Of a DNA stretch of 64,000 nt, positions 1 to 64,000 are shown piece by piece. A program made the position numbers and the translations under genes. The stretch comes from an uncultured Saprospiraceae bacterium (GTDB lineage: Bacteria; Bacteroidota; Bacteroidia; Chitinophagales; Saprospiraceae). The notes under the pieces were generated by a model. It saw nothing but the letters and a program-made list of their open reading frames with translations. It was not told the origin of the DNA and ran no database searches. The stretch spans positions 1-64,000 of the forward strand of contig CALCMJ010000038.1 in the NCBI GenBank assembly GCA_937967615.1, written 5' to 3'. Numbering within the stretch: position 1 is the first letter of the stretch; every line of letters starts with the position of its first letter.

Positions 1-852
1 GTCTGGGCAACCATTGTTTGAAAGGACACCCGCCATATTTGGACATTCATCGTCTTTGTCTGAGATACCATCACCATCTGTATCAGGACAACCATTGAAA
101 GCCTTTAATCCAGGCGTAGTTGGGCAAGCATCTTTGTAATCTGCAATACCATCCATATCTCCATCTGGGCAACCGTTTAATTCTCTAGGTCCTGCTGATT
201 GTGGACAGAGATCTAAATCATCTGCAATACCATCACCATCTGAATCGCCTTTCAACATTTTCTTTTCCTTCATCTTGTCCATAAGCCCATCAGACTTTCC
301 ACGTTTACCTAAGAGGTAAACAAAACCTAAACCGTGATGCAAATTATTGCGATCTTCAGTAAAAGCAAGTCTATACTCTGATTGAAAGTTTATGTATGCG
401 TTCTCAGCAACTTTAAAAAACAATCCAGCACCTAATGGTGCCTGAATATTAAAATCGCCTTCCACCTCTGAGACACCACCAAGGCCTCCCATAACATAAG
501 GTGTAATAGAAGAATTGGGCTTATACCATTGATACTGAAGTATAGCATCAATGCCATAGACCGTCTTATGCAGGCAGTTATTTATATCACTTACGTTGTT
601 GTCATGACTAGAGACTACTCCAATCTTTATGGGAACAACAAGATTTATATTTCTTTGCAAGTTCTCCATATATCCTATTTCAAACCCATGATGATAGGAT
701 TTGAAGTCAGTTAATGAGCCACCATTTTGTGATTGGTAATCCATAAACAGGGCTTTCACAGAAATTCCACTGTTGTAATACGGGTTTTGACTACTTGCGT
801 TTGTGAGTGTGAGTGTTAGAAAGATTGCGGTAATAACAATAATCTTATTCAT
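1..852 (-). CDS. OmpA-like outer-membrane beta-barrel protein with thrombospondin type 3 repeats (C-terminus outside window)
   Basis: The reading frame runs open from an ATG at 852 to the window edge, giving the first 284 residues. It begins with a signal peptide (residues 1 to about 22, ending near ASSQ), then about 165 residues that alternate short strands with aromatic-rich turns, as in an 8-stranded beta-barrel. From about residue 205 there are three calcium-binding type 3 repeats ([15 protein letters not shown], then [13 protein letters not shown] and [15 protein letters not shown]). In this family the repeats usually lead to a C-terminal OmpA peptidoglycan-binding domain, which would lie beyond base 1. 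The likely role is tethering the outer membrane to the wall. A TACATTTG -7 box sits at 887-894 on the same strand. The family is clear; the OmpA domain itself is inferred, not seen. Confidence 0.85.
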
Positions 853-886
853 AGCTTATATAGTTCTGAAGATCCTAATCTTAGAA

Positions 887-894
887 CAAATGTA
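887..894 (-). promoter_or_regulatory. -7 promoter box (TACATTTG) of the OmpA-like gene
   Basis: On the minus strand this octamer matches the Bacteroidota -7 consensus TAnnTTTG exactly. It lies 35 bases before the ATG at 852, which predicts a 5' leader of about 28 bases. No convincing -33 TTTG is seen at the usual 19-21 base spacing. Confidence 0.45.
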
Positions 895-975
895 GTTATT
901 TATTACAAATTTCTTTAATATGTAAATAAATATTTAAAAAAAATCATATATGTTATTGCACTGTAAAACAGATGG

Positions 976-1479
976 TTAATTTCCAATCTGCTCAAAATAG
1001 CCTGTAGCACGATTCTTCTTAACCCTATCCCAATTGTAGAATCTACCGTTCATGGCGATAAATATACCAGGTCTGAGTAATTGGACAAAGGCAAGAGCAC
1101 TACCCAAATTGAAGAAACCATCAGAGGAAGTACCAAAGGCATACGGAATCATTGCACCCGTTATTACTATGGTTTTGTCCTCTATTCCTGCATGAGCGAT
1201 GCGAGAAGCTGTTTCTACCATGGTATCTGTCCCATGTGTTAAGAGTATCATCTTGCTTTTAGAATTCTTACAGGAATGCACAATGATATCTCTATCTGCA
1301 TCCGTCATATCTAGACTATCAATCATCATAAGCGTCTTGATGTCAATATCCAGCGTGCTTCTACCTCTATCAAACATCGCTTTAAGATGCGTATCACTAA
1401 AATAGAGTTCACCAGTTATAAAATTATAGTCTTTATCAAAGGTTCCTCCAGTTACAAAGACTTGTATTGTTTTAGACAT
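976..1479 (-). CDS. single-domain asparaginase-like protein
   Basis: This 167-residue protein matches only the N-terminal domain of type I/II asparaginases. It has the first catalytic threonine motif TGGTFDK (residues 11-17), the second motif HGTDTM (about 81-86), the TGAMIP strand, and a lysine in the closing segment (RVKKNRATG) where the family has its catalytic lysine. The normal C-terminal domain, about 150 residues that complete the active-site dimer in full-length enzymes, is missing. The stop is clean and no remnant of a second domain is seen downstream, so this looks like a compact family rather than a fresh truncation. Stand-alone asparaginase domains of this size are known in bacteria, but their substrate is uncertain. 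It is divergent from the aminotransferase gene at 1566. Confidence 0.8.
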   Translation of the reverse strand: MSKTIQVFVTGGTFDKDYNFITGELYFSDTHLKAMFDRGRSTLDIDIKTLMMIDSLDMTDADRDIIVHSCKNSKSKMILLTHGTDTMVETASRIAHAGIEDKTIVITGAMIPYAFGTSSDGFFNLGSALAFVQLLRPGIFIAMNGRFYNWDRVKKNRATGYFEQIGN

Positions 1480-1497
1480 GCTCTTTCTTTACTCAGC

Positions 1498-1505
1498 CAA
1501 ATATA
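1498..1505 (-). promoter_or_regulatory. -7 promoter box (TATATTTG) of the asparaginase-like gene
   Basis: An exact minus-strand TAnnTTTG match lies 19 bases before the ATG at 1479. With the plus-strand box at 1541-1548 it forms a compact divergent promoter region. No -33 element is obvious. Confidence 0.45.
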
Positions 1506-1540
1506 TATTTAAAATATTAAATATGTTTCTCAGATTAACT

Positions 1541-1548
1541 TACATTTG
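1541..1548 (+). promoter_or_regulatory. -7 promoter box (TACATTTG) of the aminotransferase gene
   Basis: An exact TAnnTTTG match lies 17 bases before the ATG at 1566, which predicts a leader of about 10 bases. The -33 region is not recognisable. Confidence 0.5.
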
Positions 1549-1565
1549 AAATCATAACTTTTACC

Positions 1566-2774
1566 ATGGCAGTAGATAAAACTAAATACCTATCCAAAAA
1601 ACTTCAAAATATGGCAGAGTCTGCTACTTTGAAGATGGCCCAGAAAGCAAGGGATCTCTCCGCGCAAGGAAAGAACGTTATCAGCTTAAGTATAGGCCAG
1701 CCCGACTTTGATACTCCTGATCACATCAAGGAATTTGCTAAGCAAGCATTAGATGATGGATATACAAAGTATACTCCTGTTCCTGGACTGCCTGAACTTA
1801 GAGAAGCGATATCTAAAAAATTTAAGAGAGATAATAATCTCGATTACAATACTAACCAAATTGTTGTTTCTAATGGTGCTAAACAAACCATTGCAAACAT
1901 CATGTTGAGTTTACTTAATCCTGGTGATGAGGTAATAATATTCACGCCCTATTGGGTTTCTTATAATGACATTGTTCGCTTTGCTGGTGGCACACCCGTT
2001 TTTGTCAAAGCAGGTATCGAGAAAGATTTTAAAGTAACACCTGAACAGTTAGAAGCTGCGATAAATCCTAAATCAAAACTTATAATCTTTTCATCGCCTT
2101 GTAATCCTACTGGCTCTGTATATACACATGACGAGTTATTTGAATTAGCAAAAGTGATTGACAAGTATGATAATCTCTTTGTTGTTTCTGATGAAATCTA
2201 TGAACATATCAACTTTCTTGGTAAGCATACCAGTATTGGTGAATTTGATATAGTGAAAGATCAGACGATTACCGTCAATGGATTTGCAAAAGGATTTGCA
2301 ATGACAGGATGGCGATTGGGTTACATGGGTGCACCAGATTGGTTAGCAGTCGCCTGCGCTAAAGTGCAAGGAAACTTTACTTCTGGTGCTAATTCCTTTG
2401 GACAAAAAGCCGCTGCTTTGGCGCTTTCTGGAGATATGGGGCCTACTGAAAAGATGAAGGCCGCTTTTCTTAGGCGAAAAAAACTCGTTCTTTCTTTGAT
2501 CTCGGAAATTCCAGGCATTGTGTGTAATGATCCAGATGGAGCCTTTTACATTTTCCCTGACATCAGTAAGCTATACGGAAGAACAAATGGTCTTCTTACA
2601 ATTAATAACAGTGATGACTTTGCAAACATAATTTTAAGCGAAGCACATGTTGCAGTTGTAGCAGGCGTGGCATTTGGTGATGATAAATGTTTCCGCCTAT
2701 CTTATGCTGCCTCTGACGAAGATCTTGTGGAGGCGATAAGTAGGATTAAAAACTGTTTACAGAATTTTCAATAA
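1566..2774 (+). CDS. aspB: pyridoxal-phosphate aminotransferase, aspartate aminotransferase class I
   Basis: This 402-residue fold-type I aminotransferase probably swaps the amino group between aspartate and 2-oxoglutarate in the cytoplasm. Visible markers are the N-terminal SIGQPDFDTP loop (about 42-51), NPTG at 180-183, DEIY at 209-212, the Schiff-base lysine K242 in NGFAKGFAMTGWRLGY, and the carboxylate-binding arginine in FRLSYA near the C-terminus. Length is normal for the AspB (I-gamma) subgroup. The residue before the lysine is alanine where most relatives have serine, a small change at the cofactor phosphate site. The gene stands alone; 261 bases of unusual non-coding sequence follow it. 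Substrate preference among Asp, Tyr and Phe cannot be settled from sequence. Confidence 0.93.
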   Translation: MAVDKTKYLSKKLQNMAESATLKMAQKARDLSAQGKNVISLSIGQPDFDTPDHIKEFAKQALDDGYTKYTPVPGLPELREAISKKFKRDNNLDYNTNQIVVSNGAKQTIANIMLSLLNPGDEVIIFTPYWVSYNDIVRFAGGTPVFVKAGIEKDFKVTPEQLEAAINPKSKLIIFSSPCNPTGSVYTHDELFELAKVIDKYDNLFVVSDEIYEHINFLGKHTSIGEFDIVKDQTITVNGFAKGFAMTGWRLGYMGAPDWLAVACAKVQGNFTSGANSFGQKAAALALSGDMGPTEKMKAAFLRRKKLVLSLISEIPGIVCNDPDGAFYIFPDISKLYGRTNGLLTINNSDDFANIILSEAHVAVVAGVAFGDDKCFRLSYAASDEDLVEAISRIKNCLQNFQ

Positions 2775-2785
2775 ACTTTTCTTTT

Positions 2786-2935
2786 GGGCATACCCCTACT
2801 GCGTAGGGCCGCAGTATTACGGGCTTGCTGTTCGCGCGGTATTCCAGAGTCATTCTGACTCAGGAACACTAAACCCTCCATGTTGCTTATGCGGGCAAAT
2901 TGAAAGTAAAGTCATGGACTAAGCAATTGCGCGAA
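2786..2935. other. GC-rich structured intergenic element
   Basis: This part of the 261-base gap between two convergent genes has no open frame and about 50% G+C (60% over 2781-2840), against the mid-thirties around it. It contains two compact hairpins: CCCTAC/GTAGGG (2794-2799 with 2803-2808, 3-base loop) and a longer one in 2842-2866 with arms TTCCAGAGTCA and TGACTCAGGAA around a 3-base loop, one A:A mismatch. Outer arms GCATA (2788-2792) and TATGC (2888-2892) could close it. TTCGCGC (2831-2837) is also complementary to GCGCGAA (2929-2935). The layout resembles the palindromic intergenic repeats found in many Bacteroidota genomes. I see no second copy in this window, so repeat status is inference. 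A poly-T terminator is not present. Confidence 0.5.
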
Positions 2936-3035
2936 GGGGTGACTAAGAGAAAGTGGCGTATTTGTTTGTCCCTATTTTTCATCCCGATCCCCACCGAGAG
3001 ATCTATGCTTTCTGAACGATATTGAAAGTTTTAAC

Positions 3036-3506
3036 CTACCCTTCCAATTCCCTCTTAAATTTCACTTGCAAGCCATTTAAAAAATACTTTAAATACTGAT
3101 CCATGCACAGCTCGTATGATTTATTATTAGGATTACGAAAAAAAGCACTTAGCTCATGTTTGCTAATCTTTTTATCTATCAAAGCAAACACTTCTAACAT
3201 ATCTTCAGATTTTAATTCCAAAGCAATTTTCAATTTCCTTAGGATCATATTATTACTTAATGGATCTTCAGCGACTGCTGGAGGGCCTTCTCTTTTTCCA
3301 CGTTTTTCAATGATCAATCCATTTAGAAAAGTGGCAAGTTGTTTATCTGTAATTTCCGCAAATAATGGATCATCTTCGCGTCTCAACCAGTCACAAACTT
3401 CTTCTATCTGAACATCGTAATCCACTAATTTAAACACTGCGATCATTTTGAGATCACTAAAGTTAAACATGTAGCGTATACGTCTTAAGATATCATTGTT
3501 GGTCAT
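3036..3506 (-). CDS. DUF1456 family protein (YehS-like)
   Basis: This 156-residue cytoplasmic protein is made of two tandem DUF1456 units. Each has the pattern (T/S)NN(D/M)ILR(R/K)(I/L)(R/K) at its start (residues 2-10 and about 85-93), then a helical stretch ending in a segment like LATFLNGLIIEKRG or LKYFLNGLQVKFKR. Size matches E. coli YehS. The molecular function of the family is unknown; I know of no catalytic residues. The gene stands alone, convergent with the aminotransferase across the structured element. The start at 3506 gives a normal N-terminus for the family. Confidence 0.85.
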   Translation of the reverse strand: MTNNDILRRIRYMFNFSDLKMIAVFKLVDYDVQIEEVCDWLRREDDPLFAEITDKQLATFLNGLIIEKRGKREGPPAVAEDPLSNNMILRKLKIALELKSEDMLEVFALIDKKISKHELSAFFRNPNNKSYELCMDQYLKYFLNGLQVKFKRELEG

Positions 3507-3623
3507 ATGCAGTTGTTAACTATAAACTTAGCAGAACTTATGTGGAGATGCGTTTTAAAGAAGAAAACAGTTTGGCTAAAGGAAATTTATTAGATTTTAA
3601 ATCAGAAATCAAATTACAATTAT

Positions 3624-5030
3624 CTATGGATTATTGCTTATAATATTGTCCATCACACTTGGCAACTGCTCCACACCTAATCCCTTAATCAAAATTTCTC
3701 TTTCTTTATTTATAACAAATACAGTAGGCGTAGTTTTAATATTGTATTTCAGTTTAAACCTTGACTTATGATTTTCATCTGTAACATTGATAAATCCTAA
3801 CATGCCTTTTTCCTTGACTGAGTCCCAGCACTTTGCTGTCTTATCTCGTAATGCAGTACACACGGCTAAAACCTTTACTCCCTTATCTTTATAATTCTGT
3901 TCAAACTCAATAAGTTTAGGCGTACTCTTCTTGCAATGCCCACAATCTGGATCCCAGAAATAGATAACTAAATAGGTGTAGTCCAACTCTGAAATGGAAA
4001 CATCTGTTCCGTCTTCTTTGTACATTCTAATATCACTCGCAGTCTTTCCTATTAGAATAGGCTCTAGTCGTCTCGCCTCATCCTTCATCTTTTCTAGAGT
4101 TTCTTCTTCCACCCAGGGCGCTTTGCCCTTTGCATAATATTCTTTTACTAGATGCACATAGATAGCATCATGGCCTATGAACTTTGACTTTGCATATTTA
4201 CTTAGATAGTGACTCAAATACGATTTAAACAATTCTGAATCTTCATCCATATTTCCATATAAGAAATCAAGTGCATGAGAAACAGAATCCGGATTTTGCT
4301 GTGTAAGTGTTTCTAGAAAGTATTTGATCTTCGCATGCAAAAATGCAGTCCGCAGTATTGCAGGATTATTCAGGTCAATATTATCAAAATAATGTTTCTT
4401 AAAATAGTGATACCGCTTAAGCCGAATTGAATCTGGATGTCCTTCAAATTCTGGCATTGGCACTGCCATATTTGATTTCAATAAAAGTGATGTGATCGTA
4501 TTCGGATATCTTTGGATTAGATCTTCTAAGTGGGTATTTACTTTATCATCAAGTATATCAAGTGCAGCTTCATGCTCAGCCCGCTTAACAGGATCAGTAC
4601 CATCTATTTCTAACTTAGCATGTATGCTATCTGCTGTGGCCTTACAACTCCCAATGTAGACTAAGTAATCTTGAAACATCTGATTATCAATAGAACCCTC
4701 AACTTCTGCGAAACGCATATTTGCGATATTAAACTCCAATTTAAATTCTTGGTCATCAGCTGGCACCATAAATTGACCTACCTGTCTATCTGGCAATGTC
4801 AAAACTAAATACATACCAGGGAGTAGTGGCTCTTCTCCCTTAATTTTAAACTCACCTATCTTTTCATTATACACTGTATCTAGTACTAGCTGTCTGTCCG
4901 CAAAGTAGTAACCTACTATTAGTGTGTCATTTGTATACCCATTGATTCTTACATCTATGTTATACCCTTCTTGTCCAAAACAAGTAATTACGGCTACGAA
5001 GCTTATAATGATGGCCAACAATGTTTTCAT
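3624..5030 (-). CDS. secreted TlpA/ResA-like thiol-disulfide oxidoreductase with DUF4369-type N-domain
   Basis: The 468-residue product has a signal peptide (about 1-19, ...ITCFGQ) and an N-terminal beta-rich DUF4369-like region (about 23-125). A helical middle segment (about 125-320) resembles the DUF5106 region of such proteins. The C-terminal thioredoxin domain has active site CGHC at residues 363-366 in the stretch FWDPDCGHCKKSTPKL. The cis-proline loop TTPTVFVI follows about 65 residues later. It should act in the periplasm, reducing or rearranging disulfides. Proteins of this layout are abundant in Bacteroidota and often of unassigned substrate. No cytochrome c maturation gene is next to it. 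It is transcribed in the same direction as pyrB-pyrR upstream but separated by 87 bases. Confidence 0.87.
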   Translation of the reverse strand: MKTLLAIIISFVAVITCFGQEGYNIDVRINGYTNDTLIVGYYFADRQLVLDTVYNEKIGEFKIKGEEPLLPGMYLVLTLPDRQVGQFMVPADDQEFKLEFNIANMRFAEVEGSIDNQMFQDYLVYIGSCKATADSIHAKLEIDGTDPVKRAEHEAALDILDDKVNTHLEDLIQRYPNTITSLLLKSNMAVPMPEFEGHPDSIRLKRYHYFKKHYFDNIDLNNPAILRTAFLHAKIKYFLETLTQQNPDSVSHALDFLYGNMDEDSELFKSYLSHYLSKYAKSKFIGHDAIYVHLVKEYYAKGKAPWVEEETLEKMKDEARRLEPILIGKTASDIRMYKEDGTDVSISELDYTYLVIYFWDPDCGHCKKSTPKLIEFEQNYKDKGVKVLAVCTALRDKTAKCWDSVKEKGMLGFINVTDENHKSRFKLKYNIKTTPTVFVINKEREILIKGLGVEQLPSVMDNIISNNP

Positions 5031-5117
5031 ACCTCTGAATATAGTTTAACATCACAAGTAACATAATGCGAACGTTCTGTGTTCATTTGTGATTCAGTTT
5101 AATATTGTCTTAACATC

Positions 5118-6059
5118 TTAAATCTCAGGTTCTCTTCGTCCTGCCAGTAAATACAAGACAGCCATCCGAATAGCTACTCCATTTTCTACCTGTTGTAAAA
5201 TGATGGAATGTTCTGAGTCTGCTGCATCAGAAGTAATTTCTACTCCCCTGTTTATGGGGCCAGGATGCATGATCAGGATTTCCTTATCTAACGAATCCAA
5301 AAGCTTTTTATTTACACCGTAGTACAATGAATATTCTCTAAGTGACGGAATGTATTGAATGTCTTGTCGTTCTAATTGGATGCGCAGTAAGTTAGCCACG
5401 TCGCACCATTCAAGCGCTTTGCGGAGATTATATTCCACCTTAACACCCAATACGTCTATCATTTTGGGGATGAGCGTAGGCGGACCGCAAACCATAACTT
5501 GTGCTCCCAGTTTTTGTAGACAAAATATATTTGAAAGGGCAACTCTACTATGTTTAACATCTCCCACGATCAGAACTTTCTTTCCTTTTAGTGTACCTAA
5601 CTTCTCTATCATAGAAAAGCTATCTAGCAATGCCTGAGTGGGATGTTCATGCGTTCCATCTCCCGCGTTAATTATATTGGCATCTACATGTTTTGAAAGA
5701 AAGAAAGGCGCACCCTGTGCCGGATGACGCATTACGATCATATCCACTTTCATGGATAATATATTGTTCACAGTATCGAGTAAAGTCTCCCCTTTTTTTA
5801 CAGAAGATGAGGAAGAACTAAAATTTATAACATCAGCGGATAATCGTTTTTCTGCTAATTCAAATGACATCTTAGTACGCGTAGAATTTTCAAAGAAAAG
5901 ATTTGCAATAGTAATATCTCTTAAGGATGGCACTTTCTTGATTGGCCTATTTATAACTTCCTTAAAACTCTCTGCAGTTTTGAAGATAAGCTCTATATCT
6001 TCTTTATTGATGTATTTTATACCGAGTAAATGATCTGTACTTAACTGGCTTTGTTTCAT
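5118..6059 (-). CDS. pyrB: aspartate carbamoyltransferase catalytic subunit
   Basis: This enzyme joins carbamoyl phosphate and L-aspartate in the second step of pyrimidine synthesis. The 313-residue length fits the catalytic chain. The carbamoyl phosphate loop STRT is at 59-62, followed by the SSSSSVKKGET 80s loop with its active-site lysine. HPAQG starts near 112, DGTHEHPTQALLD spans 134-146, and HPGPINRG lies near the C-terminus. It follows pyrR by only 7 bases, so the two are co-transcribed. No regulatory subunit gene (pyrI) is in the window, and the chain lacks any dihydroorotase fusion. Identification is firm. Confidence 0.97.
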   Translation of the reverse strand: MKQSQLSTDHLLGIKYINKEDIELIFKTAESFKEVINRPIKKVPSLRDITIANLFFENSTRTKMSFELAEKRLSADVINFSSSSSSVKKGETLLDTVNNILSMKVDMIVMRHPAQGAPFFLSKHVDANIINAGDGTHEHPTQALLDSFSMIEKLGTLKGKKVLIVGDVKHSRVALSNIFCLQKLGAQVMVCGPPTLIPKMIDVLGVKVEYNLRKALEWCDVANLLRIQLERQDIQYIPSLREYSLYYGVNKKLLDSLDKEILIMHPGPINRGVEITSDAADSEHSIILQQVENGVAIRMAVLYLLAGRREPEI

Positions 6060-6066
6060 TTAATCA

Positions 6067-6615
6067 TTAGTCTTTAATTGGGAACAGTAAGACCTGATCC
6101 TTCTTATCAATTTCTTTGTGTAATACTTTTACATAGGCCTCATCCATAGAGTCTACAGTCAATCCTGTAAAATCAGGTTGTATAGGTAAATGTCTATTAA
6201 ATCGTCTGTCTACCATCACTAAAAGCTGAACTTTTGATGGTCTGCCATAATCTTGCAATGCGGATAGGGCTGATTGGATCGTTCTACCTGTGTATAAAAC
6301 ATCATCAATAAGAATTACCTTCTTGCCATCAAGCATGAACTCAATTTCTGTTCTGTTTGCTGTTATTGGGTTCTCTCGCGTTCTGAAGTCGTCTCTATAA
6401 AAGGTAATATCTAATTTACCGAAACGAATATCGAGCTTTTTCTTGCGGGTCTTAATAATTGAAATGAGACGTTCTGCTAATACAACACCCTTTTCTTGTA
6501 TCCCAATGATGCAGCAATCAGAAAAATCGCCATAGCGCTCTATGAGTTCTTGCGCTAATCTCTCTAATGTAAGATGAAATCTATTTTCTTGTAATATGAC
6601 TTTTCCCTTGCTCAC
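6067..6615 (-). CDS. pyrR: PyrR bifunctional pyrimidine regulator / uracil phosphoribosyltransferase
   Basis: This 182-residue type I phosphoribosyltransferase has the PRPP-binding loop VILIDDVLYTGRTIQSAL about residue 97-114 and the PyrR flexible-loop segment rich in lysine and arginine before it. In Bacillus, PyrR binds uridine nucleotides and an RNA hairpin in the pyr leader; it also makes UMP from uracil. Here it heads a two-gene unit with pyrB. The start used is GTG at 6615; no ATG fits upstream. A perfect -7 box at 6623-6630 lies only 8 bases before that codon, so the transcript would have almost no leader and no room for a PyrR-type attenuator. The enzyme call is strong; the regulatory role is uncertain here. 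Confidence 0.93.
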   Translation of the reverse strand: MSKGKVILQENRFHLTLERLAQELIERYGDFSDCCIIGIQEKGVVLAERLISIIKTRKKKLDIRFGKLDITFYRDDFRTRENPITANRTEIEFMLDGKKVILIDDVLYTGRTIQSALSALQDYGRPSKVQLLVMVDRRFNRHLPIQPDFTGLTVDSMDEAYVKVLHKEIDKKDQVLLFPIKD

Positions 6616-6622
6616 TTGGATA

Positions 6623-6630
6623 CAAATATA
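6623..6630 (-). promoter_or_regulatory. -7 promoter box (TATATTTG) abutting the pyrR start
   Basis: An exact minus-strand TAnnTTTG match ends 8 bases before the GTG start of pyrR at 6615. A transcription start about 7 bases downstream would give a leaderless or nearly leaderless mRNA. No -33 match is seen at normal spacing. Confidence 0.45.
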
Positions 6631-6696
6631 AGAAAGTACTGACTATATTAAACTCTTGATTTTGCAGAGAATACAGATCATTCTATAAAAATGTAC

Positions 6697-7641
6697 TTAT
6701 TCCATAAGCCACCACTCTTTCTCAAAGTCCCTTGTATACCTTAGAGGATAATTCTCCTTCTTGCTTGTCTTAATATTTTGAAGCCATTCTAATTGCTTTG
6801 GACTCAGAAAAAGCTCAGGATCTTTATTTGATGCCAGTGCGCTATTCATCTTCGTACGCTGCATAGATGTGAGAGGAAGATGTTTGTAAATTGTACGTTT
6901 AAGATAGTACTGTGGATCCTTATCTTCTCTAAATTTTGAAGACTGCACTGGTGTGCAACTTGCCTCTTTCGCATAACTATCTAATTTCTTTTTACTTAAT
7001 TTCTTCTCATCATAGATTACTTTAACAACCTCATAGCCATTCATAAATCCAGGGCTAGTTTCCAGAACACCTTCTTGTCCACCTAAATGTCCTTCCCCAC
7101 TCCAGAAGCAATACATTTTATAATATTCTTCTGAAAGATTTTTTTGCTTTGCAGTATTTTCTTCATTCAGTATATTTAAATACCCAGGAATCTCTTTTTT
7201 CTGTTTCTTAAGTGCAGTGAGCATCCCATGTGTTACAGCTTGAATAGAATAATCTCCAGAAATTCTATTGATTAAATTATCCCCGTTCTTATTAAGAATG
7301 CGTACGACCGGGTTATTCCAACTTGGCTCATTATATAATTCTAAAACTTCTTTGTCATGGCCTCCTTTATTGTTATAGATAGCGAGCGGAATGAATTCAT
7401 TTTCAATAGCATCTACTAACAAGCCATTGCTTAAAACATTTTGTCCATAATTCCTACATGTAGCACAGCCAGGAACTTCCTGAAATAACAGAAAAATAGC
7501 TTTGTCTTCCTCTTGAGCCTTTTGTATCGCTTCTGAATAATTTCTAAACCATTTTATTTTTCCGAGTTCCACAGGGTTATTATCCTGTCCAGATAAAGAC
7601 ATAGAAATCAAAAGAGATAAAATGAAAATTGTATTTCGCAT
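6697..7641 (-). CDS. secreted thioredoxin-fold protein fused to a divergent MsrA-like domain
   Basis: The 314-residue product has a signal peptide (about 1-19). An N-terminal thioredoxin-like domain (about 25-150) carries the active-site motif CATC at 59-62 (EVPGCATCRNYG), a WNNPVVRIL cis-proline-like strand, and helices typical of the Thioredoxin_7 group. The C-terminal part (about 170-290) reads like methionine sulfoxide reductase A. YCFWSGE (177-183) matches the GCFWGxE catalytic motif with Cys178 and Glu183 in register. EVVKVIYDEKKLS (204-216) matches the EVVxVxYDPxxIS strand, and PQYYLKRTIY (243-252) matches the GTQYRSxIY segment. The usual loop with TGH is absent, and Cys229 could be the resolving cysteine. 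The likely role is reduction of oxidised methionine in the periplasm by an in-cis thioredoxin. The fusion reading is my own pattern match. Confidence 0.7.
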   Translation of the reverse strand: MRNTIFILSLLISMSLSGQDNNPVELGKIKWFRNYSEAIQKAQEEDKAIFLLFQEVPGCATCRNYGQNVLSNGLLVDAIENEFIPLAIYNNKGGHDKEVLELYNEPSWNNPVVRILNKNGDNLINRISGDYSIQAVTHGMLTALKKQKKEIPGYLNILNEENTAKQKNLSEEYYKMYCFWSGEGHLGGQEGVLETSPGFMNGYEVVKVIYDEKKLSKKKLDSYAKEASCTPVQSSKFREDKDPQYYLKRTIYKHLPLTSMQRTKMNSALASNKDPELFLSPKQLEWLQNIKTSKKENYPLRYTRDFEKEWWLME

Positions 7642-7669
7642 ACTCAGTAATTTATCAAGAAACGTTGAT

Positions 7670-7677
7670 CAAATTTA
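7670..7677 (-). promoter_or_regulatory. -7 promoter box (TAAATTTG) of the Trx-MsrA-like gene
   Basis: An exact minus-strand TAnnTTTG match lies 29 bases before the ATG at 7641, predicting a leader of about 21 bases. Confidence 0.45.
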
Positions 7678-7748
7678 TATATTTTAAGGCAGATTAAATA
7701 CTGTTCAATAGCGTTCTCGCTAGGACAGAACATTCTTATATATTAGGT

Positions 7749-7786
7749 AAAAAAAAATAGAGCCATTTCAATTGAAATGGCTCTAT
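7749..7786 (-). terminator. rho-independent terminator of the susC-susD operon
   Basis: A perfect 30-base palindrome at 7757-7786 (arms ATAGAGCCATTTCAA and its complement) lies 33 bases past the SusD stop. Its plus-strand left side is a run of nine A (7749-7757), which is a U-tract for minus-strand transcripts. It isolates the susCD pair from the downstream gene at 7641. Confidence 0.85.
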
Positions 7787-7818
7787 ACTTTATTTTAACT
7801 AAATAGCAGTTAATTACT

Positions 7819-9138
7819 CTAGTAGCAAGGATTTTGCTCCATTGCAGTATTTGCATCTATTTCTGCTCTTGGAATAGGCCAAACAGATTTACATGCATCT
7901 TCACCATTCGCAATAGCGTAATTTGCTGCTCTACCAGTTCTTTGCATATCAATAAATCTATGTCCACCCTCCCAGGCTAGTTCCTTCATTCTTTCTGTAA
8001 GAATCATGTCTTTAAAGTTTCCAGCATCTAAAGTAGCATCTCCTAAGCCAGCTCTTGCTCTCACCATATTTAAATAATCAGAAGCAGGGCCAAAATTACC
8101 TAACTCAGCTTGTGCTTCTGCCTTAATTAAAAGTACATCTGCTAATCTCAAAAGTATTGGCTTATCAGTACCTAAAGCAAAGTCAGAATACTTTGTTACT
8201 TGAAAATCTGCATTTACAGAATTAGGAGCAGCTGTTATCGAAGCAGCTCTTACATCATTCGCATCAAATGAATTTCTAATCATATCAGATGGACCTACCT
8301 CATGTCTTCCCCCTGGTGTATCCCAGTAATAGAAAGATATACTATTGGCATCTGTAGAGTTAAAATCCAATTGGAAAATTGCTTCAGAAGAAACAGATCC
8401 ATCAAATATAGACATATAGTCAGTTGCTAATGCATAACCTCCTGAGATTGCTCTATCAGCAGCAGCCGAAGCCATTGACCAATTACCTACATGTGCATAA
8501 ACCTTAGCTAGCATTGCATTAACACCACCTTTTGTAATTCTATTTGCAGATCCTCCATCTCCTAACTCTCCTAATGCCTGCTCTAACTCACTAATGATAA
8601 AATTAACAACATCTCCTTGAGATGATTTAGTAACATTTACTTCATCAACAGTAGAAATAGGACTTTGAATTAAGGGTACATCACCAAATATATTCGTGAT
8701 GTAATAATATGCCCAAGCTCTTAAAGCCCTAGACTCGCCCAAGGCTTGATTCACATCCAACCCTGGATCACTTACAGTAGGAACAACTGCTAAAACTACA
8801 TTCGCATTATATACTAATGCGTAACCATTAATCCATGAATCATCAATACCTGTATTATCAGGCAACTGTTCACTGTTATCTATATCTAACCAATTTGGGA
8901 ACGTCCCAATATGATCAGTAATATCTGTTCCTACATCCATAGTGATTGTAGTTATGCCACCCCAAAGATCCTGAGCGTTACTGTACAAACCATTCATTGC
9001 TACGGCAGCAGTTGCTGCATCCGTGATCAGCTGTTCACTGTCAATAGATTGAGCCGGATCCAATTCCAAAGGCCCTTCGCAAGCGAAAAAACCTATTGCA
9101 AGGATCGATAGACTTATATATTTTATTATGTATTTCAT
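7819..9138 (-). CDS. SusD/RagB-family outer-membrane nutrient-binding lipoprotein
   Basis: The 439-residue surface lipoprotein has a lipobox ending AIGFFAC, with the lipid-bearing Cys20. It shows the SusD-like TPR fold pattern: an N-terminal helical region, ALRAWAYYYITNIFGDVP near residue 140, and the C-terminal SusD domain with RLADVLLIKAEAQAELG. MVRARAGLGD and ELAWEGGHRFIDMQRTGR follow. SusD proteins cap the SusC pore and deliver oligosaccharides or peptides. It follows susC by 27 bases in one operon and ends at a strong terminator. The length is at the short end for the family (usually 450-600). No glycoside hydrolase, sulfatase or peptidase is adjacent, so the substrate cannot be deduced. 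Confidence 0.95.
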   Translation of the reverse strand: MKYIIKYISLSILAIGFFACEGPLELDPAQSIDSEQLITDAATAAVAMNGLYSNAQDLWGGITTITMDVGTDITDHIGTFPNWLDIDNSEQLPDNTGIDDSWINGYALVYNANVVLAVVPTVSDPGLDVNQALGESRALRAWAYYYITNIFGDVPLIQSPISTVDEVNVTKSSQGDVVNFIISELEQALGELGDGGSANRITKGGVNAMLAKVYAHVGNWSMASAAADRAISGGYALATDYMSIFDGSVSSEAIFQLDFNSTDANSISFYYWDTPGGRHEVGPSDMIRNSFDANDVRAASITAAPNSVNADFQVTKYSDFALGTDKPILLRLADVLLIKAEAQAELGNFGPASDYLNMVRARAGLGDATLDAGNFKDMILTERMKELAWEGGHRFIDMQRTGRAANYAIANGEDACKSVWPIPRAEIDANTAMEQNPCY

Positions 9139-9165
9139 AATTTTAATTTTTAATTAAACAATAGA

Positions 9166-12081
9166 TTAAAATGATCCGATAACTCCGAATTTAATCGTTT
9201 TGTTAAGTCCTTGAGTTAAAAAATCAGTTCCTAAAGTAAGATTTGAAGTTCCTTGGAAATTTGCCTCAGGATCTAATCCTAGGTAATCCGTCCAAAGCGC
9301 AAGGTTTTCACCTGAAACATAGATTCTCAAACCAGACAAACCTGCTCTTTCTATAACACTAGCAGGAAGTTGATATCCTAATGTTACAGCTTTCAATCTA
9401 ACGAAAGAACCATCTTCAACCCAATGAGAAGAAGTACCTGCACCATTCATCGCTGCATTATCCCCTCCAATTCTAAATACATCCGTCTGATCACCAGCTT
9501 CTTTCCAAGCATCTAAAACTCTTGTGTTATTATTAAACCCACGTCTTAATCCATCCTCGTTAAATACTCTTGTATAATTTAAAACCTCATTACCTTGAAC
9601 AAAGTTTAAGAATGCATCCAATGTAAATCCTTTGAAAGAAAGACCAGACTTAACTGATCCAGTGAAATCAGGATGAGGACTACCTATAAATTGATAATCA
9701 TCACCATTAATGTCACCATCACCATTAATATCTTCAAACATAAGATCTCCAGTAGCAGGATCTACTCCCAATGATTTCCAACCATAAAAATATGATAATG
9801 GCTGACCCTCATCAATTCTATTTATGAAACCTGCATCAAAACCTTGGCCATCAAATAATTCAACAACCTCATTCGTATTCTTAGCAAATTGAAGACCTAA
9901 ATCCCATCCAATTTCACCTTTAAGGATGTCAATATTCAGACCTAATTCAACACCTGAATTCTTCATCTTTCCAACGTTCTGATCTATACCTGTAAACCCT
10001 GAACTTGGAGGTAGAGGACGATTCAATAATAAATCATTTGTATTCTTAATGTAGTAATCAAATGTACCAGATACTCTGCTTAAGATTCCAAAATCTAATC
10101 CAACATTAAACTCTGAAGTCTCTTCCCATTTTAAATCTGCATTAGGAAGTGAATTAGGAGCTACACCAGCAGAACCTTGGTAATTATTCCCACCTAAAGA
10201 CAAACCTCTAGAAGCAAAATTCCCCAATCCTTGTTGGTTACCCGTTAAACCAAAACTTACTCTTAATTTAAGATCATCAATTAAAGATGACTCAGATAAG
10301 AAAGCTTCTTTGTCCAATTGCCATCCCGCTGAAATTGAAGGAAAATATCCGTATCTATTGTTTGCTCCAAATTTTGAAGAACCATCAGCTCTAAACGTAC
10401 CCGTAACTGTATACTTATTATATAGACTAAAGTTAGCACGTCCATAATAAGAAAGTAATCTATTCCCAGTTATGTCTTGCGCTGCATTTGTATATTCAGC
10501 TGCTGAAGCCAAGTATTGAAATTCAGCACTTGGGAATCCCGTTCCTGCTAAACTCGTATTATCTACATTGTATTTCTCAAAATCAATTCCAGCTATTAAT
10601 CCTAGTCCAATAGAGCTAGTTAAACTTCTTTGATAATCGAAATAATTTTGGAAAATAGTTCTGATTGCAGACGTTGTATTTAAAAACGCCGCTCCATCAA
10701 CACCACCACCTTGTGAAGTAGTCACAGGGTTATATATTCTCTCATTAAAATCTGTAATATCTAATCCTACCTTAGAATTAAAAGCTAAACCTTCAATAAT
10801 CTGAGCTTTAACCCCTACGTTTCCTAAAGTCCTTCTCGAATTAATTTTATTTGTTTTTTCCACTGCCGTTGCAATTGGATTTTCAAAAAACATTCCATCA
10901 AAATTATAAGAACCATCCTCTTTGTAAATATCTACATTCTGAGGTTGTAGAATGGCTAAACTTAATGCACCATAAATGTTATTATCAGATTGCACTACAT
11001 TCGTTTCACTCTTAACCATGTTGATACCTGCATTCAAGGTTAACCAATCATTCGCAGAGTGATCAAAATTCATACGACCTGAAATTCTATTAAAATTCTG
11101 ATTAAGGATCGTTCCGTCTTGATCAAAGAAAGATCCACCTAGGTAATATTTTGTTTTTAAATCTCCACCAGATACTCCTAAGTCATATTGAGTTATTGGA
11201 GCTGTACGGTATAACGCACCAAAGAAATCTGCATTTTTACCGTTCCAATCACTTCCTGTCAACTCTGCATATTGTTCACCACTTAGCATATCCCAAGTTC
11301 TGTTCGCTTCTTGACTTCCTCTAGAATATCCAAAGTTTATTTTAGCATCTCCGTTAAACCCTCTTTTGGTTGTAATCAAAACTACACCGTTAGATGCACG
11401 TGATCCGTATATAGAAGCTGAGGCTGCATCTTTTAAAACCTCTATAGATTCTATATCAGAAGGATTAATGTCAGATAAAACATTATGATCCATTCCACCA
11501 TAATACTGCTCTGAAAAATCACCAGTAGTTACTGGAATACCATCTATTACGTATAAAGGCTCGTTACCAGCATTTATAGAAGAATTACCACGTATTCTCA
11601 TTGACATACCAGCTCCTGGCTGTCCTGAGTTTGAGGTAACTAACAAACCTGGAACCTCTCCTTGAAGTATACCGTCAATACTGACAATCGATTTATTTTG
11701 TATATCATCACCATCGACTTGTGATATTGAACCTGATACATCAGTTTTCTGCTGTGAACCATAGCCCACAACAACAATGTCATCAAGTAATGTACCCTCT
11801 GTAAGAATCACACTTGCCATTCCTCCATTGGTTACATCAATTTCTTGGTCTCCGTACCCTGTATAAGAAATTACAAGAGTGTTAAAACCATCTGGGACTA
11901 CTAAAGAATAATTACCATCAATGTCAGTAATTGTTCCTGTTGTGGTTCCTTTTACGATAACGTTAGCGCCTATCATAGGAACGTCCGAAGCATCCTTGAC
12001 AGTACCAGTAACGGTTCTTTGTGCAAACACTGTTATTGATCCAAAAAACAGTATAAGCACAATTGTACTAAGCTTTTTCAT
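9166..12081 (-). CDS. SusC/RagA-family TonB-dependent outer-membrane transporter
   Basis: The 971-residue transporter has a signal peptide (1-20). A carboxypeptidase-regulatory-like domain follows (about 22-95, TVTGTVKDASDVPMIGANV). The SusC linker VVVGYGSQQKTDVSGS leads into the plug domain (about 115-220, with GEVPGLLV, MRIRGNSSINAGNEPLYVIDG and SIYGSRASNGVVLITTKRG). A long beta-barrel ends in FGVIGSF. It imports a substrate captured by its partner SusD using TonB energy. No anti-sigma-binding STN domain precedes the plug, which agrees with the absence of a FecI/FecR pair nearby. The start gives a perfect signal peptide. Substrate is unknown. Confidence 0.96.
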   Translation of the reverse strand: MKKLSTIVLILFFGSITVFAQRTVTGTVKDASDVPMIGANVIVKGTTTGTITDIDGNYSLVVPDGFNTLVISYTGYGDQEIDVTNGGMASVILTEGTLLDDIVVVGYGSQQKTDVSGSISQVDGDDIQNKSIVSIDGILQGEVPGLLVTSNSGQPGAGMSMRIRGNSSINAGNEPLYVIDGIPVTTGDFSEQYYGGMDHNVLSDINPSDIESIEVLKDAASASIYGSRASNGVVLITTKRGFNGDAKINFGYSRGSQEANRTWDMLSGEQYAELTGSDWNGKNADFFGALYRTAPITQYDLGVSGGDLKTKYYLGGSFFDQDGTILNQNFNRISGRMNFDHSANDWLTLNAGINMVKSETNVVQSDNNIYGALSLAILQPQNVDIYKEDGSYNFDGMFFENPIATAVEKTNKINSRRTLGNVGVKAQIIEGLAFNSKVGLDITDFNERIYNPVTTSQGGGVDGAAFLNTTSAIRTIFQNYFDYQRSLTSSIGLGLIAGIDFEKYNVDNTSLAGTGFPSAEFQYLASAAEYTNAAQDITGNRLLSYYGRANFSLYNKYTVTGTFRADGSSKFGANNRYGYFPSISAGWQLDKEAFLSESSLIDDLKLRVSFGLTGNQQGLGNFASRGLSLGGNNYQGSAGVAPNSLPNADLKWEETSEFNVGLDFGILSRVSGTFDYYIKNTNDLLLNRPLPPSSGFTGIDQNVGKMKNSGVELGLNIDILKGEIGWDLGLQFAKNTNEVVELFDGQGFDAGFINRIDEGQPLSYFYGWKSLGVDPATGDLMFEDINGDGDINGDDYQFIGSPHPDFTGSVKSGLSFKGFTLDAFLNFVQGNEVLNYTRVFNEDGLRRGFNNNTRVLDAWKEAGDQTDVFRIGGDNAAMNGAGTSSHWVEDGSFVRLKAVTLGYQLPASVIERAGLSGLRIYVSGENLALWTDYLGLDPEANFQGTSNLTLGTDFLTQGLNKTIKFGVIGSF

Positions 12082-12438
12082 ATGTATTGTTTTATTATAT
12101 AATGCTTACAAGATGAGTTTGTTTGTTGTTCATTTCTCCATCTTGAAAGGTTAAATTAAGGATTTATGACTGTTAATTATATATTAAAACGAAATAAAAT
12201 AGAGATTGTGCTCATTCAAGACCAAGTTTGTAAATAATCCAGATTGAAGGCAGCGAATCCAACATATTTACCCCCGTTTTCCTTTAGCAATGCTTTAAAT
12301 ACCTAGTAATTCCTGATGATGTTACATTTATAAAGAGGATATTATCAACAAATGAATACAACAAAAATTATATTTAAAAGCACGTAACTAATTGAATAAG
12401 TTCACGTTACTAAGAGTATAGATTAAAAAATACAAATA
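12082..12438. other. 357-base divergent intergenic region between susC and the DinB gene
   Basis: This is the longest gap in the window. It is AT-rich with no open frame and must hold the susC promoter on the minus strand and the DinB promoter on the plus strand. I find no exact TAnnTTTG box for either gene. A direct repeat CACGTAACTA (12381-12390) and CACGTTACTA (12403-12412), with starts 22 bases apart or about two helical turns, lies 27 bases before the DinB ATG and could be an operator. No riboswitch or small RNA is recognised. Confidence 0.4.
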
Positions 12439-13083
12439 ATGAAGCTAAATACGAATCGCAGAGACTTTCTCCAAAATACATCCTTGTGCGCTTTAGGAGC
12501 TGCAGGTGTATCAGTTAATTCTTTTCAGAATCTAATCAATCAAGACATCCAAACGTCCGATAATATAAATGAAATAGGACCAAAAAAGGGATATTCACCA
12601 CAAATTGGGACCCTAGTATCTATGATGAATTGGATGAGAGAAACTGTACTCCGCTCTGTTCAGGGTCTAAGTACGGCTGAGCTAGATTACTTACATGATG
12701 AAAAATCAAACACCATTGGTGCTATGTTATTACATTTAGCCGCCACTGAAAAATACTATCAACTTAATACATTGGAAAAAATGAATTGGGGCTCATGGGA
12801 TAAAACCATATCAGACGAATGGGATACAGCTATGGATTTAGGAGACCAAGGAAGAAGAAAAATTAAAGGACATTCACTAGATTTCTATTTGGAAAAACTA
12901 TCTACCGTGAGAACAGCCTCATTGGAAGCAATGTCAAAATTAGATGATAATTGGATTCTCTACACAGATGAATCATGGTTTTGGGGCCCTACAAATAATT
13001 ATTGCAAATGGTTTCATGTTGTAGAACACGAATCTAATCACAATGGTCAGATTAAGTATATTTCAAGTAGAATTAATGTTTAG
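12439..13083 (+). CDS. DinB-family protein with a twin-arginine signal
   Basis: The 214-residue protein begins with a Tat-type leader: NRRDFLQ at residues 6-12, followed by a weakly hydrophobic stretch (SLCALGAAGVSV). The mature part is a DinB/YfiT four-helix bundle. The three-histidine metal-site pattern is visible as MLLHLAATEKYYQ near residue 100 and HVVEHESNHNGQIKYI at the C-terminus. DinB-like proteins are often metal-dependent thiol transferases or of unknown role, and most are cytoplasmic. Export through Tat would fit a protein folded around its metal before transport. It is divergent from the susCD operon and has no partner gene. Family is strong; substrate and location are inferred. 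Confidence 0.85.
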   Translation: MKLNTNRRDFLQNTSLCALGAAGVSVNSFQNLINQDIQTSDNINEIGPKKGYSPQIGTLVSMMNWMRETVLRSVQGLSTAELDYLHDEKSNTIGAMLLHLAATEKYYQLNTLEKMNWGSWDKTISDEWDTAMDLGDQGRRKIKGHSLDFYLEKLSTVRTASLEAMSKLDDNWILYTDESWFWGPTNNYCKWFHVVEHESNHNGQIKYISSRINV

Positions 13084-13103
13084 TTATATAATAATTGAAA
13101 AAA

Positions 13104-13150
13104 CGCCAAACTCCTTACTTGTAAGGTAAATACAACTACGGAGTTCAGCG
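13104..13150. terminator. weak bidirectional terminator-like inverted repeat
   Basis: CGCCAAACTCC (13104-13114) can pair with GGAGTTCAGCG (13140-13150) with two mismatches across a 25-base loop. It lies between the convergent DinB and GEVED genes and is flanked by A-rich and T-rich tracts. The long loop makes this tentative. Confidence 0.35.
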
Positions 13151-13173
13151 CCTTTAATTTCTTATAGTCTTCT

Positions 13174-14427
13174 TTATCGTGCCACAATAAACGGACTCGA
13201 AAATACCTCTCCAGCTAAACTATATTTGGCAATGTAATACGCTTCTGGAAACATACTTACATCTATACAAACCTTATTTGTACGTTCTTGATTTTCCACG
13301 CGTTTCATTAGTTCGCCTTTTAGATTGTAGATTTCTAAATCCGCTGGAATATCTCTTTCATATTTGAATGTAATACAGGTAGAAACTTGAGCAGGATTAG
13401 GACTGATTTTCACTAATTCTAAAGATTGGATATCATTTTTTTCAACAACATTATTCCTTACAGAAACCTCTCCTTCTCCTACCACTGAAACCCCTAAAGG
13501 ATCTAAAATTGTAACTAAGTAGTCTTCTACCTCACCCCATGAAAAATAATTACATGTGTGTACTACGGGTGTTGCATATTTTATCACTACACGCATCTTG
13601 TACATCTCATATGGATTCAGTGTATTAGGAATATTCAAATTGAATGATTCTGTGTCAGTTGTAGCTGAACCACTAAACACCTTTTCTCCAGCATCTTCAA
13701 ATGAATTGTTTTTATTATAATCCATCCAAACTCCCCATACTTCAGGATATTCACCTGCTGGAAATCCTGGCGTCAAAACCACACTATTGCTCATACCCAT
13801 ATTCAAATAATATCCAGAGCAGTAATCCCTAAAATATCCGTCATTGTTACCAGTACCAATTTCTATATCATTTACCTTTACAGATTCAATATATTCAAAT
13901 GAGCTGCTGTTCATTAAACCATCACATGATGGGGCGAAATTTTCTATAAAAACCGAATAATCCTCTACTTCTCCATAGGTGAAGTTCCCGCAAGGATTTG
14001 CAGGACTCCCATATTTCATCACTACTCGCATTCTTGAAAAACCAGTAAATCCACCAGCTGGAACAAAAACATTACTAGCAATTCCTAATGGGTATGCTGT
14101 AGTAGTCCTTATTATTTCCTCACCAGCATCATCAAAATCATTGTCATTATTTAAATCAATCCAGACACCAAAATACTCTGCATATTCTGTTCCTGAATAA
14201 GAAACGTTTATATTAAAGTTTTGGCATTCTCCCCTAATAATATAAAAAGGGGAATTAGCGGTTTGATCATCGTATCCTCCGCTTTGTGCAATATTGTGTG
14301 TCTTTGCTCCTACCCTTACCGTGGATATCCATTCGTCGCTATCTGTTGTAGCTGAAGAAGTGCAGTATTGACCAATCAAAGTGTGCGTAAGTAAAGAAAA
14401 GAGTAAAACTGGCAGTAATTTGTTCAT
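13174..14427 (-). CDS. T9SS-secreted protein with two GEVED domains
   Basis: The 417-residue protein has a signal peptide (about 1-20, ...THTLIGQ) and two homologous GEVED units. The first carries the acidic loop DLNNDNDFDDAGE (91-103) and GEVEDY at 152-157. The second carries DYNKNNSFEDAGE (236-248) and GEVEDY at 298-303. Both units have paired cysteines. The last 80 residues (KISPNPAQVSTCITFKY onward, ending with a basic VAR) match a type A T9SS sorting domain, so the protein should be exported by type IX secretion and attached to the surface. Acidic loops suggest calcium binding. Function is unknown; surface adhesion or matrix roles are possible. It stands alone. Confidence 0.88.
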   Translation of the reverse strand: MNKLLPVLLFSLLTHTLIGQYCTSSATTDSDEWISTVRVGAKTHNIAQSGGYDDQTANSPFYIIRGECQNFNINVSYSGTEYAEYFGVWIDLNNDNDFDDAGEEIIRTTTAYPLGIASNVFVPAGGFTGFSRMRVVMKYGSPANPCGNFTYGEVEDYSVFIENFAPSCDGLMNSSSFEYIESVKVNDIEIGTGNNDGYFRDYCSGYYLNMGMSNSVVLTPGFPAGEYPEVWGVWMDYNKNNSFEDAGEKVFSGSATTDTESFNLNIPNTLNPYEMYKMRVVIKYATPVVHTCNYFSWGEVEDYLVTILDPLGVSVVGEGEVSVRNNVVEKNDIQSLELVKISPNPAQVSTCITFKYERDIPADLEIYNLKGELMKRVENQERTNKVCIDVSMFPEAYYIAKYSLAGEVFSSPFIVAR

Positions 14428-14506
14428 AATATTGATTATTTACCCTGTAGTTCTGTTTTTACTAAAAAGGTAAATCAGCTTTTAAAAATCAGTATTATAT
14501 TAGAAC

Positions 14507-14704
14507 ATGATTTTTAAATTCATTCTAAGCTTCTTCTTATCCGCTATACTAATGCTCTTAGTAAAGGGATACTTACTGTATAGTACTAGAGACTTATCCA
14601 TTCAGGGTACTAAAGATGGATTTCTCTTGATATTACTTTGGGCAATGATATTTGGATTCTTTTATTTTAGAAAGAAAAGAGCGAGCAATAATAACATTGA
14701 ATAA
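14507..14704 (+). CDS. small membrane protein, unknown function
   Basis: This 65-residue protein has two predicted membrane helices, about 3-25 (FKFILSFFLSAILMLLVKGY) and about 41-54 (GFLLILLWAMIFGFFYF), separated by a short polar loop. It ends in a basic tail RKKRAS. I do not recognise a family. Its stop overlaps the start of the oxidase gene by 8 bases, so the two are probably translated together. Its reality rests on the translational coupling and the coherent membrane pattern. Confidence 0.6.
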   Translation: MIFKFILSFFLSAILMLLVKGYLLYSTRDLSIQGTKDGFLLILLWAMIFGFFYFRKKRASNNNIE

Positions 14705-15854
14705 GCATTACGACATTATCATTTTGGGTCTTGGCTCCATGGGGAGTGCAACATCTTATTATACTGCAAGAAAGGGTAAGTCAGTCTTAGCTTTAGATCA
14801 ATTCCATCCACCGCACAGATTAGGTTCACATTCCGGAGGCAGTCGGATTATCCGAAAAGCATATTTTGAACATCCTGATTATGTCCCACTTCTCAATCTA
14901 GCCTATACTAATTGGCAAGAGCTTGAGAATATCTACAATCAGAAATTTTTCCATAAGACTGGCCTTATCTATTTCGGAAAAGAAAACGAACTCTTAATAA
15001 ATGGTGTCCAGCGCTCTGCGAATAAATACCAAATACATTTAACTGAATTCTCAGAAGAAGATTTAAAACAAAGCTATCCTCAATTTAACATTCCATCAGA
15101 ATTTACACGTCTTCTTGAACCTGATGCTGGCTTCATTGAGACTGATACAACTATTGAAGCTTACCATACACTGGCTAAGAATGAGGGAGCGAATTTATTT
15201 ACTGATACTAAGGTTAACGATTGGGATTATCAGAATAATAAAATTACAGTATATACTGAAAAAGGAAATTTTACAGCTGAAAAATTAATTCTTTGTGCAG
15301 GAGCTTGGACGTCAGCACTGCTAAGAGAGAGTGGCCATGTTATAAAGCTAAATTCAACGCGTCAGAGTTTCTTTTGGTTTGAACCAGACGATACATCAAA
15401 TTTCATTCCTCATAAATTTCCGTGCTGGAACATTCAAGACCCAAATTACGAAGGACTATTTTATGGATTCCCATATAAGACAGAAGGAAACCCTAATGCT
15501 CCATACGGATTAAAACTTGCACATCATGTAGCAGGGAAAAGTGCAAATCCTGATAATCTGCTTGAAGAGCCTAAACAATTTGAAAAGGAGACAATTACTA
15601 AAATCCTGGATAAATATATTCCGAATACTTCTAAGAATCTGATTGCTGCGGGAAGCTGCATATACACGAATTCATCAGACGAAGATTTCATCATTGACTA
15701 CTTAGACAACACAGATAAGAATGTCATTCTTGCATGCGGATTCAGTGGACATGGCTTTAAATTTGTTCCAGCGATTGGCGATTTACTAAGCGAAATGGCG
15801 ATCTCTAAAGTTAAGGCAAAAGAACTAGAGTTTTTATCCCTTTCCAGATTTTAA
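14697..15854 (+). CDS. solA: N-methyltryptophan/sarcosine oxidase-type flavoenzyme
   Basis: This flavoenzyme of 385 residues, counted from a TTG at 14697, belongs to the monomeric sarcosine oxidase group, which oxidises N-methyl amino acids to formaldehyde, amino acid and H2O2. The Rossmann FAD motif GLGSMG is at 11-16, directly after the start, as in the family. SGGSRIIRKAYFEHPDYVPL matches the substrate-side segment. The cysteine in GSCIYTNSSDEDFIID (C321) sits where the family attaches FAD covalently (Cys315 in Bacillus), and GFSGHGFKF closes the fold. An ATG at 14652 would add 15 residues unlike any relative and overlap the upstream gene by 53 bases, so TTG is preferred. SolA versus sarcosine oxidase or pipecolate oxidase cannot be settled here. 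Confidence 0.88.
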   Translation: MNKHYDIIILGLGSMGSATSYYTARKGKSVLALDQFHPPHRLGSHSGGSRIIRKAYFEHPDYVPLLNLAYTNWQELENIYNQKFFHKTGLIYFGKENELLINGVQRSANKYQIHLTEFSEEDLKQSYPQFNIPSEFTRLLEPDAGFIETDTTIEAYHTLAKNEGANLFTDTKVNDWDYQNNKITVYTEKGNFTAEKLILCAGAWTSALLRESGHVIKLNSTRQSFFWFEPDDTSNFIPHKFPCWNIQDPNYEGLFYGFPYKTEGNPNAPYGLKLAHHVAGKSANPDNLLEEPKQFEKETITKILDKYIPNTSKNLIAAGSCIYTNSSDEDFIIDYLDNTDKNVILACGFSGHGFKFVPAIGDLLSEMAISKVKAKELEFLSLSRF

Positions 15855-15866
15855 AAGAAGCAAGCT

Positions 15867-17534
15867 TTATTTTTTATTAAAACCATCCTTCAATGTCACG
15901 GTTCTATTAAACACAAGCATACCTTCTTTAGAATCCTGATCCTTTATATAATAGCCTTTCCTGAAAAATTGAAAATGTTCAGACTCACCAGCTGATTTCA
16001 GGGAGGGTTCAGACATTGCCTTTGTGTTAACTACAAGTGAGTCTGGATTTACAAATTCCAAAAAGTCTTTATCTTCATGACTATCAGGTGTGGGATCAGT
16101 GAAAAGCGTATCATAAGAACGGATTTCTATAGGAATAGCATCTGCGCAGTTTACCCAATGCAAAACGCCTTTTGCTTTAATTCCAGAATTATCGCTCCCA
16201 CTTTTCGTTTCCGGGTAGTACTTGCAAATCACCTCTATAACATTTCCTTCTGCATCTGTTTTATGATCTTCATAGGTAATAATATATGCATTCTTAAGTC
16301 TTACTGTTTTCCCAGGCGCCAGTCTGAAGTATTTCTTTGGAGGATCTAAAGCAAAGTCTTCTCGTTCAATAAATATTTCATTCCCAAAACTAATATCTCT
16401 TTCTCCCATCGTTTCATCCTCAGGATTATTTAAGGATTTAAGCAACTCGGAACTTCCTTCTGGATAGTTTGAGATAGTTAACTTTAATGGCGACTCCACC
16501 ACCATGACGCGTGTTGCTTTTTTGTTCAAGACCTCTCTAGCACAAGCATTCAATAAATTTATCTCAATTAAGTTCTCACGTTTTGTCAGACCCACTTTTT
16601 CAATAAGCATGCGAATACCTTCGGGTGGATACCCTCTTCTACGCACACCAGAAAGTGTAGACATTCTAGGGTCGTCCCATCCAGAAACAATGTCATTCTC
16701 TACAAGTTTCATAAGTTTACGCTTGCTCATGATCATGTACTCAACGTTCATCCTAGAAAATTCAATTTGTCTACTAGGGAAAATCTCTAAATGTTCAATG
16801 AACCAGTCATATAATGGTCTATGATGTCTGAACTCTAATGAACAAAGTGAATGCGTAATATTCTCAATGCTATCTGATTGCCCGTGTGCAAAATCATACA
16901 TAGGATATATACACCACTTGTCAGCAGTTCTGTGATGATCTTCATGCTTGATTCTATAGATGACAGGATCACGCATATGCATATTAGGTGAAGACATATC
17001 AATTTTAGCTCGCAATACCTTAGCTCCATCTGCATAATCCCCATTGCGCATTTTTTCAAAATCCACCATATTCTCTTCTATAGTTCTTTCTCTATATGGG
17101 CTATTCTTTCCCGGTTCAGTGGGTGTACCCTTCATCTCAGAAATTTCATCAGCTGTGGATTCGTCTACATATGCAAGTCCTTTTGAAATAAGTTTCTTTG
17201 CATAGTCATAAAGTGTATCAAAATAATCAGACGCATAGTATTCTCTGTCATCCCAATTATAGCCTAACCATTTGATATCCTTCTTAATATTATCAACGAA
17301 TTCAGTTTTTTCGTTAGTTGGGTTAGTATCATCAAATCTTAGATTGGTTTTTCCACCATACTTTTTCGCTATCTCAAAGTTGAGACAAATAGCCTTAGCA
17401 TGCCCTATATGCAATCTACCATTAGGCTCGGGAGGAAAACGCGTATGTATACGGCCTTCATGTTTTTTGTTTTTTAAATCTTCTTCGATTATCTCTTCGA
17501 TGAAGTTTAAAGATTCTTCTTTTTCTGTACTCAT
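15867..17534 (-). CDS. glnS: glutaminyl-tRNA synthetase
   Basis: This class I synthetase charges tRNA-Gln with glutamine. Its 555 residues match bacterial GlnRS. PPEPNGRLHIGHAKAI holds the HIGH signature at 42-45. VIMSKRKL near residue 265 is the KMSKS-equivalent, and the C-terminal anticodon-binding beta-barrels are present to the end. Having GlnRS implies direct glutaminylation rather than the GatCAB route. It starts 3 bases after the argS stop on the same strand, making a two-synthetase unit. Confidence 0.97.
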   Translation of the reverse strand: MSTEKEESLNFIEEIIEEDLKNKKHEGRIHTRFPPEPNGRLHIGHAKAICLNFEIAKKYGGKTNLRFDDTNPTNEKTEFVDNIKKDIKWLGYNWDDREYYASDYFDTLYDYAKKLISKGLAYVDESTADEISEMKGTPTEPGKNSPYRERTIEENMVDFEKMRNGDYADGAKVLRAKIDMSSPNMHMRDPVIYRIKHEDHHRTADKWCIYPMYDFAHGQSDSIENITHSLCSLEFRHHRPLYDWFIEHLEIFPSRQIEFSRMNVEYMIMSKRKLMKLVENDIVSGWDDPRMSTLSGVRRRGYPPEGIRMLIEKVGLTKRENLIEINLLNACAREVLNKKATRVMVVESPLKLTISNYPEGSSELLKSLNNPEDETMGERDISFGNEIFIEREDFALDPPKKYFRLAPGKTVRLKNAYIITYEDHKTDAEGNVIEVICKYYPETKSGSDNSGIKAKGVLHWVNCADAIPIEIRSYDTLFTDPTPDSHEDKDFLEFVNPDSLVVNTKAMSEPSLKSAGESEHFQFFRKGYYIKDQDSKEGMLVFNRTVTLKDGFNKK

Positions 17535-17536
17535 AA

Positions 17537-19372
17537 TTACATACGTTCAGGCATTTCAATACCCATAAGGTACATGCCGCGTTTTAGGACCTTAGCAACC
17601 TGAATTGAAAGATCCAATCTAAAGTTTTTTGCCGCCTCCGTTTCTGCAGTTAGTATACGCACCTCATGATAAAACCGATGATAAGTTTTTGCTAGGTTGT
17701 AACAAAAATTTGCAAGATTTGAAGGATCATAATGTTTTGCAGAGCTTTCTAAAATATCAGGATATTTTGCTAACTCTTTTATCAAGCTAAGCTCTTCTTC
17801 TTTTAATTCTATATATTCTGAATGGTCTCCTATCTTGCCTTCTTGCTTTCTTAAAACAGACGCTATTCTCACATAGGCATTCTGGATATAGGGACCTGTT
17901 TGCCCCTGCATATCAAGTGATTCTTTAGGATCAAATACCATTCGTTTTTTCGCTGTCACCCTAAGGATAAAAAACTTAAGAGCAGCTTTTGCAATTCGAT
18001 CAATGATCTGTTCTTGTTCTTTCTCATTCAGCTCTGAAAGTTCTCCTCGCTCTCCTGCTGATGCTCTTGCCTCTTCTTCTACTTCTGCCATGAGCACATC
18101 TGCATCTACAACTGTTCCTTCTCTGGATTTCATTTTGCCTGTAGGAAGATCCACCATCCCATAAGATAAATGATGCAAACCATCTGAGTATGGTGCTCCT
18201 AGTTTTTTCATAATTGCAAACAAAGCTTTGAAATGATAGTCCTGCTCATCTGCAACTGTATATATCATTCGCTCTGCTCCAGTCTCTTCATACCTCTGTT
18301 CTACTGTACCTATGTCTTGAGTCATATACACAGAAGTGCCATCGCTTCTCAATACAAGTTTTTGATCTAGTTTTTGATCTTCTAGATCTATCCAAACACT
18401 GCCATCTTCTTTTTTGTAAAAAACGCCATCGGCTAAACCTTTTTCAATGTGTTTTTTTCCTAATAAATAAGTATCCGATTCATAGTACATTGAATCAAAA
18501 TGAACACCCATATTCTCATATGTCTGATTAAAACCTGCATACACCCAATCGTTCATCATATTCCACTGCGCCAATACATCTTTATCGCCGTTCTCCCACT
18601 TAATCAGAATCTCTTTTGATTTGCCACCTAATTCACTATGCGTATTGAAGTAGGTATTCTTGTACGCTTTAAAAAACTCTTCCTGAGATTGATCCGTCTT
18701 TTTTGATTCCTGGTAAACAACTTGTCCTGCATCATTTTCTTGCCAGGCCTTATACTCCTCCTTAAATTTTGTTTCAAATTCTACGTAGAATTTCCCAATA
18801 AAATGATCTCCTTTCACGCCTGCACTTTCTGGTGTTGCTCCTTCTCCAAATTCACTCCATGCTAGCATACTTTTGCAAATTGCAATTCCTCTATTATTTA
18901 CAATCTGCGTTTTGATCACATCGTAACCCATTTCGTCAAATATCTGCGAGACAGACCATCCTAAAAGAATATTCCTGATATGTCCTAGATGAAGTGGCTT
19001 ATTTGTATTAGGTGAGGAAAACTCTACCATAACTTTTTTCCCATTGCGCGACCTTCTACCATAGTCTGCATCTTCAGAGATCCCCTTCAGTAAAGTCTTA
19101 TAATAATCGTCTGATAAACTAATATTGAGAAAGCCCTTTAGTACATTAAAAGATTTTGCAGAAGGCAACGCAGATAAAATATCAGCACCAATCAAATTCC
19201 CAAGCTCTATTGGGTTTTTAGCTAATCGTTTTACATAGGGAAAGAGGACGATAGTATAATCACCTTCAATATCATCCTTTGTTAAATTGACTGCAACTGA
19301 GCTAGGCTCCGTAGGACAATCAAACTTTTCACTGAGTACCCTAGCTGTAATTGTTTGTAATTCTGTTATCAC
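17537..19372 (-). CDS. argS: arginyl-tRNA synthetase
   Basis: This 611-residue class I synthetase charges tRNA-Arg. The N-terminal additional domain (about 1-110) is followed by SSPNTNKPLHLGHIRN with HLGH at 128-131. The KMSKS-equivalent reads LPTGKMKSREGTVV about residue 390, and the C-terminal all-helical anticodon domain ends in LMGIEMPERM, a typical ArgRS ending. It is upstream of and probably co-transcribed with glnS. A TACTTTTG -7 box is at 19398-19405. Confidence 0.97.
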   Translation of the reverse strand: MITELQTITARVLSEKFDCPTEPSSVAVNLTKDDIEGDYTIVLFPYVKRLAKNPIELGNLIGADILSALPSAKSFNVLKGFLNISLSDDYYKTLLKGISEDADYGRRSRNGKKVMVEFSSPNTNKPLHLGHIRNILLGWSVSQIFDEMGYDVIKTQIVNNRGIAICKSMLAWSEFGEGATPESAGVKGDHFIGKFYVEFETKFKEEYKAWQENDAGQVVYQESKKTDQSQEEFFKAYKNTYFNTHSELGGKSKEILIKWENGDKDVLAQWNMMNDWVYAGFNQTYENMGVHFDSMYYESDTYLLGKKHIEKGLADGVFYKKEDGSVWIDLEDQKLDQKLVLRSDGTSVYMTQDIGTVEQRYEETGAERMIYTVADEQDYHFKALFAIMKKLGAPYSDGLHHLSYGMVDLPTGKMKSREGTVVDADVLMAEVEEEARASAGERGELSELNEKEQEQIIDRIAKAALKFFILRVTAKKRMVFDPKESLDMQGQTGPYIQNAYVRIASVLRKQEGKIGDHSEYIELKEEELSLIKELAKYPDILESSAKHYDPSNLANFCYNLAKTYHRFYHEVRILTAETEAAKNFRLDLSIQVAKVLKRGMYLMGIEMPERM

Positions 19373-19397
19373 GTCTTCTTTCCTTGATTTAAGAGTA

Positions 19398-19405
19398 CAA
19401 AAGTA
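19398..19405 (-). promoter_or_regulatory. -7 promoter box (TACTTTTG) of argS-glnS
   Basis: An exact minus-strand TAnnTTTG match lies 26 bases before the argS ATG at 19372. It falls between the rsmD stop and argS and suggests a separate promoter for the synthetase pair. Confidence 0.4.
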
Positions 19406-19419
19406 CGACTTAATTTTGA

Positions 19420-19971
19420 CTACTCTTTTTCTGCAAGAGAAAAGAAACTAAATATCGTTTTCCCATAATTTCTACTGTCCACGCGATGCGGATGATATTC
19501 AAAATTTACGTTAGGATTATGCTCCAATACAATAAAGCCGTCTTTTTTAAGCAGGTTTTCATCAATTATAAGAGTAGGGATATCTTCAATATTTGGGAGA
19601 CCGTAGGGCGGTCCAGCGAAAATGTAATCAAATCTCTCATTGAGATTACGCACAAACTTGAACACATCTTGGTGTACAATCCGAATCTTATCAGTAATTT
19701 TTAAAGTTTCACTTACTTCTTTTACAAAACGGACACAGGCAGGAAATTTATCAACATAGGTTGCATCTGTGCATCCCCTTGAAATCATTTCATAGCAATG
19801 ATTCCCAGTACCTCCAAATAGATCTAAAAAACGAGTATCCTCAAAATCAATTCTGTTGCTGAGAATATTGTATAATCCTTCTTTAGAAAAATCTGTTGTA
19901 GGGCGAGTTGGCCAGTTCTTAGCTGGTGGGGTAAATCTTCTTCCACTAAATTCTCCTCCTACTATACGCAT
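19420..19971 (-). CDS. rsmD: RsmD-family 16S rRNA guanine-N2 methyltransferase
   Basis: This 183-residue SAM-dependent methyltransferase is expected to modify G966 of 16S rRNA. MRIVGGEFSGRRF at the N-terminus, PTRPTTDFSKEGLYNIL (21-37) and the SAM loop LDLFGGTGNHCYEMISRG (49-66) are the RsmD hallmarks. The catalytic motif is normally D/N-P-P-Y, but here the frame reads FAGPPYGL, glycine at position 120. It is the third gene of a tight triplet, 1 base after the DUF3822 gene. Family assignment is firm; activity deserves a check because of the substitution. Confidence 0.92.
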   Translation of the reverse strand: MRIVGGEFSGRRFTPPAKNWPTRPTTDFSKEGLYNILSNRIDFEDTRFLDLFGGTGNHCYEMISRGCTDATYVDKFPACVRFVKEVSETLKITDKIRIVHQDVFKFVRNLNERFDYIFAGPPYGLPNIEDIPTLIIDENLLKKDGFIVLEHNPNVNFEYHPHRVDSRNYGKTIFSFFSLAEKE

Positions 19972-19972
19972 A

Positions 19973-20776
19973 CTATTGTTTGATCAAAAAATGGGAGGCA
20001 TAAAATGCCCCTTTGTTTGGAGCTTTCCTGCAATATCTATCAAATCCTGAAATTACCTTTATTTTCTTAAACTCGGATTTGAGTAATTTCGATAAACTAT
20101 CACCACTTGAATAGTTTCCAGCCATTACAATTTGTTCCTTTGCATTGTCCAGTTCAAGAACTTCAAAAACTAAACTCATATAATACAAGACATCAGAGTC
20201 ACCAAAACAATCAAACTTATTATAGAAGTAAGAAGTTCCTTTTTTATGGGAAGAGATAGCCACAAAGCCATCACCTATCATAACAAGGGTGCCATTGATT
20301 TTTTTCTTTTTAGCATAATTGCAAATTGGTTCACTGAGGTGCACAAATTTAATCTTTGGAACTTGTTTTTTAAAACTCGCAATAACCCCCTTTGGTATTC
20401 CAAAAGCCACATGCATAGATTGCGATTTCAACTTGGAAGAGCTAAGTGTTTGAGTGAGCAATTTGTCTGCCGGATAAATATCTTTAAAATAGGACTTCAA
20501 CTTATTGGCTTTGAAACTCTTAGATTGGATAAAGTTTAATGGCGCTAATGAAGAAGCAAGGGTGAATTTGGATATTTTAAGATCAAGGATTCCAGAATCT
20601 TGAAGACCTTTTTGAATACTCGATTCATCATCCACGGTAAACCTTCCTAGGGACAACAATGCATTTTTACTATTGAATATGGCATATTCACAATAGTCAT
20701 AGCAAAGCACGGCAGTAACATGGTAAGATAGTTTAGGATTAAGCTCAGCTCTAAAGCTTGTGCTTATCTTTCCCAA
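19973..20776 (-). CDS. DUF3822 family protein
   Basis: This 267-residue protein is of a family found almost only in Bacteroidota, usually beside rsmD, as here. The fold looks like the actin/ribonuclease H-like ATPase type in two halves: strands such as YCEYAIFNSKNALLSLGRF in the N-terminal half and GTLVMIGDGFVAISSHKKG in the second, then LVMAGNYS-like IVMAGNYSSGDSL. No classical phosphate loops are clear, so it may be a degenerate relative. It overlaps the upstream gene by 13 bases and precedes rsmD by 1 base. A role near ribosome or cofactor assembly is only suggested by context. Confidence 0.82.
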   Translation of the reverse strand: MGKISTSFRAELNPKLSYHVTAVLCYDYCEYAIFNSKNALLSLGRFTVDDESSIQKGLQDSGILDLKISKFTLASSLAPLNFIQSKSFKANKLKSYFKDIYPADKLLTQTLSSSKLKSQSMHVAFGIPKGVIASFKKQVPKIKFVHLSEPICNYAKKKKINGTLVMIGDGFVAISSHKKGTSYFYNKFDCFGDSDVLYYMSLVFEVLELDNAKEQIVMAGNYSSGDSLSKLLKSEFKKIKVISGFDRYCRKAPNKGAFYASHFLIKQ

Positions 20777-21342
20777 TTTCCTGTAATATTTGGAGTATTC
20801 ATATCACCAAACTTCAACATTGCAGTTGGCAAATAGGAATTATCATACTTCATATACTTTTCACTACCATATTTGCCCATAAATGTATTCCATCGGGTTC
20901 CTACCTCTACAACATTTACAAGCGTTTTTTGATAAGTAAGCGTATCTGCGGTCATTGAGAACTCAGTCCCCTTGGAAGCAAGTGGCACATAGCGCAGTGA
21001 ATCTAGATTGATTCCTAAGTTATTTATAGAATCTAAAGCATTCCTAAAATATACTGTTCGAATGAATTTATCATCTGCATCTGGATCACCCTCTACTCTT
21101 TCAAAACGAATACTATCTGTTCTTAGAACAGAAACAAGAGTATCAAAATTACTGGCAAATTCACCTGTAATATCTCGAAACATCTCCTGCGAAGTTCTGA
21201 TTTCTTTAAGCTTATCTACAACAATTTCTCTCCTTTTATCTTTCGCTTCTTGAAACGAAATAGGCTCTTTTATAATGCTATATAGAGTAAAAATAAGTGC
21301 ACCTATAAGCAGAAGTAGAATAATATTTATAATTGATCTCAT
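20764..21342 (-). CDS. membrane-anchored hypothetical protein
   Basis: The 192-residue protein has one N-terminal membrane helix (about 4-21, IINIILLLLIGALIFTLY). A coiled region follows (about 32-60, EAKDKRREIVVDKLKEIRTSQEMFRD), then a beta-rich C-terminal domain. A short N-terminal helix followed by a long amphipathic helix and a small beta domain is pseudopilin-like in outline, but no prepilin peptidase site precedes the helix. I do not recognise a named family. It is the first gene of a triplet with DUF3822 and rsmD (13-base overlap), so it is probably co-expressed with them. Confidence 0.75.
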   Translation of the reverse strand: MRSIINIILLLLIGALIFTLYSIIKEPISFQEAKDKRREIVVDKLKEIRTSQEMFRDITGEFASNFDTLVSVLRTDSIRFERVEGDPDADDKFIRTVYFRNALDSINNLGINLDSLRYVPLASKGTEFSMTADTLTYQKTLVNVVEVGTRWNTFMGKYGSEKYMKYDNSYLPTAMLKFGDMNTPNITGNWER

Positions 21343-21443
21343 CCTGATACGTAGCTTTTAGTAAGTTAGATTCAATTTTCACCATTTATGGTGTCCACAA
21401 TAATACTATTTTTTACATAATTATTGCATTCATCAAAGCGAAT

Positions 21444-22445
21444 ATGAGTATAATCTTGGCCATTGAATCCTCTTGTGATGACACATCAGCCTCAATAATC
21501 AAGAATGGAGAGGTTTTAAGCAACATTGTTTGTGGGCAGGATGTCCATAGGTCTTACGGAGGTGTGGTCCCAGAATTGGCATCAAGACAACATTTAAGCA
21601 ACATTGTACCCACAGTAGAGATGGCTCTAAAGCAGTCAAATATAGCATACAGTGACCTAGATGCTGTTGCATTCACCAGAGGGCCTGGCTTATTGGGCAG
21701 CCTGATAGTAGGTCTTTGCTTTGCTAAAGGGATAGCTTTAAGCCAGAATATTCCTCTTATTGAAGTTGATCACATGCGTGCACATATTTTAGCGCATTTT
21801 GCTGAAGACCCTAAACCTAAGTTCCCCTTTCTATGTCTGACGGTTTCTGGTGGTCATACTCAAATTGTTAAAGTGAATGACATTTTTGATTTTGAATTAC
21901 TGGGTCAGACCATTGATGATGCTGCTGGAGAAGCCTTTGATAAGACAGGAAAAATCCTAGGCTTAGATTATCCGGCTGGACCAATAATTGACAAACTTGC
22001 AAAAGAAGGGACCCCAAATTACGATTTTACGACCCCTAAAGTAGATGGCTTTAACTTCAGCTTTAGCGGATTGAAAACTGCAATTATGTATTTCTTAAAA
22101 GCTGAGATGAAAAAAGATCCTGAATTTATCCAGAAAAACATGAAGGATATATGTGCATCTGTTCAAAAGAAGATTGTTGATATTCTCTTATCTACACTGG
22201 AACGCGCTGCAATAGAACATGATATTGAGCATCTTGCAATAGCTGGAGGTGTTTCTGCTAATTCAGAACTGAGAATGAGATTTCAAGTAATGACGAATGA
22301 AAAAAATTGGAACTCCTATATTCCAAGATTTGAATATTGCACAGACAATGCAGCAATGGTAGGCATTGCAGCGTATTACAAATTCCTAAATCAAGATTTT
22401 ACGAATCACGATGTAACTCCATCTGCTAAAGTCAATTGGAATTAA
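21444..22445 (+). CDS. tsaD: tRNA N6-adenosine threonylcarbamoyltransferase
   Basis: TsaD transfers threonylcarbamoyl from TC-AMP to A37 of ANN-decoding tRNAs, working with TsaB and TsaE. The 333-residue length is standard. ILAIESSCDDTSASI at the start, GGVVPELASRQH (39-50), the metal-binding VDHMRAHILAH (His110, His114), LTVSGGHTQIV, and YCTDNAAMVG near the C-terminus with its aspartate ligand are all present. It is divergent from the DUF3822 triplet, and its last 14 bases overlap the 3' end of the DUF697 gene on the other strand. Confidence 0.97.
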   Translation: MSIILAIESSCDDTSASIIKNGEVLSNIVCGQDVHRSYGGVVPELASRQHLSNIVPTVEMALKQSNIAYSDLDAVAFTRGPGLLGSLIVGLCFAKGIALSQNIPLIEVDHMRAHILAHFAEDPKPKFPFLCLTVSGGHTQIVKVNDIFDFELLGQTIDDAAGEAFDKTGKILGLDYPAGPIIDKLAKEGTPNYDFTTPKVDGFNFSFSGLKTAIMYFLKAEMKKDPEFIQKNMKDICASVQKKIVDILLSTLERAAIEHDIEHLAIAGGVSANSELRMRFQVMTNEKNWNSYIPRFEYCTDNAAMVGIAAYYKFLNQDFTNHDVTPSAKVNWN

Positions 22446-23043
22446 GGAGACGTTCCTTCATGGTTTTAAACTCTTCCTCAGTAATTACACCATCTTTTTT
22501 TAAGTCCGCAAGGTCTTTCATTTTTTGAACAACATCCACATTCATACGCACTTTCACTTCATCAACTTTCTTTTTTACGACTTCTTCTTCATCCTTAATT
22601 TCCCTTGCCATTTTCTTTCCCTTCTCAAATTGTTCATCATAGTATTTCTTCAACCTTGAAGGATCAAAATCTAAAAATGTTCCCCCAGTTTCAAAATGCT
22701 TTTTAAACACTTCTCCCAATGCATACGTAGAACCTCCTGATAAAATTGCTAAAGTAACTCCACCTAAAACGGATCCTACTCCAGGTATAAATTTTATTGC
22801 TCTTGCACCTAATCGTGCTAAGCCTGACGTTGTAAGAGAAGTAATTATCGCTTTTCCTTCTGTCTCTTTAAAATCAATATCATACACTTTGCATAATTGT
22901 CTAATCATATCAAGCTGAATGGCACTCACCGCAAAAAAATCAGCAATGGGCACTGGGATAAATCCTGCTCCCATTGACCAGATCATATGATTCTTTATTA
23001 TTGAATTCGCTATTGGATTATTATTTTCTTTTTTCTCTGACAT
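22432..23043 (-). CDS. DUF697 membrane protein with C-terminal SHOCT-like domain
   Basis: The 203-residue protein has a DUF697 (YcjF-like) core, about 15-120. It has a hydrophobic hairpin HMIWSMGAGFIPVPIADFFA with the family's conserved IPVPxAD, then QLDMIRQLCKVYDIDF, GLARLGARAIKFIPGVGSVLGG and LGEVFKKHFETGG. A charged coiled coil (about 130-175) follows. The last 28 residues (MKDLADLKKDGVITEEEF) match the SHOCT oligomerisation motif. The family is thought to be membrane-associated; its role is unknown. It is convergent with tsaD with a 14-base overlap. Confidence 0.85.
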   Translation of the reverse strand: MSEKKENNNPIANSIIKNHMIWSMGAGFIPVPIADFFAVSAIQLDMIRQLCKVYDIDFKETEGKAIITSLTTSGLARLGARAIKFIPGVGSVLGGVTLAILSGGSTYALGEVFKKHFETGGTFLDFDPSRLKKYYDEQFEKGKKMAREIKDEEEVVKKKVDEVKVRMNVDVVQKMKDLADLKKDGVITEEEFKTMKERLLNSN

Positions 23044-23158
23044 CTTTCAATATTTATAAGACTAACTAAATTTAGAACTTTTTAGTTCTTATTTGATAAG
23101 AGCTTCGACGTATAAACGATTTTTTAGGATGATTGAATATAATCATAAGGTAATTTAC

Positions 23159-24223
23159 TCATTCACTATGTCCAACATTCCTAAATCTATCAATATGCAC
23201 TTCTGCCAATATTTCTGAACCGTTTTCCAAATGATCAATGAGATGATTACAGAAATATGGTGCTAAGGAAGCTCCTTTCGTCCCCATCCCATTGCAAATA
23301 AAGATGTTTTTATATTCTGAATGTTCACCTAATATAGGTTTTCTGTCTTTTACTGCAGGTCTAACTGCTGCTCTGTGAGAAAGTATTTCATAGTCACATT
23401 TCAAAAATCTATCAAGGTCTTTCTTTAATTCCAACATATAAGCTTCCGTTGGTTCTTCGTTTATAATCTCTCGTTCATAACCACCTCCTGTCCAATAGAT
23501 ATCGTTCCCCATAGGTACTAAAAATCGATCATGCCTAAGAATACAATCTAAATTGAGATCAGGAATTTTTAATTCAACAACTTCTCCTTTCAGTGGAATA
23601 AAAGGCAGATTTCTAAAGTAAGGATTGTAAATACTTCTATACCCTTCACAAAAGATAATTTTCTCAGCCTTGACACCCTGATACAAAACTCCATCCTTAT
23701 GCTCCAAATCTATATGATCAAACTCATCTTCAATCAATATATCGAGATCTAAAAAAATAGATCTAAATTTTTGGATCATTAATGCGATATCAATTCTTAA
23801 GACGTTCTTTATTTTGGAGAATCCGTGATCAGAATATACATAGTTTGAAAGGATTTTATCTGGAGTAACTTCACCCACATAATCGTCATAATGGACATCT
23901 TGACATCTTGCCATCCATTCATTAACAGCTGCAATACTGGGCATGTTTCTCTTAATTTCAGTTTCAAACATCAATTGCATCCCTAACTGAAGTTCTATAT
24001 TCATATAGAATTCTTTTGCGAAGGGCAAGAGGGTATCCATCATCCAAGATTTCACATACTTCCTCCCTGTAACGGGGTTTATTATTCCAGCAGCTATTTT
24101 AGTTGAAGAATACGCATGACGATTATCAATTATCTTGATCTTTTTGCCTCGCTCCATTAACATCACCGCAAGACACGTTCCGGTAATACCCTGACCTACT
24201 ATAATGTAATCAAGCTTATCCAT
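23159..24223 (-). CDS. DAO-family FAD-dependent oxidoreductase
   Basis: The 354-residue flavoenzyme opens with LDYIIVGQGITGTCLAVML, the FAD-binding GxGxxG (8-13), and IIDNRHAYSSTKIAAGIINP. It ends with KDRKPILGEHSEYKNIFICNG and GMGTKGASLAPYF, the closing FAD contacts of D-amino acid oxidase-like enzymes. AAGIINPVTGRKYVKSW suggests the subgroup seen widely in Bacteroidota, whose substrate is unknown. It overlaps the MmcQ-like gene by 8 bases, so they are co-translated. Relation to the MnmC oxidase domain is possible but the MnmC-specific motifs are not visible. Confidence 0.83.
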   Translation of the reverse strand: MDKLDYIIVGQGITGTCLAVMLMERGKKIKIIDNRHAYSSTKIAAGIINPVTGRKYVKSWMMDTLLPFAKEFYMNIELQLGMQLMFETEIKRNMPSIAAVNEWMARCQDVHYDDYVGEVTPDKILSNYVYSDHGFSKIKNVLRIDIALMIQKFRSIFLDLDILIEDEFDHIDLEHKDGVLYQGVKAEKIIFCEGYRSIYNPYFRNLPFIPLKGEVVELKIPDLNLDCILRHDRFLVPMGNDIYWTGGGYEREIINEEPTEAYMLELKKDLDRFLKCDYEILSHRAAVRPAVKDRKPILGEHSEYKNIFICNGMGTKGASLAPYFCNHLIDHLENGSEILAEVHIDRFRNVGHSE

Positions 24224-24584
24224 CTGTCAGTTGCTTCAAACGCTCTTTGTCTTTCTTTGGTAGCTTCGCAACAACAAGATCATAAGAGTTGTCCACTAAT
24301 TCTTTAATAAGCGAATTTTCCAATCCATCTTCTAGGTATACCGTATTCCAATGTTTTTTGTTCATATGCCAACCTGGAATAATTTGCTCTGGAAAGGATT
24401 CTCTAAGTTCTACTGCATAGTCAGGATCTGATTTTAAATTTACACGTAGCGGGATTTGAGATAAACCACAAAGTGCAAACATTTTTCCCAGGACTTTAAA
24501 AACTAGTGTATCTTCATCAAAAGGAAAACATTCCTCAGATCCCAACTTTGAAAGGCAATACATTCTAAAACTTTCAATATCCAT
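24216..24584 (-). CDS. MmcQ/YjbR family protein
   Basis: This 122-residue small alpha/beta protein has the family's pattern: an N-terminal FRMYCLSKLGSEECFPFDED, the KVLGKMFALCGL strand, then NLKSDPDYAVELRE. It continues with PGWHMNKKHWNTVYLE and a C-terminal helix KLPKKDKERL. The fold resembles CyaY-like double-wing DNA-binding proteins, but evidence for DNA binding is mostly structural. It is first in a two-gene unit with the FAD oxidoreductase (8-base overlap). Its 5' end is 57 bases from the divergent esterase gene. Confidence 0.9.
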   Translation of the reverse strand: MDIESFRMYCLSKLGSEECFPFDEDTLVFKVLGKMFALCGLSQIPLRVNLKSDPDYAVELRESFPEQIIPGWHMNKKHWNTVYLEDGLENSLIKELVDNSYDLVVAKLPKKDKERLKQLTDG

Positions 24585-24641
24585 TGTAAAAGGAATTCGT
24601 TACGACAATTTTGTTTGACACTAAAGTATATATTCGTAGGT

Positions 24642-25601
24642 ATGAAAGCTAATTTATTCGCATTATTCCTATTCTGCACGATAACATCAACAGCACAAGA
24701 ACTCATAACAGAGGTTCTTCCTTTTCAAGATGACCCTGCAAAGTCGTATTCGGCTTATATTCCAAGCAGCTATAATCCAGATTCATCAAATACTACAATT
24801 ATAGCATTCCACCCTTTTAATACAAGCAGATGGGATGGCGAATCTTGGAGAGATACACTGGTATTCTTTGCTGAATCCGTAGGTGCGATTCTTATATCCC
24901 CTGATGGTGGTGCAGATGGGAAAGTCGATGACCCTATTGACACCGCTTTCACTAGCTTTATTTTAGATAAAATGAAGACGGAATATAATATAGATGAAGA
25001 TCAAACCTATTTGTGCGGTTTTTCATGGGGCGGCAGAGCAGCATACAAATACGGCTTGCATAGACCAGGTATTTTCAAAGGATCTTTAATTACAGGTGCA
25101 GCAGTGAATGGAACAAATGAGGTAAGTAATGTGATAACGAATGCTGAGGGCGAAAACTATTATTTAATTCATGGATCTAATGATAATTTCAATACAAGGT
25201 TTACTATCATTTCGAATGCGCTTATCGATAATAACGCTTGTTTGGAGTCCAATGTACTGCAAGGAATTGGACACACCATTGATTACCCTGACAGAAACCA
25301 AATCCTAAAAGATGGCTTTGATTGGTTAGTAAATAGTGTTTGCGAAACCAGTAGCACATTAGATAACTCAGATGAAATAAATCTATATGTTTTTCCTAAT
25401 CCATCAACAGGTAGCATTCAATTCAGCTCTGAAATAATTGGATTAGAACTCTACCTAGTCCATGACATTGACGGAAACATTATCCCCTTTGATAAAAGAG
25501 GCTTAAGAGTACGAATATTTAACAAAAATTCTGGAATGCATATTTTGAGTTTTAAAGACAAGGTCAATAAAATAACTACAAAGAAAATCATATTGCATTA
25601 A
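24642..25601 (+). CDS. T9SS-secreted alpha/beta-hydrolase (feruloyl esterase/PHB depolymerase-like)
   Basis: The 319-residue product, counted from ATG 24642, has a clean signal peptide (MKANLFALFLFCTITSTAQ). An upstream ATG at 24615 would put a poor leader in front, so it is rejected. The hydrolase domain (about 25-245) has the nucleophile elbow GFSWGGRAA, an acid candidate in IHGSNDNFN, and the catalytic-histidine region GIGHTIDYPD. The C-terminus (from LYVFPNPSTGSIQF to the end) is a T9SS type A sorting domain. It should act outside the cell on esters. Plant cell-wall or polyester substrates are typical for relatives, but none is implied by neighbours. Its last 4 bases overlap the convergent trmH-like gene. 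Confidence 0.87.
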   Translation: MKANLFALFLFCTITSTAQELITEVLPFQDDPAKSYSAYIPSSYNPDSSNTTIIAFHPFNTSRWDGESWRDTLVFFAESVGAILISPDGGADGKVDDPIDTAFTSFILDKMKTEYNIDEDQTYLCGFSWGGRAAYKYGLHRPGIFKGSLITGAAVNGTNEVSNVITNAEGENYYLIHGSNDNFNTRFTIISNALIDNNACLESNVLQGIGHTIDYPDRNQILKDGFDWLVNSVCETSSTLDNSDEINLYVFPNPSTGSIQFSSEIIGLELYLVHDIDGNIIPFDKRGLRVRIFNKNSGMHILSFKDKVNKITTKKIILH

Positions 25602-26218
25602 GCATATTTGGTGTCAAAATGCACCTTAAACATTTTATCATACATCGCTTTATGCTCAGTGTTAGCTGCATCAAATTCCTGACTATATAGTCCTTTGGCT
25701 GTACGTTGTCGCATGAGTTCAAATAAACTAACGGCTGCTGCCACGGATACATTGAGACTTTGCACTAAGCCTACTTGAGGAATCACAATATTTTTTGTAG
25801 AGTAAGTAAGTAATTCATCTGTGATGCCTTCATGTTCATTCCCAAAGACCAATGCAACTGAAGTTGATAAGTCAGTTTTATAAATAGACACAGAGTCAGA
25901 ATTAAGATGAGTTGTAAGTATGGATTCATATGTATTTGTTATGACTTCCATTGCTTCTTTCAGATCATAAAAGAAACGTACATCCATCCATTTCATCGCC
26001 CCTTTAGAAGTAGCTAAATCCTTGTATTTCTTCTTGTCTTGTAATCTAGGATCAGTATTGATTATAAAAATATTATATACACCTACGGCTTCACAAGACC
26101 TCAATATTGCCCCTATGTTATGCACATCATGGACGTTCTCAAGTACTACAGCAATATTATTCTGACGTTTGCATGCAACACGCTCAAATTTTATCCTTCT
26201 TTCATCAGTGAGCTCCAA
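25598..26218 (-). CDS. trmH: SpoU-family (TrmH) tRNA/rRNA 2'-O-methyltransferase
   Basis: This 206-residue SPOUT methyltransferase puts a methyl on a ribose of RNA, most likely Gm18 of tRNA. The three SPOUT motifs are visible: NVHDVHNIGAILRSCEAVGV (about 28-47), VALVFGNEHEGITDELL (about 132-148), and IPQVGLVQSLNVSVAAAVSLFE (about 158-179), which forms the trefoil knot. The extra C-terminal region is longer than in TrmL/TrmJ and fits TrmH. It follows the PBP1 lipoprotein gene by 5 bases. TrmH is the best guess; another member such as RlmB is possible. Confidence 0.88.
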   Translation of the reverse strand: MELTDERRIKFERVACKRQNNIAVVLENVHDVHNIGAILRSCEAVGVYNIFIINTDPRLQDKKKYKDLATSKGAMKWMDVRFFYDLKEAMEVITNTYESILTTHLNSDSVSIYKTDLSTSVALVFGNEHEGITDELLTYSTKNIVIPQVGLVQSLNVSVAAAVSLFELMRQRTAKGLYSQEFDAANTEHKAMYDKMFKVHFDTKYA

Positions 26219-26223
26219 ACTAG

Positions 26224-27639
26224 TTATTTTGAGGGTGTGAACTTGGAACCATCAAATTCAAGAATTTCCAAATTCCTGTTGACAAAATACTGAATAGGTG
26301 GATATTCCTTTCCTCCCTTATAAGTGACTGGGATTTTCTGGTTAATGTCAAAATTTGTCTGAAGGTAATCTCCATCATCCTGCGGTGTTTTAAATTGGAA
26401 ATTTGTCCCGTGTTTATCCAAAGATCTACCTACAAAGCGAATCATATCATACGCTTCTAAGGCTTCATCCATAGGAAGCGTATTAAAGGTTGCAAAGAAG
26501 TCTCTTTTAAATTGTTGTACGCGATAATCAGTGTCATCCACATATGTAGATTTGACAACGCGCATATTTAAATTGTAATAGTAATCGAATGAAATAATGT
26601 CAGAGTTTAAAGCGATAGGCATAACGTATGCAATGACTTTATTAAATCCTTTTTCAACATTTAATCTTCTCAGGCAGCTTCTCAAATAATTTTCGTCTTT
26701 GCTTGTCCTATTTGGAAAGATGAACACAGATTCTTTGCCTTGCAGAAATATATTGTTGAATGCAAAAACTCCATTCAAAAGCGAATCTGGATTGATATAG
26801 TATTCATGTAAACTAGAAGCTCCTGACCCATTGATTTCTCTATTATATTTTTGGAAATTTTTTATCCTAGTTTGATCTCTACTATCTCCATTTCTACCAA
26901 CGATAATTATTTGCTTACTATCATACCGCTTTGTGGCGTGTTCCACCATTTTGTAATAATGGTCATTCGCATTAGGAACCAGTTGCAAATAATACGGATT
27001 ATCATTAATACTTATAGTAGCTTTTATAGGACTTATAACACTTACTTCTTTAATTTTTGCAAGTCTAGCTGCCTCTTTTATTTGTTTCAAGTCTGTAGTT
27101 CCCATAATAAGCACATCATCAGAATTCAAACTTGATTTTAACTTATCTGTATAAGATCCTGTTTCTGAATCTTTAATCTTAACCTTCATATTCACACCCT
27201 CATCTTCTAGTTGTGCAAGGCCCATTTTAAGGCCTGCATAGTAATGAATATAAGCACTGGACGGGTGGGATTTATCTGCAATTTGCATTCCCTCCATCTT
27301 ACGAGTATCGAAAGGAATAAAGGTAGTTACATTGTACGACCTCTTCTTATGTACAGGAGAAAGTTCATCCAAAGGATTCATTTCCTCTGAAGATTTATCT
27401 CTTACATCAATAGGATCTTTTTCAGTCCAATTAATTGTATCTACTTTTGTCCCCACACGCTTAGGTCTTTTCATACTACCTGGACGCGTATTTGTACTCG
27501 CTTTGGTTTTAGCAGTACGTGTAGGCTGTTTCCTTACTGTGTCTTTTGTCCCTCCACAGGAAACTGCAAAAAACAAAATAAGGATAAGATAAATCTTATT
27601 CCCACTCAATTGTTGCAGGAGGTTTTGTACTGATATCAT
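26224..27639 (-). CDS. lipoprotein with type 1 periplasmic-binding (LpoA-like) fold
   Basis: The 471-residue product has a lipobox [11 protein letters not shown], with the lipid Cys near residue 28, then a low-complexity basic linker (about 30-65) of the kind that spans a peptidoglycan layer. From about residue 95 it reads like a type I periplasmic-binding domain: [77 protein letters not shown]. Related proteins in the phylum often carry LysM domains; none is seen here. A role in amino acid capture or cell-wall synthesis control (LpoA-like) is possible. It overlaps the guaA stop by 44 bases; TTG at 27609 (residue 11) is a shorter start that keeps most of the leader. Confidence 0.75.
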
Positions 27640-29128
27640 AGACGACTCTATTTATGCCTTTAACTTGATTAATTATATCATTTGAGATCTTTGCTAATAA
27701 TTCATGCGGTAAATTACTCCATTCCGCTGTCATTCCATCTGTTGAATTTACGCACCTTAAAGCGATAGTAAATTCGTAAGTACGCTCATCGCCCATTACT
27801 CCAACGGATTTTACTGGTAAAAGTATTGCACCGGCCTGCCACACTTTATCATACCAACCAGATTTTTTCAAATGATCTATATATATTTTATCTGCTTTTT
27901 GTACTAAACTGATTTTATCTCTTGATAATTCCCCTAAAATACGAATTGCAAGGCCTGGACCCGGAAAAGGATGCCTTTTTAATATTTCATTAGGAACATT
28001 AACTACTTTTCCTGCTTTCCTTACTTCATCCTTAAATAGCATCCGTAAAGGCTCAACAATCTTTAAATTTAATTTTTCAGGTAGGCCTCCCACATTATGA
28101 TGAGATTTTATTGTCACAGAAGGACCATGCACACTTACAGATTCAATTACATCTGGATAAATTGTTCCCTGACCCAACCACTTAATGTTAGGTATCTTTT
28201 TTGCTTCTCTTTCAAAAACTTCAATAAAAACTCTTCCTATCGTTTTACGCTTCTTTTCCGGATCTGATATTCCGTCCAATTCCGATAAAAACTCTTCAGT
28301 CGCATCTACACCTATAACATTGAGATTCATCTTCTTGTAAGAATCAATTACCTCGCTATATTCATCTTGGCGTAACAAGCCATTATTAAGAAACAAACAA
28401 TATAAATTACTTCCAATTGCTTCGTGCAACAGGCTAGCTGCGACTGTAGAATCTACTCCTCCACTTAAACCCAAAAGTACCGAGTCGTCTCCTATTGTAT
28501 CCTTTAAATTTTGAATTGTCGAACTTACAAATGTATCAGGTGACCAATCACACTTGCATCCTGCCGCGTCTAGAAAATTACTGAACAATTGATTTCCATA
28601 TTTACTGTGTACTACTTCTGGATGAAACTGAACAGCAAATACAGGTTTATCAAATTCCCCTGACTTACTTATGAAGCCAGCTATAGGGATATCTTCTGTA
28701 ACGCACATTAGCTCAAATTGCTCAGGTAATCGTTTTATGGTATCAGCATGGGACATCCAAACTTGAGATTCTCTTGGAAACCCTTTCATTAGACCCACAT
28801 CATTATTCACTAATAAATTTGCTTTCCCATATTCACGTTTAGTAGACTTCCCTACTTCGCCACCATAAAATTTAGATAGATACTGAGCTCCGTAACAAAT
28901 TCCAAGGACGGGCACCCTTCCTACAATCTTATGAAGATCAATCTCTAACGCATTCGCATCGTTAACAGAAAATGGGCTACCTGAGAGTATTACTGCTTTG
29001 ATATCATCAGACCAAGCAACTTCTTTGTTATAAGGCTGAATTTCGCTATAAACACACAATTCTCTGAGCCTCCTAGCAATAAGCTGTGTGTATTGTGATC
29101 CAAAGTCTAAGATTAGAATTTTTTCCAT
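27596..29128 (-). CDS. guaA: GMP synthase (glutamine-hydrolysing)
   Basis: This 510-residue enzyme converts XMP to GMP using glutamine and ATP. Its glutaminase domain starts [20 protein letters not shown] and has Cys78 in [10 protein letters not shown] and the histidine-glutamate pair in QFHPEV. The ATP pyrophosphatase domain has the P-loop [17 protein letters not shown] near residue 220. The C-terminal dimerisation domain ends [14 protein letters not shown], the standard ending. The start at 29128 is certain ([10 protein letters not shown]). It has its own -7 box at 29136-29143 in the 56-base gap after nusB. Confidence 0.98.
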
Positions 29129-29135
29129 TAGCCCT

Positions 29136-29143
29136 CAAATATA
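29136..29143 (-). promoter_or_regulatory. -7 promoter box (TATATTTG) of guaA
   Basis: An exact minus-strand TAnnTTTG match lies 8 bases before the guaA ATG at 29128, so a transcript from it would be nearly leaderless. A second promoter farther upstream through nusB is also possible. Confidence 0.35.
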
Positions 29144-29184
29144 GAACTATACGAAAGAATAGATTAGAAAAATTCGTTATTTGT

Positions 29185-30120
29185 TTATCCTTCGAGGCCT
29201 CTACCTGATTTGGCAATCTTACCTTCAGCCTCCAAATCTTTAAGGAGCTTATCCAAGATTCCATTGACGAAGTCTTTGCTTTTTGCTGTACTATACTTCT
29301 TAGCTACTTCAACATACTCATTCAAAGTGACCTTAGTAGGTATGGTTTCAAAATTAGTCATTTCTACAAGAGCCATCTTCAACAAGATCATATCAATTAT
29401 GGCAAGTCGTTCGTGATCCCAATTTTTTAGAACTGGTTTTATTATTTCTAATAATTCTGATTCCTTTTCTGCTACTTGAGATAGAAGTACATTTCCAAAA
29501 TCTTTAACAGTTTCTGAGTCTGGCAGAAATTCTTTGTAAAAATTGTCTTTTGCTTCTGGGTATGCTTTAACAATTTTTTTCACCGCTCCAATGATTAAGG
29601 ATTTATCATCTGTCCAACAAGGAAAATGGTCTTCCATGATTTCATTGAAATACTCATCCTGTCTGCAAAACCTATACATTTCGAGAAGAATATCTCTATG
29701 AGATTCTAGAGTTGATTCGCTTTGAACATACGCAGGATACTTTGGGTTTTTACCAAAATCAGCGTATAGCTTTTTGAAGAAATCCGTATCTATCAACTTG
29801 GCGAAGTTGAGTTTTTCTATATCTTTCTTCAAGGATTGATTATTTACAAGTCCTTGTACGATTTCATTGTTATAGAATTTAGGGGTAAATTCTAGATCTT
29901 CCTTGGAAGTAAGATGTTTTGCTTTCCTAAGTTTCTCATCTTCAACAGATACCTTTGTCAAATTTATCATGACGAAAAGGTTGAAAAGCAATAAGTTATA
30001 ACAATCAGCTATGCTTTTGGAATAATTCTTTAATGCTTCATCTAAACTGAGATCTTTGTCCCTATCTAATGCAAATAAGATTTGCATCACCTTTACTCTT
30101 ATACTTCTTCTACTTAGCAT
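29185..30120 (-). CDS. nusB: transcription antitermination factor NusB
   Basis: The 311-residue product begins MLSRRSIRVKVMQILFALDR, the NusB family start. It ends in the conserved RNA/NusE-binding core: WDHERLAIIDMILLKMALVEM, PTKVTLNEYVEVAKKYS and KDFVNGILDKL. The protein is more than double the E. coli length (139), because of a helical insertion between the first helix and the C-terminal core. Long NusB proteins are normal for Bacteroidota. It works in rRNA antitermination with NusE/S10. The unit continues downstream to guaA, the lipoprotein and trmH on the same strand. Confidence 0.93.
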   Translation of the reverse strand: MLSRRSIRVKVMQILFALDRDKDLSLDEALKNYSKSIADCYNLLLFNLFVMINLTKVSVEDEKLRKAKHLTSKEDLEFTPKFYNNEIVQGLVNNQSLKKDIEKLNFAKLIDTDFFKKLYADFGKNPKYPAYVQSESTLESHRDILLEMYRFCRQDEYFNEIMEDHFPCWTDDKSLIIGAVKKIVKAYPEAKDNFYKEFLPDSETVKDFGNVLLSQVAEKESELLEIIKPVLKNWDHERLAIIDMILLKMALVEMTNFETIPTKVTLNEYVEVAKKYSTAKSKDFVNGILDKLLKDLEAEGKIAKSGRGLEG

Positions 30121-30306
30121 TAACTAGAATTTTATCTACCATCATTATGATTAGTGAAACAAAGAAAGTAAAAACTGTTTAAATGATAGCTTAAATCAAT
30201 GAATAAATTCTTTCTACCTCTTAAATAGTTTATGGTGCTATTTCACATATGACAAATGCTTAATAATTCTTGTAGAAATTGAACCCAAGAATCAACGTAT
30301 TGAAAA

Positions 30307-31812
30307 CTATTTCATATAGCTTGACTTTATTTCTTCATAGGAGGGTAATTTGTTAATATGCCACTTTTGGATAATTTTACCATTTTTCCATAAGACGACT
30401 CCAGGGTTTGATCGAATAATAGTTTTCAATAATAGATCATCTGCAGAACATAACTGTGCATTATTTAGTCCAGATTCTTGCGCAAAACTTTTAATTGCAG
30501 CAGGATCTGCGGCACCCACAATCAATCTACATTTAATCCCATCTGTGTTTGCTTTATTAGCCAAGCCAGATACTTTTGTTTTGTAATCATTTAAAAAGCT
30601 CTTATCCCAAATATACTTATAGCTTGTTTTTACCTTGTCCTCTACCCGATCCAAAGTCCTTACGATTGTTTGGGATTCTTTCTTCGTTTCTGTGTCAAAG
30701 ACTAAAACAGTATCTACTAAAAAAATAGAATCTTGGTATGTTATTTTTTCTGGAATAATCTCTGCCTCTAACGCACTGGAAATGAAACTAAAGGAATACA
30801 TTTCTTCCTCTAAAAGTTCAGGCGCAATATCATATCCGTCTTCTATATCAGTGAATTCCATTTCACTTATTTTTGAAGGCTCTAGACTAGGCTTTGTTTT
30901 AACTTGATCCAAGTACTCCCATTCTGCCTTTGGGTAATTTTTAAAGTTCTTCATAAATTCTGCATCCTCTAACTCTACAATTTCTCCAGAAGCTTTATTT
31001 TTAAGGACCCATTTCAAAATTTTAACACTTGCCATAGCTTCTTCCTCAACTAAACGCTGAGCTTTAACATCTACACCGTTTTTGAATGGTCTGAAATCTG
31101 TATGAGGAAGATCCCACATGTAATTTTTAAAGCAATAAAGCAATAGTGCAACTGCCCCCACAATCAAGCCTATATTCCTGATTTTAGATGTAAAAAGCTG
31201 GTGCATTGTTTTATGCCTAAACAAGAAGTAGAATGCAGGTATCATCAAAAACAGATCTTTAAAAAATGAGGTTTTAGGTTCCAATTTCAAGAAATCTCCA
31301 AAGCAACCACAATCTGTAACCTTCATGTTATTCGTATCATACTCTGCCCATGATCCAAATTGAAAGAAATTTGAACCACTGGGTACGTATCCTGTGAGAA
31401 AAGTAAAACCAGTTAAGACAGTAAAGAATGCGAGTAAAATCCAAAATGCCCAGCTTGCTAATTTAGATTTGTGACCCAAGACCAACATAAATCCAAGAAT
31501 AATTTCAAAAATTATCATTGGAACGGATATCCAAATCGCATGTTCCGCCATCCATGGAAAAATGGGAGCTATGAAGCCAAACCAAGTGGGCTCAAAAGTG
31601 GAATAAAACTCATCAAAATATTGCTCCATTTTATATGCGGTTCCCAGTGGATCAATCGCTTTGACCCAACCTGAGAATATGAACCAAACACCACAGAAAT
31701 TCTGAAGGAAGGTCATAAGCCATGAATTGTGGCTTTTAAAAAAGAATCCTACTATTGCAGTCAGTATTGCAGCAATGCTGCCAAACATTATGATTAATGT
31801 TGATAATGTCAT
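30307..31812 (-). CDS. BT_3928-family membrane protein, DoxX/MauE-like with thioredoxin-like C-domain
   Basis: The 501-residue protein has an N-terminal membrane part (about 1-225) with roughly six helices, including FLQNFCGVWFIFSGWVKAIDPLG, which resembles DoxX/MauE quinone-type membrane oxidoreductases. A periplasmic linker follows (about 230-400). The C-terminal domain (about 400-501) looks like a thioredoxin fold with the cis-proline strand SNPGVVLWKNGKI. The domain lacks a CxxC: its only nearby cysteines are in GIKCRLIV and QLCSADD. Cys-rich pair VTDCGCFGDF near residue 165 sits in the membrane part. BT_3928 proteins are a conserved Bacteroidota family with unknown function. It overlaps DUF1599 by 4 bases (TCAT on the plus strand, i.e. 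ATGA). Confidence 0.88.
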   Translation of the reverse strand: MTLSTLIIMFGSIAAILTAIVGFFFKSHNSWLMTFLQNFCGVWFIFSGWVKAIDPLGTAYKMEQYFDEFYSTFEPTWFGFIAPIFPWMAEHAIWISVPMIIFEIILGFMLVLGHKSKLASWAFWILLAFFTVLTGFTFLTGYVPSGSNFFQFGSWAEYDTNNMKVTDCGCFGDFLKLEPKTSFFKDLFLMIPAFYFLFRHKTMHQLFTSKIRNIGLIVGAVALLLYCFKNYMWDLPHTDFRPFKNGVDVKAQRLVEEEAMASVKILKWVLKNKASGEIVELEDAEFMKNFKNYPKAEWEYLDQVKTKPSLEPSKISEMEFTDIEDGYDIAPELLEEEMYSFSFISSALEAEIIPEKITYQDSIFLVDTVLVFDTETKKESQTIVRTLDRVEDKVKTSYKYIWDKSFLNDYKTKVSGLANKANTDGIKCRLIVGAADPAAIKSFAQESGLNNAQLCSADDLLLKTIIRSNPGVVLWKNGKIIQKWHINKLPSYEEIKSSYMK

Positions 31813-32363
31813 TCGGCTATTTTTTCGTTAGTAATTTTTATTAAAGCAAAGACAGCATAATTTAAGATGTCTTGATAATTAGCATCTAATCCTTCTGATA
31901 TAAGAGTTTTCCCATCATTATCTTCTATTTGTTTTATACGCAAGAGTTTCATCAATATCAAATCTGTCATACTTGAAATGCGCATTTCTCTCCAAGCCTC
32001 TCCGTAATCATGATTCTTGTTCATCATGAGATCTTTTGTCGTCTTGACATGCTGGTCATAAAGTGTCATTAATGGGTCCAATTCAATATCTTCTTCGCCA
32101 AAGGAAAAAGGAGATTCCAACTGAATTAAGGCCATCACAGAATAATTTATCAATGCAATAAATTCAAACTCAATGGATTCGTTCACACGTTGACTTCCTT
32201 TGTCTTCGATACTACGTATCCGACTGGCCTTAATGAAAAGTTGATCCGTCAATGAACTCGGCCTTAGAATACGCCATGCAGTGCCGTAATCCTTAGATTT
32301 CTTATAAAAGATATCTCTAGCCCTCGTAGTTTCTATATCGTATTCTTTCGATGTGTTTGCCAA
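31809..32363 (-). CDS. DUF1599 domain protein
   Basis: The 184-residue protein contains two copies of the DUF1599 motif. One spans about 8-90 (FYKKSKDYGTAWRILRPSS, LTDQLFIKASRIRSIED). The other spans about 100-184 (MMNKNHDYGEAWREMRISS, MTDLILMKLLRIKQIED). The family has been proposed to be nucleotide-modification associated, with repeated K-x-x-DYG-WR motifs; experimental function is lacking. It is 4 bases overlapping with BT_3928, the usual pairing in Bacteroidota. Its start is preceded by an exact -7 box. Confidence 0.9.
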   Translation of the reverse strand: MANTSKEYDIETTRARDIFYKKSKDYGTAWRILRPSSLTDQLFIKASRIRSIEDKGSQRVNESIEFEFIALINYSVMALIQLESPFSFGEEDIELDPLMTLYDQHVKTTKDLMMNKNHDYGEAWREMRISSMTDLILMKLLRIKQIEDNDGKTLISEGLDANYQDILNYAVFALIKITNEKIAE

Positions 32364-32382
32364 TCTCTTATATTAATTTTTG

Positions 32383-32416
32383 CAAATATATACAAACCCC
32401 TTTTCTTCTCCGCAAA
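32383..32416 (-). promoter_or_regulatory. promoter of the DUF1599/BT_3928 pair
   Basis: On the minus strand TTTG (32416-32413) is followed after 22 bases by TATATTTG (32390-32383). This is the best full Bacteroidota-type promoter in the window. It lies 19 bases before the ATG at 32363. Confidence 0.55.
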
Positions 32417-32509
32417 GATCAAAAGAAAGGAATTAGTTTGCTTGAATAAACATTAAAGCCTATTCAAATGATTTGTTAATCATAAAATATTATAATTTCC
32501 CCTCTGACT

Positions 32510-33367
32510 ATGATAGTTTTTGCCATTTGTATATTCCTCAACGCTCTTATTGGCGTCGTATTTAAGCTATTTGATCGATTTAACTTAGATACACTTACTG
32601 CTATCGTAGTGAATTATTTTACTTGTGTGATAGTTGGCAGTGTCGTTTTGGGCCGATTTGCAATTCCAATTGATCTCTTCAGTAAAACTTGGTTTCCACA
32701 TGCTATTGCATTGAGTGCAATGTTCCCTACAATATTCTTTTTGTACTCAAAAGCAATTAACACTGCTGGAGTTGGAGTCAGTACTATTTTTCAAAAGATT
32801 TCTTTGATAGCGCCAGCCGTTGTAGCAATTTTGGTATTTGGTGAACCACTGAGTGCATTAAAAGCATTTGGAATTCTACTTGCAATACTCGCTTTATTTC
32901 TCTTACAATATAGCAAGGACATCACTCTGAAGTCTGAAGGATTAAAATATCTCATTTTAGTCTTTCTGGGTAGTTGTTTTATTGACACCTATTTATACTT
33001 ACTTGAAGCATACAAAATCGCCCCTAACGGAGATATTGAATTTGTATCCACTCTTTTTCTATTTGCAGGAATATTTGGATTGGCCTATTTGATATTCGAT
33101 GCAATTAGATTCAAAAATAAAAGTTCATCAAAAGATATTTTAGGTGGTGTTCTTCTTGGCATTCCTAATTTCTTTTCAATCTATTTGCTCTTATATCTAT
33201 TGGGTATTGGCTGGAATGGCTCTACAGTCTTTCCAGTAAATAATGTTGGAGTCTTATTGCTTTCTGTCATATTTGGAGTACTGTTCTTTAAAGAAAAGAT
33301 TAACTCAACTAAGCTTGTTGGGATACTTTTGGCCGTCTCCGCTATTTATTTAATAACATTCCATTGA
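32510..33367 (+). CDS. EamA/DMT-family transporter
   Basis: This 285-residue inner-membrane carrier has ten predicted helices in two EamA repeats (about 1-128 and 144-285). Drug/metabolite transporters of this type move amino acids, nucleotides or toxic compounds, but substrate cannot be read from sequence. It contains FQKISLIAPAVVAILVFGE in the first half and VGVLLLSVIFGVLFFKEKI in the second, typical of the repeat ends. Its stop overlaps the TTG start of the YigZ-like gene by 4 bases, so the two are translated together. Confidence 0.88.
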   Translation: MIVFAICIFLNALIGVVFKLFDRFNLDTLTAIVVNYFTCVIVGSVVLGRFAIPIDLFSKTWFPHAIALSAMFPTIFFLYSKAINTAGVGVSTIFQKISLIAPAVVAILVFGEPLSALKAFGILLAILALFLLQYSKDITLKSEGLKYLILVFLGSCFIDTYLYLLEAYKIAPNGDIEFVSTLFLFAGIFGLAYLIFDAIRFKNKSSSKDILGGVLLGIPNFFSIYLLLYLLGIGWNGSTVFPVNNVGVLLLSVIFGVLFFKEKINSTKLVGILLAVSAIYLITFH

Positions 33368-34023
33368 TTTTGACAAAAGACAATTACAAGAGCATAAACT
33401 CGCTTGCAACTGGTGAGTATAAAGAAAAAGGTAGTAAATTCCTCTCCTATGCTATTCCGTTTACAAAGGCCGAGAATTTAAAAGAAGAATTGGAACTTCT
33501 TAAAAAGGAGCATCCAAAAGCAAGGCATTGGTGCTATGCATATAGAATTGGCAAAGACGGGCAGGTATTTAGATCTAATGACGACGGAGAGCCTTCAGGG
33601 ACAGCAGGAAAGCCCATTTTAGGTCAATTATTAAGCTCAGACCTTAGCGATGTTTTAATTGTAGTTGTTCGTTACTTTGGAGGGACTAAACTTGGTGTTC
33701 CAGGTCTTATCCATGCCTACAAAAATGCAAGTATACAAGCACTCCAAAATGCTAAGATAATTACGAAAACCCTCAAAAGTAGCTTTGTTCTAATTGCTGC
33801 ATATGCAGATATGGGCGTTGTGATGGAAGTGATAAAAAAATTAAATATCGAACTAGATGAGAAAAAATTTGAAGATGATATTCAACTGTATTTCTCTGTT
33901 CCAAAATCAGAAGTAGAAAGGCGTTTACAAGCTATTAAAGCAAGCTTTTTACGTAGGCCAATTGCTGATGTGCAATGGGATGAAAAAATTGATCAAATAA
34001 CAATCAAAGAGCTAGATGCATAA
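33364..34023 (+). CDS. yigZ: YigZ/IMPACT family protein
   Basis: This 219-residue cytoplasmic protein has an N-terminal UPF0029/IMPACT domain (about 1-130): EYKEKGSKFLSYAIPF, ARHWCYAYRIG, SNDDGEPSGTAGKPILGQLL, VVVRYFGGTKLGVPGLIHAY. A C-terminal DUF1949-like domain with ferredoxin fold (about 140-215) follows. The family binds to translating ribosomes or RNA; YigZ itself has no firm function. It starts at TTG 33364, overlapping the EamA gene stop; a second TTG at 33370 is possible. Confidence 0.9.
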   Translation: MILTKDNYKSINSLATGEYKEKGSKFLSYAIPFTKAENLKEELELLKKEHPKARHWCYAYRIGKDGQVFRSNDDGEPSGTAGKPILGQLLSSDLSDVLIVVVRYFGGTKLGVPGLIHAYKNASIQALQNAKIITKTLKSSFVLIAAYADMGVVMEVIKKLNIELDEKKFEDDIQLYFSVPKSEVERRLQAIKASFLRRPIADVQWDEKIDQITIKELDA

Positions 34024-34030
34024 GATTTTC

Positions 34031-34504
34031 CTAGACGCACTCACATTCTGAGTTAACATGCCCCTCAACGCCATCGCAAGTTTTACAGCTATCTCCAATG
34101 TTAGTTTTATTGTCTGGACAATCATAGTCGGCTCCAATAGGGTCATCAGAAGAATTATAATTATCTTTTTCTTTTAGGTCCTTAATATCTTTATCATAAT
34201 AGCATTCTTTCTTAATCTCAATCATCTGCTCCACTGTTTCAACATTCGTAAGTTCACCATTCCAAATCACCTCAATAGGATAAATCAAACTTGGCTTTTC
34301 AACTACTTCAGGATGCTGGATGTACCAATCTTTAATAGGTGTTTCTTTGGTCTTGTCTTCATTTAGAGAAATGACACTGTCATCTGGCATTAAATAGTGT
34401 ATTGGATAAATGACTTTAAAACAATCCTCTTTATCCTTAAGATCAGAAGATGTGCATGCATTTAATAATAGAAGAATGCCAAGTAAATAGAATGCGTTTT
34501 TCAT
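34031..34504 (-). CDS. small lipoprotein with duplicated YPI motif and cysteine-rich tail
   Basis: The 157-residue lipoprotein has lipobox GILLLLNAC (Cys17). The middle has two similar units: CFKVIYPIHYLMPDDSVISL (about 28-47) and SLIYPIEVIWNGELTNVETV (about 73-92). These resemble the repeated YP(I/V)xV-DG-T units of certain Bacteroidota lipoproteins. The tail holds DYDCPDNKTNIGDSCKTC (about 126-143) and ends CECV, like the calcium-binding CDD-N-T-GD-C...C-C motif of surface proteins in this phylum. No other family is recognised. Adhesion or envelope role is speculative. It is convergent with yigZ across 7 bases. Confidence 0.65.
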   Translation of the reverse strand: MKNAFYLLGILLLLNACTSSDLKDKEDCFKVIYPIHYLMPDDSVISLNEDKTKETPIKDWYIQHPEVVEKPSLIYPIEVIWNGELTNVETVEQMIEIKKECYYDKDIKDLKEKDNYNSSDDPIGADYDCPDNKTNIGDSCKTCDGVEGHVNSECECV

Positions 34505-34559
34505 ATGAATTCAAATTATTATTAGAAAAATACAAAATAATACAATTACAATTAGAACG

Positions 34560-36116
34560 TTAAGAAGAAAATTTTTGCCTAATCTTATCTCCTATCCAAG
34601 AAATACCTGGTAATTCTAGAATATTTAAAGACTCATCTCTGATTGCCTTATATGTTAGAATTATAGCAAAAGGCAAACAGACTAGACAGGGAAACCATGC
34701 AGCCAATATTGGATTAATACTACTACTTCCCATAAGCTTTTCTCCCATGATATTAAATACAATAAAGATCATAAAGAATACAATTGCAATCAGCAAAGGA
34801 TAGCCGTATCCTCCCTTTCTTACAATACTTCCTAAAGGGGCTCCAATAAACAAAAATATAATGCACACTAAGGCCCAACTTAATTGCTGATGTAATCTGA
34901 GTAGGTACCATTTTTTTTCAAGACCTAAGGAATTATGTTGCGCTACATATTTCTTTACTGATTCACGTGTCGCCTTAGTTTTATCTGCTGCTTTTTTAAG
35001 CAGTTTTCTTTGGTTCTTCAAACTGAATGTTTCTAGAAAGCTACTATAGTCTTCGTAGTTACTTATCCTTATTTGTTCAATATTATCCTTGGATAACTTC
35101 GCCTTACTTTCTTTAAAGTTCTTGTTACTCGCTGCCTTTTTAGCCAAGATTTCCAAAGTATCTTGTTTAATCCCATCATTCACCTCTTCATCTAATTTTA
35201 CTTGCTCTTTACCCAAAACAGCATTAAACACAAATAAGGATTTATCATCCATTTTTTGCTGGTTGATTTTTATTGAATCCAGAGCGCTTAAAATTTGGAA
35301 TGCGTTTAAAAGGTCAAATTTTTTACGACTCAGATTTACTGACTTTGCATCTAACTCAAATTGGGTCATGTCAAATACCTTTTTCCACGAACCAAACTTT
35401 ATCCGAATGAAGGGATTAGACTTATCCTTGCTTTCACCTGCTTTTGGCTTTTTGGCATCCATGTCCCTGTACTGTTCACCATCAAATAAATGCATTACAA
35501 ACGCATTCCCATTTTCCTCTGGGTACATTTCGCCTGAATTCGCAGTCACAAAATTCACCTTACTTTTATCGTTTTGTGATTGATCATAGATTTTTATATC
35601 ATGAATACCCCTTCCGTCAGGATCTTTATCACCTACCCGAATGGTATAATTGCTGAAATCTTTATTAAATATTCCTTTTTCAATACTTAGAGCAGGCTTC
35701 TGCCTACGTATTGAATACAGTCGTTCAAGAAAACTGTATTGCGCTTTGGGTTTTAAATAATTTGAGGCAACTAAGGAGATACCTGATGTGAGTATTGCTA
35801 TCCCAATTCCTACTCCCATTATTCTAAAAAGTGAGACACCAGCCGATTTAAAGGAAGAAAGCTCAAACTTTTCTGCCATATCTCCATAAACCATCACAGA
35901 TGCAATGAGAATGGTGACAGGAATAGCCATGGGTATTAAAGTGACCGCGAAATAGAAAATCAACTCAAGAAGAACTCCTATAGAAAAGCCTTTTCCTATT
36001 ATTTCGTCTATATACTTCCATAAAAACTGCATTATGAGGACAAATTCTGCCACAAAAAATGCCATGATATACGGAGGAAGGAACGCTTTAAGTACGAGTT
36101 TGTCTATTTTCTTCAC
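34560..36116 (-). CDS. LptF/LptG family lipopolysaccharide export permease
   Basis: This 518-residue inner-membrane protein is of the LptF/LptG (YjgP/YjgQ) fold: three N-terminal membrane helices (from KLVLKAFLPPYIMAFFVAEF to about residue 125). A large periplasmic beta-jellyroll follows (about 130-390), here carrying a lysine-rich helical insertion of about 100 residues before the next helices. Three C-terminal helices end in a basic tail. It works with LptB to drive LPS to the outer membrane. F versus G cannot be told from one copy, and no partner gene is nearby. The insertion is longer than in E. coli LptF (366 residues). Confidence 0.9.
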   Translation of the reverse strand: MKKIDKLVLKAFLPPYIMAFFVAEFVLIMQFLWKYIDEIIGKGFSIGVLLELIFYFAVTLIPMAIPVTILIASVMVYGDMAEKFELSSFKSAGVSLFRIMGVGIGIAILTSGISLVASNYLKPKAQYSFLERLYSIRRQKPALSIEKGIFNKDFSNYTIRVGDKDPDGRGIHDIKIYDQSQNDKSKVNFVTANSGEMYPEENGNAFVMHLFDGEQYRDMDAKKPKAGESKDKSNPFIRIKFGSWKKVFDMTQFELDAKSVNLSRKKFDLLNAFQILSALDSIKINQQKMDDKSLFVFNAVLGKEQVKLDEEVNDGIKQDTLEILAKKAASNKNFKESKAKLSKDNIEQIRISNYEDYSSFLETFSLKNQRKLLKKAADKTKATRESVKKYVAQHNSLGLEKKWYLLRLHQQLSWALVCIIFLFIGAPLGSIVRKGGYGYPLLIAIVFFMIFIVFNIMGEKLMGSSSINPILAAWFPCLVCLPFAIILTYKAIRDESLNILELPGISWIGDKIRQKFSS

Positions 36117-36234
36117 CGGAACAAGCTAGATTGTCTAAAAACTATGAAATAATACTATTTTCAACACATCTTTATATAATATAGAGAATACTGTAACATA
36201 ACCTTAATTCATTCCGTCAAGCTAATATATATAG

Positions 36235-36750
36235 ATGCATTTCAACGAATTTGAAAAGATGGTCATTCCCTTCAAAGATAAACTATACAGATTCTCTTTG
36301 CGCATAGTAGGAAACGCTTTTGACGCAGAAGATGTTATTCAGGAGGTTATGGTGAAGTTGTGGAAGAAACGAGAAATGCTTGAAACTGTTGAAAACAAAG
36401 AAGCTTGGTGCATGACAATTACCCGAAACATGTCGATTGATTGGTTGAGAGGTAAAAAGAGGATAATGATCGATATTGCTGATAGACAGGACATAAAGGA
36501 CAACAACATTGATGCTCACAGCCAAATGGAACTCAATGACTTGCAAAAAATGGTTCGGAAGTGTATAGCAGAACTGCCTGAAAAGCAAAAGGAAGTCATT
36601 CATTTGAGAGATATTGAAGGATATAGCTACAAAGAAATTGCAGAAATTACGAATACCTCTGTTGATCAGGTTAAAGTTTTAATTTTTAGAGGAAGACAAC
36701 GATTAAAAGATATAATTACAAAAAGAAATTTATGGAAAAGCGGACAATAG
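36235..36750 (+). CDS. ECF RNA polymerase sigma factor
   Basis: The 171-residue sigma-70 family factor has region 2 at about 10-80 (YRFSLRIVGNAFDAEDVIQEV, VKLWKKRE, MTITRNMSIDWLRGKKR). Region 4 is at about 110-165 (ELPEKQKEVIHLRDIEGYSY, KEIAEITNTSVDQVKVLIFRGRQRL). It probably reads its own promoter and that of the genes that follow. The next gene starts inside its last 19 bases and codes for the likely anti-sigma factor. The ATG at 36235 gives a normal N-terminus. Confidence 0.95.
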   Translation: MHFNEFEKMVIPFKDKLYRFSLRIVGNAFDAEDVIQEVMVKLWKKREMLETVENKEAWCMTITRNMSIDWLRGKKRIMIDIADRQDIKDNNIDAHSQMELNDLQKMVRKCIAELPEKQKEVIHLRDIEGYSYKEIAEITNTSVDQVKVLIFRGRQRLKDIITKRNLWKSGQ

Positions 36751-37208
36751 ATGCTTATCTGGAAAGATACTGGGAAGGAGAAACTTCTTTAGAGGAAGAA
36801 CAAATTCTTCGCAATTACTTTCGAGAAGGACAGATTGCTGAAGAACATAAAGATGCAGAAGCACTATTTAGCTTCTTCAATTCTGAAAGAGATATTGTAG
36901 CACAAAAAGCTGTAAGTGAACTCGTTCCTCAAACCCAAGCTAGCTCTAAAGCCAAAATAAGACACTTCAACTGGACAAGAATCGCTGCCAGTGTAATGTT
37001 GGTTTTTACAATGTTAGTAGGTTGGAATTATTTTACATCGCCTACAACAACTCAGAGTTCAGTCGCAGTTGATGAAATCCAAGATCCAGAAGAAGCTTAC
37101 AGAGTTACAATGGAAGCACTTGCCTATCTATCTAATAAATACGATAAAGGTGCAAAACCGTTAAATGCCATTAAAAAAGTAAACGCAACAAATATTTTCA
37201 ACAACTAA
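36732..37208 (+). CDS. putative anti-sigma factor, single-pass membrane protein
   Basis: The 158-residue protein begins with a short cytoplasmic helix-rich region: RTIDAYLERYWEGETSLEEE, LRNYFREGQI, as in zinc-less Bacteroidota anti-sigma proteins. A single membrane helix follows (about 80-98, RIAASVMLVFTMLVGWNYF), then a short periplasmic tail. No HxxxCxxC zinc site is present. It overlaps the sigma gene by 19 bases, which is the normal coupling for such pairs. Identity rests on layout and position, not on a recognised domain. Confidence 0.72.
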   Translation: MEKRTIDAYLERYWEGETSLEEEQILRNYFREGQIAEEHKDAEALFSFFNSERDIVAQKAVSELVPQTQASSKAKIRHFNWTRIAASVMLVFTMLVGWNYFTSPTTTQSSVAVDEIQDPEEAYRVTMEALAYLSNKYDKGAKPLNAIKKVNATNIFNN

Positions 37209-37233
37209 TTGATTTTCTATTAAAATTTATATA

Positions 37234-37776
37234 ATGAAAAATTTTATTCTCTTAATTCTTGCTACATGTTTCGCTACGGTGAGTTTTGCTCAAACTGATG
37301 CAATTGAAAGCTATTTTAGCAAATACCAGGATGATGAGAGATTCACAACAGTATACGTGAGCCCTAAGATGTTCCAAATGATTTCTACGGTGGCAACAGG
37401 TGCTGATGAAGCTGATGTTCAAATTAATGATGCTGACTTAAAAGTCATAGCTGATGTCATTAAAGATCTGCAAAGTTTGAGAATACTTACAACAGAGGAA
37501 AATGCTGCTGTATTCTATAAAGAAGCGAGTACGATGATCCCTACAAGCTCTTATGAAATGCTTATGAGCGTGCGTGATAAAGGGGAAAATATCAGATTCT
37601 TTGTCAAAGATGATTCAGCAGGAATGATTAGTGAATTATTACTCCTTGTAGGCGGGGAAGAACAATTCGTTCTAATGAGCTTCCTAGGTAATATTGACTT
37701 GAAGAAGATTGGAAAATTAGCAAAGACACTTGATATTGATGGAGCAGAGCATTTAGAAAAGCTAGGCGAACAATAA
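37234..37776 (+). CDS. secreted DUF4252 protein (first of two)
   Basis: The 180-residue protein has a signal peptide (about 1-19, ...TVSFAQ). The mature part is DUF4252: a segment YFSKYQDDERFTTVYVSPKMFQM, a central hydrophobic strand after LRILTTEENAA, and EQFVLMSFLGNIDLKKIGKLA near the end. Function is not known; the family follows sigma/anti-sigma pairs in many Bacteroidota. It starts 25 bases after the anti-sigma gene, on the same strand. It is a divergent paralogue of the next gene, with the same order of blocks. Confidence 0.85.
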   Translation: MKNFILLILATCFATVSFAQTDAIESYFSKYQDDERFTTVYVSPKMFQMISTVATGADEADVQINDADLKVIADVIKDLQSLRILTTEENAAVFYKEASTMIPTSSYEMLMSVRDKGENIRFFVKDDSAGMISELLLLVGGEEQFVLMSFLGNIDLKKIGKLAKTLDIDGAEHLEKLGEQ

Positions 37777-37831
37777 TACTAACACACGATTTACAAGGTA
37801 TAAGATTTACTAACCATTTAAATTAATCGCA

Positions 37832-38317
37832 ATGAGATCATTCCTATTCCTATTTTTCTTTAGCTTTCTTGCAAGTGCCTCGGTGCATGCCCAGAAATCT
37901 TTAGATGGTATCTTTGGACAGTATAGCCAGGACGAAAATGCTTCCTATGTAAAGATGGACGCATCCATGCTGAGCTATTTTGTGAAAGATGGCATGAAAA
38001 GCAAACTTAAAAACCTAGACGTAGTTATATTGGATCAAGAGCATATGCTTGACAATGCCACAAGAACTAGCATGAAAAAGTCAGCTCGTGAAAATGGATA
38101 TGACCAACTGATAAATGTCAAAGACAAGGATGCTAAAATCGATGTTCTTTCAAAAGAAAAAAGTGATTATCTAGAGTCAGTATTCATGATAGTTAACACA
38201 GTAGACAAATCAATACTAGTGCGTTTAAAAGGAAGGATATTCCTAGAAGAATTAAAGGATTTTAATTTCGGAGGTGTAGAAGGCACTGAACAATTATCGA
38301 GAATATTCAAACAATAA
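37832..38317 (+). CDS. secreted DUF4252 protein (second of two)
   Basis: The 161-residue protein has a signal peptide (about 1-20, ...ASVHAQ) and a mature DUF4252 domain with blocks shared with its neighbour (IFGQYSQDENASYVKMDASM, VFMIVNTVDKSILVRLKG). It is 55 bases downstream of the first copy and is followed at once by a strong terminator, so the sigma, anti-sigma and both DUF4252 genes form one unit. Product location is periplasm or cell surface. Role unknown. Confidence 0.85.
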   Translation: MRSFLFLFFFSFLASASVHAQKSLDGIFGQYSQDENASYVKMDASMLSYFVKDGMKSKLKNLDVVILDQEHMLDNATRTSMKKSARENGYDQLINVKDKDAKIDVLSKEKSDYLESVFMIVNTVDKSILVRLKGRIFLEELKDFNFGGVEGTEQLSRIFKQ

Positions 38318-38325
38318 ATATAAAG

Positions 38326-38349
38326 TCCCGCTAAGCGGGATTTTTTTTT
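38326..38349 (+). terminator. rho-independent terminator of the sigma/DUF4252 operon
   Basis: TCCCGCTTAGCGGGA-type hairpin at 38326-38340 (arms TCCCGC and GCGGGA, loop TAA) is followed by nine T (38341-38349). It lies 8 bases after the last DUF4252 stop. Confidence 0.92.
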
Positions 38350-38381
38350 GCTATGTTTATAAGGATGAAATATAGCAATCG

Positions 38382-41243
38382 ATGAAAATAACTTATCTAC
38401 TCTCTTTCTTATTTCTTGCAGTCACAATGCAAGCTCAGAATCCGTTCCAAGCAACTAAGGCTAGTGATCGTTTTTTAAATTTCGAAAAACATAAAGCACT
38501 TCAGAACGAAGCACTTATCCAGAATGTAGTAGGTCGAAATATAGGTCCTACCGTTTTTAGTGGCAGGGTTTCTGACATTGCGGTACATCCTGATGATCCA
38601 AGTATATTCTATGTCGCTTATGCGAGCGGCGGACTTTGGAAAACTGAAAATAATGGAACAAGCTTCACCCCTCTTTTTGACAATGAAGCTGTAATCACTT
38701 TAGGAGATATTGCAGTAGACTGGGAAAATGGAATTATTTACGTTGGTACTGGTGAAGTGAATTCCAGCAGATCCTCTTATGCCGGATTAGGTGTTTACAA
38801 ATCCATGGATGACGGAAAGACTTGGGCACATCTAGGACTTGACGATACACATCATATAGGCCGGGTAGTTTTAGACCCGCAAGATCCAAATACGATTTAT
38901 GTCGCGGCTCTAGGACATCTCTATTCTCCTAATGAAGAGAGAGGTGTATTTAAGTCTATTGATGGTGGAGCCAACTGGGAAAAAGTACATTTTGTAAATC
39001 AGAACACAGGAGCTGTAGATCTTGTAATGGACCCTAAAAATAATCAAATTCTTTATGCAGCATTTTGGGAACGCGAAAGACGTGCATGGGATTTTACTGA
39101 GGCCGGATCTGGATCTGGAATTTATAAAACAATGGATAGCGGAAAGACTTGGGCCAAAATAGAATCTGGTTTTCCACAGGGAGAAAATATAGGCAGAATT
39201 GGATTGGATATGGTTGAAAAAGACGGGACAAGTTATCTTTATGCCTTATTAGACAATTACAACAGAAGACCTGCAGAAGAGAGAGAGGATGACATGGCTC
39301 TAGAAAAAGATCTATTCAAAACAATGAGTAATACTAGTTTTCATGCACTTGATAATAAAAAGCTAGAAAGCTATTTGAGAGATAATAACTTTCCTGAGAA
39401 ATATGATGCTGGGAACGTAAAGCAAATGATTAAAAATGGAAAGGCACAGGTTTCAGATCTAGCTACATATCTTGAGGACGCAAATCGAATGCTTTTTGAC
39501 ACTCCAGTGGTTGGTGCAGAAATTTATTTAAGTACTGACGGAGGAAACAACTGGAAGAAAACACATAGTGGATATATTGATGGACTTTATAATTCCTATG
39601 GATATTATTTTGGCCAAATACGTGCAGCGCAGTATGACCCAAGTCATGTAGTTGTGATGGGAGTTCCCATTTTACTTTCAAAAGATTCAGGAGCAACTTG
39701 GGAGAATATCAATGGACCAAATGTTCATGTAGACCACCATTCTCTATATATAAACCCAAATAGACCTGGACATTATATAAATGGAAACGACGGAGGGATA
39801 AACATTTCTTATGACCATGGTGCAACTTGGGTCGCTTGTAATTCACCTGCGGTAGGACAATTTTATTATATCAATGTTGACAATGAAAAACCATACAATG
39901 TATATGGCGGTACCCAAGATAATGGCGTATGGATAGGTCCTTCCACTCATGAGGAATCTGACAGATGGCGTATTATAGGGGATTATCCATACAAGCGATT
40001 GATGGGTGGTGACGGCATGCAGGTCCAAATAGATAGCCGGAACGCAAACACAGTTTACACGGGCTTTCAATTTGGAAATTACTTTAGAATAAATAAGAAG
40101 TCTCAAAAGAGAAAATATATAACTCCAAAACCGGAGCTCGGTGAATCTCCATATCGATGGAATTGGCAATCCCCAATTTTATTATCACCACACAATCAAG
40201 ATATTCTCTATATGGGAGCAAACAAACTCATGCGATCCATGAATCAGGGGAATGACTTTGTTGAGATATCAAAAGATCTCACAAAAGGAGGTAAACCTGG
40301 CGATGTGGCATTTGGAACTTTAAGTTGTGTAGATGAGTCAAAAGTAAAATTTGGATTAATCTATACTGGGAGTGACGATGGATTTATCTATCGGACGAAT
40401 GATGGAGGGAATTCGTGGGATAGGATTTCTGACGCACTACCTCAAGATTTATGGGTAAGCAGGGTTCAGGCTTCCAGCCATGATGAAAACGTTGTATACG
40501 CAAGCTTGAATGGCTACAGGTGGGATGACTTTACAGCATATGTATACAAAAGCGTAGACAAAGGCGAAAACTGGATAAACATTGGTGAAAGATTGCCAAA
40601 CATTCCAGTCAATGTAATTAAGGAAGATCCTATTGACGCTAATCTCATTTATGTGGGAACTGACAATGGCGTATTTATAAGTTATGATGCAGGGCTTAGC
40701 TATACCTCTTTATCAAATGAACTTCCATCAGTTCCAGTACATGACTTAGTGATTCAAGAAGAGGCTGATGATTTAGTAATAGGTACACACGGCAGATCAA
40801 TTTACATTTTCGATTTGGAAGAAATCAGAAAAATACCAGAAATCCGTACAGAAGAACTGTATGTTTTCCAAGTAGAAGAAAAAAGATTTAGCTCCAGATG
40901 GGGAACGCGTCGAAATGTCTACAGTAAATATTTTACTCCTAAAATAAATATACCTATATACAGTAAGCAAGGAGGCACATTAAAGATGAAAATAAAGACT
41001 GCCGATAAAAAAGATTTAGGGGAACGTTCTTATGATTTGCAGAAAGGGATGAACTACATTGAATACGATTTGAGTGTTGATAATTCTAAGAAGTCCGTAC
41101 TTGAGTCTTTATTTAAATCCAGCGATTATAACATCAAAGTGTCAGATGAAGGAAAGTTATATCTTTATCCAGAAAGCTATACTCTAAATTTTTCTCACCA
41201 AAATGAAAACAAAAGCATTGCATTTGAACTTATAGATAAATGA
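38382..41243 (+). CDS. large secreted BNR/sortilin-like beta-propeller protein
   Basis: The 953-residue protein has a signal peptide (about 1-19, ...AVTMQAQ). It carries many sialidase-type Asp-box/BNR repeats of form S.DGG.(T/N)W, for instance KSMDDGKTWAHL, KSIDGGANWEKV, KTMDSGKTWAKI, LSTDGGNNWKKT, RTNDGGNSWDRI and KSVDKGENWINI. These form one or two propellers, as in sortilin-like (VPS10) domains. No T9SS tail is visible; the last 100 residues look like a small beta domain. Proteins of this type are annotated as glycosyl hydrolases, but no catalytic residues are seen, and binding or protein-quality roles are just as likely. Confidence 0.85.
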   Translation: MKITYLLSFLFLAVTMQAQNPFQATKASDRFLNFEKHKALQNEALIQNVVGRNIGPTVFSGRVSDIAVHPDDPSIFYVAYASGGLWKTENNGTSFTPLFDNEAVITLGDIAVDWENGIIYVGTGEVNSSRSSYAGLGVYKSMDDGKTWAHLGLDDTHHIGRVVLDPQDPNTIYVAALGHLYSPNEERGVFKSIDGGANWEKVHFVNQNTGAVDLVMDPKNNQILYAAFWERERRAWDFTEAGSGSGIYKTMDSGKTWAKIESGFPQGENIGRIGLDMVEKDGTSYLYALLDNYNRRPAEEREDDMALEKDLFKTMSNTSFHALDNKKLESYLRDNNFPEKYDAGNVKQMIKNGKAQVSDLATYLEDANRMLFDTPVVGAEIYLSTDGGNNWKKTHSGYIDGLYNSYGYYFGQIRAAQYDPSHVVVMGVPILLSKDSGATWENINGPNVHVDHHSLYINPNRPGHYINGNDGGINISYDHGATWVACNSPAVGQFYYINVDNEKPYNVYGGTQDNGVWIGPSTHEESDRWRIIGDYPYKRLMGGDGMQVQIDSRNANTVYTGFQFGNYFRINKKSQKRKYITPKPELGESPYRWNWQSPILLSPHNQDILYMGANKLMRSMNQGNDFVEISKDLTKGGKPGDVAFGTLSCVDESKVKFGLIYTGSDDGFIYRTNDGGNSWDRISDALPQDLWVSRVQASSHDENVVYASLNGYRWDDFTAYVYKSVDKGENWINIGERLPNIPVNVIKEDPIDANLIYVGTDNGVFISYDAGLSYTSLSNELPSVPVHDLVIQEEADDLVIGTHGRSIYIFDLEEIRKIPEIRTEELYVFQVEEKRFSSRWGTRRNVYSKYFTPKINIPIYSKQGGTLKMKIKTADKKDLGERSYDLQKGMNYIEYDLSVDNSKKSVLESLFKSSDYNIKVSDEGKLYLYPESYTLNFSHQNENKSIAFELIDK

Positions 41244-41333
41244 TGTTAATCGAGTATTTCTATGATTCCATAGGAATAATTATGATTTAACGTAAAGTCA
41301 TCTTAAACTGCATTTAATTACGAAAATTCCAAT

Positions 41334-42230
41334 ATGGAGGTATTAAGAACCAAGAACCTTTCAAAGAGTTATGGCAAAATCCAAGCTCTTAATAATCTCA
41401 ATCTAACTATCAATTCAGGAGAAGTATACGGCTTACTGGGACCCAATGGAAGTGGCAAAACTACAACACTGGGGATCATCATGGGTGTGCTCGCGCATGA
41501 CTCAGGCGAATTTTCTTGGTTTGAGGGTCAATACGGAATAAATCCAAGAAAAAAGATTGGTGCAATTCTAGAGACTCCTAACTTCTACCCCTACTTGGAT
41601 GCATATGAAAATCTGGAGATTGTAAGAAGGATCAAAAAAGTAGAACACCAAGATATTGATGAATTATTGAAAACAGTAAATCTTTTTGAAAGAGGGACTT
41701 CTAAGTTTAGAACATACTCTTTGGGGATGAAACAAAGATTAGCAATTGCAGCAACGTTGGTAGGCACACCTGAAGTCCTCATTTTTGATGAACCTACAAA
41801 TGGATTGGATCCTGAAGGTATTGCTGAGGTGCGTGTTATACTGAAGCGTATTGCAGATTCAGGAAAGACTGTTATCATGGCAAGTCACATTCTTGACGAG
41901 GTGGAAAAAATATGTTCACACGTTGTAATCCTTAGAAAAGGAAAACTTCTAGCCTCTGGTCCAGTTGGCGCTATACTCTCAGATGACAATACAATTGAAA
42001 TAGGTGCAGAAAATATGTCAGTACTCAAGAATTTCCTTGAGACGCATCCTGCCACCAAAGAAATAAAAGATAGAGGTAGCTACTTTGAATGCCAAGTAGA
42101 ATCTTCTTACAGGCCTACACAAATTAGTGAAAAAGCCCACGATCAAGGATTGCAAATTACGCACCTAGTGATTAGAAAAAGACGACTTGAAGAAGAATTT
42201 CTTGAAATAACTCAGAAAGACAACGTATGA
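41334..42230 (+). CDS. ABC transporter ATP-binding protein (CcmA/NatA-type)
   Basis: The 298-residue ATPase has Walker A GPNGSGKT at 36-43, the signature YSLGMKQRLAIAATL (about 128-142), and Walker B LIFDEPTNGLDPEG (about 150-163), with the H-loop MASHILDEVEK after it. The C-terminal extension of about 80 residues is like those of export ATPases that pair with ABC-2 permeases. Its stop overlaps the next gene by 4 bases, confirming the pair. It exports an unknown substrate. Confidence 0.92.
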   Translation: MEVLRTKNLSKSYGKIQALNNLNLTINSGEVYGLLGPNGSGKTTTLGIIMGVLAHDSGEFSWFEGQYGINPRKKIGAILETPNFYPYLDAYENLEIVRRIKKVEHQDIDELLKTVNLFERGTSKFRTYSLGMKQRLAIAATLVGTPEVLIFDEPTNGLDPEGIAEVRVILKRIADSGKTVIMASHILDEVEKICSHVVILRKGKLLASGPVGAILSDDNTIEIGAENMSVLKNFLETHPATKEIKDRGSYFECQVESSYRPTQISEKAHDQGLQITHLVIRKRRLEEEFLEITQKDNV

Positions 42231-43042
42231 TGCTCGATTTTATAAAACTTGAATATTTAAAGTACAAGAAGAACAGTGTTGTAACAATGCTCGTTGGCTT
42301 CTATTTTCTATTTTTCCCATTTGTAATTTTCTTCGGACAAGAATTAAAAGTTAATCTTCCAGACTTTATTCCAAACAAAAATGTCTTTTTTGAATTCCCT
42401 ACAGTTTGGGATTACTTTGGATATGCAGGAAGTTGGCTAGTCTTCTTTTTCTTAGGAGTTTCAGTTATTTACATGACCTGCATGGAGGTGACAAACAAAA
42501 CCATGCGACAAAGCATTTTAAATGGGTTTTCTAGAAATGACTTTTTTATTTCAAAGTTCTCGTCCGCTCTTATCATTGCTATAGCTGCTACAATATACTA
42601 TGTTCTTATTGTCTTGCTTGTTGGTTTTCTAAATACAGACAATCTCATGTTTGAGGACGTTTATGAAAATCAATGGTCTATAAGCAGATACTTTTTAATG
42701 TGTATGGGATATTTCTGTTTTGCTCTTTTCCTAGCCTTCACAATCAGGAAATCAGGTTTAGCAATATTTCTATATCTCTCTTATATAATGATCATAGAAC
42801 CGCTTATTCGTTGGGCAGGGCACATGTATATGTTCAAACATGAGTCAGCAATGTGGTATCCAATGAATGCTGTAGAAGATCTTATGCCAATGCCAATATG
42901 GAGATTTACAGAAGCGTTGCCTGAACAGGATATTCCATTTGATTTCCTCTTAAGCTATAAGCTTGCTATAGGACTTGCAATACTCTTTTCATCTCTTTTT
43001 ATTTTTCTAGCATACAGAAGTTTTTCAAAAAGAGACATTTAA
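42227..43042 (+). CDS. ABC-2-type transporter permease
   Basis: The 271-residue membrane protein has six predicted helices, the first after about 18 residues (VTMLVGFYFLFFPFVIFFGQ). A cytoplasmic segment TCMEVTNKTMRQSILNGFSR follows, the coupling region of ABC-2 permeases that touches the ATPase. It partners the ATPase encoded just upstream (4-base overlap). The substrate is unknown. Confidence 0.88.
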   Translation: MMLDFIKLEYLKYKKNSVVTMLVGFYFLFFPFVIFFGQELKVNLPDFIPNKNVFFEFPTVWDYFGYAGSWLVFFFLGVSVIYMTCMEVTNKTMRQSILNGFSRNDFFISKFSSALIIAIAATIYYVLIVLLVGFLNTDNLMFEDVYENQWSISRYFLMCMGYFCFALFLAFTIRKSGLAIFLYLSYIMIIEPLIRWAGHMYMFKHESAMWYPMNAVEDLMPMPIWRFTEALPEQDIPFDFLLSYKLAIGLAILFSSLFIFLAYRSFSKRDI

Positions 43043-43053
43043 GTAAAGACTAC

Positions 43054-43677
43054 TTAGTCCCAGTTTATCTGGTCAGAACGTTTTTCTAATGTGAAAGATC
43101 GTATACCTCTTGCATCTTTCCATAAGATTCTGACGTCAGACAATTGCGTGTATGTATTCCCATTTTTATCTTGATAAATGCCGGCATTTACTTCTTCAAA
43201 ATAATACCAGTTGCGTTCTCCTCTAAACCTTAATTTTATACCAGTCCTATTATCAATCAGAATTATTTCTTTCCCTAGTTTAGGCTGAAACCAAGTTCCC
43301 TCCAGGTTCCTACTAGTCTTATTTCTTTTATATTCCCTATTGGAATAATCTCTTGAATTAGGATATGCATTCCTATTATCATACCTGCGAAATGTAATTT
43401 GCTCACCATATCGTCTTGACCTCCAAATTAATTTGTCAGGCTCTCTTAGATAAATTTTATTTCCTCTATAATCATCAAAAGTACCAGGGCCTACTAATCG
43501 ATACTTCACCCACTTTTTACTATGCAAGTATTTGACTTTGATGTAATCCCTTTTAAATTTGACTTTGATTTTCTGGTTAGTGGATACGTCCACATAGACT
43601 TCAGGCTTTGTCTGTACAGTCGCAGGCAATTGTGTGCTGAAGCTTATAAATAGTAAAAGTGTAATGCATTTTATCAT
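43054..43677 (-). CDS. secreted protein with two tandem beta modules
   Basis: The 207-residue protein has a signal peptide (about 1-19, ...STQLPA). The rest is two similar modules of about 65 residues. One spans about 33-100, with IKVKFKRDYIKVKYLHSKKW, GPGTFDDYRGNKIY and KLIWRSRRYGEQITFRR. The other spans about 135-200, with IILIDNRTGIKLRFRGERNW, NAGIYQDKNGNTYT and RILWKDARGIRSFTLEK. The linker is rich in Arg, Asn and Tyr. I do not recognise a family. A wall- or matrix-binding role is possible. It is convergent with the ABC permease. Confidence 0.72.
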   Translation of the reverse strand: MIKCITLLLFISFSTQLPATVQTKPEVYVDVSTNQKIKVKFKRDYIKVKYLHSKKWVKYRLVGPGTFDDYRGNKIYLREPDKLIWRSRRYGEQITFRRYDNRNAYPNSRDYSNREYKRNKTSRNLEGTWFQPKLGKEIILIDNRTGIKLRFRGERNWYYFEEVNAGIYQDKNGNTYTQLSDVRILWKDARGIRSFTLEKRSDQINWD

Positions 43678-43758
43678 ACTTAGAATTTATAATCTAAAAG
43701 TAAACCCTAAGTATGTTAAGAACTCTTTTGAATTGGTTAATGTGAAGTTAATTAGACA

Positions 43759-45606
43759 TTACGGATTAATTTCTTTGACTGGCCATTCATTATCCTCGGA
43801 ATTAATATCAGCAACTTTCCCCATTGGATCCAACCTTATAGATTCTATGTTTTCAATATTCTGATTAATCGAAAAAGAATAAGAAGAATTTGTCCAAGGC
43901 CAATCTGGCAGCACTTTCAATTCGCTCCCATAATCACGCAACTTCTCCCCTCGCATAATGCGCAATGGTATTGTAAAATATTGTTTGCGACCATCCTTTA
44001 ATACAACTTCAATATCCACTGGCATGGGCATTACTCCTGTTTTTGTGAGACTTAATTTTGTAGCTCCAGAATCCGCTGAAATATCCGTTATTGTATAATC
44101 CACCGTGTGGGTAGTATTCACCATATATTCTTTATACCAGTCCAATTCCAAGCCAGACACCTTCTCCATTACTCGAATAAAATCATTTGGGTTTGGATGT
44201 TTAAATTTCCAATCATTGAAATATCTTAGGAGCCCTTTTGCAAAGGCTTCCTTCCCCATTATATATTCTAGCTGGCTTATAAATACAGATCCCTTTGTAT
44301 AACTCGCAGCACCATACGCTCTATTCGTTGTATAATGGTCTGAATGTGTTGACAGCGCTTCTTCATAGCCAGACTGTGTATATCTTGCAAAACTCTTTGT
44401 TGAATTGTACATTGGATTTTGCTGGACGTCTCCCTCAATTAATCCCTTTTTCTTTAGATGATTCATTACTTCTGATGAAGCAAAACTTGTGAACCCTTCA
44501 TCCATCCAAGGGTATAAAGCTTCATTTGTTCCCAAGATCATTTGGTACCAACTATGCATAAGCTCGTGGACAGATACACCCACGAGACTAGTAAGATTTC
44601 TTTCGCCAGTGATTAGAGTTGCCATTGGATATTCCATACCGCCATCTCCTCCTTGGATAATATTATAAACAGGGTAAGGATAATTCCCATAACGCGCATT
44701 TGCAAAATTGAACACCTCATCCATAATTTTCCCTAGATGAGGCCAATGTTCAGATGCTAAGGGTCCATCTTGGTAATACATATTTAGTTCAACACCACAT
44801 TCTGCTTTATGCATAAGGTGATTATAATCCGGATCAGCTCCCCATGCAAAGTCATGCACATTATTAGCCCTAAACTTCCAGGTCTTTTTTTTCTTTTTAA
44901 AAACTTTTCTCTTTAGATTATTATTCTCATTATTTTGCAATACACCACCTGCAGCAACAGTATAACTGGGATCAATTGAAATAGCAACATCAAAGTCTCC
45001 CCAAACACCATGAAACTCTCTTCCCACATAAGGATGGGCATGCCATCCCTGATAGTCATATTCTGACAATTTTGGATACCATTGTGTCATGGATAAAGAA
45101 ATTCCTTCTTTGTTATCTCTTCCTGATCTTCGTATTTGCTGAGGGACTTGAGAATTAAATTCCATATACAAAAGACAAGATTGATTAGGTAGAAGTGCAT
45201 TTGGCAAATCAACTTCTAGGACAGTTCCTTCTACGCTATACTCACAATCCTCACCATCCATTGTCAACAGGTCGATCTTATGATAACCTATTTCATTTTT
45301 TGTTAAATTATTAATACGATCACCTACACGTCCATCTGGATCCTCAATAGATCTTGACCTGACATCCATCATGCTTCCCGGCTGAAAAGCGTTGAAAAAC
45401 AAATGGTAAAACACTCTAGTAAGCGTGTCAGGTGAATTATTTGTATACACTAAATGTTGCTTTCCGTTAAATTGGAAAGTTTCAACATCCATATCTATAT
45501 CCATTTTGTATTGTGCTTTCTGTTGCCATCTATCTGCAGTTTGTGCAAATGAAACAGAATACCCTAATATCAAGAAAACACTAAAACTAAACAGTCGTCG
45601 AATCAT
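43759..45606 (-). CDS. secreted M1-family zinc metallopeptidase
   Basis: The 615-residue protein, counted from ATG 45606, has the zinc site HELMHSW at about 347-353 and the third ligand Glu370 in DEGFTSFASSE, the HExxH-18-E pattern of gluzincins. The GxMEN-like motif GGMEYP precedes it (about 322-327). The signal peptide MIRRLFSFSVFLILGYSVSFAQ starts at that codon; a longer frame from 45687 overlaps the upstream protease gene by 101 bases and lacks a leader, so the shorter start is chosen. It probably trims peptides in the periplasm or outside. It overlaps the CPBP gene by 20 bases, so the two are co-transcribed. Confidence 0.92.
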   Translation of the reverse strand: MIRRLFSFSVFLILGYSVSFAQTADRWQQKAQYKMDIDMDVETFQFNGKQHLVYTNNSPDTLTRVFYHLFFNAFQPGSMMDVRSRSIEDPDGRVGDRINNLTKNEIGYHKIDLLTMDGEDCEYSVEGTVLEVDLPNALLPNQSCLLYMEFNSQVPQQIRRSGRDNKEGISLSMTQWYPKLSEYDYQGWHAHPYVGREFHGVWGDFDVAISIDPSYTVAAGGVLQNNENNNLKRKVFKKKKKTWKFRANNVHDFAWGADPDYNHLMHKAECGVELNMYYQDGPLASEHWPHLGKIMDEVFNFANARYGNYPYPVYNIIQGGDGGMEYPMATLITGERNLTSLVGVSVHELMHSWYQMILGTNEALYPWMDEGFTSFASSEVMNHLKKKGLIEGDVQQNPMYNSTKSFARYTQSGYEEALSTHSDHYTTNRAYGAASYTKGSVFISQLEYIMGKEAFAKGLLRYFNDWKFKHPNPNDFIRVMEKVSGLELDWYKEYMVNTTHTVDYTITDISADSGATKLSLTKTGVMPMPVDIEVVLKDGRKQYFTIPLRIMRGEKLRDYGSELKVLPDWPWTNSSYSFSINQNIENIESIRLDPMGKVADINSEDNEWPVKEINP

Positions 45607-46537
45607 AAGAATCAATTTTTGAAAAGAGAAAATTCCATGGTTTCCAATTATATCTCTTAGAACACAGGAATAGAAAAATAATTGCACTTAATAAAAATAC
45701 AACGTAAAGGTGAACAGGATCCATATTTGATGTCTCCATTATTGTGTCGGTCTGAATTGCTGCTCCTTCATACGAGAGAACAAGAGCACCGTATATATTA
45801 GTAGCTGCATGTACGCCTAATGCCAACTCCAGACTATCATCCATAATCGTCATAATGCCCAATACCAGACCAGCACTTATGTAATATGCTTGCATAATAC
45901 CCATCCCATACTTTTCTATCTCTGGGTTCATTGCATGGATTGCACCAAACATTACAGAAGTTATTATTAGAGGTGCCCATCGGTTTTTCAAAACAGAGCC
46001 TAAACCCTGCATAAAATATCCACGAAATAATAATTCCTCAAAACTTGTCTGGATAGGTAGTATCAACAAGGCAATAAGAACCAATGGTATAAATTTTTTA
46101 AGATTGAACGTGAATGCATAATTTTCTGGAACGAAAAAATACATTCCCGCTTCAAACACTAGCCCTAAAACAAACCATACACCAAAAGCCCAGAAGATTT
46201 TACTATAATTAATGCTCGAGTTTGGAGTGATTAAGTCTTTTATAGATCTTTTATGGATAAATTTTATGCCAATCCAAAGGCCGAGAGTCGCAAATATGAA
46301 CATTAATAAGAGCATGAGAAAGCCTAAATTATTATCAATGCCCCAACTCGAAAAATCAGGATTATTCATGAATTCTAAGAGTTCATCCTGCCCAAGACTA
46401 GGATCATCATCCATTTTCTTCATGAGCACAAAGGTGAGAGGCAATTGGCCAATAGCATAACCCAGGAATACTAGTATAACGGTTAAAAAGTACTGCCATA
46501 GATCATTTCCTCCCTTCTTAACAAGATTAAAAAACAT
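45587..46537 (-). CDS. CPBP-family intramembrane glutamic protease
   Basis: This 316-residue membrane protein has eight predicted helices. The CPBP/Abi motif FEELLFRGYFMQGL holds the EE pair at 167-168 and Arg172, followed by FGAIHAMNP with His201, which together form the glutamate-protease active site. Relatives process prenylated proteins in eukaryotes and have varied or unknown jobs in bacteria. The last part adds three helices (about 260-305). Its 3' end overlaps the M1 peptidase gene by 20 bases. Confidence 0.9.
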   Translation of the reverse strand: MFFNLVKKGGNDLWQYFLTVILVFLGYAIGQLPLTFVLMKKMDDDPSLGQDELLEFMNNPDFSSWGIDNNLGFLMLLLMFIFATLGLWIGIKFIHKRSIKDLITPNSSINYSKIFWAFGVWFVLGLVFEAGMYFFVPENYAFTFNLKKFIPLVLIALLILPIQTSFEELLFRGYFMQGLGSVLKNRWAPLIITSVMFGAIHAMNPEIEKYGMGIMQAYYISAGLVLGIMTIMDDSLELALGVHAATNIYGALVLSYEGAAIQTDTIMETSNMDPVHLYVVFLLSAIIFLFLCSKRYNWKPWNFLFSKIDSYDSTTV

Positions 46538-46642
46538 GTAATTTTATTTAATTTTAAAGGTATTAATAATTTCTTTCTTGCCTATGGAAAGGATTTAATT
46601 TGAATAAAAGATTAATTTTACAAAAACTACTAACATTCAAAG

Positions 46643-47203
46643 ATGAAATCAAAGATAAGTATATATGCAATTGGGTTTATTTTAGTAGCTGCTTTGAGCA
46701 GATTATTACCCCATCCCCCTAATTTTACACCTATAGGGGCAATGGCACTCCTTGGAGGAACTTATCTCAGTAAGAAATACTTAAAATTCATTCTACCGCT
46801 TGCTGCCTTGTTTCTTTCTGACATTATCCTAAATAACACGATAATGCGCGTTTGGTATCCAGACATTGAAGGATTCATTTTCTTGACCCAAAGCATGAAA
46901 TGGGTTTACTTTTCTTTCATCATAATGATCTTGTTTGGATCTGTGATTCTTAAAGAAAGGAATTTAAAGAATATTGCTCTTGGTACTATAGGCGTATCCA
47001 TCATATTTTTTCTAATAACAAACTTTGGATCATTTATAGGATCAGGAATTTATCCTAAAACCCTTGCAGGTTTAATTGCTTGTTTTGCAGCAGCAATACC
47101 ATTTTTCCTAAACACAATTTTAGGTAACGTGTTTTTTGGTTTTCTTGGTTTTGGTGCCTTGTATTTATTAGAAAATAGAATGCAACTCGCGACTGCAAAG
47201 TAA
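46643..47203 (+). CDS. DUF6580-family membrane protein, possible transport component
   Basis: The 186-residue protein has about six membrane helices. The N-terminal motif LSRLLPHPPNFTPIGAMALL is the hallmark of DUF6580, a family that resembles S components of energy-coupling-factor uptake systems. No T or A component is in the window. It ends one base before the convergent stop of the PgpH-like gene. Its neighbour-but-one is a cobalamin adenosyltransferase, which makes a corrinoid substrate possible, but no riboswitch is visible in its 105-base upstream gap. Confidence 0.8.
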   Translation: MKSKISIYAIGFILVAALSRLLPHPPNFTPIGAMALLGGTYLSKKYLKFILPLAALFLSDIILNNTIMRVWYPDIEGFIFLTQSMKWVYFSFIIMILFGSVILKERNLKNIALGTIGVSIIFFLITNFGSFIGSGIYPKTLAGLIACFAAAIPFFLNTILGNVFFGFLGFGALYLLENRMQLATAK

Positions 47204-49228
47204 TTATTTCACCTCGTCTGGGTATTCTATTCTAACGTGGTTTATACTTCTTAGTAAAGATTTGAACACAGAAACACATTGTTCCAGTTCTGAAAAACTC
47301 AGTTCTGAATCATCTAATTGTCCCTCAGAAACTTTATAATCGACGATCTTATGTACAAGTTCATCAATATCTTTTCCCGTTGGACTTTTTAAACTCTTTG
47401 AAGCTGCTTCTAAAGAATCTGCAATCATCAAGATTGTCTGTTCCTTAGTTTTTGGATTGGGACCAGGATATCTGAATAAAGATTCATCAAATTCTCGATC
47501 TGGCTCAGCGTTCTTTTGATTCCTAAAAAAATACTCTACACGTGTTGTTCCATGGTGTGTACTTATGAAGTCTATGATGACTTTAGGCAACTTAGCCTTT
47601 TTAGCCATCTTCTCGCCTTCTGCAATGTGATCTATTATTATACGCGCCGACTCAAAGTTGTTATTAAGCTCAGCGTGTAAGTTTTTTCCTCCTGAATTTT
47701 CAATAAAATATTGAGGCTGTTTCATTTTACCAATATCATGATAAAGTGCAGCAGTTTTCACTAAAAGAGAATTTCCCCCAATCTTCTCCGTCGCCGCTTC
47801 TGCAAGATTTGCAACTTGAAGAGAATGCTGCAAGGTCCCAGGAGCTTTTATGGAAAGTTCCTTAAGCAGTGGCCTATTCATATCTGACAGTTCGCGTAAA
47901 GAAACTGATGATGTAAATCCAAACAGTTTTTCAATTAACGGGATAAATGGATAAGCCAATAGTAGTAGTACAGCGTTCAATACTAACCACATAAATGTGT
48001 TCCACTTAATATTTGTAAAACTTCCTTCCTTAATGAGAGATAGACCTAGATATCCTAGAACATAAGCAGCAAGGATAATAACTATTGCTACAAAGAATTT
48101 GTTCCAATAGCGAGTATCAGAAAAAATTAAAACTGTTACAATCCCAGCGAATATCTGTAGAAAAGTAAATTCATAACCTAAGCTGGAAAGAAAACTTGCT
48201 ATAAGTACGACAACTACATGAACAAATAGAGCAAGTCGTTCTCCATAAAAGTTTTTAATGACAATGGGAGTAATACAAAATGGAATCAAATATGTACTCA
48301 AGGAAGAGTTTTCTTCAATGGCATATACCAGTACGCCAAAGAGCAATGGCCACATGAGTATAAAAACCAAACTTCCTAAGTTATCGTCAATCTCTGGAAA
48401 ATACCTTGCCAGATAAAACATTAGCACTCCAATAATAAGGCAGGTCAGCAAAAGGTAACCAGCAAAAACTACCCAGTAATTATCAATCCCTTTAGACCCT
48501 TTTCCACTCTTTTCATTAAGGGAGATAAGTTTTCTATGCGTGTATTCATCTATTAACTCACCCTTAGAAATTATTTTTTCATCTTTCTTTACAATACCAT
48601 CGTTAAGTGGCCATTTAGAAATTGCAGATTGGATTCTCTTCTTATGTTCTGAATCATTGTAATTAAACGTAGGCTTAATAATATTACTCAATGAGGCAGA
48701 AGCGATTGTTGATTCAGAGACTCCAATCTTAGAAAGCTCCTCTTTTAGCAAAACTCCAAATCCTTCAATATCATACACTTCTTGCGCTTCTACAGTTTTA
48801 CTCCCAGTGTCAAATAGCAATTCAAACTTTGGGCTTAATTCCTTTTTACTTAGTATCCCCTTCTGAAAATTTGGCGCAAGTTTGCCTGCTAAAAAATCTT
48901 TATAAGCAGCTACTTCTGGAATAGCATTTGCAAGATCAGAGATCAGGCTTTCTAGCATCACTCCATCAGAGGCATTACTTTTTGAATAAACTGCAGGAAT
49001 AGATTTGCTGAGTTTTGCTTTTTCTTCTTTTATTTGATCGTCAGACTTTCTTACAGGAACATCAAAAGGAGCATATAAATCTGATCCCTTCCATATTTCA
49101 CCTTGCTTTTGTACTTGAACAAAATTTCTCTTTGCAGGAAAAAGAAAAGATAAGGCAAATATTACACCTAAAACGAAAAGTAATTTAAGTGCATCTTTTA
49201 TATTGAACTTCTTTGTGCTTTCTTCCAT
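47204..49228 (-). CDS. PgpH-like seven-helix membrane HD phosphodiesterase
   Basis: The 674-residue product starts at ATG 49228 (MEESTKKFNIKDALK), a better start than 49309, which would overlap the pduO gene. The N-terminal helix (about 14-32) is followed by an extracellular 7TMR-HDED region (about 35-255), seven membrane helices (about 265-450), and a C-terminal HD domain with HSLQVANLAEAATEKIGG, TAALYHDIGKM, HDIAEG-like IIDHIAEGEKMAK and THHGTTRVEYFF. PgpH and GdpP-type enzymes hydrolyse cyclic di-AMP. This is a good match in layout and length. It is downstream of pduO by 37 bases, on the same strand. Confidence 0.93.
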   Translation of the reverse strand: MEESTKKFNIKDALKLLFVLGVIFALSFLFPAKRNFVQVQKQGEIWKGSDLYAPFDVPVRKSDDQIKEEKAKLSKSIPAVYSKSNASDGVMLESLISDLANAIPEVAAYKDFLAGKLAPNFQKGILSKKELSPKFELLFDTGSKTVEAQEVYDIEGFGVLLKEELSKIGVSESTIASASLSNIIKPTFNYNDSEHKKRIQSAISKWPLNDGIVKKDEKIISKGELIDEYTHRKLISLNEKSGKGSKGIDNYWVVFAGYLLLTCLIIGVLMFYLARYFPEIDDNLGSLVFILMWPLLFGVLVYAIEENSSLSTYLIPFCITPIVIKNFYGERLALFVHVVVVLIASFLSSLGYEFTFLQIFAGIVTVLIFSDTRYWNKFFVAIVIILAAYVLGYLGLSLIKEGSFTNIKWNTFMWLVLNAVLLLLAYPFIPLIEKLFGFTSSVSLRELSDMNRPLLKELSIKAPGTLQHSLQVANLAEAATEKIGGNSLLVKTAALYHDIGKMKQPQYFIENSGGKNLHAELNNNFESARIIIDHIAEGEKMAKKAKLPKVIIDFISTHHGTTRVEYFFRNQKNAEPDREFDESLFRYPGPNPKTKEQTILMIADSLEAASKSLKSPTGKDIDELVHKIVDYKVSEGQLDDSELSFSELEQCVSVFKSLLRSINHVRIEYPDEVK

Positions 49229-49265
49229 TATGGGTGTAAAAATAAGAAAATGGAACTTTTGAATA

Positions 49266-49811
49266 CTATAATTTTGGATCCCAAGGAATTTCTTTTGTTT
49301 TAAGCTCAAAGGCTATATAACGACTGAGGACAAACAGATAATCTGAAAGCCTATTTAACACTTTAACTATATGATTATCAACATTTTCTTGTTCAGCTAG
49401 ATGCACTATTCTTCTTTCAGCACGTCTGCACACAGTTCTTGCAATATGACAATGAGAAATTTTAACGTGTCCTCCAGGAAGGATGAATGTTTTTAATGGC
49501 TCTAACTCCTCATTCATCTTGTCTATGGAATCTTCAAGCTCTTGAATCAAGCCAATCTGTATATCTGGCAATTTGTATTCAGAGTCTTCATCAGACGCTA
49601 GATGTGAACCTATATTAAACAACTGAACCTGAATTTTCCTTAAGAAATTAGAAGTAGATATATTTTCTGATTCATCAGCTAATAATCCAATCCAGCTATT
49701 TAACTCATCTACTGTTCCATAGGATTCTATTCTAATGTGGTGTTTAGCTAGTCTCTTCTTTCCGTAAAGACCAGTTGTACCATCATCTCCTGTCCGTGTA
49801 TAAATTTTCAT
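49266..49811 (-). CDS. PduO-type ATP:cob(I)alamin adenosyltransferase
   Basis: The 181-residue enzyme adds the adenosyl group of ATP to cobalamin to make coenzyme B12. KIYTRTGDDGTTGLYGKKRLAKHHIRI at the N-terminus includes the TRxGDxGxT ATP loop (4-12). YGTVDELNSWIGLL follows, then the C-terminal CRRAERRIVHLA and LNRLSDYLFVLSRYIA, which are all diagnostic. It makes AdoCbl for mutases or ribonucleotide reductase, none of which are in this window. It is upstream of the PgpH gene. Confidence 0.95.
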   Translation of the reverse strand: MKIYTRTGDDGTTGLYGKKRLAKHHIRIESYGTVDELNSWIGLLADESENISTSNFLRKIQVQLFNIGSHLASDEDSEYKLPDIQIGLIQELEDSIDKMNEELEPLKTFILPGGHVKISHCHIARTVCRRAERRIVHLAEQENVDNHIVKVLNRLSDYLFVLSRYIAFELKTKEIPWDPKL

Positions 49812-49882
49812 CTTATTTATAATAGTATGCTGTTAAATCACCAATTTACAAGTTTTGAGAACTCTCCTATTTCTTTTTGGAG

Positions 49883-50662
49883 TCAGTGTTCTTTTATAGT
49901 TAAATCTTCTCCAAATCTACCTCCATCTTCAGGCTTCTTTGCTCCGTAGGTAGATTGATTTGCTTTGATAATGTTCAAATTTTGAGCATCTGACTCTACG
50001 AGACCATCACGCAATCTGATTATACGATGGGCATGTTCTGAAATATCTGGTTCGTGCGTAACAAGGATAATCGTATTCCCATTCGAATGAATATCCTCAA
50101 AAATACGCATGATTTCTATAGAAGTTTTTGTGTCTAGATTTCCTGTAGGTTCATCTGCAAGAATTATTGCAGGATTATTAACTAATGCCCTAGCAATTGC
50201 AACCCTTTGTCTTTGTCCACCTGAAAGTTCATTTGGTTTATGATCTACTCTATCACCAAGCCCTACAATCCCCAATACTTCTTTTGCCCTGTCCAAACGT
50301 CTCTTTTTGTTCCACCCAGTATATACTAGGGGCAAGGCAACATTATCCAAAGAAGTAATTCTAGGCAGTAGATTAAATGTTTGGAATACAAAACCTATTT
50401 CTTTGTTCCTTACCACTGCTAATTCATTGTCAGTCATAGAACTTACATTGACCCCATTCAATATATAATCACCATAAGTAGGTGTATCTAGACAACCAAT
50501 CAGGTTCATCAAGGTACTTTTTCCACTCCCTGATGGCCCCATTAAGGCAACATATTCATTTGCGTAGACATCAATTGAGATAGATTTAAGGGCTTCTACC
50601 TTCTCAGAACCCATAACATAGGTTTTATTGAGATTGTCTGTCTCTATAATCTTCTTGGACAT
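49883..50662 (-). CDS. MacB/LolD-class ABC transporter ATP-binding protein
   Basis: The 259-residue ATPase has Walker [10 protein letters not shown] at 42-50 ([18 protein letters not shown]), the signature [16 protein letters not shown] and Walker [13 protein letters not shown], with H-loop [12 protein letters not shown]. Class markers ([30 protein letters not shown]) place it among MacB/LolD ATPases, which power periplasmic protein or lipoprotein export rather than uptake. The cognate permease is not adjacent on either side; the last about 40 residues (from RDGLVESD) extend beyond the usual end. Confidence 0.9.
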
Positions 50663-50779
50663 GTGTGCAATTTAGTTAATACTTAGAATTAAATATAGTC
50701 CTCTTGTCTATTATAGCAGCTATTTATTAGACAAGCGGATATTCTTTCCTGCCTAAGAAAACTTGAACGATAAGAATTG

Positions 50780-50787
50780 TATATTTG
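50780..50787 (+). promoter_or_regulatory. -7 promoter box (TATATTTG) of the deoxynucleoside kinase-yggS unit
   Basis: An exact TAnnTTTG match. The transcript would start near 50794, after the ATG-less TTG at 50785, and before the TTG at 50815, which fixes the start of the kinase. No good -33 at 19-21 bases. Confidence 0.55.
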
Positions 50788-50814
50788 CCAACCCTAAAAA
50801 TAGCATACTACGTT

Positions 50815-51444
50815 TTGGAGAAAAAAATTCGACATATTGCAATTGCTGGAAATATAGGCGCTGGCAAGACGACACTTTCAGAGAAGCTATCTAATCATTA
50901 TGGATGGGAGGTTCAATATGAAGACACGACGCATAACCCATATCTAAGTGATTTTTATAATGACATGCAAAGATGGTCCTTCAATCTTCAAATTTATTTT
51001 CTAAATAGCCGCTATAGACAAATTTTAGAAATTCAAGAGGGACAAAAGACAATTGTTCAAGACAGAACAATTTATGAAGATGCACACATATTTGCACCAA
51101 ACCTGCATGAGATGGGTTTGATGACCAAAAGAGATTTTGAAAACTACCTAGATCTTTTCAAGATTATGGTTGCCCAAGTCAAAGGTCCAGATCTTTTAAT
51201 TTATTTAAAAGCAAGTATCCCAACTCTAGTAGATCACATCCAAAATAGAGGAAGAGATTATGAGGGCAATATGAGTCTTGATTATCTAAAACGGTTAAAT
51301 GAAAAATATGATCGCTGGATTGATAATTATACAGAAGGTCGATTATTAATTATTGACGCAGACTCAAATGATTTTGTAAATAACCCAGAGGATTTGGGTA
51401 AAATAATCTCTGGAGTAGATAGCGAATTGTATGGCCTTTTCTAA
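50815..51444 (+). CDS. deoxynucleoside kinase
   Basis: This 209-residue enzyme, counted from TTG 50815, phosphorylates deoxynucleosides. The P-loop GNIGAGKT is at 12-19, and the DRT-type motif VQDRTIYEDAHIF holds the substrate-base contacts. The lid-like stretch IQNRGRDYEGNMSLDYLKRL includes arginines that close over ATP. TTG is preferred because the longer frame from 50785 starts inside the -7 promoter box at 50780-50787. The stop overlaps the YggS start by 14 bases. Deoxyadenosine/deoxycytidine versus deoxyguanosine preference is not readable. Confidence 0.93.
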   Translation: MEKKIRHIAIAGNIGAGKTTLSEKLSNHYGWEVQYEDTTHNPYLSDFYNDMQRWSFNLQIYFLNSRYRQILEIQEGQKTIVQDRTIYEDAHIFAPNLHEMGLMTKRDFENYLDLFKIMVAQVKGPDLLIYLKASIPTLVDHIQNRGRDYEGNMSLDYLKRLNEKYDRWIDNYTEGRLLIIDADSNDFVNNPEDLGKIISGVDSELYGLF

Positions 51445-52105
51445 TACAAACAGCCCAGCTTACCACAATTTAACACAAGAACTTAAGAGCAGTAATAGCA
51501 CCTTAGTTGCCGTTTCCAAAACTAAATCGAATGCTGCTATTATGGATTTGTACAATGTAGGGCAACGCATTTTTGGTGAGAATAGAGTCCTGGAAATAGT
51601 AGAAAAACAGCAGAGTTTACCTTCAGATATTCAATGGCATTTCATAGGCAACTTGCAAAGAAAAAAGGTAAAACTTATAGTTCCCTTTGTTTCGCTTATC
51701 CATTCAGTTGACTCGCTTGCCCTTTTAGAAAAAATAGAAAATGAAGCAGCCAAAATTAATAAGAATGTGGATGTTCTTCTTCAATTTTATATTGCAAGAG
51801 AATCATCAAAACAAGGATTAACTTTAACTGAGGTTGAGGAAGGTTTAGCGCGTTTAATACCATCGCTAGAACACACCCATATAACCGGCGTAATGGGGAT
51901 GGCTAGCTTCATTCAAGATGAAAATAGAATTCAGAAAGAATTCGAACATCTCAAACAAATATTTGACTTACTTAAGAAAGAATACTTTCAAGATAATCCG
52001 GAATTTAAAACAGTTTCCATGGGAATGTCTGGTGACTATAAAATTGCCATAAAAGAAGGGTCTAACATGGTACGTATAGGAAGTCTTTTGTTTGGGACTA
52101 GATAA
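51431..52105 (+). CDS. YggS/PLPBP-family pyridoxal phosphate homeostasis protein
   Basis: The 224-residue fold-type III PLP protein binds pyridoxal phosphate without known catalysis and keeps free PLP low. Family markers: LVAVSKTKSNAAIMDLYNVG with the cofactor lysine, FGENRVLEI, IQWHFIGNLQRKK, HSVDSLALLEKI, and SMGMSGDYKIAIKEGSNMVRIG near the end. It lies in a two-gene unit with the kinase, sharing 14 bases, and is not next to pyridoxal synthesis genes. Confidence 0.95.
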   Translation: MAFSNTNSPAYHNLTQELKSSNSTLVAVSKTKSNAAIMDLYNVGQRIFGENRVLEIVEKQQSLPSDIQWHFIGNLQRKKVKLIVPFVSLIHSVDSLALLEKIENEAAKINKNVDVLLQFYIARESSKQGLTLTEVEEGLARLIPSLEHTHITGVMGMASFIQDENRIQKEFEHLKQIFDLLKKEYFQDNPEFKTVSMGMSGDYKIAIKEGSNMVRIGSLLFGTR

Positions 52106-52229
52106 TCATTATTTTAATCGATATCAGAGGACATCTGGTAGATTCTATTTCGTTAATCGCAAATAAAATCGCTATTTTTCGTCCACACTTTTAGCTAGAA
52201 CTACTTTATTGACGCTCTAAACAAAAAAT

Positions 52230-54620
52230 ATGAGGATAATTATACTATTGGCATTCATTCTTTCCAGTTTCACATCTTATAGTCAAGTAAATCTAAACGT
52301 AGAACTTTTGTCCTCTATCCAATACGATAGCGATGGAAATGATGTCTGGGGATATGTAGCTCCGGACTCTACTGAGTATGCCATATTTGGTACTGAGAGG
52401 GGTGTTTCAGTTGTAAATTTGGCTGATCCTAAAAATCCTATTGAAGTAGATTTCATACCGCAGCAAGGATCTATTTGGAGAGATATTAAGACATGGGGAG
52501 AATACGCTTATGTAGTTGCAGACCAAGGAGGCACCACAGATGGCATCCTTGTCATTGATATGAGAGATCTTCCAAATTCAATATCATGGGAGAATATAAA
52601 TCCCTCTGTCAATGGTACTACGATTAATAGATGCCATAATATATTTATAGATGAATTTGGCTTCGCATATTTAGCTGGTTGCAACACGAACGGTGGAGGT
52701 ATAATCATATACGACGTTTTTAGCAATGCAGGATCCCCTGAACTGGTAAGTCTAATGCCTAACGAGTATTCTCATGATGTGTTTGTAAGGGACAATCTAG
52801 TTTACAGTTCAGAGATTAGTGCAGGCGAATTTGCAGTATATGATGTTAGCGACAAAGACAATGTTCTACGATTAGCTAGTCAAGAAACTCCATTTAATGC
52901 AACACACAACACATGGCTTTCTGACGATAGTAAAGTTCTATTTACAACTGATGAAGTAGGAAATGCTCCTGTTACTTCATATGATGTTTCTGATCTAGAC
53001 AATATTAAATTCTTAGACGAATTCAGACCTAGAACAACGTTAGGTCAAAATGTTATTCCGCACAATGTACATGTATGGGATGATTACTTAATTGTTTCTT
53101 ACTACACTGATGGCTGTATAATTGTTGACGCCTCCAGACCTGATAATTTAATCGAGGTCGGTAATTTTGACACATACATTCCAAGTGGTTCTGGCTTCCA
53201 GGGCGCATGGGGCGCATACCCATTTTTACCTTCTGGTGTTATCTTAATAGGAGACATTGACAATGGCTTATTTATTCTAGGTCCTACCTACGTAAGAGCT
53301 TCATTTCTTGAAGGAAAAGTAACAGATGCTGCGACAGGGCTACCTATCAACAACGCAGAAGTGACCATAGAAGAACTTGCGATCACAGAAATTACAAGTC
53401 CAACAGGTGAATATAAATCTGGAACAGCAATTCCCGGCATATATAAGGTAAGCGCAACTGCATTTGGTTATCAAGCCAAAACTGTAGAATCCGTAGATCT
53501 TAGTTCTGGCAATGTTGCTGCAGTAGATTTTGAACTAGAAGCTTCTGCTTCAGTCAACCTAACAATTAATCTTGTTGAAAAATCAACTGGAGCACCTATT
53601 GCAAATGGAAAAGTAAACATTGAAAAAGAAGAACAACTTTATGAACTTACAACGGATGCTGCAGGTCAGGCAAATCTACCAGCACTCTTTGTTAATTCAT
53701 ATGATATTATTGGAGGTGCCTGGGGATATAAATACAATATTTTAAAAGATGAGCTCTTCACAGAGAGTGAATTAAATCCTACTATCACTATTGAACTCGA
53801 AAAAGGATATGAAGACATCTTTTCTCTAGACCTTGGCTGGGAGGAAACATTCTCAGGAGATCAGGGTGCATGGGAAAGAGGAGTTCCGCAAGGAGCTTCA
53901 CCAGATGGTACAATCTTTCTAGCGCCCCCATTTGATTCTCCATTAGATCCATTAAATCATGCATACATGACTGGGAATACTTCAAACTTTCAAGATGGAG
54001 TTCTTTTTGGGGAAGCAATTCTTAGATCACCTATGTTTGATCTATCTGGATATGCAAATCCTGCAATTAGTTTTGATTATTTTTACTGGGCAACTGATTT
54101 TAATGGGAATCCTGAGGCTAACACGCTTCAAATATTTGTTAACAATGGATCTGATCAGCAATTAATTGATGAAATCAGTTTTGGCTCATTTGGTGCTATT
54201 GATTGGGAGCACAGAGATCCTATTGAATTCTCTAGCATTATAGCACCGTCAAGCACAATGCAATTCATTGTAAGAGCAAATGTTCCAGATTTCCAAATAA
54301 TTGCTTTAGATGCAGCATTCGATAATTTTCTAATTGAAGATCTCACACCATCTTCAAATGAAAATCTAATTACTGATCTTCAGATTGAAAATTATCCAAA
54401 TCCATTTAAACAAAACATCACTATTGAGATTCCAAAAGAATTCCAAGTACGCTCATCTTCTTTAGAAGTATATGATAGCCAGGGAAGACTATTAGAAAAT
54501 CTCAAAATTGAGAACACAGGTAAGATAACATTGGGTGAAAATTTAAATGCTGGAATCTACATTTTAAGTCTGCGGACAGAAAATAAAATCACTAAACCAT
54601 TAAGGATAGTAAAGATGTAA
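52230..54620 (+). CDS. T9SS-secreted choice-of-anchor B family protein
   Basis: The 796-residue protein has a signal peptide (1-19, ...SSFTSYSQ). The choice-of-anchor B region (about 22-340) is a beta-propeller-like repeat set with LLSSIQYDSDGNDVWGYV, CHNIFIDEFGFAYLAGCN and HNVHVWDDYLIVSYYTDG. A carboxypeptidase-regulatory domain (about 355-430, LEGKVTDAATGLPINNAEVT) comes next, then a second such domain (about 440-500). A concanavalin-like middle (about 525-700) follows. The C-terminal T9SS sorting domain (IENYPNPFKQNITIEIPKEF, about 718-796, ending PLRIVKM) closes it. It should be displayed or released at the cell surface. Function is unknown. Confidence 0.88.
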   Translation: MRIIILLAFILSSFTSYSQVNLNVELLSSIQYDSDGNDVWGYVAPDSTEYAIFGTERGVSVVNLADPKNPIEVDFIPQQGSIWRDIKTWGEYAYVVADQGGTTDGILVIDMRDLPNSISWENINPSVNGTTINRCHNIFIDEFGFAYLAGCNTNGGGIIIYDVFSNAGSPELVSLMPNEYSHDVFVRDNLVYSSEISAGEFAVYDVSDKDNVLRLASQETPFNATHNTWLSDDSKVLFTTDEVGNAPVTSYDVSDLDNIKFLDEFRPRTTLGQNVIPHNVHVWDDYLIVSYYTDGCIIVDASRPDNLIEVGNFDTYIPSGSGFQGAWGAYPFLPSGVILIGDIDNGLFILGPTYVRASFLEGKVTDAATGLPINNAEVTIEELAITEITSPTGEYKSGTAIPGIYKVSATAFGYQAKTVESVDLSSGNVAAVDFELEASASVNLTINLVEKSTGAPIANGKVNIEKEEQLYELTTDAAGQANLPALFVNSYDIIGGAWGYKYNILKDELFTESELNPTITIELEKGYEDIFSLDLGWEETFSGDQGAWERGVPQGASPDGTIFLAPPFDSPLDPLNHAYMTGNTSNFQDGVLFGEAILRSPMFDLSGYANPAISFDYFYWATDFNGNPEANTLQIFVNNGSDQQLIDEISFGSFGAIDWEHRDPIEFSSIIAPSSTMQFIVRANVPDFQIIALDAAFDNFLIEDLTPSSNENLITDLQIENYPNPFKQNITIEIPKEFQVRSSSLEVYDSQGRLLENLKIENTGKITLGENLNAGIYILSLRTENKITKPLRIVKM

Positions 54621-54646
54621 TTTTATATTAATTACCCATATAGAGG

Positions 54647-54684
54647 ATGGTCGCTTATTAAATTAAGTGACCATTTTTTTTTTT
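54647..54684 (+). terminator. rho-independent terminator of the choice-of-anchor B gene
   Basis: Arms ATGGTCGCTTA (54647-54657) and TAAGTGACCAT (54664-54674), with one G:U pair, enclose a 6-base loop and lead into a T run to 54684. The T run also runs into the stop codon of the convergent FG-GAP gene. Confidence 0.88.
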
Positions 54685-56935
54685 ACTGCACAATTATTTT
54701 TTCTGAGATAACACCGTCATTCGTATAGAAACTAATTACAAACATCCCGCTAGGTAAATCAGAAACTGATATTTTATCATTCGGTTGATTTATCTCTTTT
54801 AGCAGCTTTCCTGACACATCATAAATAGTAAGTTTCTCAATTTCTAATTCTGACGAAACGCGCAGATAACCAGAAACAGGGTTAGGATAAATATTTATAA
54901 ATTTCTTCAAAGGTGCATCTACAACATCACTCATCAGATTAACTTCTATTTCAGTGTTAAACATTGCGAGTCCTCCCCTAAAATTCCCTACCATGATTTC
55001 CCAATACCCATCATTATCAATGTCCGCTAACGCTGGCACACTACGCTTCCCCTGTCTTAAATTAAGGAAGTCATCATCTACTAGATTAAATTCACCATCC
55101 AGGTTACCAGAAATTTGATTATACATTTTAAGCCGTCCCGCATCATTACCAACCAAAAGAAGAAAGTCATCTCCATTCTTAATCAATCGCGGTGATGCTG
55201 ATGGTCTTGAACTTATAAATTCTTGCTGCACATTCACAGCACCTAAAATGGGGGTGTTGGGCGCTACAACTATATTTGGTTCAAAAATAGGATTGCCAAC
55301 TGAACCTAAGTTTTGCAAATAATTTAAACTTCCCCGCATATCTGGATTACCATTATTATTTTGTTCACCAATAACCAAATCCATAAGGCCATCTTCGTTT
55401 AGGTCAATTATATCCGCTCGCACATTTGTCCCTACTTTAATATCTTGGTATTCATATACAGGATTTGCAAACTCAAAGGGATTCCCAGGTCCAGCTATAT
55501 TTTCGAAAAAATAGAAAAATCCTTTATTATCACCCACAAGTAAATCAATGTCACCATCAGAATCTAGATCACCAAAACTTGGACTAGGTTTTGAAGAAAT
55601 GTCTTTAAACTGTGAGAACCCAAGCCAGTCTTCATCTTCCATTTGGAATGCTGGGTTTTCAAGAGTTCCAATATTTCTTAAGTACTTAATTCTTAGTTCA
55701 GATGTCCCTCCTAATACAAACATTCCGCTTGTCCCAACAACAATATCTAATAACCCGTCTTGATTTACATCTACGAAATCAGGACTAGAAAAACTCCCAA
55801 AATCCAACATGGTTTCTCCTATAAAATCTCTTTTTTGAAATGAAAAATCAAATGTTCCATCTTCAGCAGTATTTTTATAATACCATGTGTTGTCAATATT
55901 TGCATTTGTGTTATCCTGACTAGGTGCCACAACGAGGTCATCCACTCCGTCTTGATCAATATCTAGAATATAAGAGCCTAAAAATATAGGCATCTCAGAT
56001 GGGAAGTCATAACTAGGGAATTTTTCATCTTTATCTGTCATCCACGCATCTTCCTGTGTCCCTCCATTTTCCAAAAAGACCAAATTGTAATTTGTCAAAT
56101 CTCCAATGAGTAAATCCAAATCATTATCATTGTCTACATCAAAACTTGTCACTGTAGAACCAGCATGTAGATTTCTTGTTTCTGAATCAATATCTCCAAC
56201 TAAACCAGCTGCACATTCATTCGGATTTTGACTCAAGGTTATTTCCTGTGAAAATGAATCTTCGTAAAACCTACCAAAACAATCATCTTCATACTCCATA
56301 TCAAATGTGTCAAGTCCTAATCCCCTCTCTAGCGCATAATTCTTATAAAACGTAACGTAGCTACCTCCAGGATCAAAAGCAAGAATATCCATATCCCCAT
56401 CCCCATCTACATCGTCTACTGCGGGTATATCTCCTGCACTTACATACACTGGTGTAGTGCTTTGATTCCATGGGTGTTGTAAAACATTTCCTCTGGGTAA
56501 ATCAAATTTGAATAATTCGTAGTTTATCACATTCCCATTTCTTTTTCCTGTCCATACTTCTACTCCGTCTAAAACTGTTCTGCTGGGACTCGTAAAAATA
56601 TCCTTGATCCCATCATTGTTGTAATCTACTAGTCGAACCCAATTGCGCAATGAATCAAAATGTACATGCAGATTATACTCATAATTATATTCACCATCTT
56701 CATATAAAAACACTGAAAAAACATCCCCTGGCCTATCAAAAACTATGAGATCCTTATCGCCGTCATCATCAAAGTCCGTTTGATTAAACTGAGGAGCATC
56801 TAAGCCTCCTGCAAATGGGTTTGACAAAAGCTTGCCATCCGAATTAGTAACAGGACATGTAAAAAAGGAGTTGTCTTGACTGTAGCAAATGAAACTCATG
56901 AACGTTAATAAAGTACTTAAGTAAATAATACGCAT
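54683..56935 (-). CDS. T9SS-secreted FG-GAP/VCBS-repeat protein
   Basis: The 750-residue protein has a signal peptide (about 1-19, ...SFICYSQ). It then has many FG-GAP/VCBS-type repeats with calcium-binding loops: DFDDDGDKDLIVFD, DYNNDGIKDIF, DVDGDGDMDILAFD, DVDNDNDLDLLIGD, DLDSDGDIDLLVGD, DLNEDGLMDLVIGE and DIDNDGYWEIMVGN. These form an integrin-like propeller. The last 80 residues (INIYPNPVSGYLRVSSELEI to SEKIIVQ) are a T9SS sorting tail. It is likely surface-anchored and calcium-dependent; adhesion is the usual guess. It is convergent with the choice-of-anchor gene. Confidence 0.9.
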   Translation of the reverse strand: MRIIYLSTLLTFMSFICYSQDNSFFTCPVTNSDGKLLSNPFAGGLDAPQFNQTDFDDDGDKDLIVFDRPGDVFSVFLYEDGEYNYEYNLHVHFDSLRNWVRLVDYNNDGIKDIFTSPSRTVLDGVEVWTGKRNGNVINYELFKFDLPRGNVLQHPWNQSTTPVYVSAGDIPAVDDVDGDGDMDILAFDPGGSYVTFYKNYALERGLGLDTFDMEYEDDCFGRFYEDSFSQEITLSQNPNECAAGLVGDIDSETRNLHAGSTVTSFDVDNDNDLDLLIGDLTNYNLVFLENGGTQEDAWMTDKDEKFPSYDFPSEMPIFLGSYILDIDQDGVDDLVVAPSQDNTNANIDNTWYYKNTAEDGTFDFSFQKRDFIGETMLDFGSFSSPDFVDVNQDGLLDIVVGTSGMFVLGGTSELRIKYLRNIGTLENPAFQMEDEDWLGFSQFKDISSKPSPSFGDLDSDGDIDLLVGDNKGFFYFFENIAGPGNPFEFANPVYEYQDIKVGTNVRADIIDLNEDGLMDLVIGEQNNNGNPDMRGSLNYLQNLGSVGNPIFEPNIVVAPNTPILGAVNVQQEFISSRPSASPRLIKNGDDFLLLVGNDAGRLKMYNQISGNLDGEFNLVDDDFLNLRQGKRSVPALADIDNDGYWEIMVGNFRGGLAMFNTEIEVNLMSDVVDAPLKKFINIYPNPVSGYLRVSSELEIEKLTIYDVSGKLLKEINQPNDKISVSDLPSGMFVISFYTNDGVISEKIIVQ

Positions 56936-56994
56936 ATATCCTATTTAGATTTATTTGCTAATTTAACGACTGTAATCTGAGCCAATAGCACCAA

Positions 56995-59049
56995 ATGAAA
57001 AAACTTCTACTTTTTATCTGCATACTGTCGTTGACCAATGGTCTTTTAGCCCAAGCCATTGAAGATAGCATACAAGTTAATACTATTGAACAAGAAGTGG
57101 CCCTAAAAAATTTCGAGATTCTAGCAGAATCTGGTGGTTTCGTCGTCCTTAGTAACAGTGCCAATGGCGTTTCTAAAATTAAAGTGAATGATGAGACGAA
57201 AGATTTACGCTTTTTAAACGGCAGAGCAGAACTTAGTATAGATACAGATAAAAAAGGTGGATTGTATTATGTCCAATCTAGTGATTCTAATAAATTATAC
57301 CACTTCAGTAAAAAAGACAAAAGTAGATCAAAACATATCCCACTTTGGTTATCACTTTTACCACCATTAATTGCTATCCTTTTTGCTCTAGTATTTAAAG
57401 AGGTTACAGTCTCTTTATTTTTAGGGATTTGGTCAGGAGCTTTTATTGCAGGCGGAATGCGTTGGACTTCTTTCTTTTACTGGGTAGAATCTTTTTGGAA
57501 GGTCGTCTCAGAGTATATTACGAGTTCACTTCAGGATTCCGGTCATATTTCGGTAATTGTATTCTCTTTACTAATTGGTGGTCTTGTCGCAATAATTTCA
57601 AAAAATGGAGGCATGGCAGGAGTTGTCAATTCACTTTCCAAATATGCAAAAACTGCGAGATCTACCCAATTTGTTACTTGGCTGTTAGGTATCGCAATCT
57701 TCTTTGATGATTATGCGAATACACTGATTGTAGGAAACACAATGCGATCAGCAACGGATAAATTTAGAATCAGTAGAGAGAAATTAGCTTATATCGTAGA
57801 CAGCACTGCTGCACCCGTATCTGCCATTGCGTTTATTACAACATGGATAGGCGCAGAACTTGGATATATTGGTGACGGGATGGCAAAGATTGAAATGGCA
57901 AATGAAATGACGCCCTATGCTATCTTTTTACAATCATTGAAATACGCTTATTATCCTGTACTTACCTTATTCTTTATTCTTGTAATCATCTATACTAGAA
58001 GAGATTACGGCAAGATGTTTAATGCAGAGCTTAGAGCTAGAAGTACAGGTCAAGTATCTCCCGCCAGAACGGAGGAGGAAGATGAGCCTGACATGGAAGA
58101 TCTTTCACCCGTAAAAAATGCCCCTAACAAATGGCAATACGCTGTCATTCCAATCTTGACTGTGATATTGGTAACAATTTACGGTTTACTACATACAGGA
58201 TTTGAGAGTGTTAATGGCAGTTTAAGAGAGCTCAACAACGGAATTCCCTACAGCTGGTCTTATACTTGGGCAAACATGACAAGTTTATCAGGTGATGTGT
58301 CATCAGGTTTTTTCAATAAATTAGGTAGCTTGATAGGTGCATCAGATAGCTATACAGCTCTTCTTTGGTCTTCCCTTTCAGGAGTTATAGTGGCTTTAAT
58401 TATGACCATTGCAGGAAAGATAATGAGCTTATTTGAAACAATGCATTGGATGGTGACAGGTTTTAAAACTATGCTTCCAGCTATTATTATACTTACACTT
58501 GCGTGGGCTTTAGCAATCACAACAGACCAATTACATACTGCAGACTTCTTAAGTTCAGCATTGCAAGACAATATTCATCCCTATGCGGTACCTGGATTGA
58601 TATTTATACTGTCTGCGGCAATTGCATTTTCTACTGGCTCCAGCTGGAGCACTATGGCTATACTCTATCCTATTGCAATACCTACAACATGGGCAATTTG
58701 TAATTCATATGGATTTTCTCCAGAAGCCAGCTTTGAGATTCTACTATGCTCAATTTCTACCGTTTTAGCAGCAAGTGTCTTAGGCGACCACTGTTCTCCT
58801 ATATCAGATACAACTATTTTGACCTCTTTGGCAACAGATTGTAACCACATTGATCATGTAAAAACTCAGCTTCCATATGCGCTTACAGTAGGTTTAGTCA
58901 GCATAATAGGAATTACTGTTGCTACAATCTTAGGAGGTGGCTGGTTGGTTTGTTTGTTAATTCTATTGATTTCTATGGGAATCCTTGTACTTTTGGTCCT
59001 GAAACTAGGAAAAAAGATACCGCCGGAGTTTGAAAATAAAATGCTGTAA
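56995..59049 (+). CDS. NhaC-family Na+/H+ antiporter with exported N-terminal domain
   Basis: The 684-residue protein has a signal peptide (about 1-20, ...LTNGLLAQ), then an extra beta-rich domain of about 90 residues (21-110). The NhaC-type transport part then runs from SKHIPLWLSLLPPLIAILFA to the end, with about 12 helices, including FFDDYANTLIVGNTMR, AFSTGSSWSTMAILYPIAIP and VLGDHCSPISDTTILTSLAT, the motifs of the antiporter (TC 2.A.35). It would swap sodium for protons. A cleavable leader and soluble domain in front is unusual for NhaC. The start is the first ATG after the divergent FG-GAP gene; the 59-base spacer holds both promoters. Confidence 0.88.
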   Translation: MKKLLLFICILSLTNGLLAQAIEDSIQVNTIEQEVALKNFEILAESGGFVVLSNSANGVSKIKVNDETKDLRFLNGRAELSIDTDKKGGLYYVQSSDSNKLYHFSKKDKSRSKHIPLWLSLLPPLIAILFALVFKEVTVSLFLGIWSGAFIAGGMRWTSFFYWVESFWKVVSEYITSSLQDSGHISVIVFSLLIGGLVAIISKNGGMAGVVNSLSKYAKTARSTQFVTWLLGIAIFFDDYANTLIVGNTMRSATDKFRISREKLAYIVDSTAAPVSAIAFITTWIGAELGYIGDGMAKIEMANEMTPYAIFLQSLKYAYYPVLTLFFILVIIYTRRDYGKMFNAELRARSTGQVSPARTEEEDEPDMEDLSPVKNAPNKWQYAVIPILTVILVTIYGLLHTGFESVNGSLRELNNGIPYSWSYTWANMTSLSGDVSSGFFNKLGSLIGASDSYTALLWSSLSGVIVALIMTIAGKIMSLFETMHWMVTGFKTMLPAIIILTLAWALAITTDQLHTADFLSSALQDNIHPYAVPGLIFILSAAIAFSTGSSWSTMAILYPIAIPTTWAICNSYGFSPEASFEILLCSISTVLAASVLGDHCSPISDTTILTSLATDCNHIDHVKTQLPYALTVGLVSIIGITVATILGGGWLVCLLILLISMGILVLLVLKLGKKIPPEFENKML

Positions 59050-59159
59050 AACAGAGTTTATATTTCAGGATTCTTTTTCTCGGAAAATAATTTCAATTTT
59101 AAATCCTTCTTAACACATAAATTGAAGGAACATCGTCTTTACTATATTAAACAAGGACT

Positions 59160-60146
59160 ATGAATATACATAACCAACAGGACAAAGAAATACAGCAAAA
59201 GAAAATGAAAACCTCGTTAGGTATCCACCTTGGGGTACTTGCATTAGCTTTTTTCTTAGGCTGCCCTCAAAATCAAGCTGAGGAAAAGGAATATGAGATT
59301 GCTGTTAACTTCCAGCAGATTGACTTTACTTTTGATAAAGCCTCTAATAGCACTAAATCAGAATCTACTGAAGGTGCGAAAAGAGAGAAACAAGAAGCAA
59401 TCCCAGAAGTACCGAAACCTGAAATAAAGGAAGTAGAAGTGCCTACGCCAGAGGTGAAGCAACCAGAAGTTGTAAAGACACCTCCTAAGCCAACTACTCC
59501 CATTATATCTGAAACAACTATAGAAGAACCAGAACCTGAAGTTGTTGCCGTTGAGGAAGAGGTAGAAATAGATGAACCAGAGCCAGAAGTTGTACCTGAA
59601 AAAGTAAAACCAGCTCCTAAACGTGTTGATCAGCCTAGTAAACCAAAGCCTACGACTTCAAAGTCTACTTCTAAAAGCTCAGAAACATCAACCACAGATA
59701 CGGGGACTCCATCTAAGACAGATGGAACGAAAGAAGGCACAGGAAAAGGGAGTACAGGAACTGGTAAAGGAAAAGACAGCAAAGGAGATGATGGAGACAG
59801 TGGAATAGGAACTGGTGGCTCTGGAGAAGGAGAATATGATGATTCTGGAAATGGAGTCTTTGGAAGAAGAGTTATTTACAGAAATATAAAGGCAGTCCTT
59901 GACGTAGGTTTTGACAATCAAAAAGGTAAGAAGATTGTCGCTAAATTTTGTGTGGCAAGACCAGGTAATGTTACCTATGTTGAAATTTCAGATGAAACAA
60001 CTGCAATTATCACCAGATCTAAAATGAAATCAGTTATGGATGCCTTGTATGGATACAAAGTTGAACCAGACTTTAAAGCACCTAGAGAGCAATGTGGAAA
60101 GATCACAATTTCTCTAGATGTGAATGCATTATGGGGAGGCGAATAA
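59160..60146 (+). CDS. TonB-like energy transducer, orphan
   Basis: The 328-residue protein has a short cytoplasmic head (1-16, many Gln/Lys) and one membrane helix (about 19-35, SLGIHLGVLALAFFLGC). A long proline/glutamate/lysine-rich stretch (about 70-170) is followed by a Gly/Ser/Lys-rich part (about 180-225), together spanning the periplasm as in TonB. The C-terminal domain (about 230-328) has GNVTYVEISD and SKMKSVMDALYGYKVEPDFK and ends in SLDVNALWGGE, similar to TonB/AgmX-like ends. ExbB and ExbD are not adjacent, and the cysteine at FLGC could make a lipid anchor instead. Family call is tentative. Confidence 0.62.
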   Translation: MNIHNQQDKEIQQKKMKTSLGIHLGVLALAFFLGCPQNQAEEKEYEIAVNFQQIDFTFDKASNSTKSESTEGAKREKQEAIPEVPKPEIKEVEVPTPEVKQPEVVKTPPKPTTPIISETTIEEPEPEVVAVEEEVEIDEPEPEVVPEKVKPAPKRVDQPSKPKPTTSKSTSKSSETSTTDTGTPSKTDGTKEGTGKGSTGTGKGKDSKGDDGDSGIGTGGSGEGEYDDSGNGVFGRRVIYRNIKAVLDVGFDNQKGKKIVAKFCVARPGNVTYVEISDETTAIITRSKMKSVMDALYGYKVEPDFKAPREQCGKITISLDVNALWGGE

Positions 60147-60168
60147 GATTATATAAAATATAAAAATT

Positions 60169-60198
60169 AAAAAAGGTGCATTTCGATGCACCTTTTTT
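60169..60198. terminator. bidirectional rho-independent terminator after the TonB-like gene
   Basis: Arms GGTGCAT (60175-60181) and ATGCACC (60186-60192) around TTCG, with six A before and six T after. It lies 22 bases past the TonB-like stop and covers a GTG at 60176 that would otherwise be the longest xseA start. Confidence 0.93.
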
Positions 60199-60226
60199 AA
60201 TTTTACGTAAATCATCAATTATACAT

Positions 60227-61456
60227 TTGAAAGCATTCTCACTATACGAACTCAATGAATATATAAAACGAGTCATGGCTCTGAACTTTGAAGAGCCTGT
60301 ATGGATCAAATGCGAGATTTCCCAGCTTAATGAAACAAGAGGTAATTATTATTTGGAGCTCATAGAGAAAGATGAGCTTACTGGAAATGTGATTGCCAAA
60401 AGTTCAGCCGCAATTTGGTATAAGTCTGGTTTGTTTATTAAAAAAAAATTAGGCGATCTTTTTAATTCTGTTCTTCAGGCAGGTAGTGAGGTTAAGATTA
60501 AAGTCCAAATAGAATTTCATGAACAATATGGATTAAAATTAGTGATTGAAGATATTGATGCTGAATACACCTTAGGTCAACATGAACTCACTAAGAGAAA
60601 AACCTATGAGAAACTCAAAGCAGCTGGTGTTCTTGAAAACAATGAACAGCTAACACTCAATTTGGTAAATCAAAACATTGCAATCGTAAGTTCCAAAAAA
60701 GCAGCGGGGCTTAAAGATTTTATTGTCCAATTAGAAAACAACCAATACGGTTACATGTATAGTCTGAGCCTTTTTGATTCTGCTGTACAAGGCCAGAAAG
60801 CAGAGGCTGAAATTGTAAGCTCATTGGAGTTAATTGAAGAAAACAAGTCCAAGTATGATTGTGTCGTTATCATTCGAGGAGGCGGGTCCAAAATGGATCT
60901 TGCGGCATTTGATTCGTACGAAATAGCTCATCAAATCACGAAAATGAGCCTTCCAGTGATCTCAGGTATAGGACATGAGATAGACAATACAATCACGGAT
61001 ATTGTATCCCATACTTCGCTTAAAACTCCAACAGCTGTCGCCAGTTTTTTAATAGACAATCTCATGGAGTTTGAGTCAAATCTGCTTGGTATTTTCTCAG
61101 ACATAGAATACCTCAGTACAAACATCATTCAGGAGCAGAGAAGACACCTTGATGCCACAGAAGGATTCTTAAACACAGTGATCAAAACTAAAATGCAAAC
61201 TGAACGATCACAGCTCATTTTAGCATCAAGTCAAATCAGAACCTTAGTGAAGGCAAGTTTTACAAGCCAAAAATCCTACCTAAATATGGTTGAGAAAGTT
61301 TTAAAAAGTTACGATCTAAACAGTGTCCTAAAACGAGGTTTTAGTTACACAACGCAGAACAGTAAAATTGTAAGCTTAAAAAAAGATGCAAACGTTAAAG
61401 AGTTACTCACGGTGCATTATTACGATGGAGAAATAAAAACAAAAATACATGAGTAA
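60227..61456 (+). CDS. xseA: exodeoxyribonuclease VII large subunit
   Basis: XseA with XseB cuts single-stranded DNA from both ends into acid-soluble oligonucleotides. The 409-residue product, counted from TTG 60227, starts LKAFSLYELNEYIKRVM, the N-terminal OB-fold. WIKCEISQLNETRGNYYLEL follows, and the catalytic core includes NIAIVSSKKAAGLKDF, VVIIRGGGSKMDLAAFDSYE, PVISGIGHEIDNTITDIV and KTPTAVASFLIDN. A coiled coil and C-terminal domain end it. TTG is preferred because the longer GTG frame at 60176 falls within the terminator hairpin. It overlaps xseB by 8 bases. Confidence 0.95.
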   Translation: MKAFSLYELNEYIKRVMALNFEEPVWIKCEISQLNETRGNYYLELIEKDELTGNVIAKSSAAIWYKSGLFIKKKLGDLFNSVLQAGSEVKIKVQIEFHEQYGLKLVIEDIDAEYTLGQHELTKRKTYEKLKAAGVLENNEQLTLNLVNQNIAIVSSKKAAGLKDFIVQLENNQYGYMYSLSLFDSAVQGQKAEAEIVSSLELIEENKSKYDCVVIIRGGGSKMDLAAFDSYEIAHQITKMSLPVISGIGHEIDNTITDIVSHTSLKTPTAVASFLIDNLMEFESNLLGIFSDIEYLSTNIIQEQRRHLDATEGFLNTVIKTKMQTERSQLILASSQIRTLVKASFTSQKSYLNMVEKVLKSYDLNSVLKRGFSYTTQNSKIVSLKKDANVKELLTVHYYDGEIKTKIHE

Positions 61457-61637
61457 GGGAGTTCCTAAAGGATATGAACAAGCAGTCAAAGAACTAAATG
61501 CAATCCTCCGAGATTTAGAAGACGAGAACGTAAGCATTGACAAACTCAAAAGCAAGGTCAATAGAGCCAAAGAACTGTTGGAATTTTGTAATAAAAAACT
61601 GAGGACTATAGAAAGTGAATTTGAAGAAGAGGAATAA
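61449..61637 (+). CDS. xseB: exodeoxyribonuclease VII small subunit
   Basis: This 62-residue helical hairpin binds XseA. It shows the family pattern YEQAVKELNAILRDLEDENV, SIDKLKSKVNRAKELLEFC, and a C-terminal acidic tail. It overlaps xseA by 8 bases, as is usual for the pair. The stop touches the stop of the convergent DUF3810 gene. Confidence 0.94.
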   Translation: MSKGVPKGYEQAVKELNAILRDLEDENVSIDKLKSKVNRAKELLEFCNKKLRTIESEFEEEE

Positions 61638-62690
61638 CTATTGTTTTGCTCTGTATGCAGCAATTAGTTCAACCATTCGGTCATAAGAAACTATACCGTC
61701 CTCTACTCCATGTGCCTTTAAATAGTTGTCGTAAATCTTATCTCTCGCTATAGGCATCAACTCCTTATATTTATTCAGGTAAACATTTATTTGATCCAAA
61801 TCAGATAAAATTCTGAAGTCCAATCCTTCTCGAAAACTATTATAATACTCTCCATCATAGCGAATGACTGCTCTGGCTAAATATCTATAGTACGACATCT
61901 CTGCAGAATATTGAATATAGACATCATCAATTTTGGAACATACTAAGTAGGCAAGAAAATTACATTCTCCTTCGTCAGTGACTCCATAACCATGTGCCAT
62001 TTCGTGAGCTAGTGTGTTGTTCCATTGCAATGGATGAATACTACTATCAAAGTGCCCTTCAAATACATAAGGGATATATATACCGGAAGTGCGTAAGCGC
62101 ATAAGAATACCGGGTATGAGTTCACGAACTCTGACCCTTCCCTTTGTAGAATATTTTAACTGAGCTAATACTGACTCTAATGCATTCCTTATTCCTTTTT
62201 CTTGCTTCCGCTTATCTATTGGAATTACTAAAATACTATCAATTGAAAGTAGTAAGCGTTTTTCAATCAGTACATCATATTGAGTGGACAACTCAGATTT
62301 AAGATATTCGCCATTTAATTTTAAATTATGTAATTCCATTCTTTCACTGACGGAACTGGCATAATAATTAAAGCCCCAAAACAAATAAAACAGAAAGAAA
62401 AATATTGCAATAAAATTAAAAAGTGATGCAAGTAAAAGAAGCAATCCTTCTTTTCTGATCTTCTCAATTGCAGTTCTAAGTAAAAAGTAAATAAGCACAG
62501 GGAAGACAATATAGATGAAGGCGAAAGGAATATAGCCTATAGTAAAATCATAAATTACGCGGAGGATAGTAAAAATACCATTGGTATATAAGGCGTCTGT
62601 AACACTAGGGAACGCCTTAAATACTGCAATCATAACAGCACCAAGAGTCAAAATTCCAATCCCGGGTAATATTTTTTTAATAATAATCAC
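61638..62690 (-). CDS. DUF3810 membrane-anchored zinc-site protein
   Basis: The 350-residue protein has three N-terminal helices: about 8-26 (PGIGILTLGAVMIAVFKAF), about 52-72, and about 85-105. A soluble domain follows with the zinc-peptidase motif HEMAHGYGV (His229, Glu230, His233) and the nearby Glu in DEGECNFLAYLV. That matches the gluzincin pattern. DUF3810 is widespread and uncharacterised in Bacteria. It may act on a periplasmic peptide or wall peptide. The gene stands alone, convergent with xseB. Confidence 0.87.
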   Translation of the reverse strand: MIIIKKILPGIGILTLGAVMIAVFKAFPSVTDALYTNGIFTILRVIYDFTIGYIPFAFIYIVFPVLIYFLLRTAIEKIRKEGLLLLLASLFNFIAIFFFLFYLFWGFNYYASSVSERMELHNLKLNGEYLKSELSTQYDVLIEKRLLLSIDSILVIPIDKRKQEKGIRNALESVLAQLKYSTKGRVRVRELIPGILMRLRTSGIYIPYVFEGHFDSSIHPLQWNNTLAHEMAHGYGVTDEGECNFLAYLVCSKIDDVYIQYSAEMSYYRYLARAVIRYDGEYYNSFREGLDFRILSDLDQINVYLNKYKELMPIARDKIYDNYLKAHGVEDGIVSYDRMVELIAAYRAKQ

Positions 62691-62806
62691 TAATATATAA
62701 ACTATTCGAATGTCTTGAGCGTTACCTTTCTTGTGTATTTGTGCAACTTATTTTAGCGAGACAATGTTATGCTATTAATTAATTAATCAAAAATAAAATT
62801 ACTCAC

Positions 62807-63124
62807 ATGGCTTTTGAATTTACAGACACTAATTTCAAGGATGTTGCTTTAGAAGGTGACAAATTATCAGTTGTTGACTTTTGGGCAGAATGGTGCGGTC
62901 CTTGCAGACTTGTCACTCCTATCATTGAAGATCTTGCGAAAGAATATGATGGAAAGGCAAATATTGGAAAATTAAACGTTGACCACAACCAAGAAGTTTC
63001 CATGAAATATGGTGTCAGAAGCATCCCTACTATTCTATTTATCAAAAATGGAGAAGTAGTAGATAAGCATGTAGGTGCAACAACTAAAGCTGCATTGACA
63101 CAAAAAATTGAAGCTCACATTTAG
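62807..63124 (+). CDS. trxA: thioredoxin
   Basis: This 105-residue standard thioredoxin has active site WCGPC with Cys30 and Cys33 (FWAEWCGPCRLVTPII), the buried aspartate before it, the IPTILFIKNGEVV cis-proline strand (Pro73-Thr74 region), and the C-terminal helix. It keeps cytosolic protein thiols reduced and supplies ribonucleotide reductase. The start ATG at 62807 follows a 116-base gap with no clear promoter box. A terminator follows at 63148. Confidence 0.97.
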   Translation: MAFEFTDTNFKDVALEGDKLSVVDFWAEWCGPCRLVTPIIEDLAKEYDGKANIGKLNVDHNQEVSMKYGVRSIPTILFIKNGEVVDKHVGATTKAALTQKIEAHI

Positions 63125-63147
63125 AATATCAATATATTTGAATGAAG

Positions 63148-63177
63148 CCCTTGGTCGTATTCGGTTAAGGGTTTTTT
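63148..63177 (+). terminator. rho-independent terminator of trxA
   Basis: CCCTTGGTCG (63148-63157) pairs with CGGTTAAGGG (63162-63171), with three G:U pairs, around TATT, and six T follow (63172-63177). Confidence 0.8.
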
Positions 63178-63206
63178 ATTTTCTACCTTTACAACAAATC
63201 GTTTAG

Positions 63207-64000
63207 ATGAGTTTTCTACAAAAATATGATCTTAAAAAACTAGAGAATCTAGAACTCTTGGCTAAACAAGTCGTAGAAGGATTTATTATAGGTCTTCATA
63301 AAAGCCCCTTCCATGGCTTTTCAGTAGAATTTGCGGAACACCGTTTATATAATCAAGGAGAATCGACAAAAAATATAGATTGGAAAGTCTACGCTAGAAC
63401 GAATAAGCTATTTACTAAGAAATACGAAGAAGAAACAAATTTAAGGTGTCAGATAGTGGTTGATACATCTTCTTCTATGTACTTCCCAAAAGATAGGAAA
63501 GAAGGTGAAATCAATAAATTACAGTTTTCCTCTCTTGCTGCTGCTTCCCTCATGAATCTACTCAGAAAGCAAAGAGATGCATTTGGACTTAGTCTATTTG
63601 AAGACACACTCCAAATGCATAGCAAAGCAAAATCCAGTACAACCCACTATAGACTTCTCCTCACGTATTTAGAGAAATTGCTGGCTGATGACACATTAAA
63701 AAAATCAACAGCAGCTGCAGAGACTTTACATGCGGTAGCTGAACGTATCCATAAACGTTCCCTAGTAATTATTTTTAGTGACATGTTTGAGAACAAAGAT
63801 CAGCAAGATGATATTTTTGCCGCTTTGCAGCATCTCAAGTATAATAAACATGAAGTTGTTCTTTTCCATGTTGTTGATGAATCACTCGAAATTAATTTTG
63901 AGTTTGAAAATAGACCCTACTTGTTTGTGGACATGGAGTCTGGCGAAGAAATAAAATTACAATCCAACCAACTCCAAGATCTTTACAAAGAAAAAGTTGT
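63207..64000 (+). CDS. DUF58 domain protein (C-terminus outside window)
   Basis: The open frame runs from ATG 63207 to the window end (264 full codons). It opens MSFLQKYDLKKLENLELLAK and has the DUF58 hallmark FVEG.IGLH-type FIIGLHKSPFHGFSVEFAEH. Then it has the RxYxxGDxx-like region LYNQGESTKNIDWKVYARTN, followed by a von Willebrand A-like part with DTSSSMYFP (metal site DxSxS) and the strand RSLVIIFSDMFE. DUF58 genes usually follow a MoxR AAA+ ATPase and membrane VWA proteins in the Bacteroidota BatABCDE-like clusters. Those partners, if present, lie downstream of base 64000. Cytoplasmic; function unproven. Confidence 0.9.
   Translation, partial: MSFLQKYDLKKLENLELLAKQVVEGFIIGLHKSPFHGFSVEFAEHRLYNQGESTKNIDWKVYARTNKLFTKKYEEETNLRCQIVVDTSSSMYFPKDRKEGEINKLQFSSLAAASLMNLLRKQRDAFGLSLFEDTLQMHSKAKSSTTHYRLLLTYLEKLLADDTLKKSTAAAETLHAVAERIHKRSLVIIFSDMFENKDQQDDIFAALQHLKYNKHEVVLFHVVDESLEINFEFENRPYLFVDMESGEEIKLQSNQLQDLYKEKV

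Follow-up and report, generated by a model that had tools for sequence, protein, structure and literature searches.

A dispersed, branched repeat element occupies positions 2786 to 2892, on the minus strand, of the 64,000-nt window analysed here, which lies on contig 38 of the fragmentary genome of an uncultured Saprospiraceae bacterium (G000, 3.79 Mb in 190 contigs). We read it, with a probability of roughly 0.55, as a non-autonomous mobile element that acts as a folded minus strand and whose copies are homogenised by exchange. Sequence comparison set it beside Flavo-1 rather than within it, as a putative, undescribed sister family, and no description of the element came up in the literature that was searched.

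The window holds exactly one copy, with its 5' end at 2892 and its 3' end at 2786, situated between convergent genes for an aminotransferase (PF00155) and a DUF1456 protein. An earlier note on this DNA, made from the letters alone, had described a G+C-rich element with two hairpins and complementary outer ends at 2786-2935. The raised G+C was borne out (0.487 at 2775-2924, versus 0.28-0.45 in the tested windows clear of the core), and the hairpins (2794-2808, and 2839-2869 as bounded here) and the outer pairing GCATA/TATGC, which is P1 in this copy, are real and beyond chance (0 of 500 shuffles). The end had to be moved to 2892, past which the G000 copies share little sequence. The proposed pseudoknot TTCGCGC/GCGCGAA was rejected, as its second half (2929-2935) lies outside the conserved core and its first half belongs to a local helix, P5. 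The layout had been seen; which strand folds, where the core stops and that Flavo-1 is related had been missed. Most cores measure 90-150 nt and form six or seven helices (Table 1).

Table 1. Coordinates of the element and its helices in the window, with the observations that define them.
Feature	Position	Strand	Observations
Whole element (core)	2786..2892	-	Matches of covariance models R1 and R2 end exactly there; homology between copies stops sharply
A-rich flank, 3' of the folded strand, AAAAGAAAAGT on minus	2775..2785	-	AAA after the core in 156/237 copies
P1 arm, pairs with 2888-2892	2788..2792	-	99.1% of cells paired (68 copies); 37/40 G000 copies fully Watson-Crick
P1 other arm, 5' end of the folded strand	2888..2892	-	Same P1 pairing data
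P2 hairpin, 2794-2799 with 2803-2808	2794..2808	-	Length and letters vary among copies; better on minus in 75/79
P3 arm, pairs with 2880-2886	2811..2817	-	7 bp with non-Watson-Crick middle; many compensated states; 96.5% of cells paired
P3 other arm	2880..2886	-	Same P3 pairing data
P4 arm, pairs with 2874-2876	2821..2823	-	Consensus folds; both arms replaced in three G073/G557 orthologous pairs
P4 other arm	2874..2876	-	Consensus folds; G073/G557 replacements
P5 small hairpin	2824..2838	-	99.2% of cells keep the two inner pairs; double changes occur
P6 hairpin, 2839-2845 with 2863-2869 and 2847-2852 with 2856-2861	2839..2869	-	Consensus fold, covariation

On the minus strand the helices follow in the order P1 (5 bp, joining both ends), P3, P4, P6, often P7, then P5, P2 and P1 again, and the closing P1 is followed by CC and an A-tract. 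P5 reads CGAGC-GAAYA-GCGAG in most copies on this strand, which we take to include non-canonical G.A pairs.

Covariation was measured on 68 aligned copies. Paired letters filled 92.8% of the structure cells as compared to 71.5% in shuffles, 404 cells versus 115 had changed on both sides and were compensated, and 31 of the 34 pairs, versus 24, had at least one two-sided change; none of 500 shuffles reached any of the five measures. Because this alignment had been fitted to the model, P1 and P3 were retested without an alignment, using a scan that picks the best-pairing position and so leans towards pairing. P1 was fully Watson-Crick in 37 of 40 copies in G000, 39 of 48 in the sister species G001, 56 of 57 in a further relative, G014, and 6 of 10 others. 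The G000 mean was 4.80 pairs, versus 3.71 with partners permuted; in G014 the test is uninformative because P1 hardly varies there. P3 took the states GCAGTAT/ATGTTGC, GGAGTAT/ATGTTCC, GTAGTAT/ATGTTAC, GCTCCCT/AGGCAGC, GTTCCCT/AGGCAAC, GGTCCCT/AGGCACC and GATCCCT/AGGCATC, among others. Covariation in repeats can stem from exchange between copies, and it need not imply selection on a host RNA.

The strand preference was tested by folding. The window copy with its flanks (2780-2925), folded alone, was unremarkable on the plus strand (z = -0.68) and gave z = -2.63 on the minus strand. In 52 of 54 copies the minus strand had the lower RNA folding energy, as it did, in a second set, in 78 of the 79 copies that could be parsed among 88 from G000 and G001. 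The evidence is not uniform along the element: P6-P7 folded better on minus in 57 of 73 copies, P4-P5 showed no preference (35 of 73), and the tandem wobble in P3 favours plus. Many copies had been found with a minus-strand model, and those found by blast showed the same preference. Since a double-stranded site does not explain the asymmetry, we infer that the element acts as a single strand, either RNA or ssDNA. In neither G000 nor G001 was the Bacteroidota -7 box enriched ahead of the folded strand; its counts were higher in G014 and on the plus side, which we attribute to AT-rich shared flanks. No replication-strand bias was found among the listed copies of two near-complete genomes of one genus, G073 (p = 0.72, 62 copies) and G557 (p = 0.82, 69 copies).

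A blastn search with the gap region gave 12 matches in G000, three in G001, which is of the same genus, and none in 38 other relatives. The covariance model R1, built from 12 copies, found at least 40 copies in G000 (E ≤ 0.1) and at least 48 in G001 (E ≤ 0.05); with 150 of 867 and 150 of 965 candidates scored, these counts are lower bounds, and the E-values are rough. There were at least 57 copies in G014, at least 69 in G073 and at least 75 in G557. The element is thus not single, unconserved or free of compensatory changes, the three outcomes that the earlier note had set against its own proposal. A second model, R2, built from 68 copies, matched 40 of 199 Saprospiraceae genomes in 29 of 112 genera (20 candidates scored per genome) and 17 of 295 class genomes, 14 of them outside the family (13 candidates scored). 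A 17-base pattern run over 395 phylum genomes matched in two and was too specific. Neither plasmids (searched with the window copy) nor phages (searched with a G014 copy) gave a blastn match. A Cyclobacteriaceae record (L068) was set aside; the model did not match it at E ≤ 0.01, and it probably reflects a 20-mer shared by chance. Among 54 copies whose gene context was read, most were intergenic, in every gene orientation, and 14 lay between convergent genes. A dispersed palindromic repeat, either a mobile miniature repeat or an RNA, had been proposed, and in outline this holds, with at least 40 mostly intergenic G000 copies in all orientations; the further suggestion that it is REP-like is not supported, as set out below.

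A transposon-like form was seen in G014, where the core lies inside a unit of ~170 bp with terminal inverted repeats of ~20 bp (GGGTGYATTTCAWWWTGTCG). One form of the end repeat was found at 85 places, and a test on 9 bases put the first core bases 32-36 bp inward in 81 of them. Of 55 places, 18 matched the P5 motif, other subfamilies differing in letters. Target duplications, read by eye, were 9 bp at L147, L149, L153, L154 and L155 and 8 bp at L102 and L145, and other copies in G014 had none in spite of two good inverted repeats (e.g. L144, L159, L163, L168). Direct repeats in G014 exceeded permutation (p = 0.001), partly owing to L129, where the core sits between two near-identical direct repeats of ~45 bp, a possible trace of an insertion or of a tandem event. 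Target duplications were not found in G073 (p = 0.99) or G557 (p = 0.54). In G000 conservation of the flanking columns stopped at -3 and +2, apart from a weak one at +11, and no shared inverted repeats were detected; copy-specific inverted repeats or duplications did not rise above permutation (duplications p = 0.18), a test that is blind to repeats common to all copies and gave p = 0.40 even in G014. No autonomous relative bearing a transposase was found at the 85 places in G014, where reading extended inward for about 2.2 kb at most, as far as the contigs allowed; many of these contigs end inside the repeat.

Pooled over all genomes, 156 of 237 copies had AAA 3' of the fold, against about 8 expected, with a variable run of up to 9. 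Other small sequences lie in or near the cores. ATCGCA/TCGCAA was ~22-fold enriched in the 3' (plus) flank of G000 copies at about +5 to +15, six copies each, and could be what is left of an outer part of the element. A 26-bp palindrome of the CCTGCCTGCGTGCGCACGCAGGCAGG type occurred seven times in 48 G001 loci, in most cases within a core or at its edge (0-based starts: L229 1479, L230 1553, L241 1600, L256 1335, L258 1534, L260 1593 and L272 1605), and was absent from the 30 G000 loci searched; it is a second small repeat that inserts into the element. Another short repeat (GACGACY..AAGG type) follows the A-tract in five of 29 G073 and four of 30 G557 loci (L385, L395, L397, L378), and a block of ~60 bp 3' of the L385 core, with A-tracts on both sides, is missing in the orthologous L395. 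A long near-perfect hairpin at 593-685 of L313 (genome G530), which scored weakly to an unrelated animal miRNA model, is probably another palindromic repeat.

Among 77 G014 rows, picked for recognisable cores, both end repeats had decayed in 16 (score ≤ 8 of 20); 11 of these kept a nearest-core similarity of at least 0.85 and five (L117, L131, L135, L137, L150) did not. Picking by end repeat is the converse, and led to the core at 81 of 85 places. Between the 40 G000 and 48 G001 loci, four orthologous sites had a copy in both species. At the window site the gene preceding the copy is the same in G001 (protein 87% identical), and the G001 copy belongs to a different subfamily. In both species of L037/L231 the last base of the upstream gene's stop codon is the first G of the element; the DNA beyond cannot be aligned. 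R1 had missed the G001 copy of L281/L246, which has rare letters in common with the G000 copy, and L283/L269 is a weaker case, with different spacing and subfamily. Two further pairs (L026/L262 and L035/L272) were not counted, their protein pairings being weak (45-56% over short stretches). At L246 (1501-1595) an ORF seems to be broken up by a young copy in G001, the remainder of whose frame was not found after the copy.

Sixteen orthologous pairs between the close species G073 and G557 gave a closer view of how letters change. Their flanks were 86-100% and their cores 81-99% identical; the core was about as alike as the flanks in 12 pairs and clearly less so in L371/L321, L374/L393, L378/L397 and L385/L395. 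In three of these four pairs (L371/L321, L378/L397 and L385/L395), both P4 arms had changed (GCAG/CTGC to GGG/CCC types), as had P7 along with them, and in L378/L397 and L385/L395 the blocks adjoining the 3' end also differed. P6 and P7 differed as hairpins in L374/L393 and L387/L406, and a matching base was gained on both hairpin arms in L303/L306 and L333/L400. Over 496 pair positions, 392 were unchanged, 20 had two-sided changes and were still paired, five had one-sided changes and were still paired, 11 were broken in one species (partly misaligned hairpins), three were unpaired in both and 65 were gapped. Twenty two-sided changes would be rare from independent point mutations at ~5% divergence; the simplest account would be replacement by a segment of another copy.

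The relation to Flavo-1 (RF01705) was examined with its model and by reading its loci. Flavo-1, an unexplained motif, is one of the candidate structured RNAs described in 2010 (Weinberg 2010, PMC2864571 Table 1). At gathering score no Rfam family was found in the window, and the Flavo-1 model gave no match at 2700-3050 (E ≤ 10), in 18 element loci (E ≤ 10) or in 12 more (E ≤ 1). It matched 42 of 99 class genomes, 22 of them above its cut-off, and had no match in G000. Conversely, R2 matched three of 19 Flavo-1 loci (E = 1.4e-4, 1.9e-4 and 6.7e-3). An outer frame GCGTKAG ... CGACC-P2-GGxACGCCC, common to both, was present in nine of 17 Flavo-1 loci versus 10 of 510 control windows; this frame (P1, P3 and P2) was read at the Flavo-1 loci beyond the Rfam model and is not part of the Rfam definition. 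P1 in Flavo-1 loci is GCGTT, GCGTG, GCGCG or GCCTT.

The preferred reading, a mobile element acting as a folded minus strand, draws on the dispersal, the strand-specific compensated fold, the 3' A-tract, the transposon-like form in G014, persistence at orthologous sites and helix replacement. Under it the acting strand would be single when used, an enzyme supplied in trans would recognise the fold and move the element, and inserted copies would be kept alike by ectopic gene conversion, perhaps together with selection on the fold. Several results count against this reading: inverted repeats and duplications were not found around G000 copies, nor duplications in G073 and G557; some G014 copies have good inverted repeats and no duplication; no transposase-bearing relative was found in G014; and no enzyme is known to move the element. 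The copies kept at orthologous sites would also be compatible with a host function. A structured RNA serving the host, with minus-strand transcripts working as sRNAs or cis elements under purifying selection on the fold, would account for the strand-specific covarying structure and for copies kept where neighbouring DNA was lost, and its relative Flavo-1 is in Rfam as an RNA. We nevertheless consider it unlikely: neither G000 nor G001 shows an excess of -7 boxes ahead of the folded strand, copies lie in all gene orientations, and two-sided changes can come from exchange between copies. According to a transcriptome paper, PMC9723704, Flavo-1 matches are sense or antisense to transcribed regions, with many outside them, and give no real clue to function.

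The A-tract and its variable run, with the RNA-like fold of one strand and the lack of inverted repeats in G000, would also suit a SINE-like retroposon, whose minus-strand RNA would be copied into DNA and integrated at A/T-tracts by a reverse transcriptase from another locus; but the G014 copies, with their inverted repeats and duplications of 8-9 bp, point to a DNA transposase, duplications were not found in G000, G073 or G557, and we give this account little credence. Movement as a REP element by a RAYT (Y1) transposase is very improbable. The repeat is intergenic, palindromic and of high copy number, and Y1 matches were found, one in G000 (29.1 bits) and two in G001, yet G014, with its at least 57 copies, has no match to Y1_Tnp (PF01797). 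An ordinary bidirectional terminator, or chance G+C-rich hairpins between convergent genes, would fit the convergent genes and hairpins of the window, but no T-tract follows the core on either strand there, as the earlier note had rightly said in setting a plain terminator aside, and only 14 of the 54 copies lie between convergent genes. As a full account it is refuted by the 40 G000 copies and the 68-copy covariation, and we attach next to no weight to it. A wider proposal, more speculative than the preferred reading, is that the element and Flavo-1 belong to one class-wide kind, a folded single strand inserted at A/T-tracts in a SINE-like manner, whose copies rewrite each other helix by helix. 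We put it forward as a doubtful idea; if true, tens to hundreds of copies per genome would stay folded while their letters change at least as fast as the surrounding DNA. The choice between a mobile element and a host RNA can now be tested in cultured Saprospiraceae and Flavobacterium.

The element resembles several known systems in part. The G014 form is similar to the MITEs of DDE insertion sequences in its ~20 bp inverted repeats, 8-9 bp duplications, high copy number and lack of coding sequence. Unlike MITEs, the interior of the element is a branched covarying fold, with no shared inverted repeats detected in G000 and no target duplications detected in G000, G073 or G557. REP elements are likewise intergenic palindromic high-copy repeats; the element, with its six or seven helices, is longer and branched, unlike REPs of 20-40 bp as they are described in the part of PMC3733652 drawn on here. 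Flavo-1, like the element, has tens of copies per genome in Bacteroidota. The two differ in the apical half, compared by eye: Flavo-1 has one long hairpin there, whereas the element has three or four inner helices, P4 plus P5, P6 and often P7. The putative sister family in turn reveals outer helices and an A-tract that are absent from the Rfam model of Flavo-1.

Follow-up and report, generated by a model that had tools for sequence, protein, structure and literature searches.

Among the MsrA proteins described so far, that of Clostridium oremlandii (CoMsrA; PDB 4lwj, 4lwm and 4u66) is a 1-Cys selenoprotein with an added helical domain, whose activity depends on Glu55, the loss of which costs about 1000-fold, and whose pocket is lined by Tyr47, His137 and Tyr140; it is reduced by glutaredoxin (Grx) and not by thioredoxin (Trx) (PMC4479559). 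PilB of Neisseria is an exported protein with a thioredoxin-like domain ahead of a full-length MsrA and an MsrB domain. Fusions of Msr with Trx or Grx domains are also present in archaea and bacteria, and their MsrA or MsrB domains are described as ordinary (PMC6211008). A 2026 review of the selenoproteome listed among the prokaryotic selenoproteins a further family, known earlier as the hypothetical protein OS_HP5 (PMC13188914). The protein presented here belongs to this last family, and its C-terminal half is homologous to the core of MsrA.

The gene lies in a window of 64,000 nucleotides, the whole stretch of DNA that was analysed, which is part of contig 38 in a draft genome of 3.8 Mb. It is an uninterrupted reading frame (Table 1), and the plus strand of the same segment has many stop codons. 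The product is a member of NCBIfam NF041383, “VPGUxxT family thioredoxin-like (seleno)protein, type 2”, with a match from residue 25 to residue 287 that covers positions 1-287 of the model, and it shows the VPG[U/C]xx[T/C] motif in its Cys form (VPGCATC, residues 56-62). The original prediction knew of no described family of this shape, a statement that NF041383 contradicts: it is the same family over the full length, and all of the aligned relatives (76/76) match the model. This family is catalogued by its thioredoxin motif and a possible selenocysteine (Sec), under a name that holds neither a function nor a link with MsrA, and we found no description of its MsrA half in the open-access literature. 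The members examined here have Cys, not Sec. Each TGA considered in the relatives as an in-frame UGA (Sec) falls at the C-terminal end, past the conserved region, and was read as an ordinary stop.

Table 1. Coordinates of the gene and of its features in the window.
Feature	Position	Strand	Evidence
Whole gene, 314 aa, NF041383 family	6697..7641	minus	Uninterrupted ORF; 315.7 bits against a curated cut-off of 275
Signal peptide, about residues 1-19, Sec type, no lipobox	7585..7641	minus	Sequence MRNTIFILSLLISMSLSGQ
Thioredoxin-like domain, residues 25-146	7204..7569	minus	Pfam Thioredoxin_7 and Foldseek
CATC redox motif, residues 59-62 (VPGCxxC; Sec in some relatives)	7456..7467	minus	C59 in 79/79, C62 in 77/79
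MsrA core, residues 167-226, strand-helix-strand-strand-helix	6964..7143	minus	hhalign, AlphaFold (pLDDT 96.1), Foldseek
CFWSGE, residues 178-183, predicted nucleophile Cys178	7093..7110	minus	C178, W180, G182 and E183 in 79/79; F179 in 78/79
Glu204, equivalent to the glutamate of TGHAE; the TGH loop would sit just before	7030..7032	minus	79/79; aligned after a 17-column gap
Family-specific helical tail, residues 231-314, with invariant Q261, N266 and Q283 and an LSP motif	6700..6951	minus	Alignment and AlphaFold

The family is carried by 180 of 398 genomes sampled from the same taxonomic family and is rare in the rest of the phylum, where 3 of 395 genomes have a match above the cut-off and further cases occur in Aquimarina. 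Weak matches to the NF041383 model appear in most genomes of the phylum, and 25 of the 26 best such loci fetched turned out to be MsrAs of the GCFW type; two other loci with weak thioredoxin matches (L025 and L026) are, judged by sequence, other thioredoxin proteins. A single member, 36% identical, was found on a plasmid of Sphingomonas paucimobilis, and no carriage by phages was detected. Between the window gene and that of a sister species every part is under purifying selection, with dN values of 0.17-0.40 in the domains, dN being the informative number because synonymous sites are near saturation.

In the N-terminal half, the hydrophobic N-terminus is shared by 49 of the 54 members examined, and some of the exceptions may reflect the scripted choice of start sites. 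The thioredoxin domain is recognized by Pfam Thioredoxin_7 (residues 31-117, 30.6 bits, cut-off 27), and Foldseek relates it to a Bacteroides thioredoxin-fold protein (3f9u), DsbH and DsbD-gamma. Together with the profile match of the second half, these features bear out the central claim of the original prediction, that of an exported thioredoxin domain joined to a divergent MsrA domain.

The homology of the C-terminal half with MsrA was found both by profile search and by the AlphaFold comparison that had been proposed for checking it. When 70 family C-terminal domains were aligned by hhalign with 21 MsrAs of the same phylum, the probability was 98.7% and the E-value 3.7e-16, a resemblance well above what chance would give; a search of the domain profile against 177,635 PDB sequences ranked MsrA first (best E 2.5e-7), and the Pfam family PMSR was found in 70/70 of the domains (best E 4.6e-9). 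For the window protein, PF01625 scores 22.4 bits with the whole protein, under the gathering cut-off of 23.7, and 25.5 bits with the domain alone. In AlphaFold the whole protein has a pLDDT of 94.9 and the C-terminal domain one of 96.1, and Foldseek with this domain gives MsrAs as the top PDB matches, CoMsrA being the first (E 1.2e-5, probability 1.00). The core superposes over 72-76 columns at 0.9-1.2 Å on 3e0m, on the MsrA of PilB (3bqh, about 0.9 Å) and on that of E. coli (1ff3), with TM-scores on the query of 0.33-0.58, and therefore the match is limited to the MsrA core. Homology of the C-terminal domain with MsrA is restricted to this core. Weak matches to HMA or MerP metal-binding domains were also seen; we read them as the common ferredoxin-like fold and rejected a metal-binding interpretation.

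The sequence blocks first pointed out as MsrA-like, together with the CATC motif at 59-62, are all correctly numbered: YCFWSGE (177-183), EVVKVIYDEKKLS (204-216) and PQYYLKRTIY (243-252). The third one, however, is not confirmed as an MsrA element equivalent to GTQYRSAIY in the NRQGND-QYRS segment: hhalign aligns nothing beyond the second helix and the block is helical in AlphaFold, the Pfam PMSR alignment alone extending across it. At the first block, the G-C-F-W-x-x-E context of MsrA is found around C178, with the preceding Gly replaced by Tyr. The original prediction named the pair Cys178/Glu183, and Glu183 is kept in 79/79 sequences, but the acid that matters is Glu204 and not Glu183 alone; Glu204 aligns with the invariant glutamate of TGHAE, which corresponds to CoMsrA Glu55.

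The conservation was taken from 79 sequences with identities down to 34%, and the Sphingomonas homologue retains C59, C178, W180, G182, E183 and E204. The C-terminal domain could nevertheless be a non-catalytic remnant of MsrA that serves a functional thioredoxin domain in binding or as a structural part, as the missing active-site loop and the whole-protein score under the Pfam cut-off would suggest. This explanation we regard as improbable, because the invariance of C178, W180 and E204, extending to a proteobacterial homologue, argues against a dead domain, which would be expected to drop its cysteine in some members. Thus, of the two options initially offered, a minimal enzyme or a non-catalytic relative, the second is disfavoured. 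A separate observation is a 147-aa ORF in another genome of the phylum (L118, 3998-4441) that corresponds to the C-terminal domain and lacks both a thioredoxin domain and a signal peptide. Its motif reads CIRWTGE in place of CFWSGE, so that the nucleophile is shifted or lost, while the equivalents of E183 and E204 are retained.

The sole other cysteine in the MsrA-like domain of the window protein, C229 at the resolving position, is present in 46 of the 79 sequences and is therefore not a general resolving cysteine, which fits a 1-Cys type in need of an outside thiol. The presence of an invariant cysteine in both domains of a single exported protein would also be compatible with a thiol-disulfide exchange or sensor protein, where a regulatory C178-C59 disulfide would signal oxidation with no repair of a substrate; such a role leaves the kept Phe-Trp pair and Glu204 unexplained, and we consider it very improbable.

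The TGH (L1) loop, which holds a substrate tyrosine in MsrA, is absent from the family, as had been anticipated with an estimate of about 20 residues: around 17 are missing in hhalign and in the alignment, where the family profile and all the members displayed lack 17 columns. The strands on either side of this loop in MsrA meet here in a tight turn, with an L1 of one residue. Also absent is the PAEDYHQ (YHQ) motif of the MsrA C-terminus, with the helical tail in its place, and this tail gave no detectable match to canonical MsrA in the hhalign comparison with the 21 MsrAs. Not one loop but the entire C-terminal half of MsrA is replaced in the family. In several genomes of the same taxonomic family, many members (e.g., L008, L009 and L011) have about 20-30 additional residues inserted behind the position of C229, which the window protein lacks. 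In another genome of the phylum, an MsrA domain close to CoMsrA (L047/L153) has a shortened loop, with GDHIETV replacing TGHAE.

CoMsrA is the closest solved structure by Foldseek, and resembles the domain in its shortened L1 (read from the alignment), in having no conserved resolving Cys, in an extra helical region and in a recycling that depends on a Trx-fold protein, as predicted here. Unlike the window protein, it keeps a 14-residue L1 with Tyr47 as well as the RQY and YHQ motifs, and it is a protein of its own that glutaredoxin reduces, whereas here the reductase domain is fused. The PilB arrangement shares export and the thioredoxin-like domain in front of MsrA, but its MsrA is not trimmed and it has an MsrB domain, for which the window protein gave no Pfam match (SelR). 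With the archaeal and bacterial Msr fusions the principle of a fused thiol relay is the same, and the domain order and family differ.

The family has no counterpart of the L1 tyrosine and the YHQ residues of the CoMsrA pocket, and the replacement of half of the pocket usual in MsrA makes a different substrate a serious competing explanation. The MsrA-like domain may use Cys178 on, for example, a persulfide, a disulfide, a sulfenic acid or a different sulfoxide, bound in a pocket that the helical tail would have come to form; the tail has its own invariant residues and LSP motif where MsrA has its conserved set. That the organism already has ordinary MsrA and MsrB points in the same direction: the genome encodes two canonical MsrAs, on contigs 73 and 149, one of them adjoining an msrB and the other with a lipoprotein-like N-terminus, and two MsrBs. 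On the other hand, C-F-W and E204, the residues of MsrA chemistry and methyl binding, are kept exactly, and the one annotated neighbourhood, that of Sphingomonas, is rich in msr genes. On balance, a different substrate seems rather unlikely to us, though clearly more credible than a dead or a sensing domain.

In that neighbourhood, on plasmid NZ_CP065714.1, the family gene lies 5.6 kb from msrB-msrA, with redoxin-domain and DM13 genes on one side, a sulfite-oxidase-like and ferredoxin-reductase pair on the other, and dipZ farther away; an OsmC fusion and a GST also belong to the stretch, which, as a single case, looks like an oxidative-damage island. No clear signal peptide was found in the Sphingomonas homologue. 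Among the Bacteroidota, 51 loci shared no gene neighbours apart from a genus-level synteny with the pyrR-pyrB side, and no common Pfam pattern was found among 90 ORFs adjoining family genes. In the window, the gene is flanked on one side by what we take from its sequence to be a SusD/RagB-like gene, and on the other by genes that are presumably pyrR and pyrB, a side retained next to the family gene in the sister species. Downstream, past pyrR and pyrB, a second exported thioredoxin-like protein (TlpA-type, CGHC) is encoded at 3624-5030 on the minus strand, with the same gene order in the sister species.

Our preferred reading, to which we give a probability of about 0.55, is that of an exported, self-recharging thiol reductase, in which a 1-Cys domain of the MsrA type, acting most likely on S-methionine sulfoxide (S-MetSO), would be recycled by its own thioredoxin domain. 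Cys178 would attack the sulfur of the oxidised substrate, most likely methionine-S-sulfoxide, either free or in envelope proteins, while Glu204 would donate the proton and Phe179-Trp180 would hold the methyl group. The attack would leave a sulfenic acid on Cys178. Since the MsrA-like domain has no conserved resolving cysteine, Cys59 of the thioredoxin domain fused to it would most likely resolve this acid, and the thioredoxin domain would then be re-reduced by a membrane reductase of the DsbD/CcdA type. The analysis establishes the homology and the fold of the two domains, the invariant C59, C178 and E204, and the presence of a signal sequence; sulfoxide reductase activity, its substrate, the passage of electrons from one domain to the other and their ultimate donor are what we infer. 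A DsbD_TM protein is encoded in the genome, and the msr-rich Sphingomonas context, a single case, is suggestive. Against this reading count the lack of conserved neighbours in Bacteroidota, the new C-terminal half with its missing pocket residues, the reduction of CoMsrA by Grx only, and a Sphingomonas homologue without a clear signal peptide. The need for a third MsrA is also left unexplained by a genome that already has two canonical ones, and the least secure step is the identity of the substrate, given the half-new pocket and the two MsrBs that come on top of these MsrAs. As a whole, the original prediction is confirmed in its observation and partly supported in its interpretation, where the repair of methionine sulfoxide is a predicted role.

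More tentatively, and with the odds somewhat against it, the members could form a widespread exported fusion family in which MsrA has been cut to its nucleophile core, with a new helical pocket in place of the substrate loop and the C-terminal half and with a built-in reductant, as a self-recharging sulfoxide or sulfur-oxide reductase with a new substrate range. With its invariant nucleophile and acid, the trimmed MsrA makes the function of the family directly testable, and offers a functional hypothesis for NF041383, so far named without one, with members in Bacteroidota and on a proteobacterial plasmid. If true, it would show how little of MsrA suffices for its chemistry, and would provide a natural one-chain system for the recycling of 1-Cys MsrAs, a process described as poorly understood (PMC4479559). 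It could also explain the use of selenium where relatives have Sec in the thioredoxin motif.
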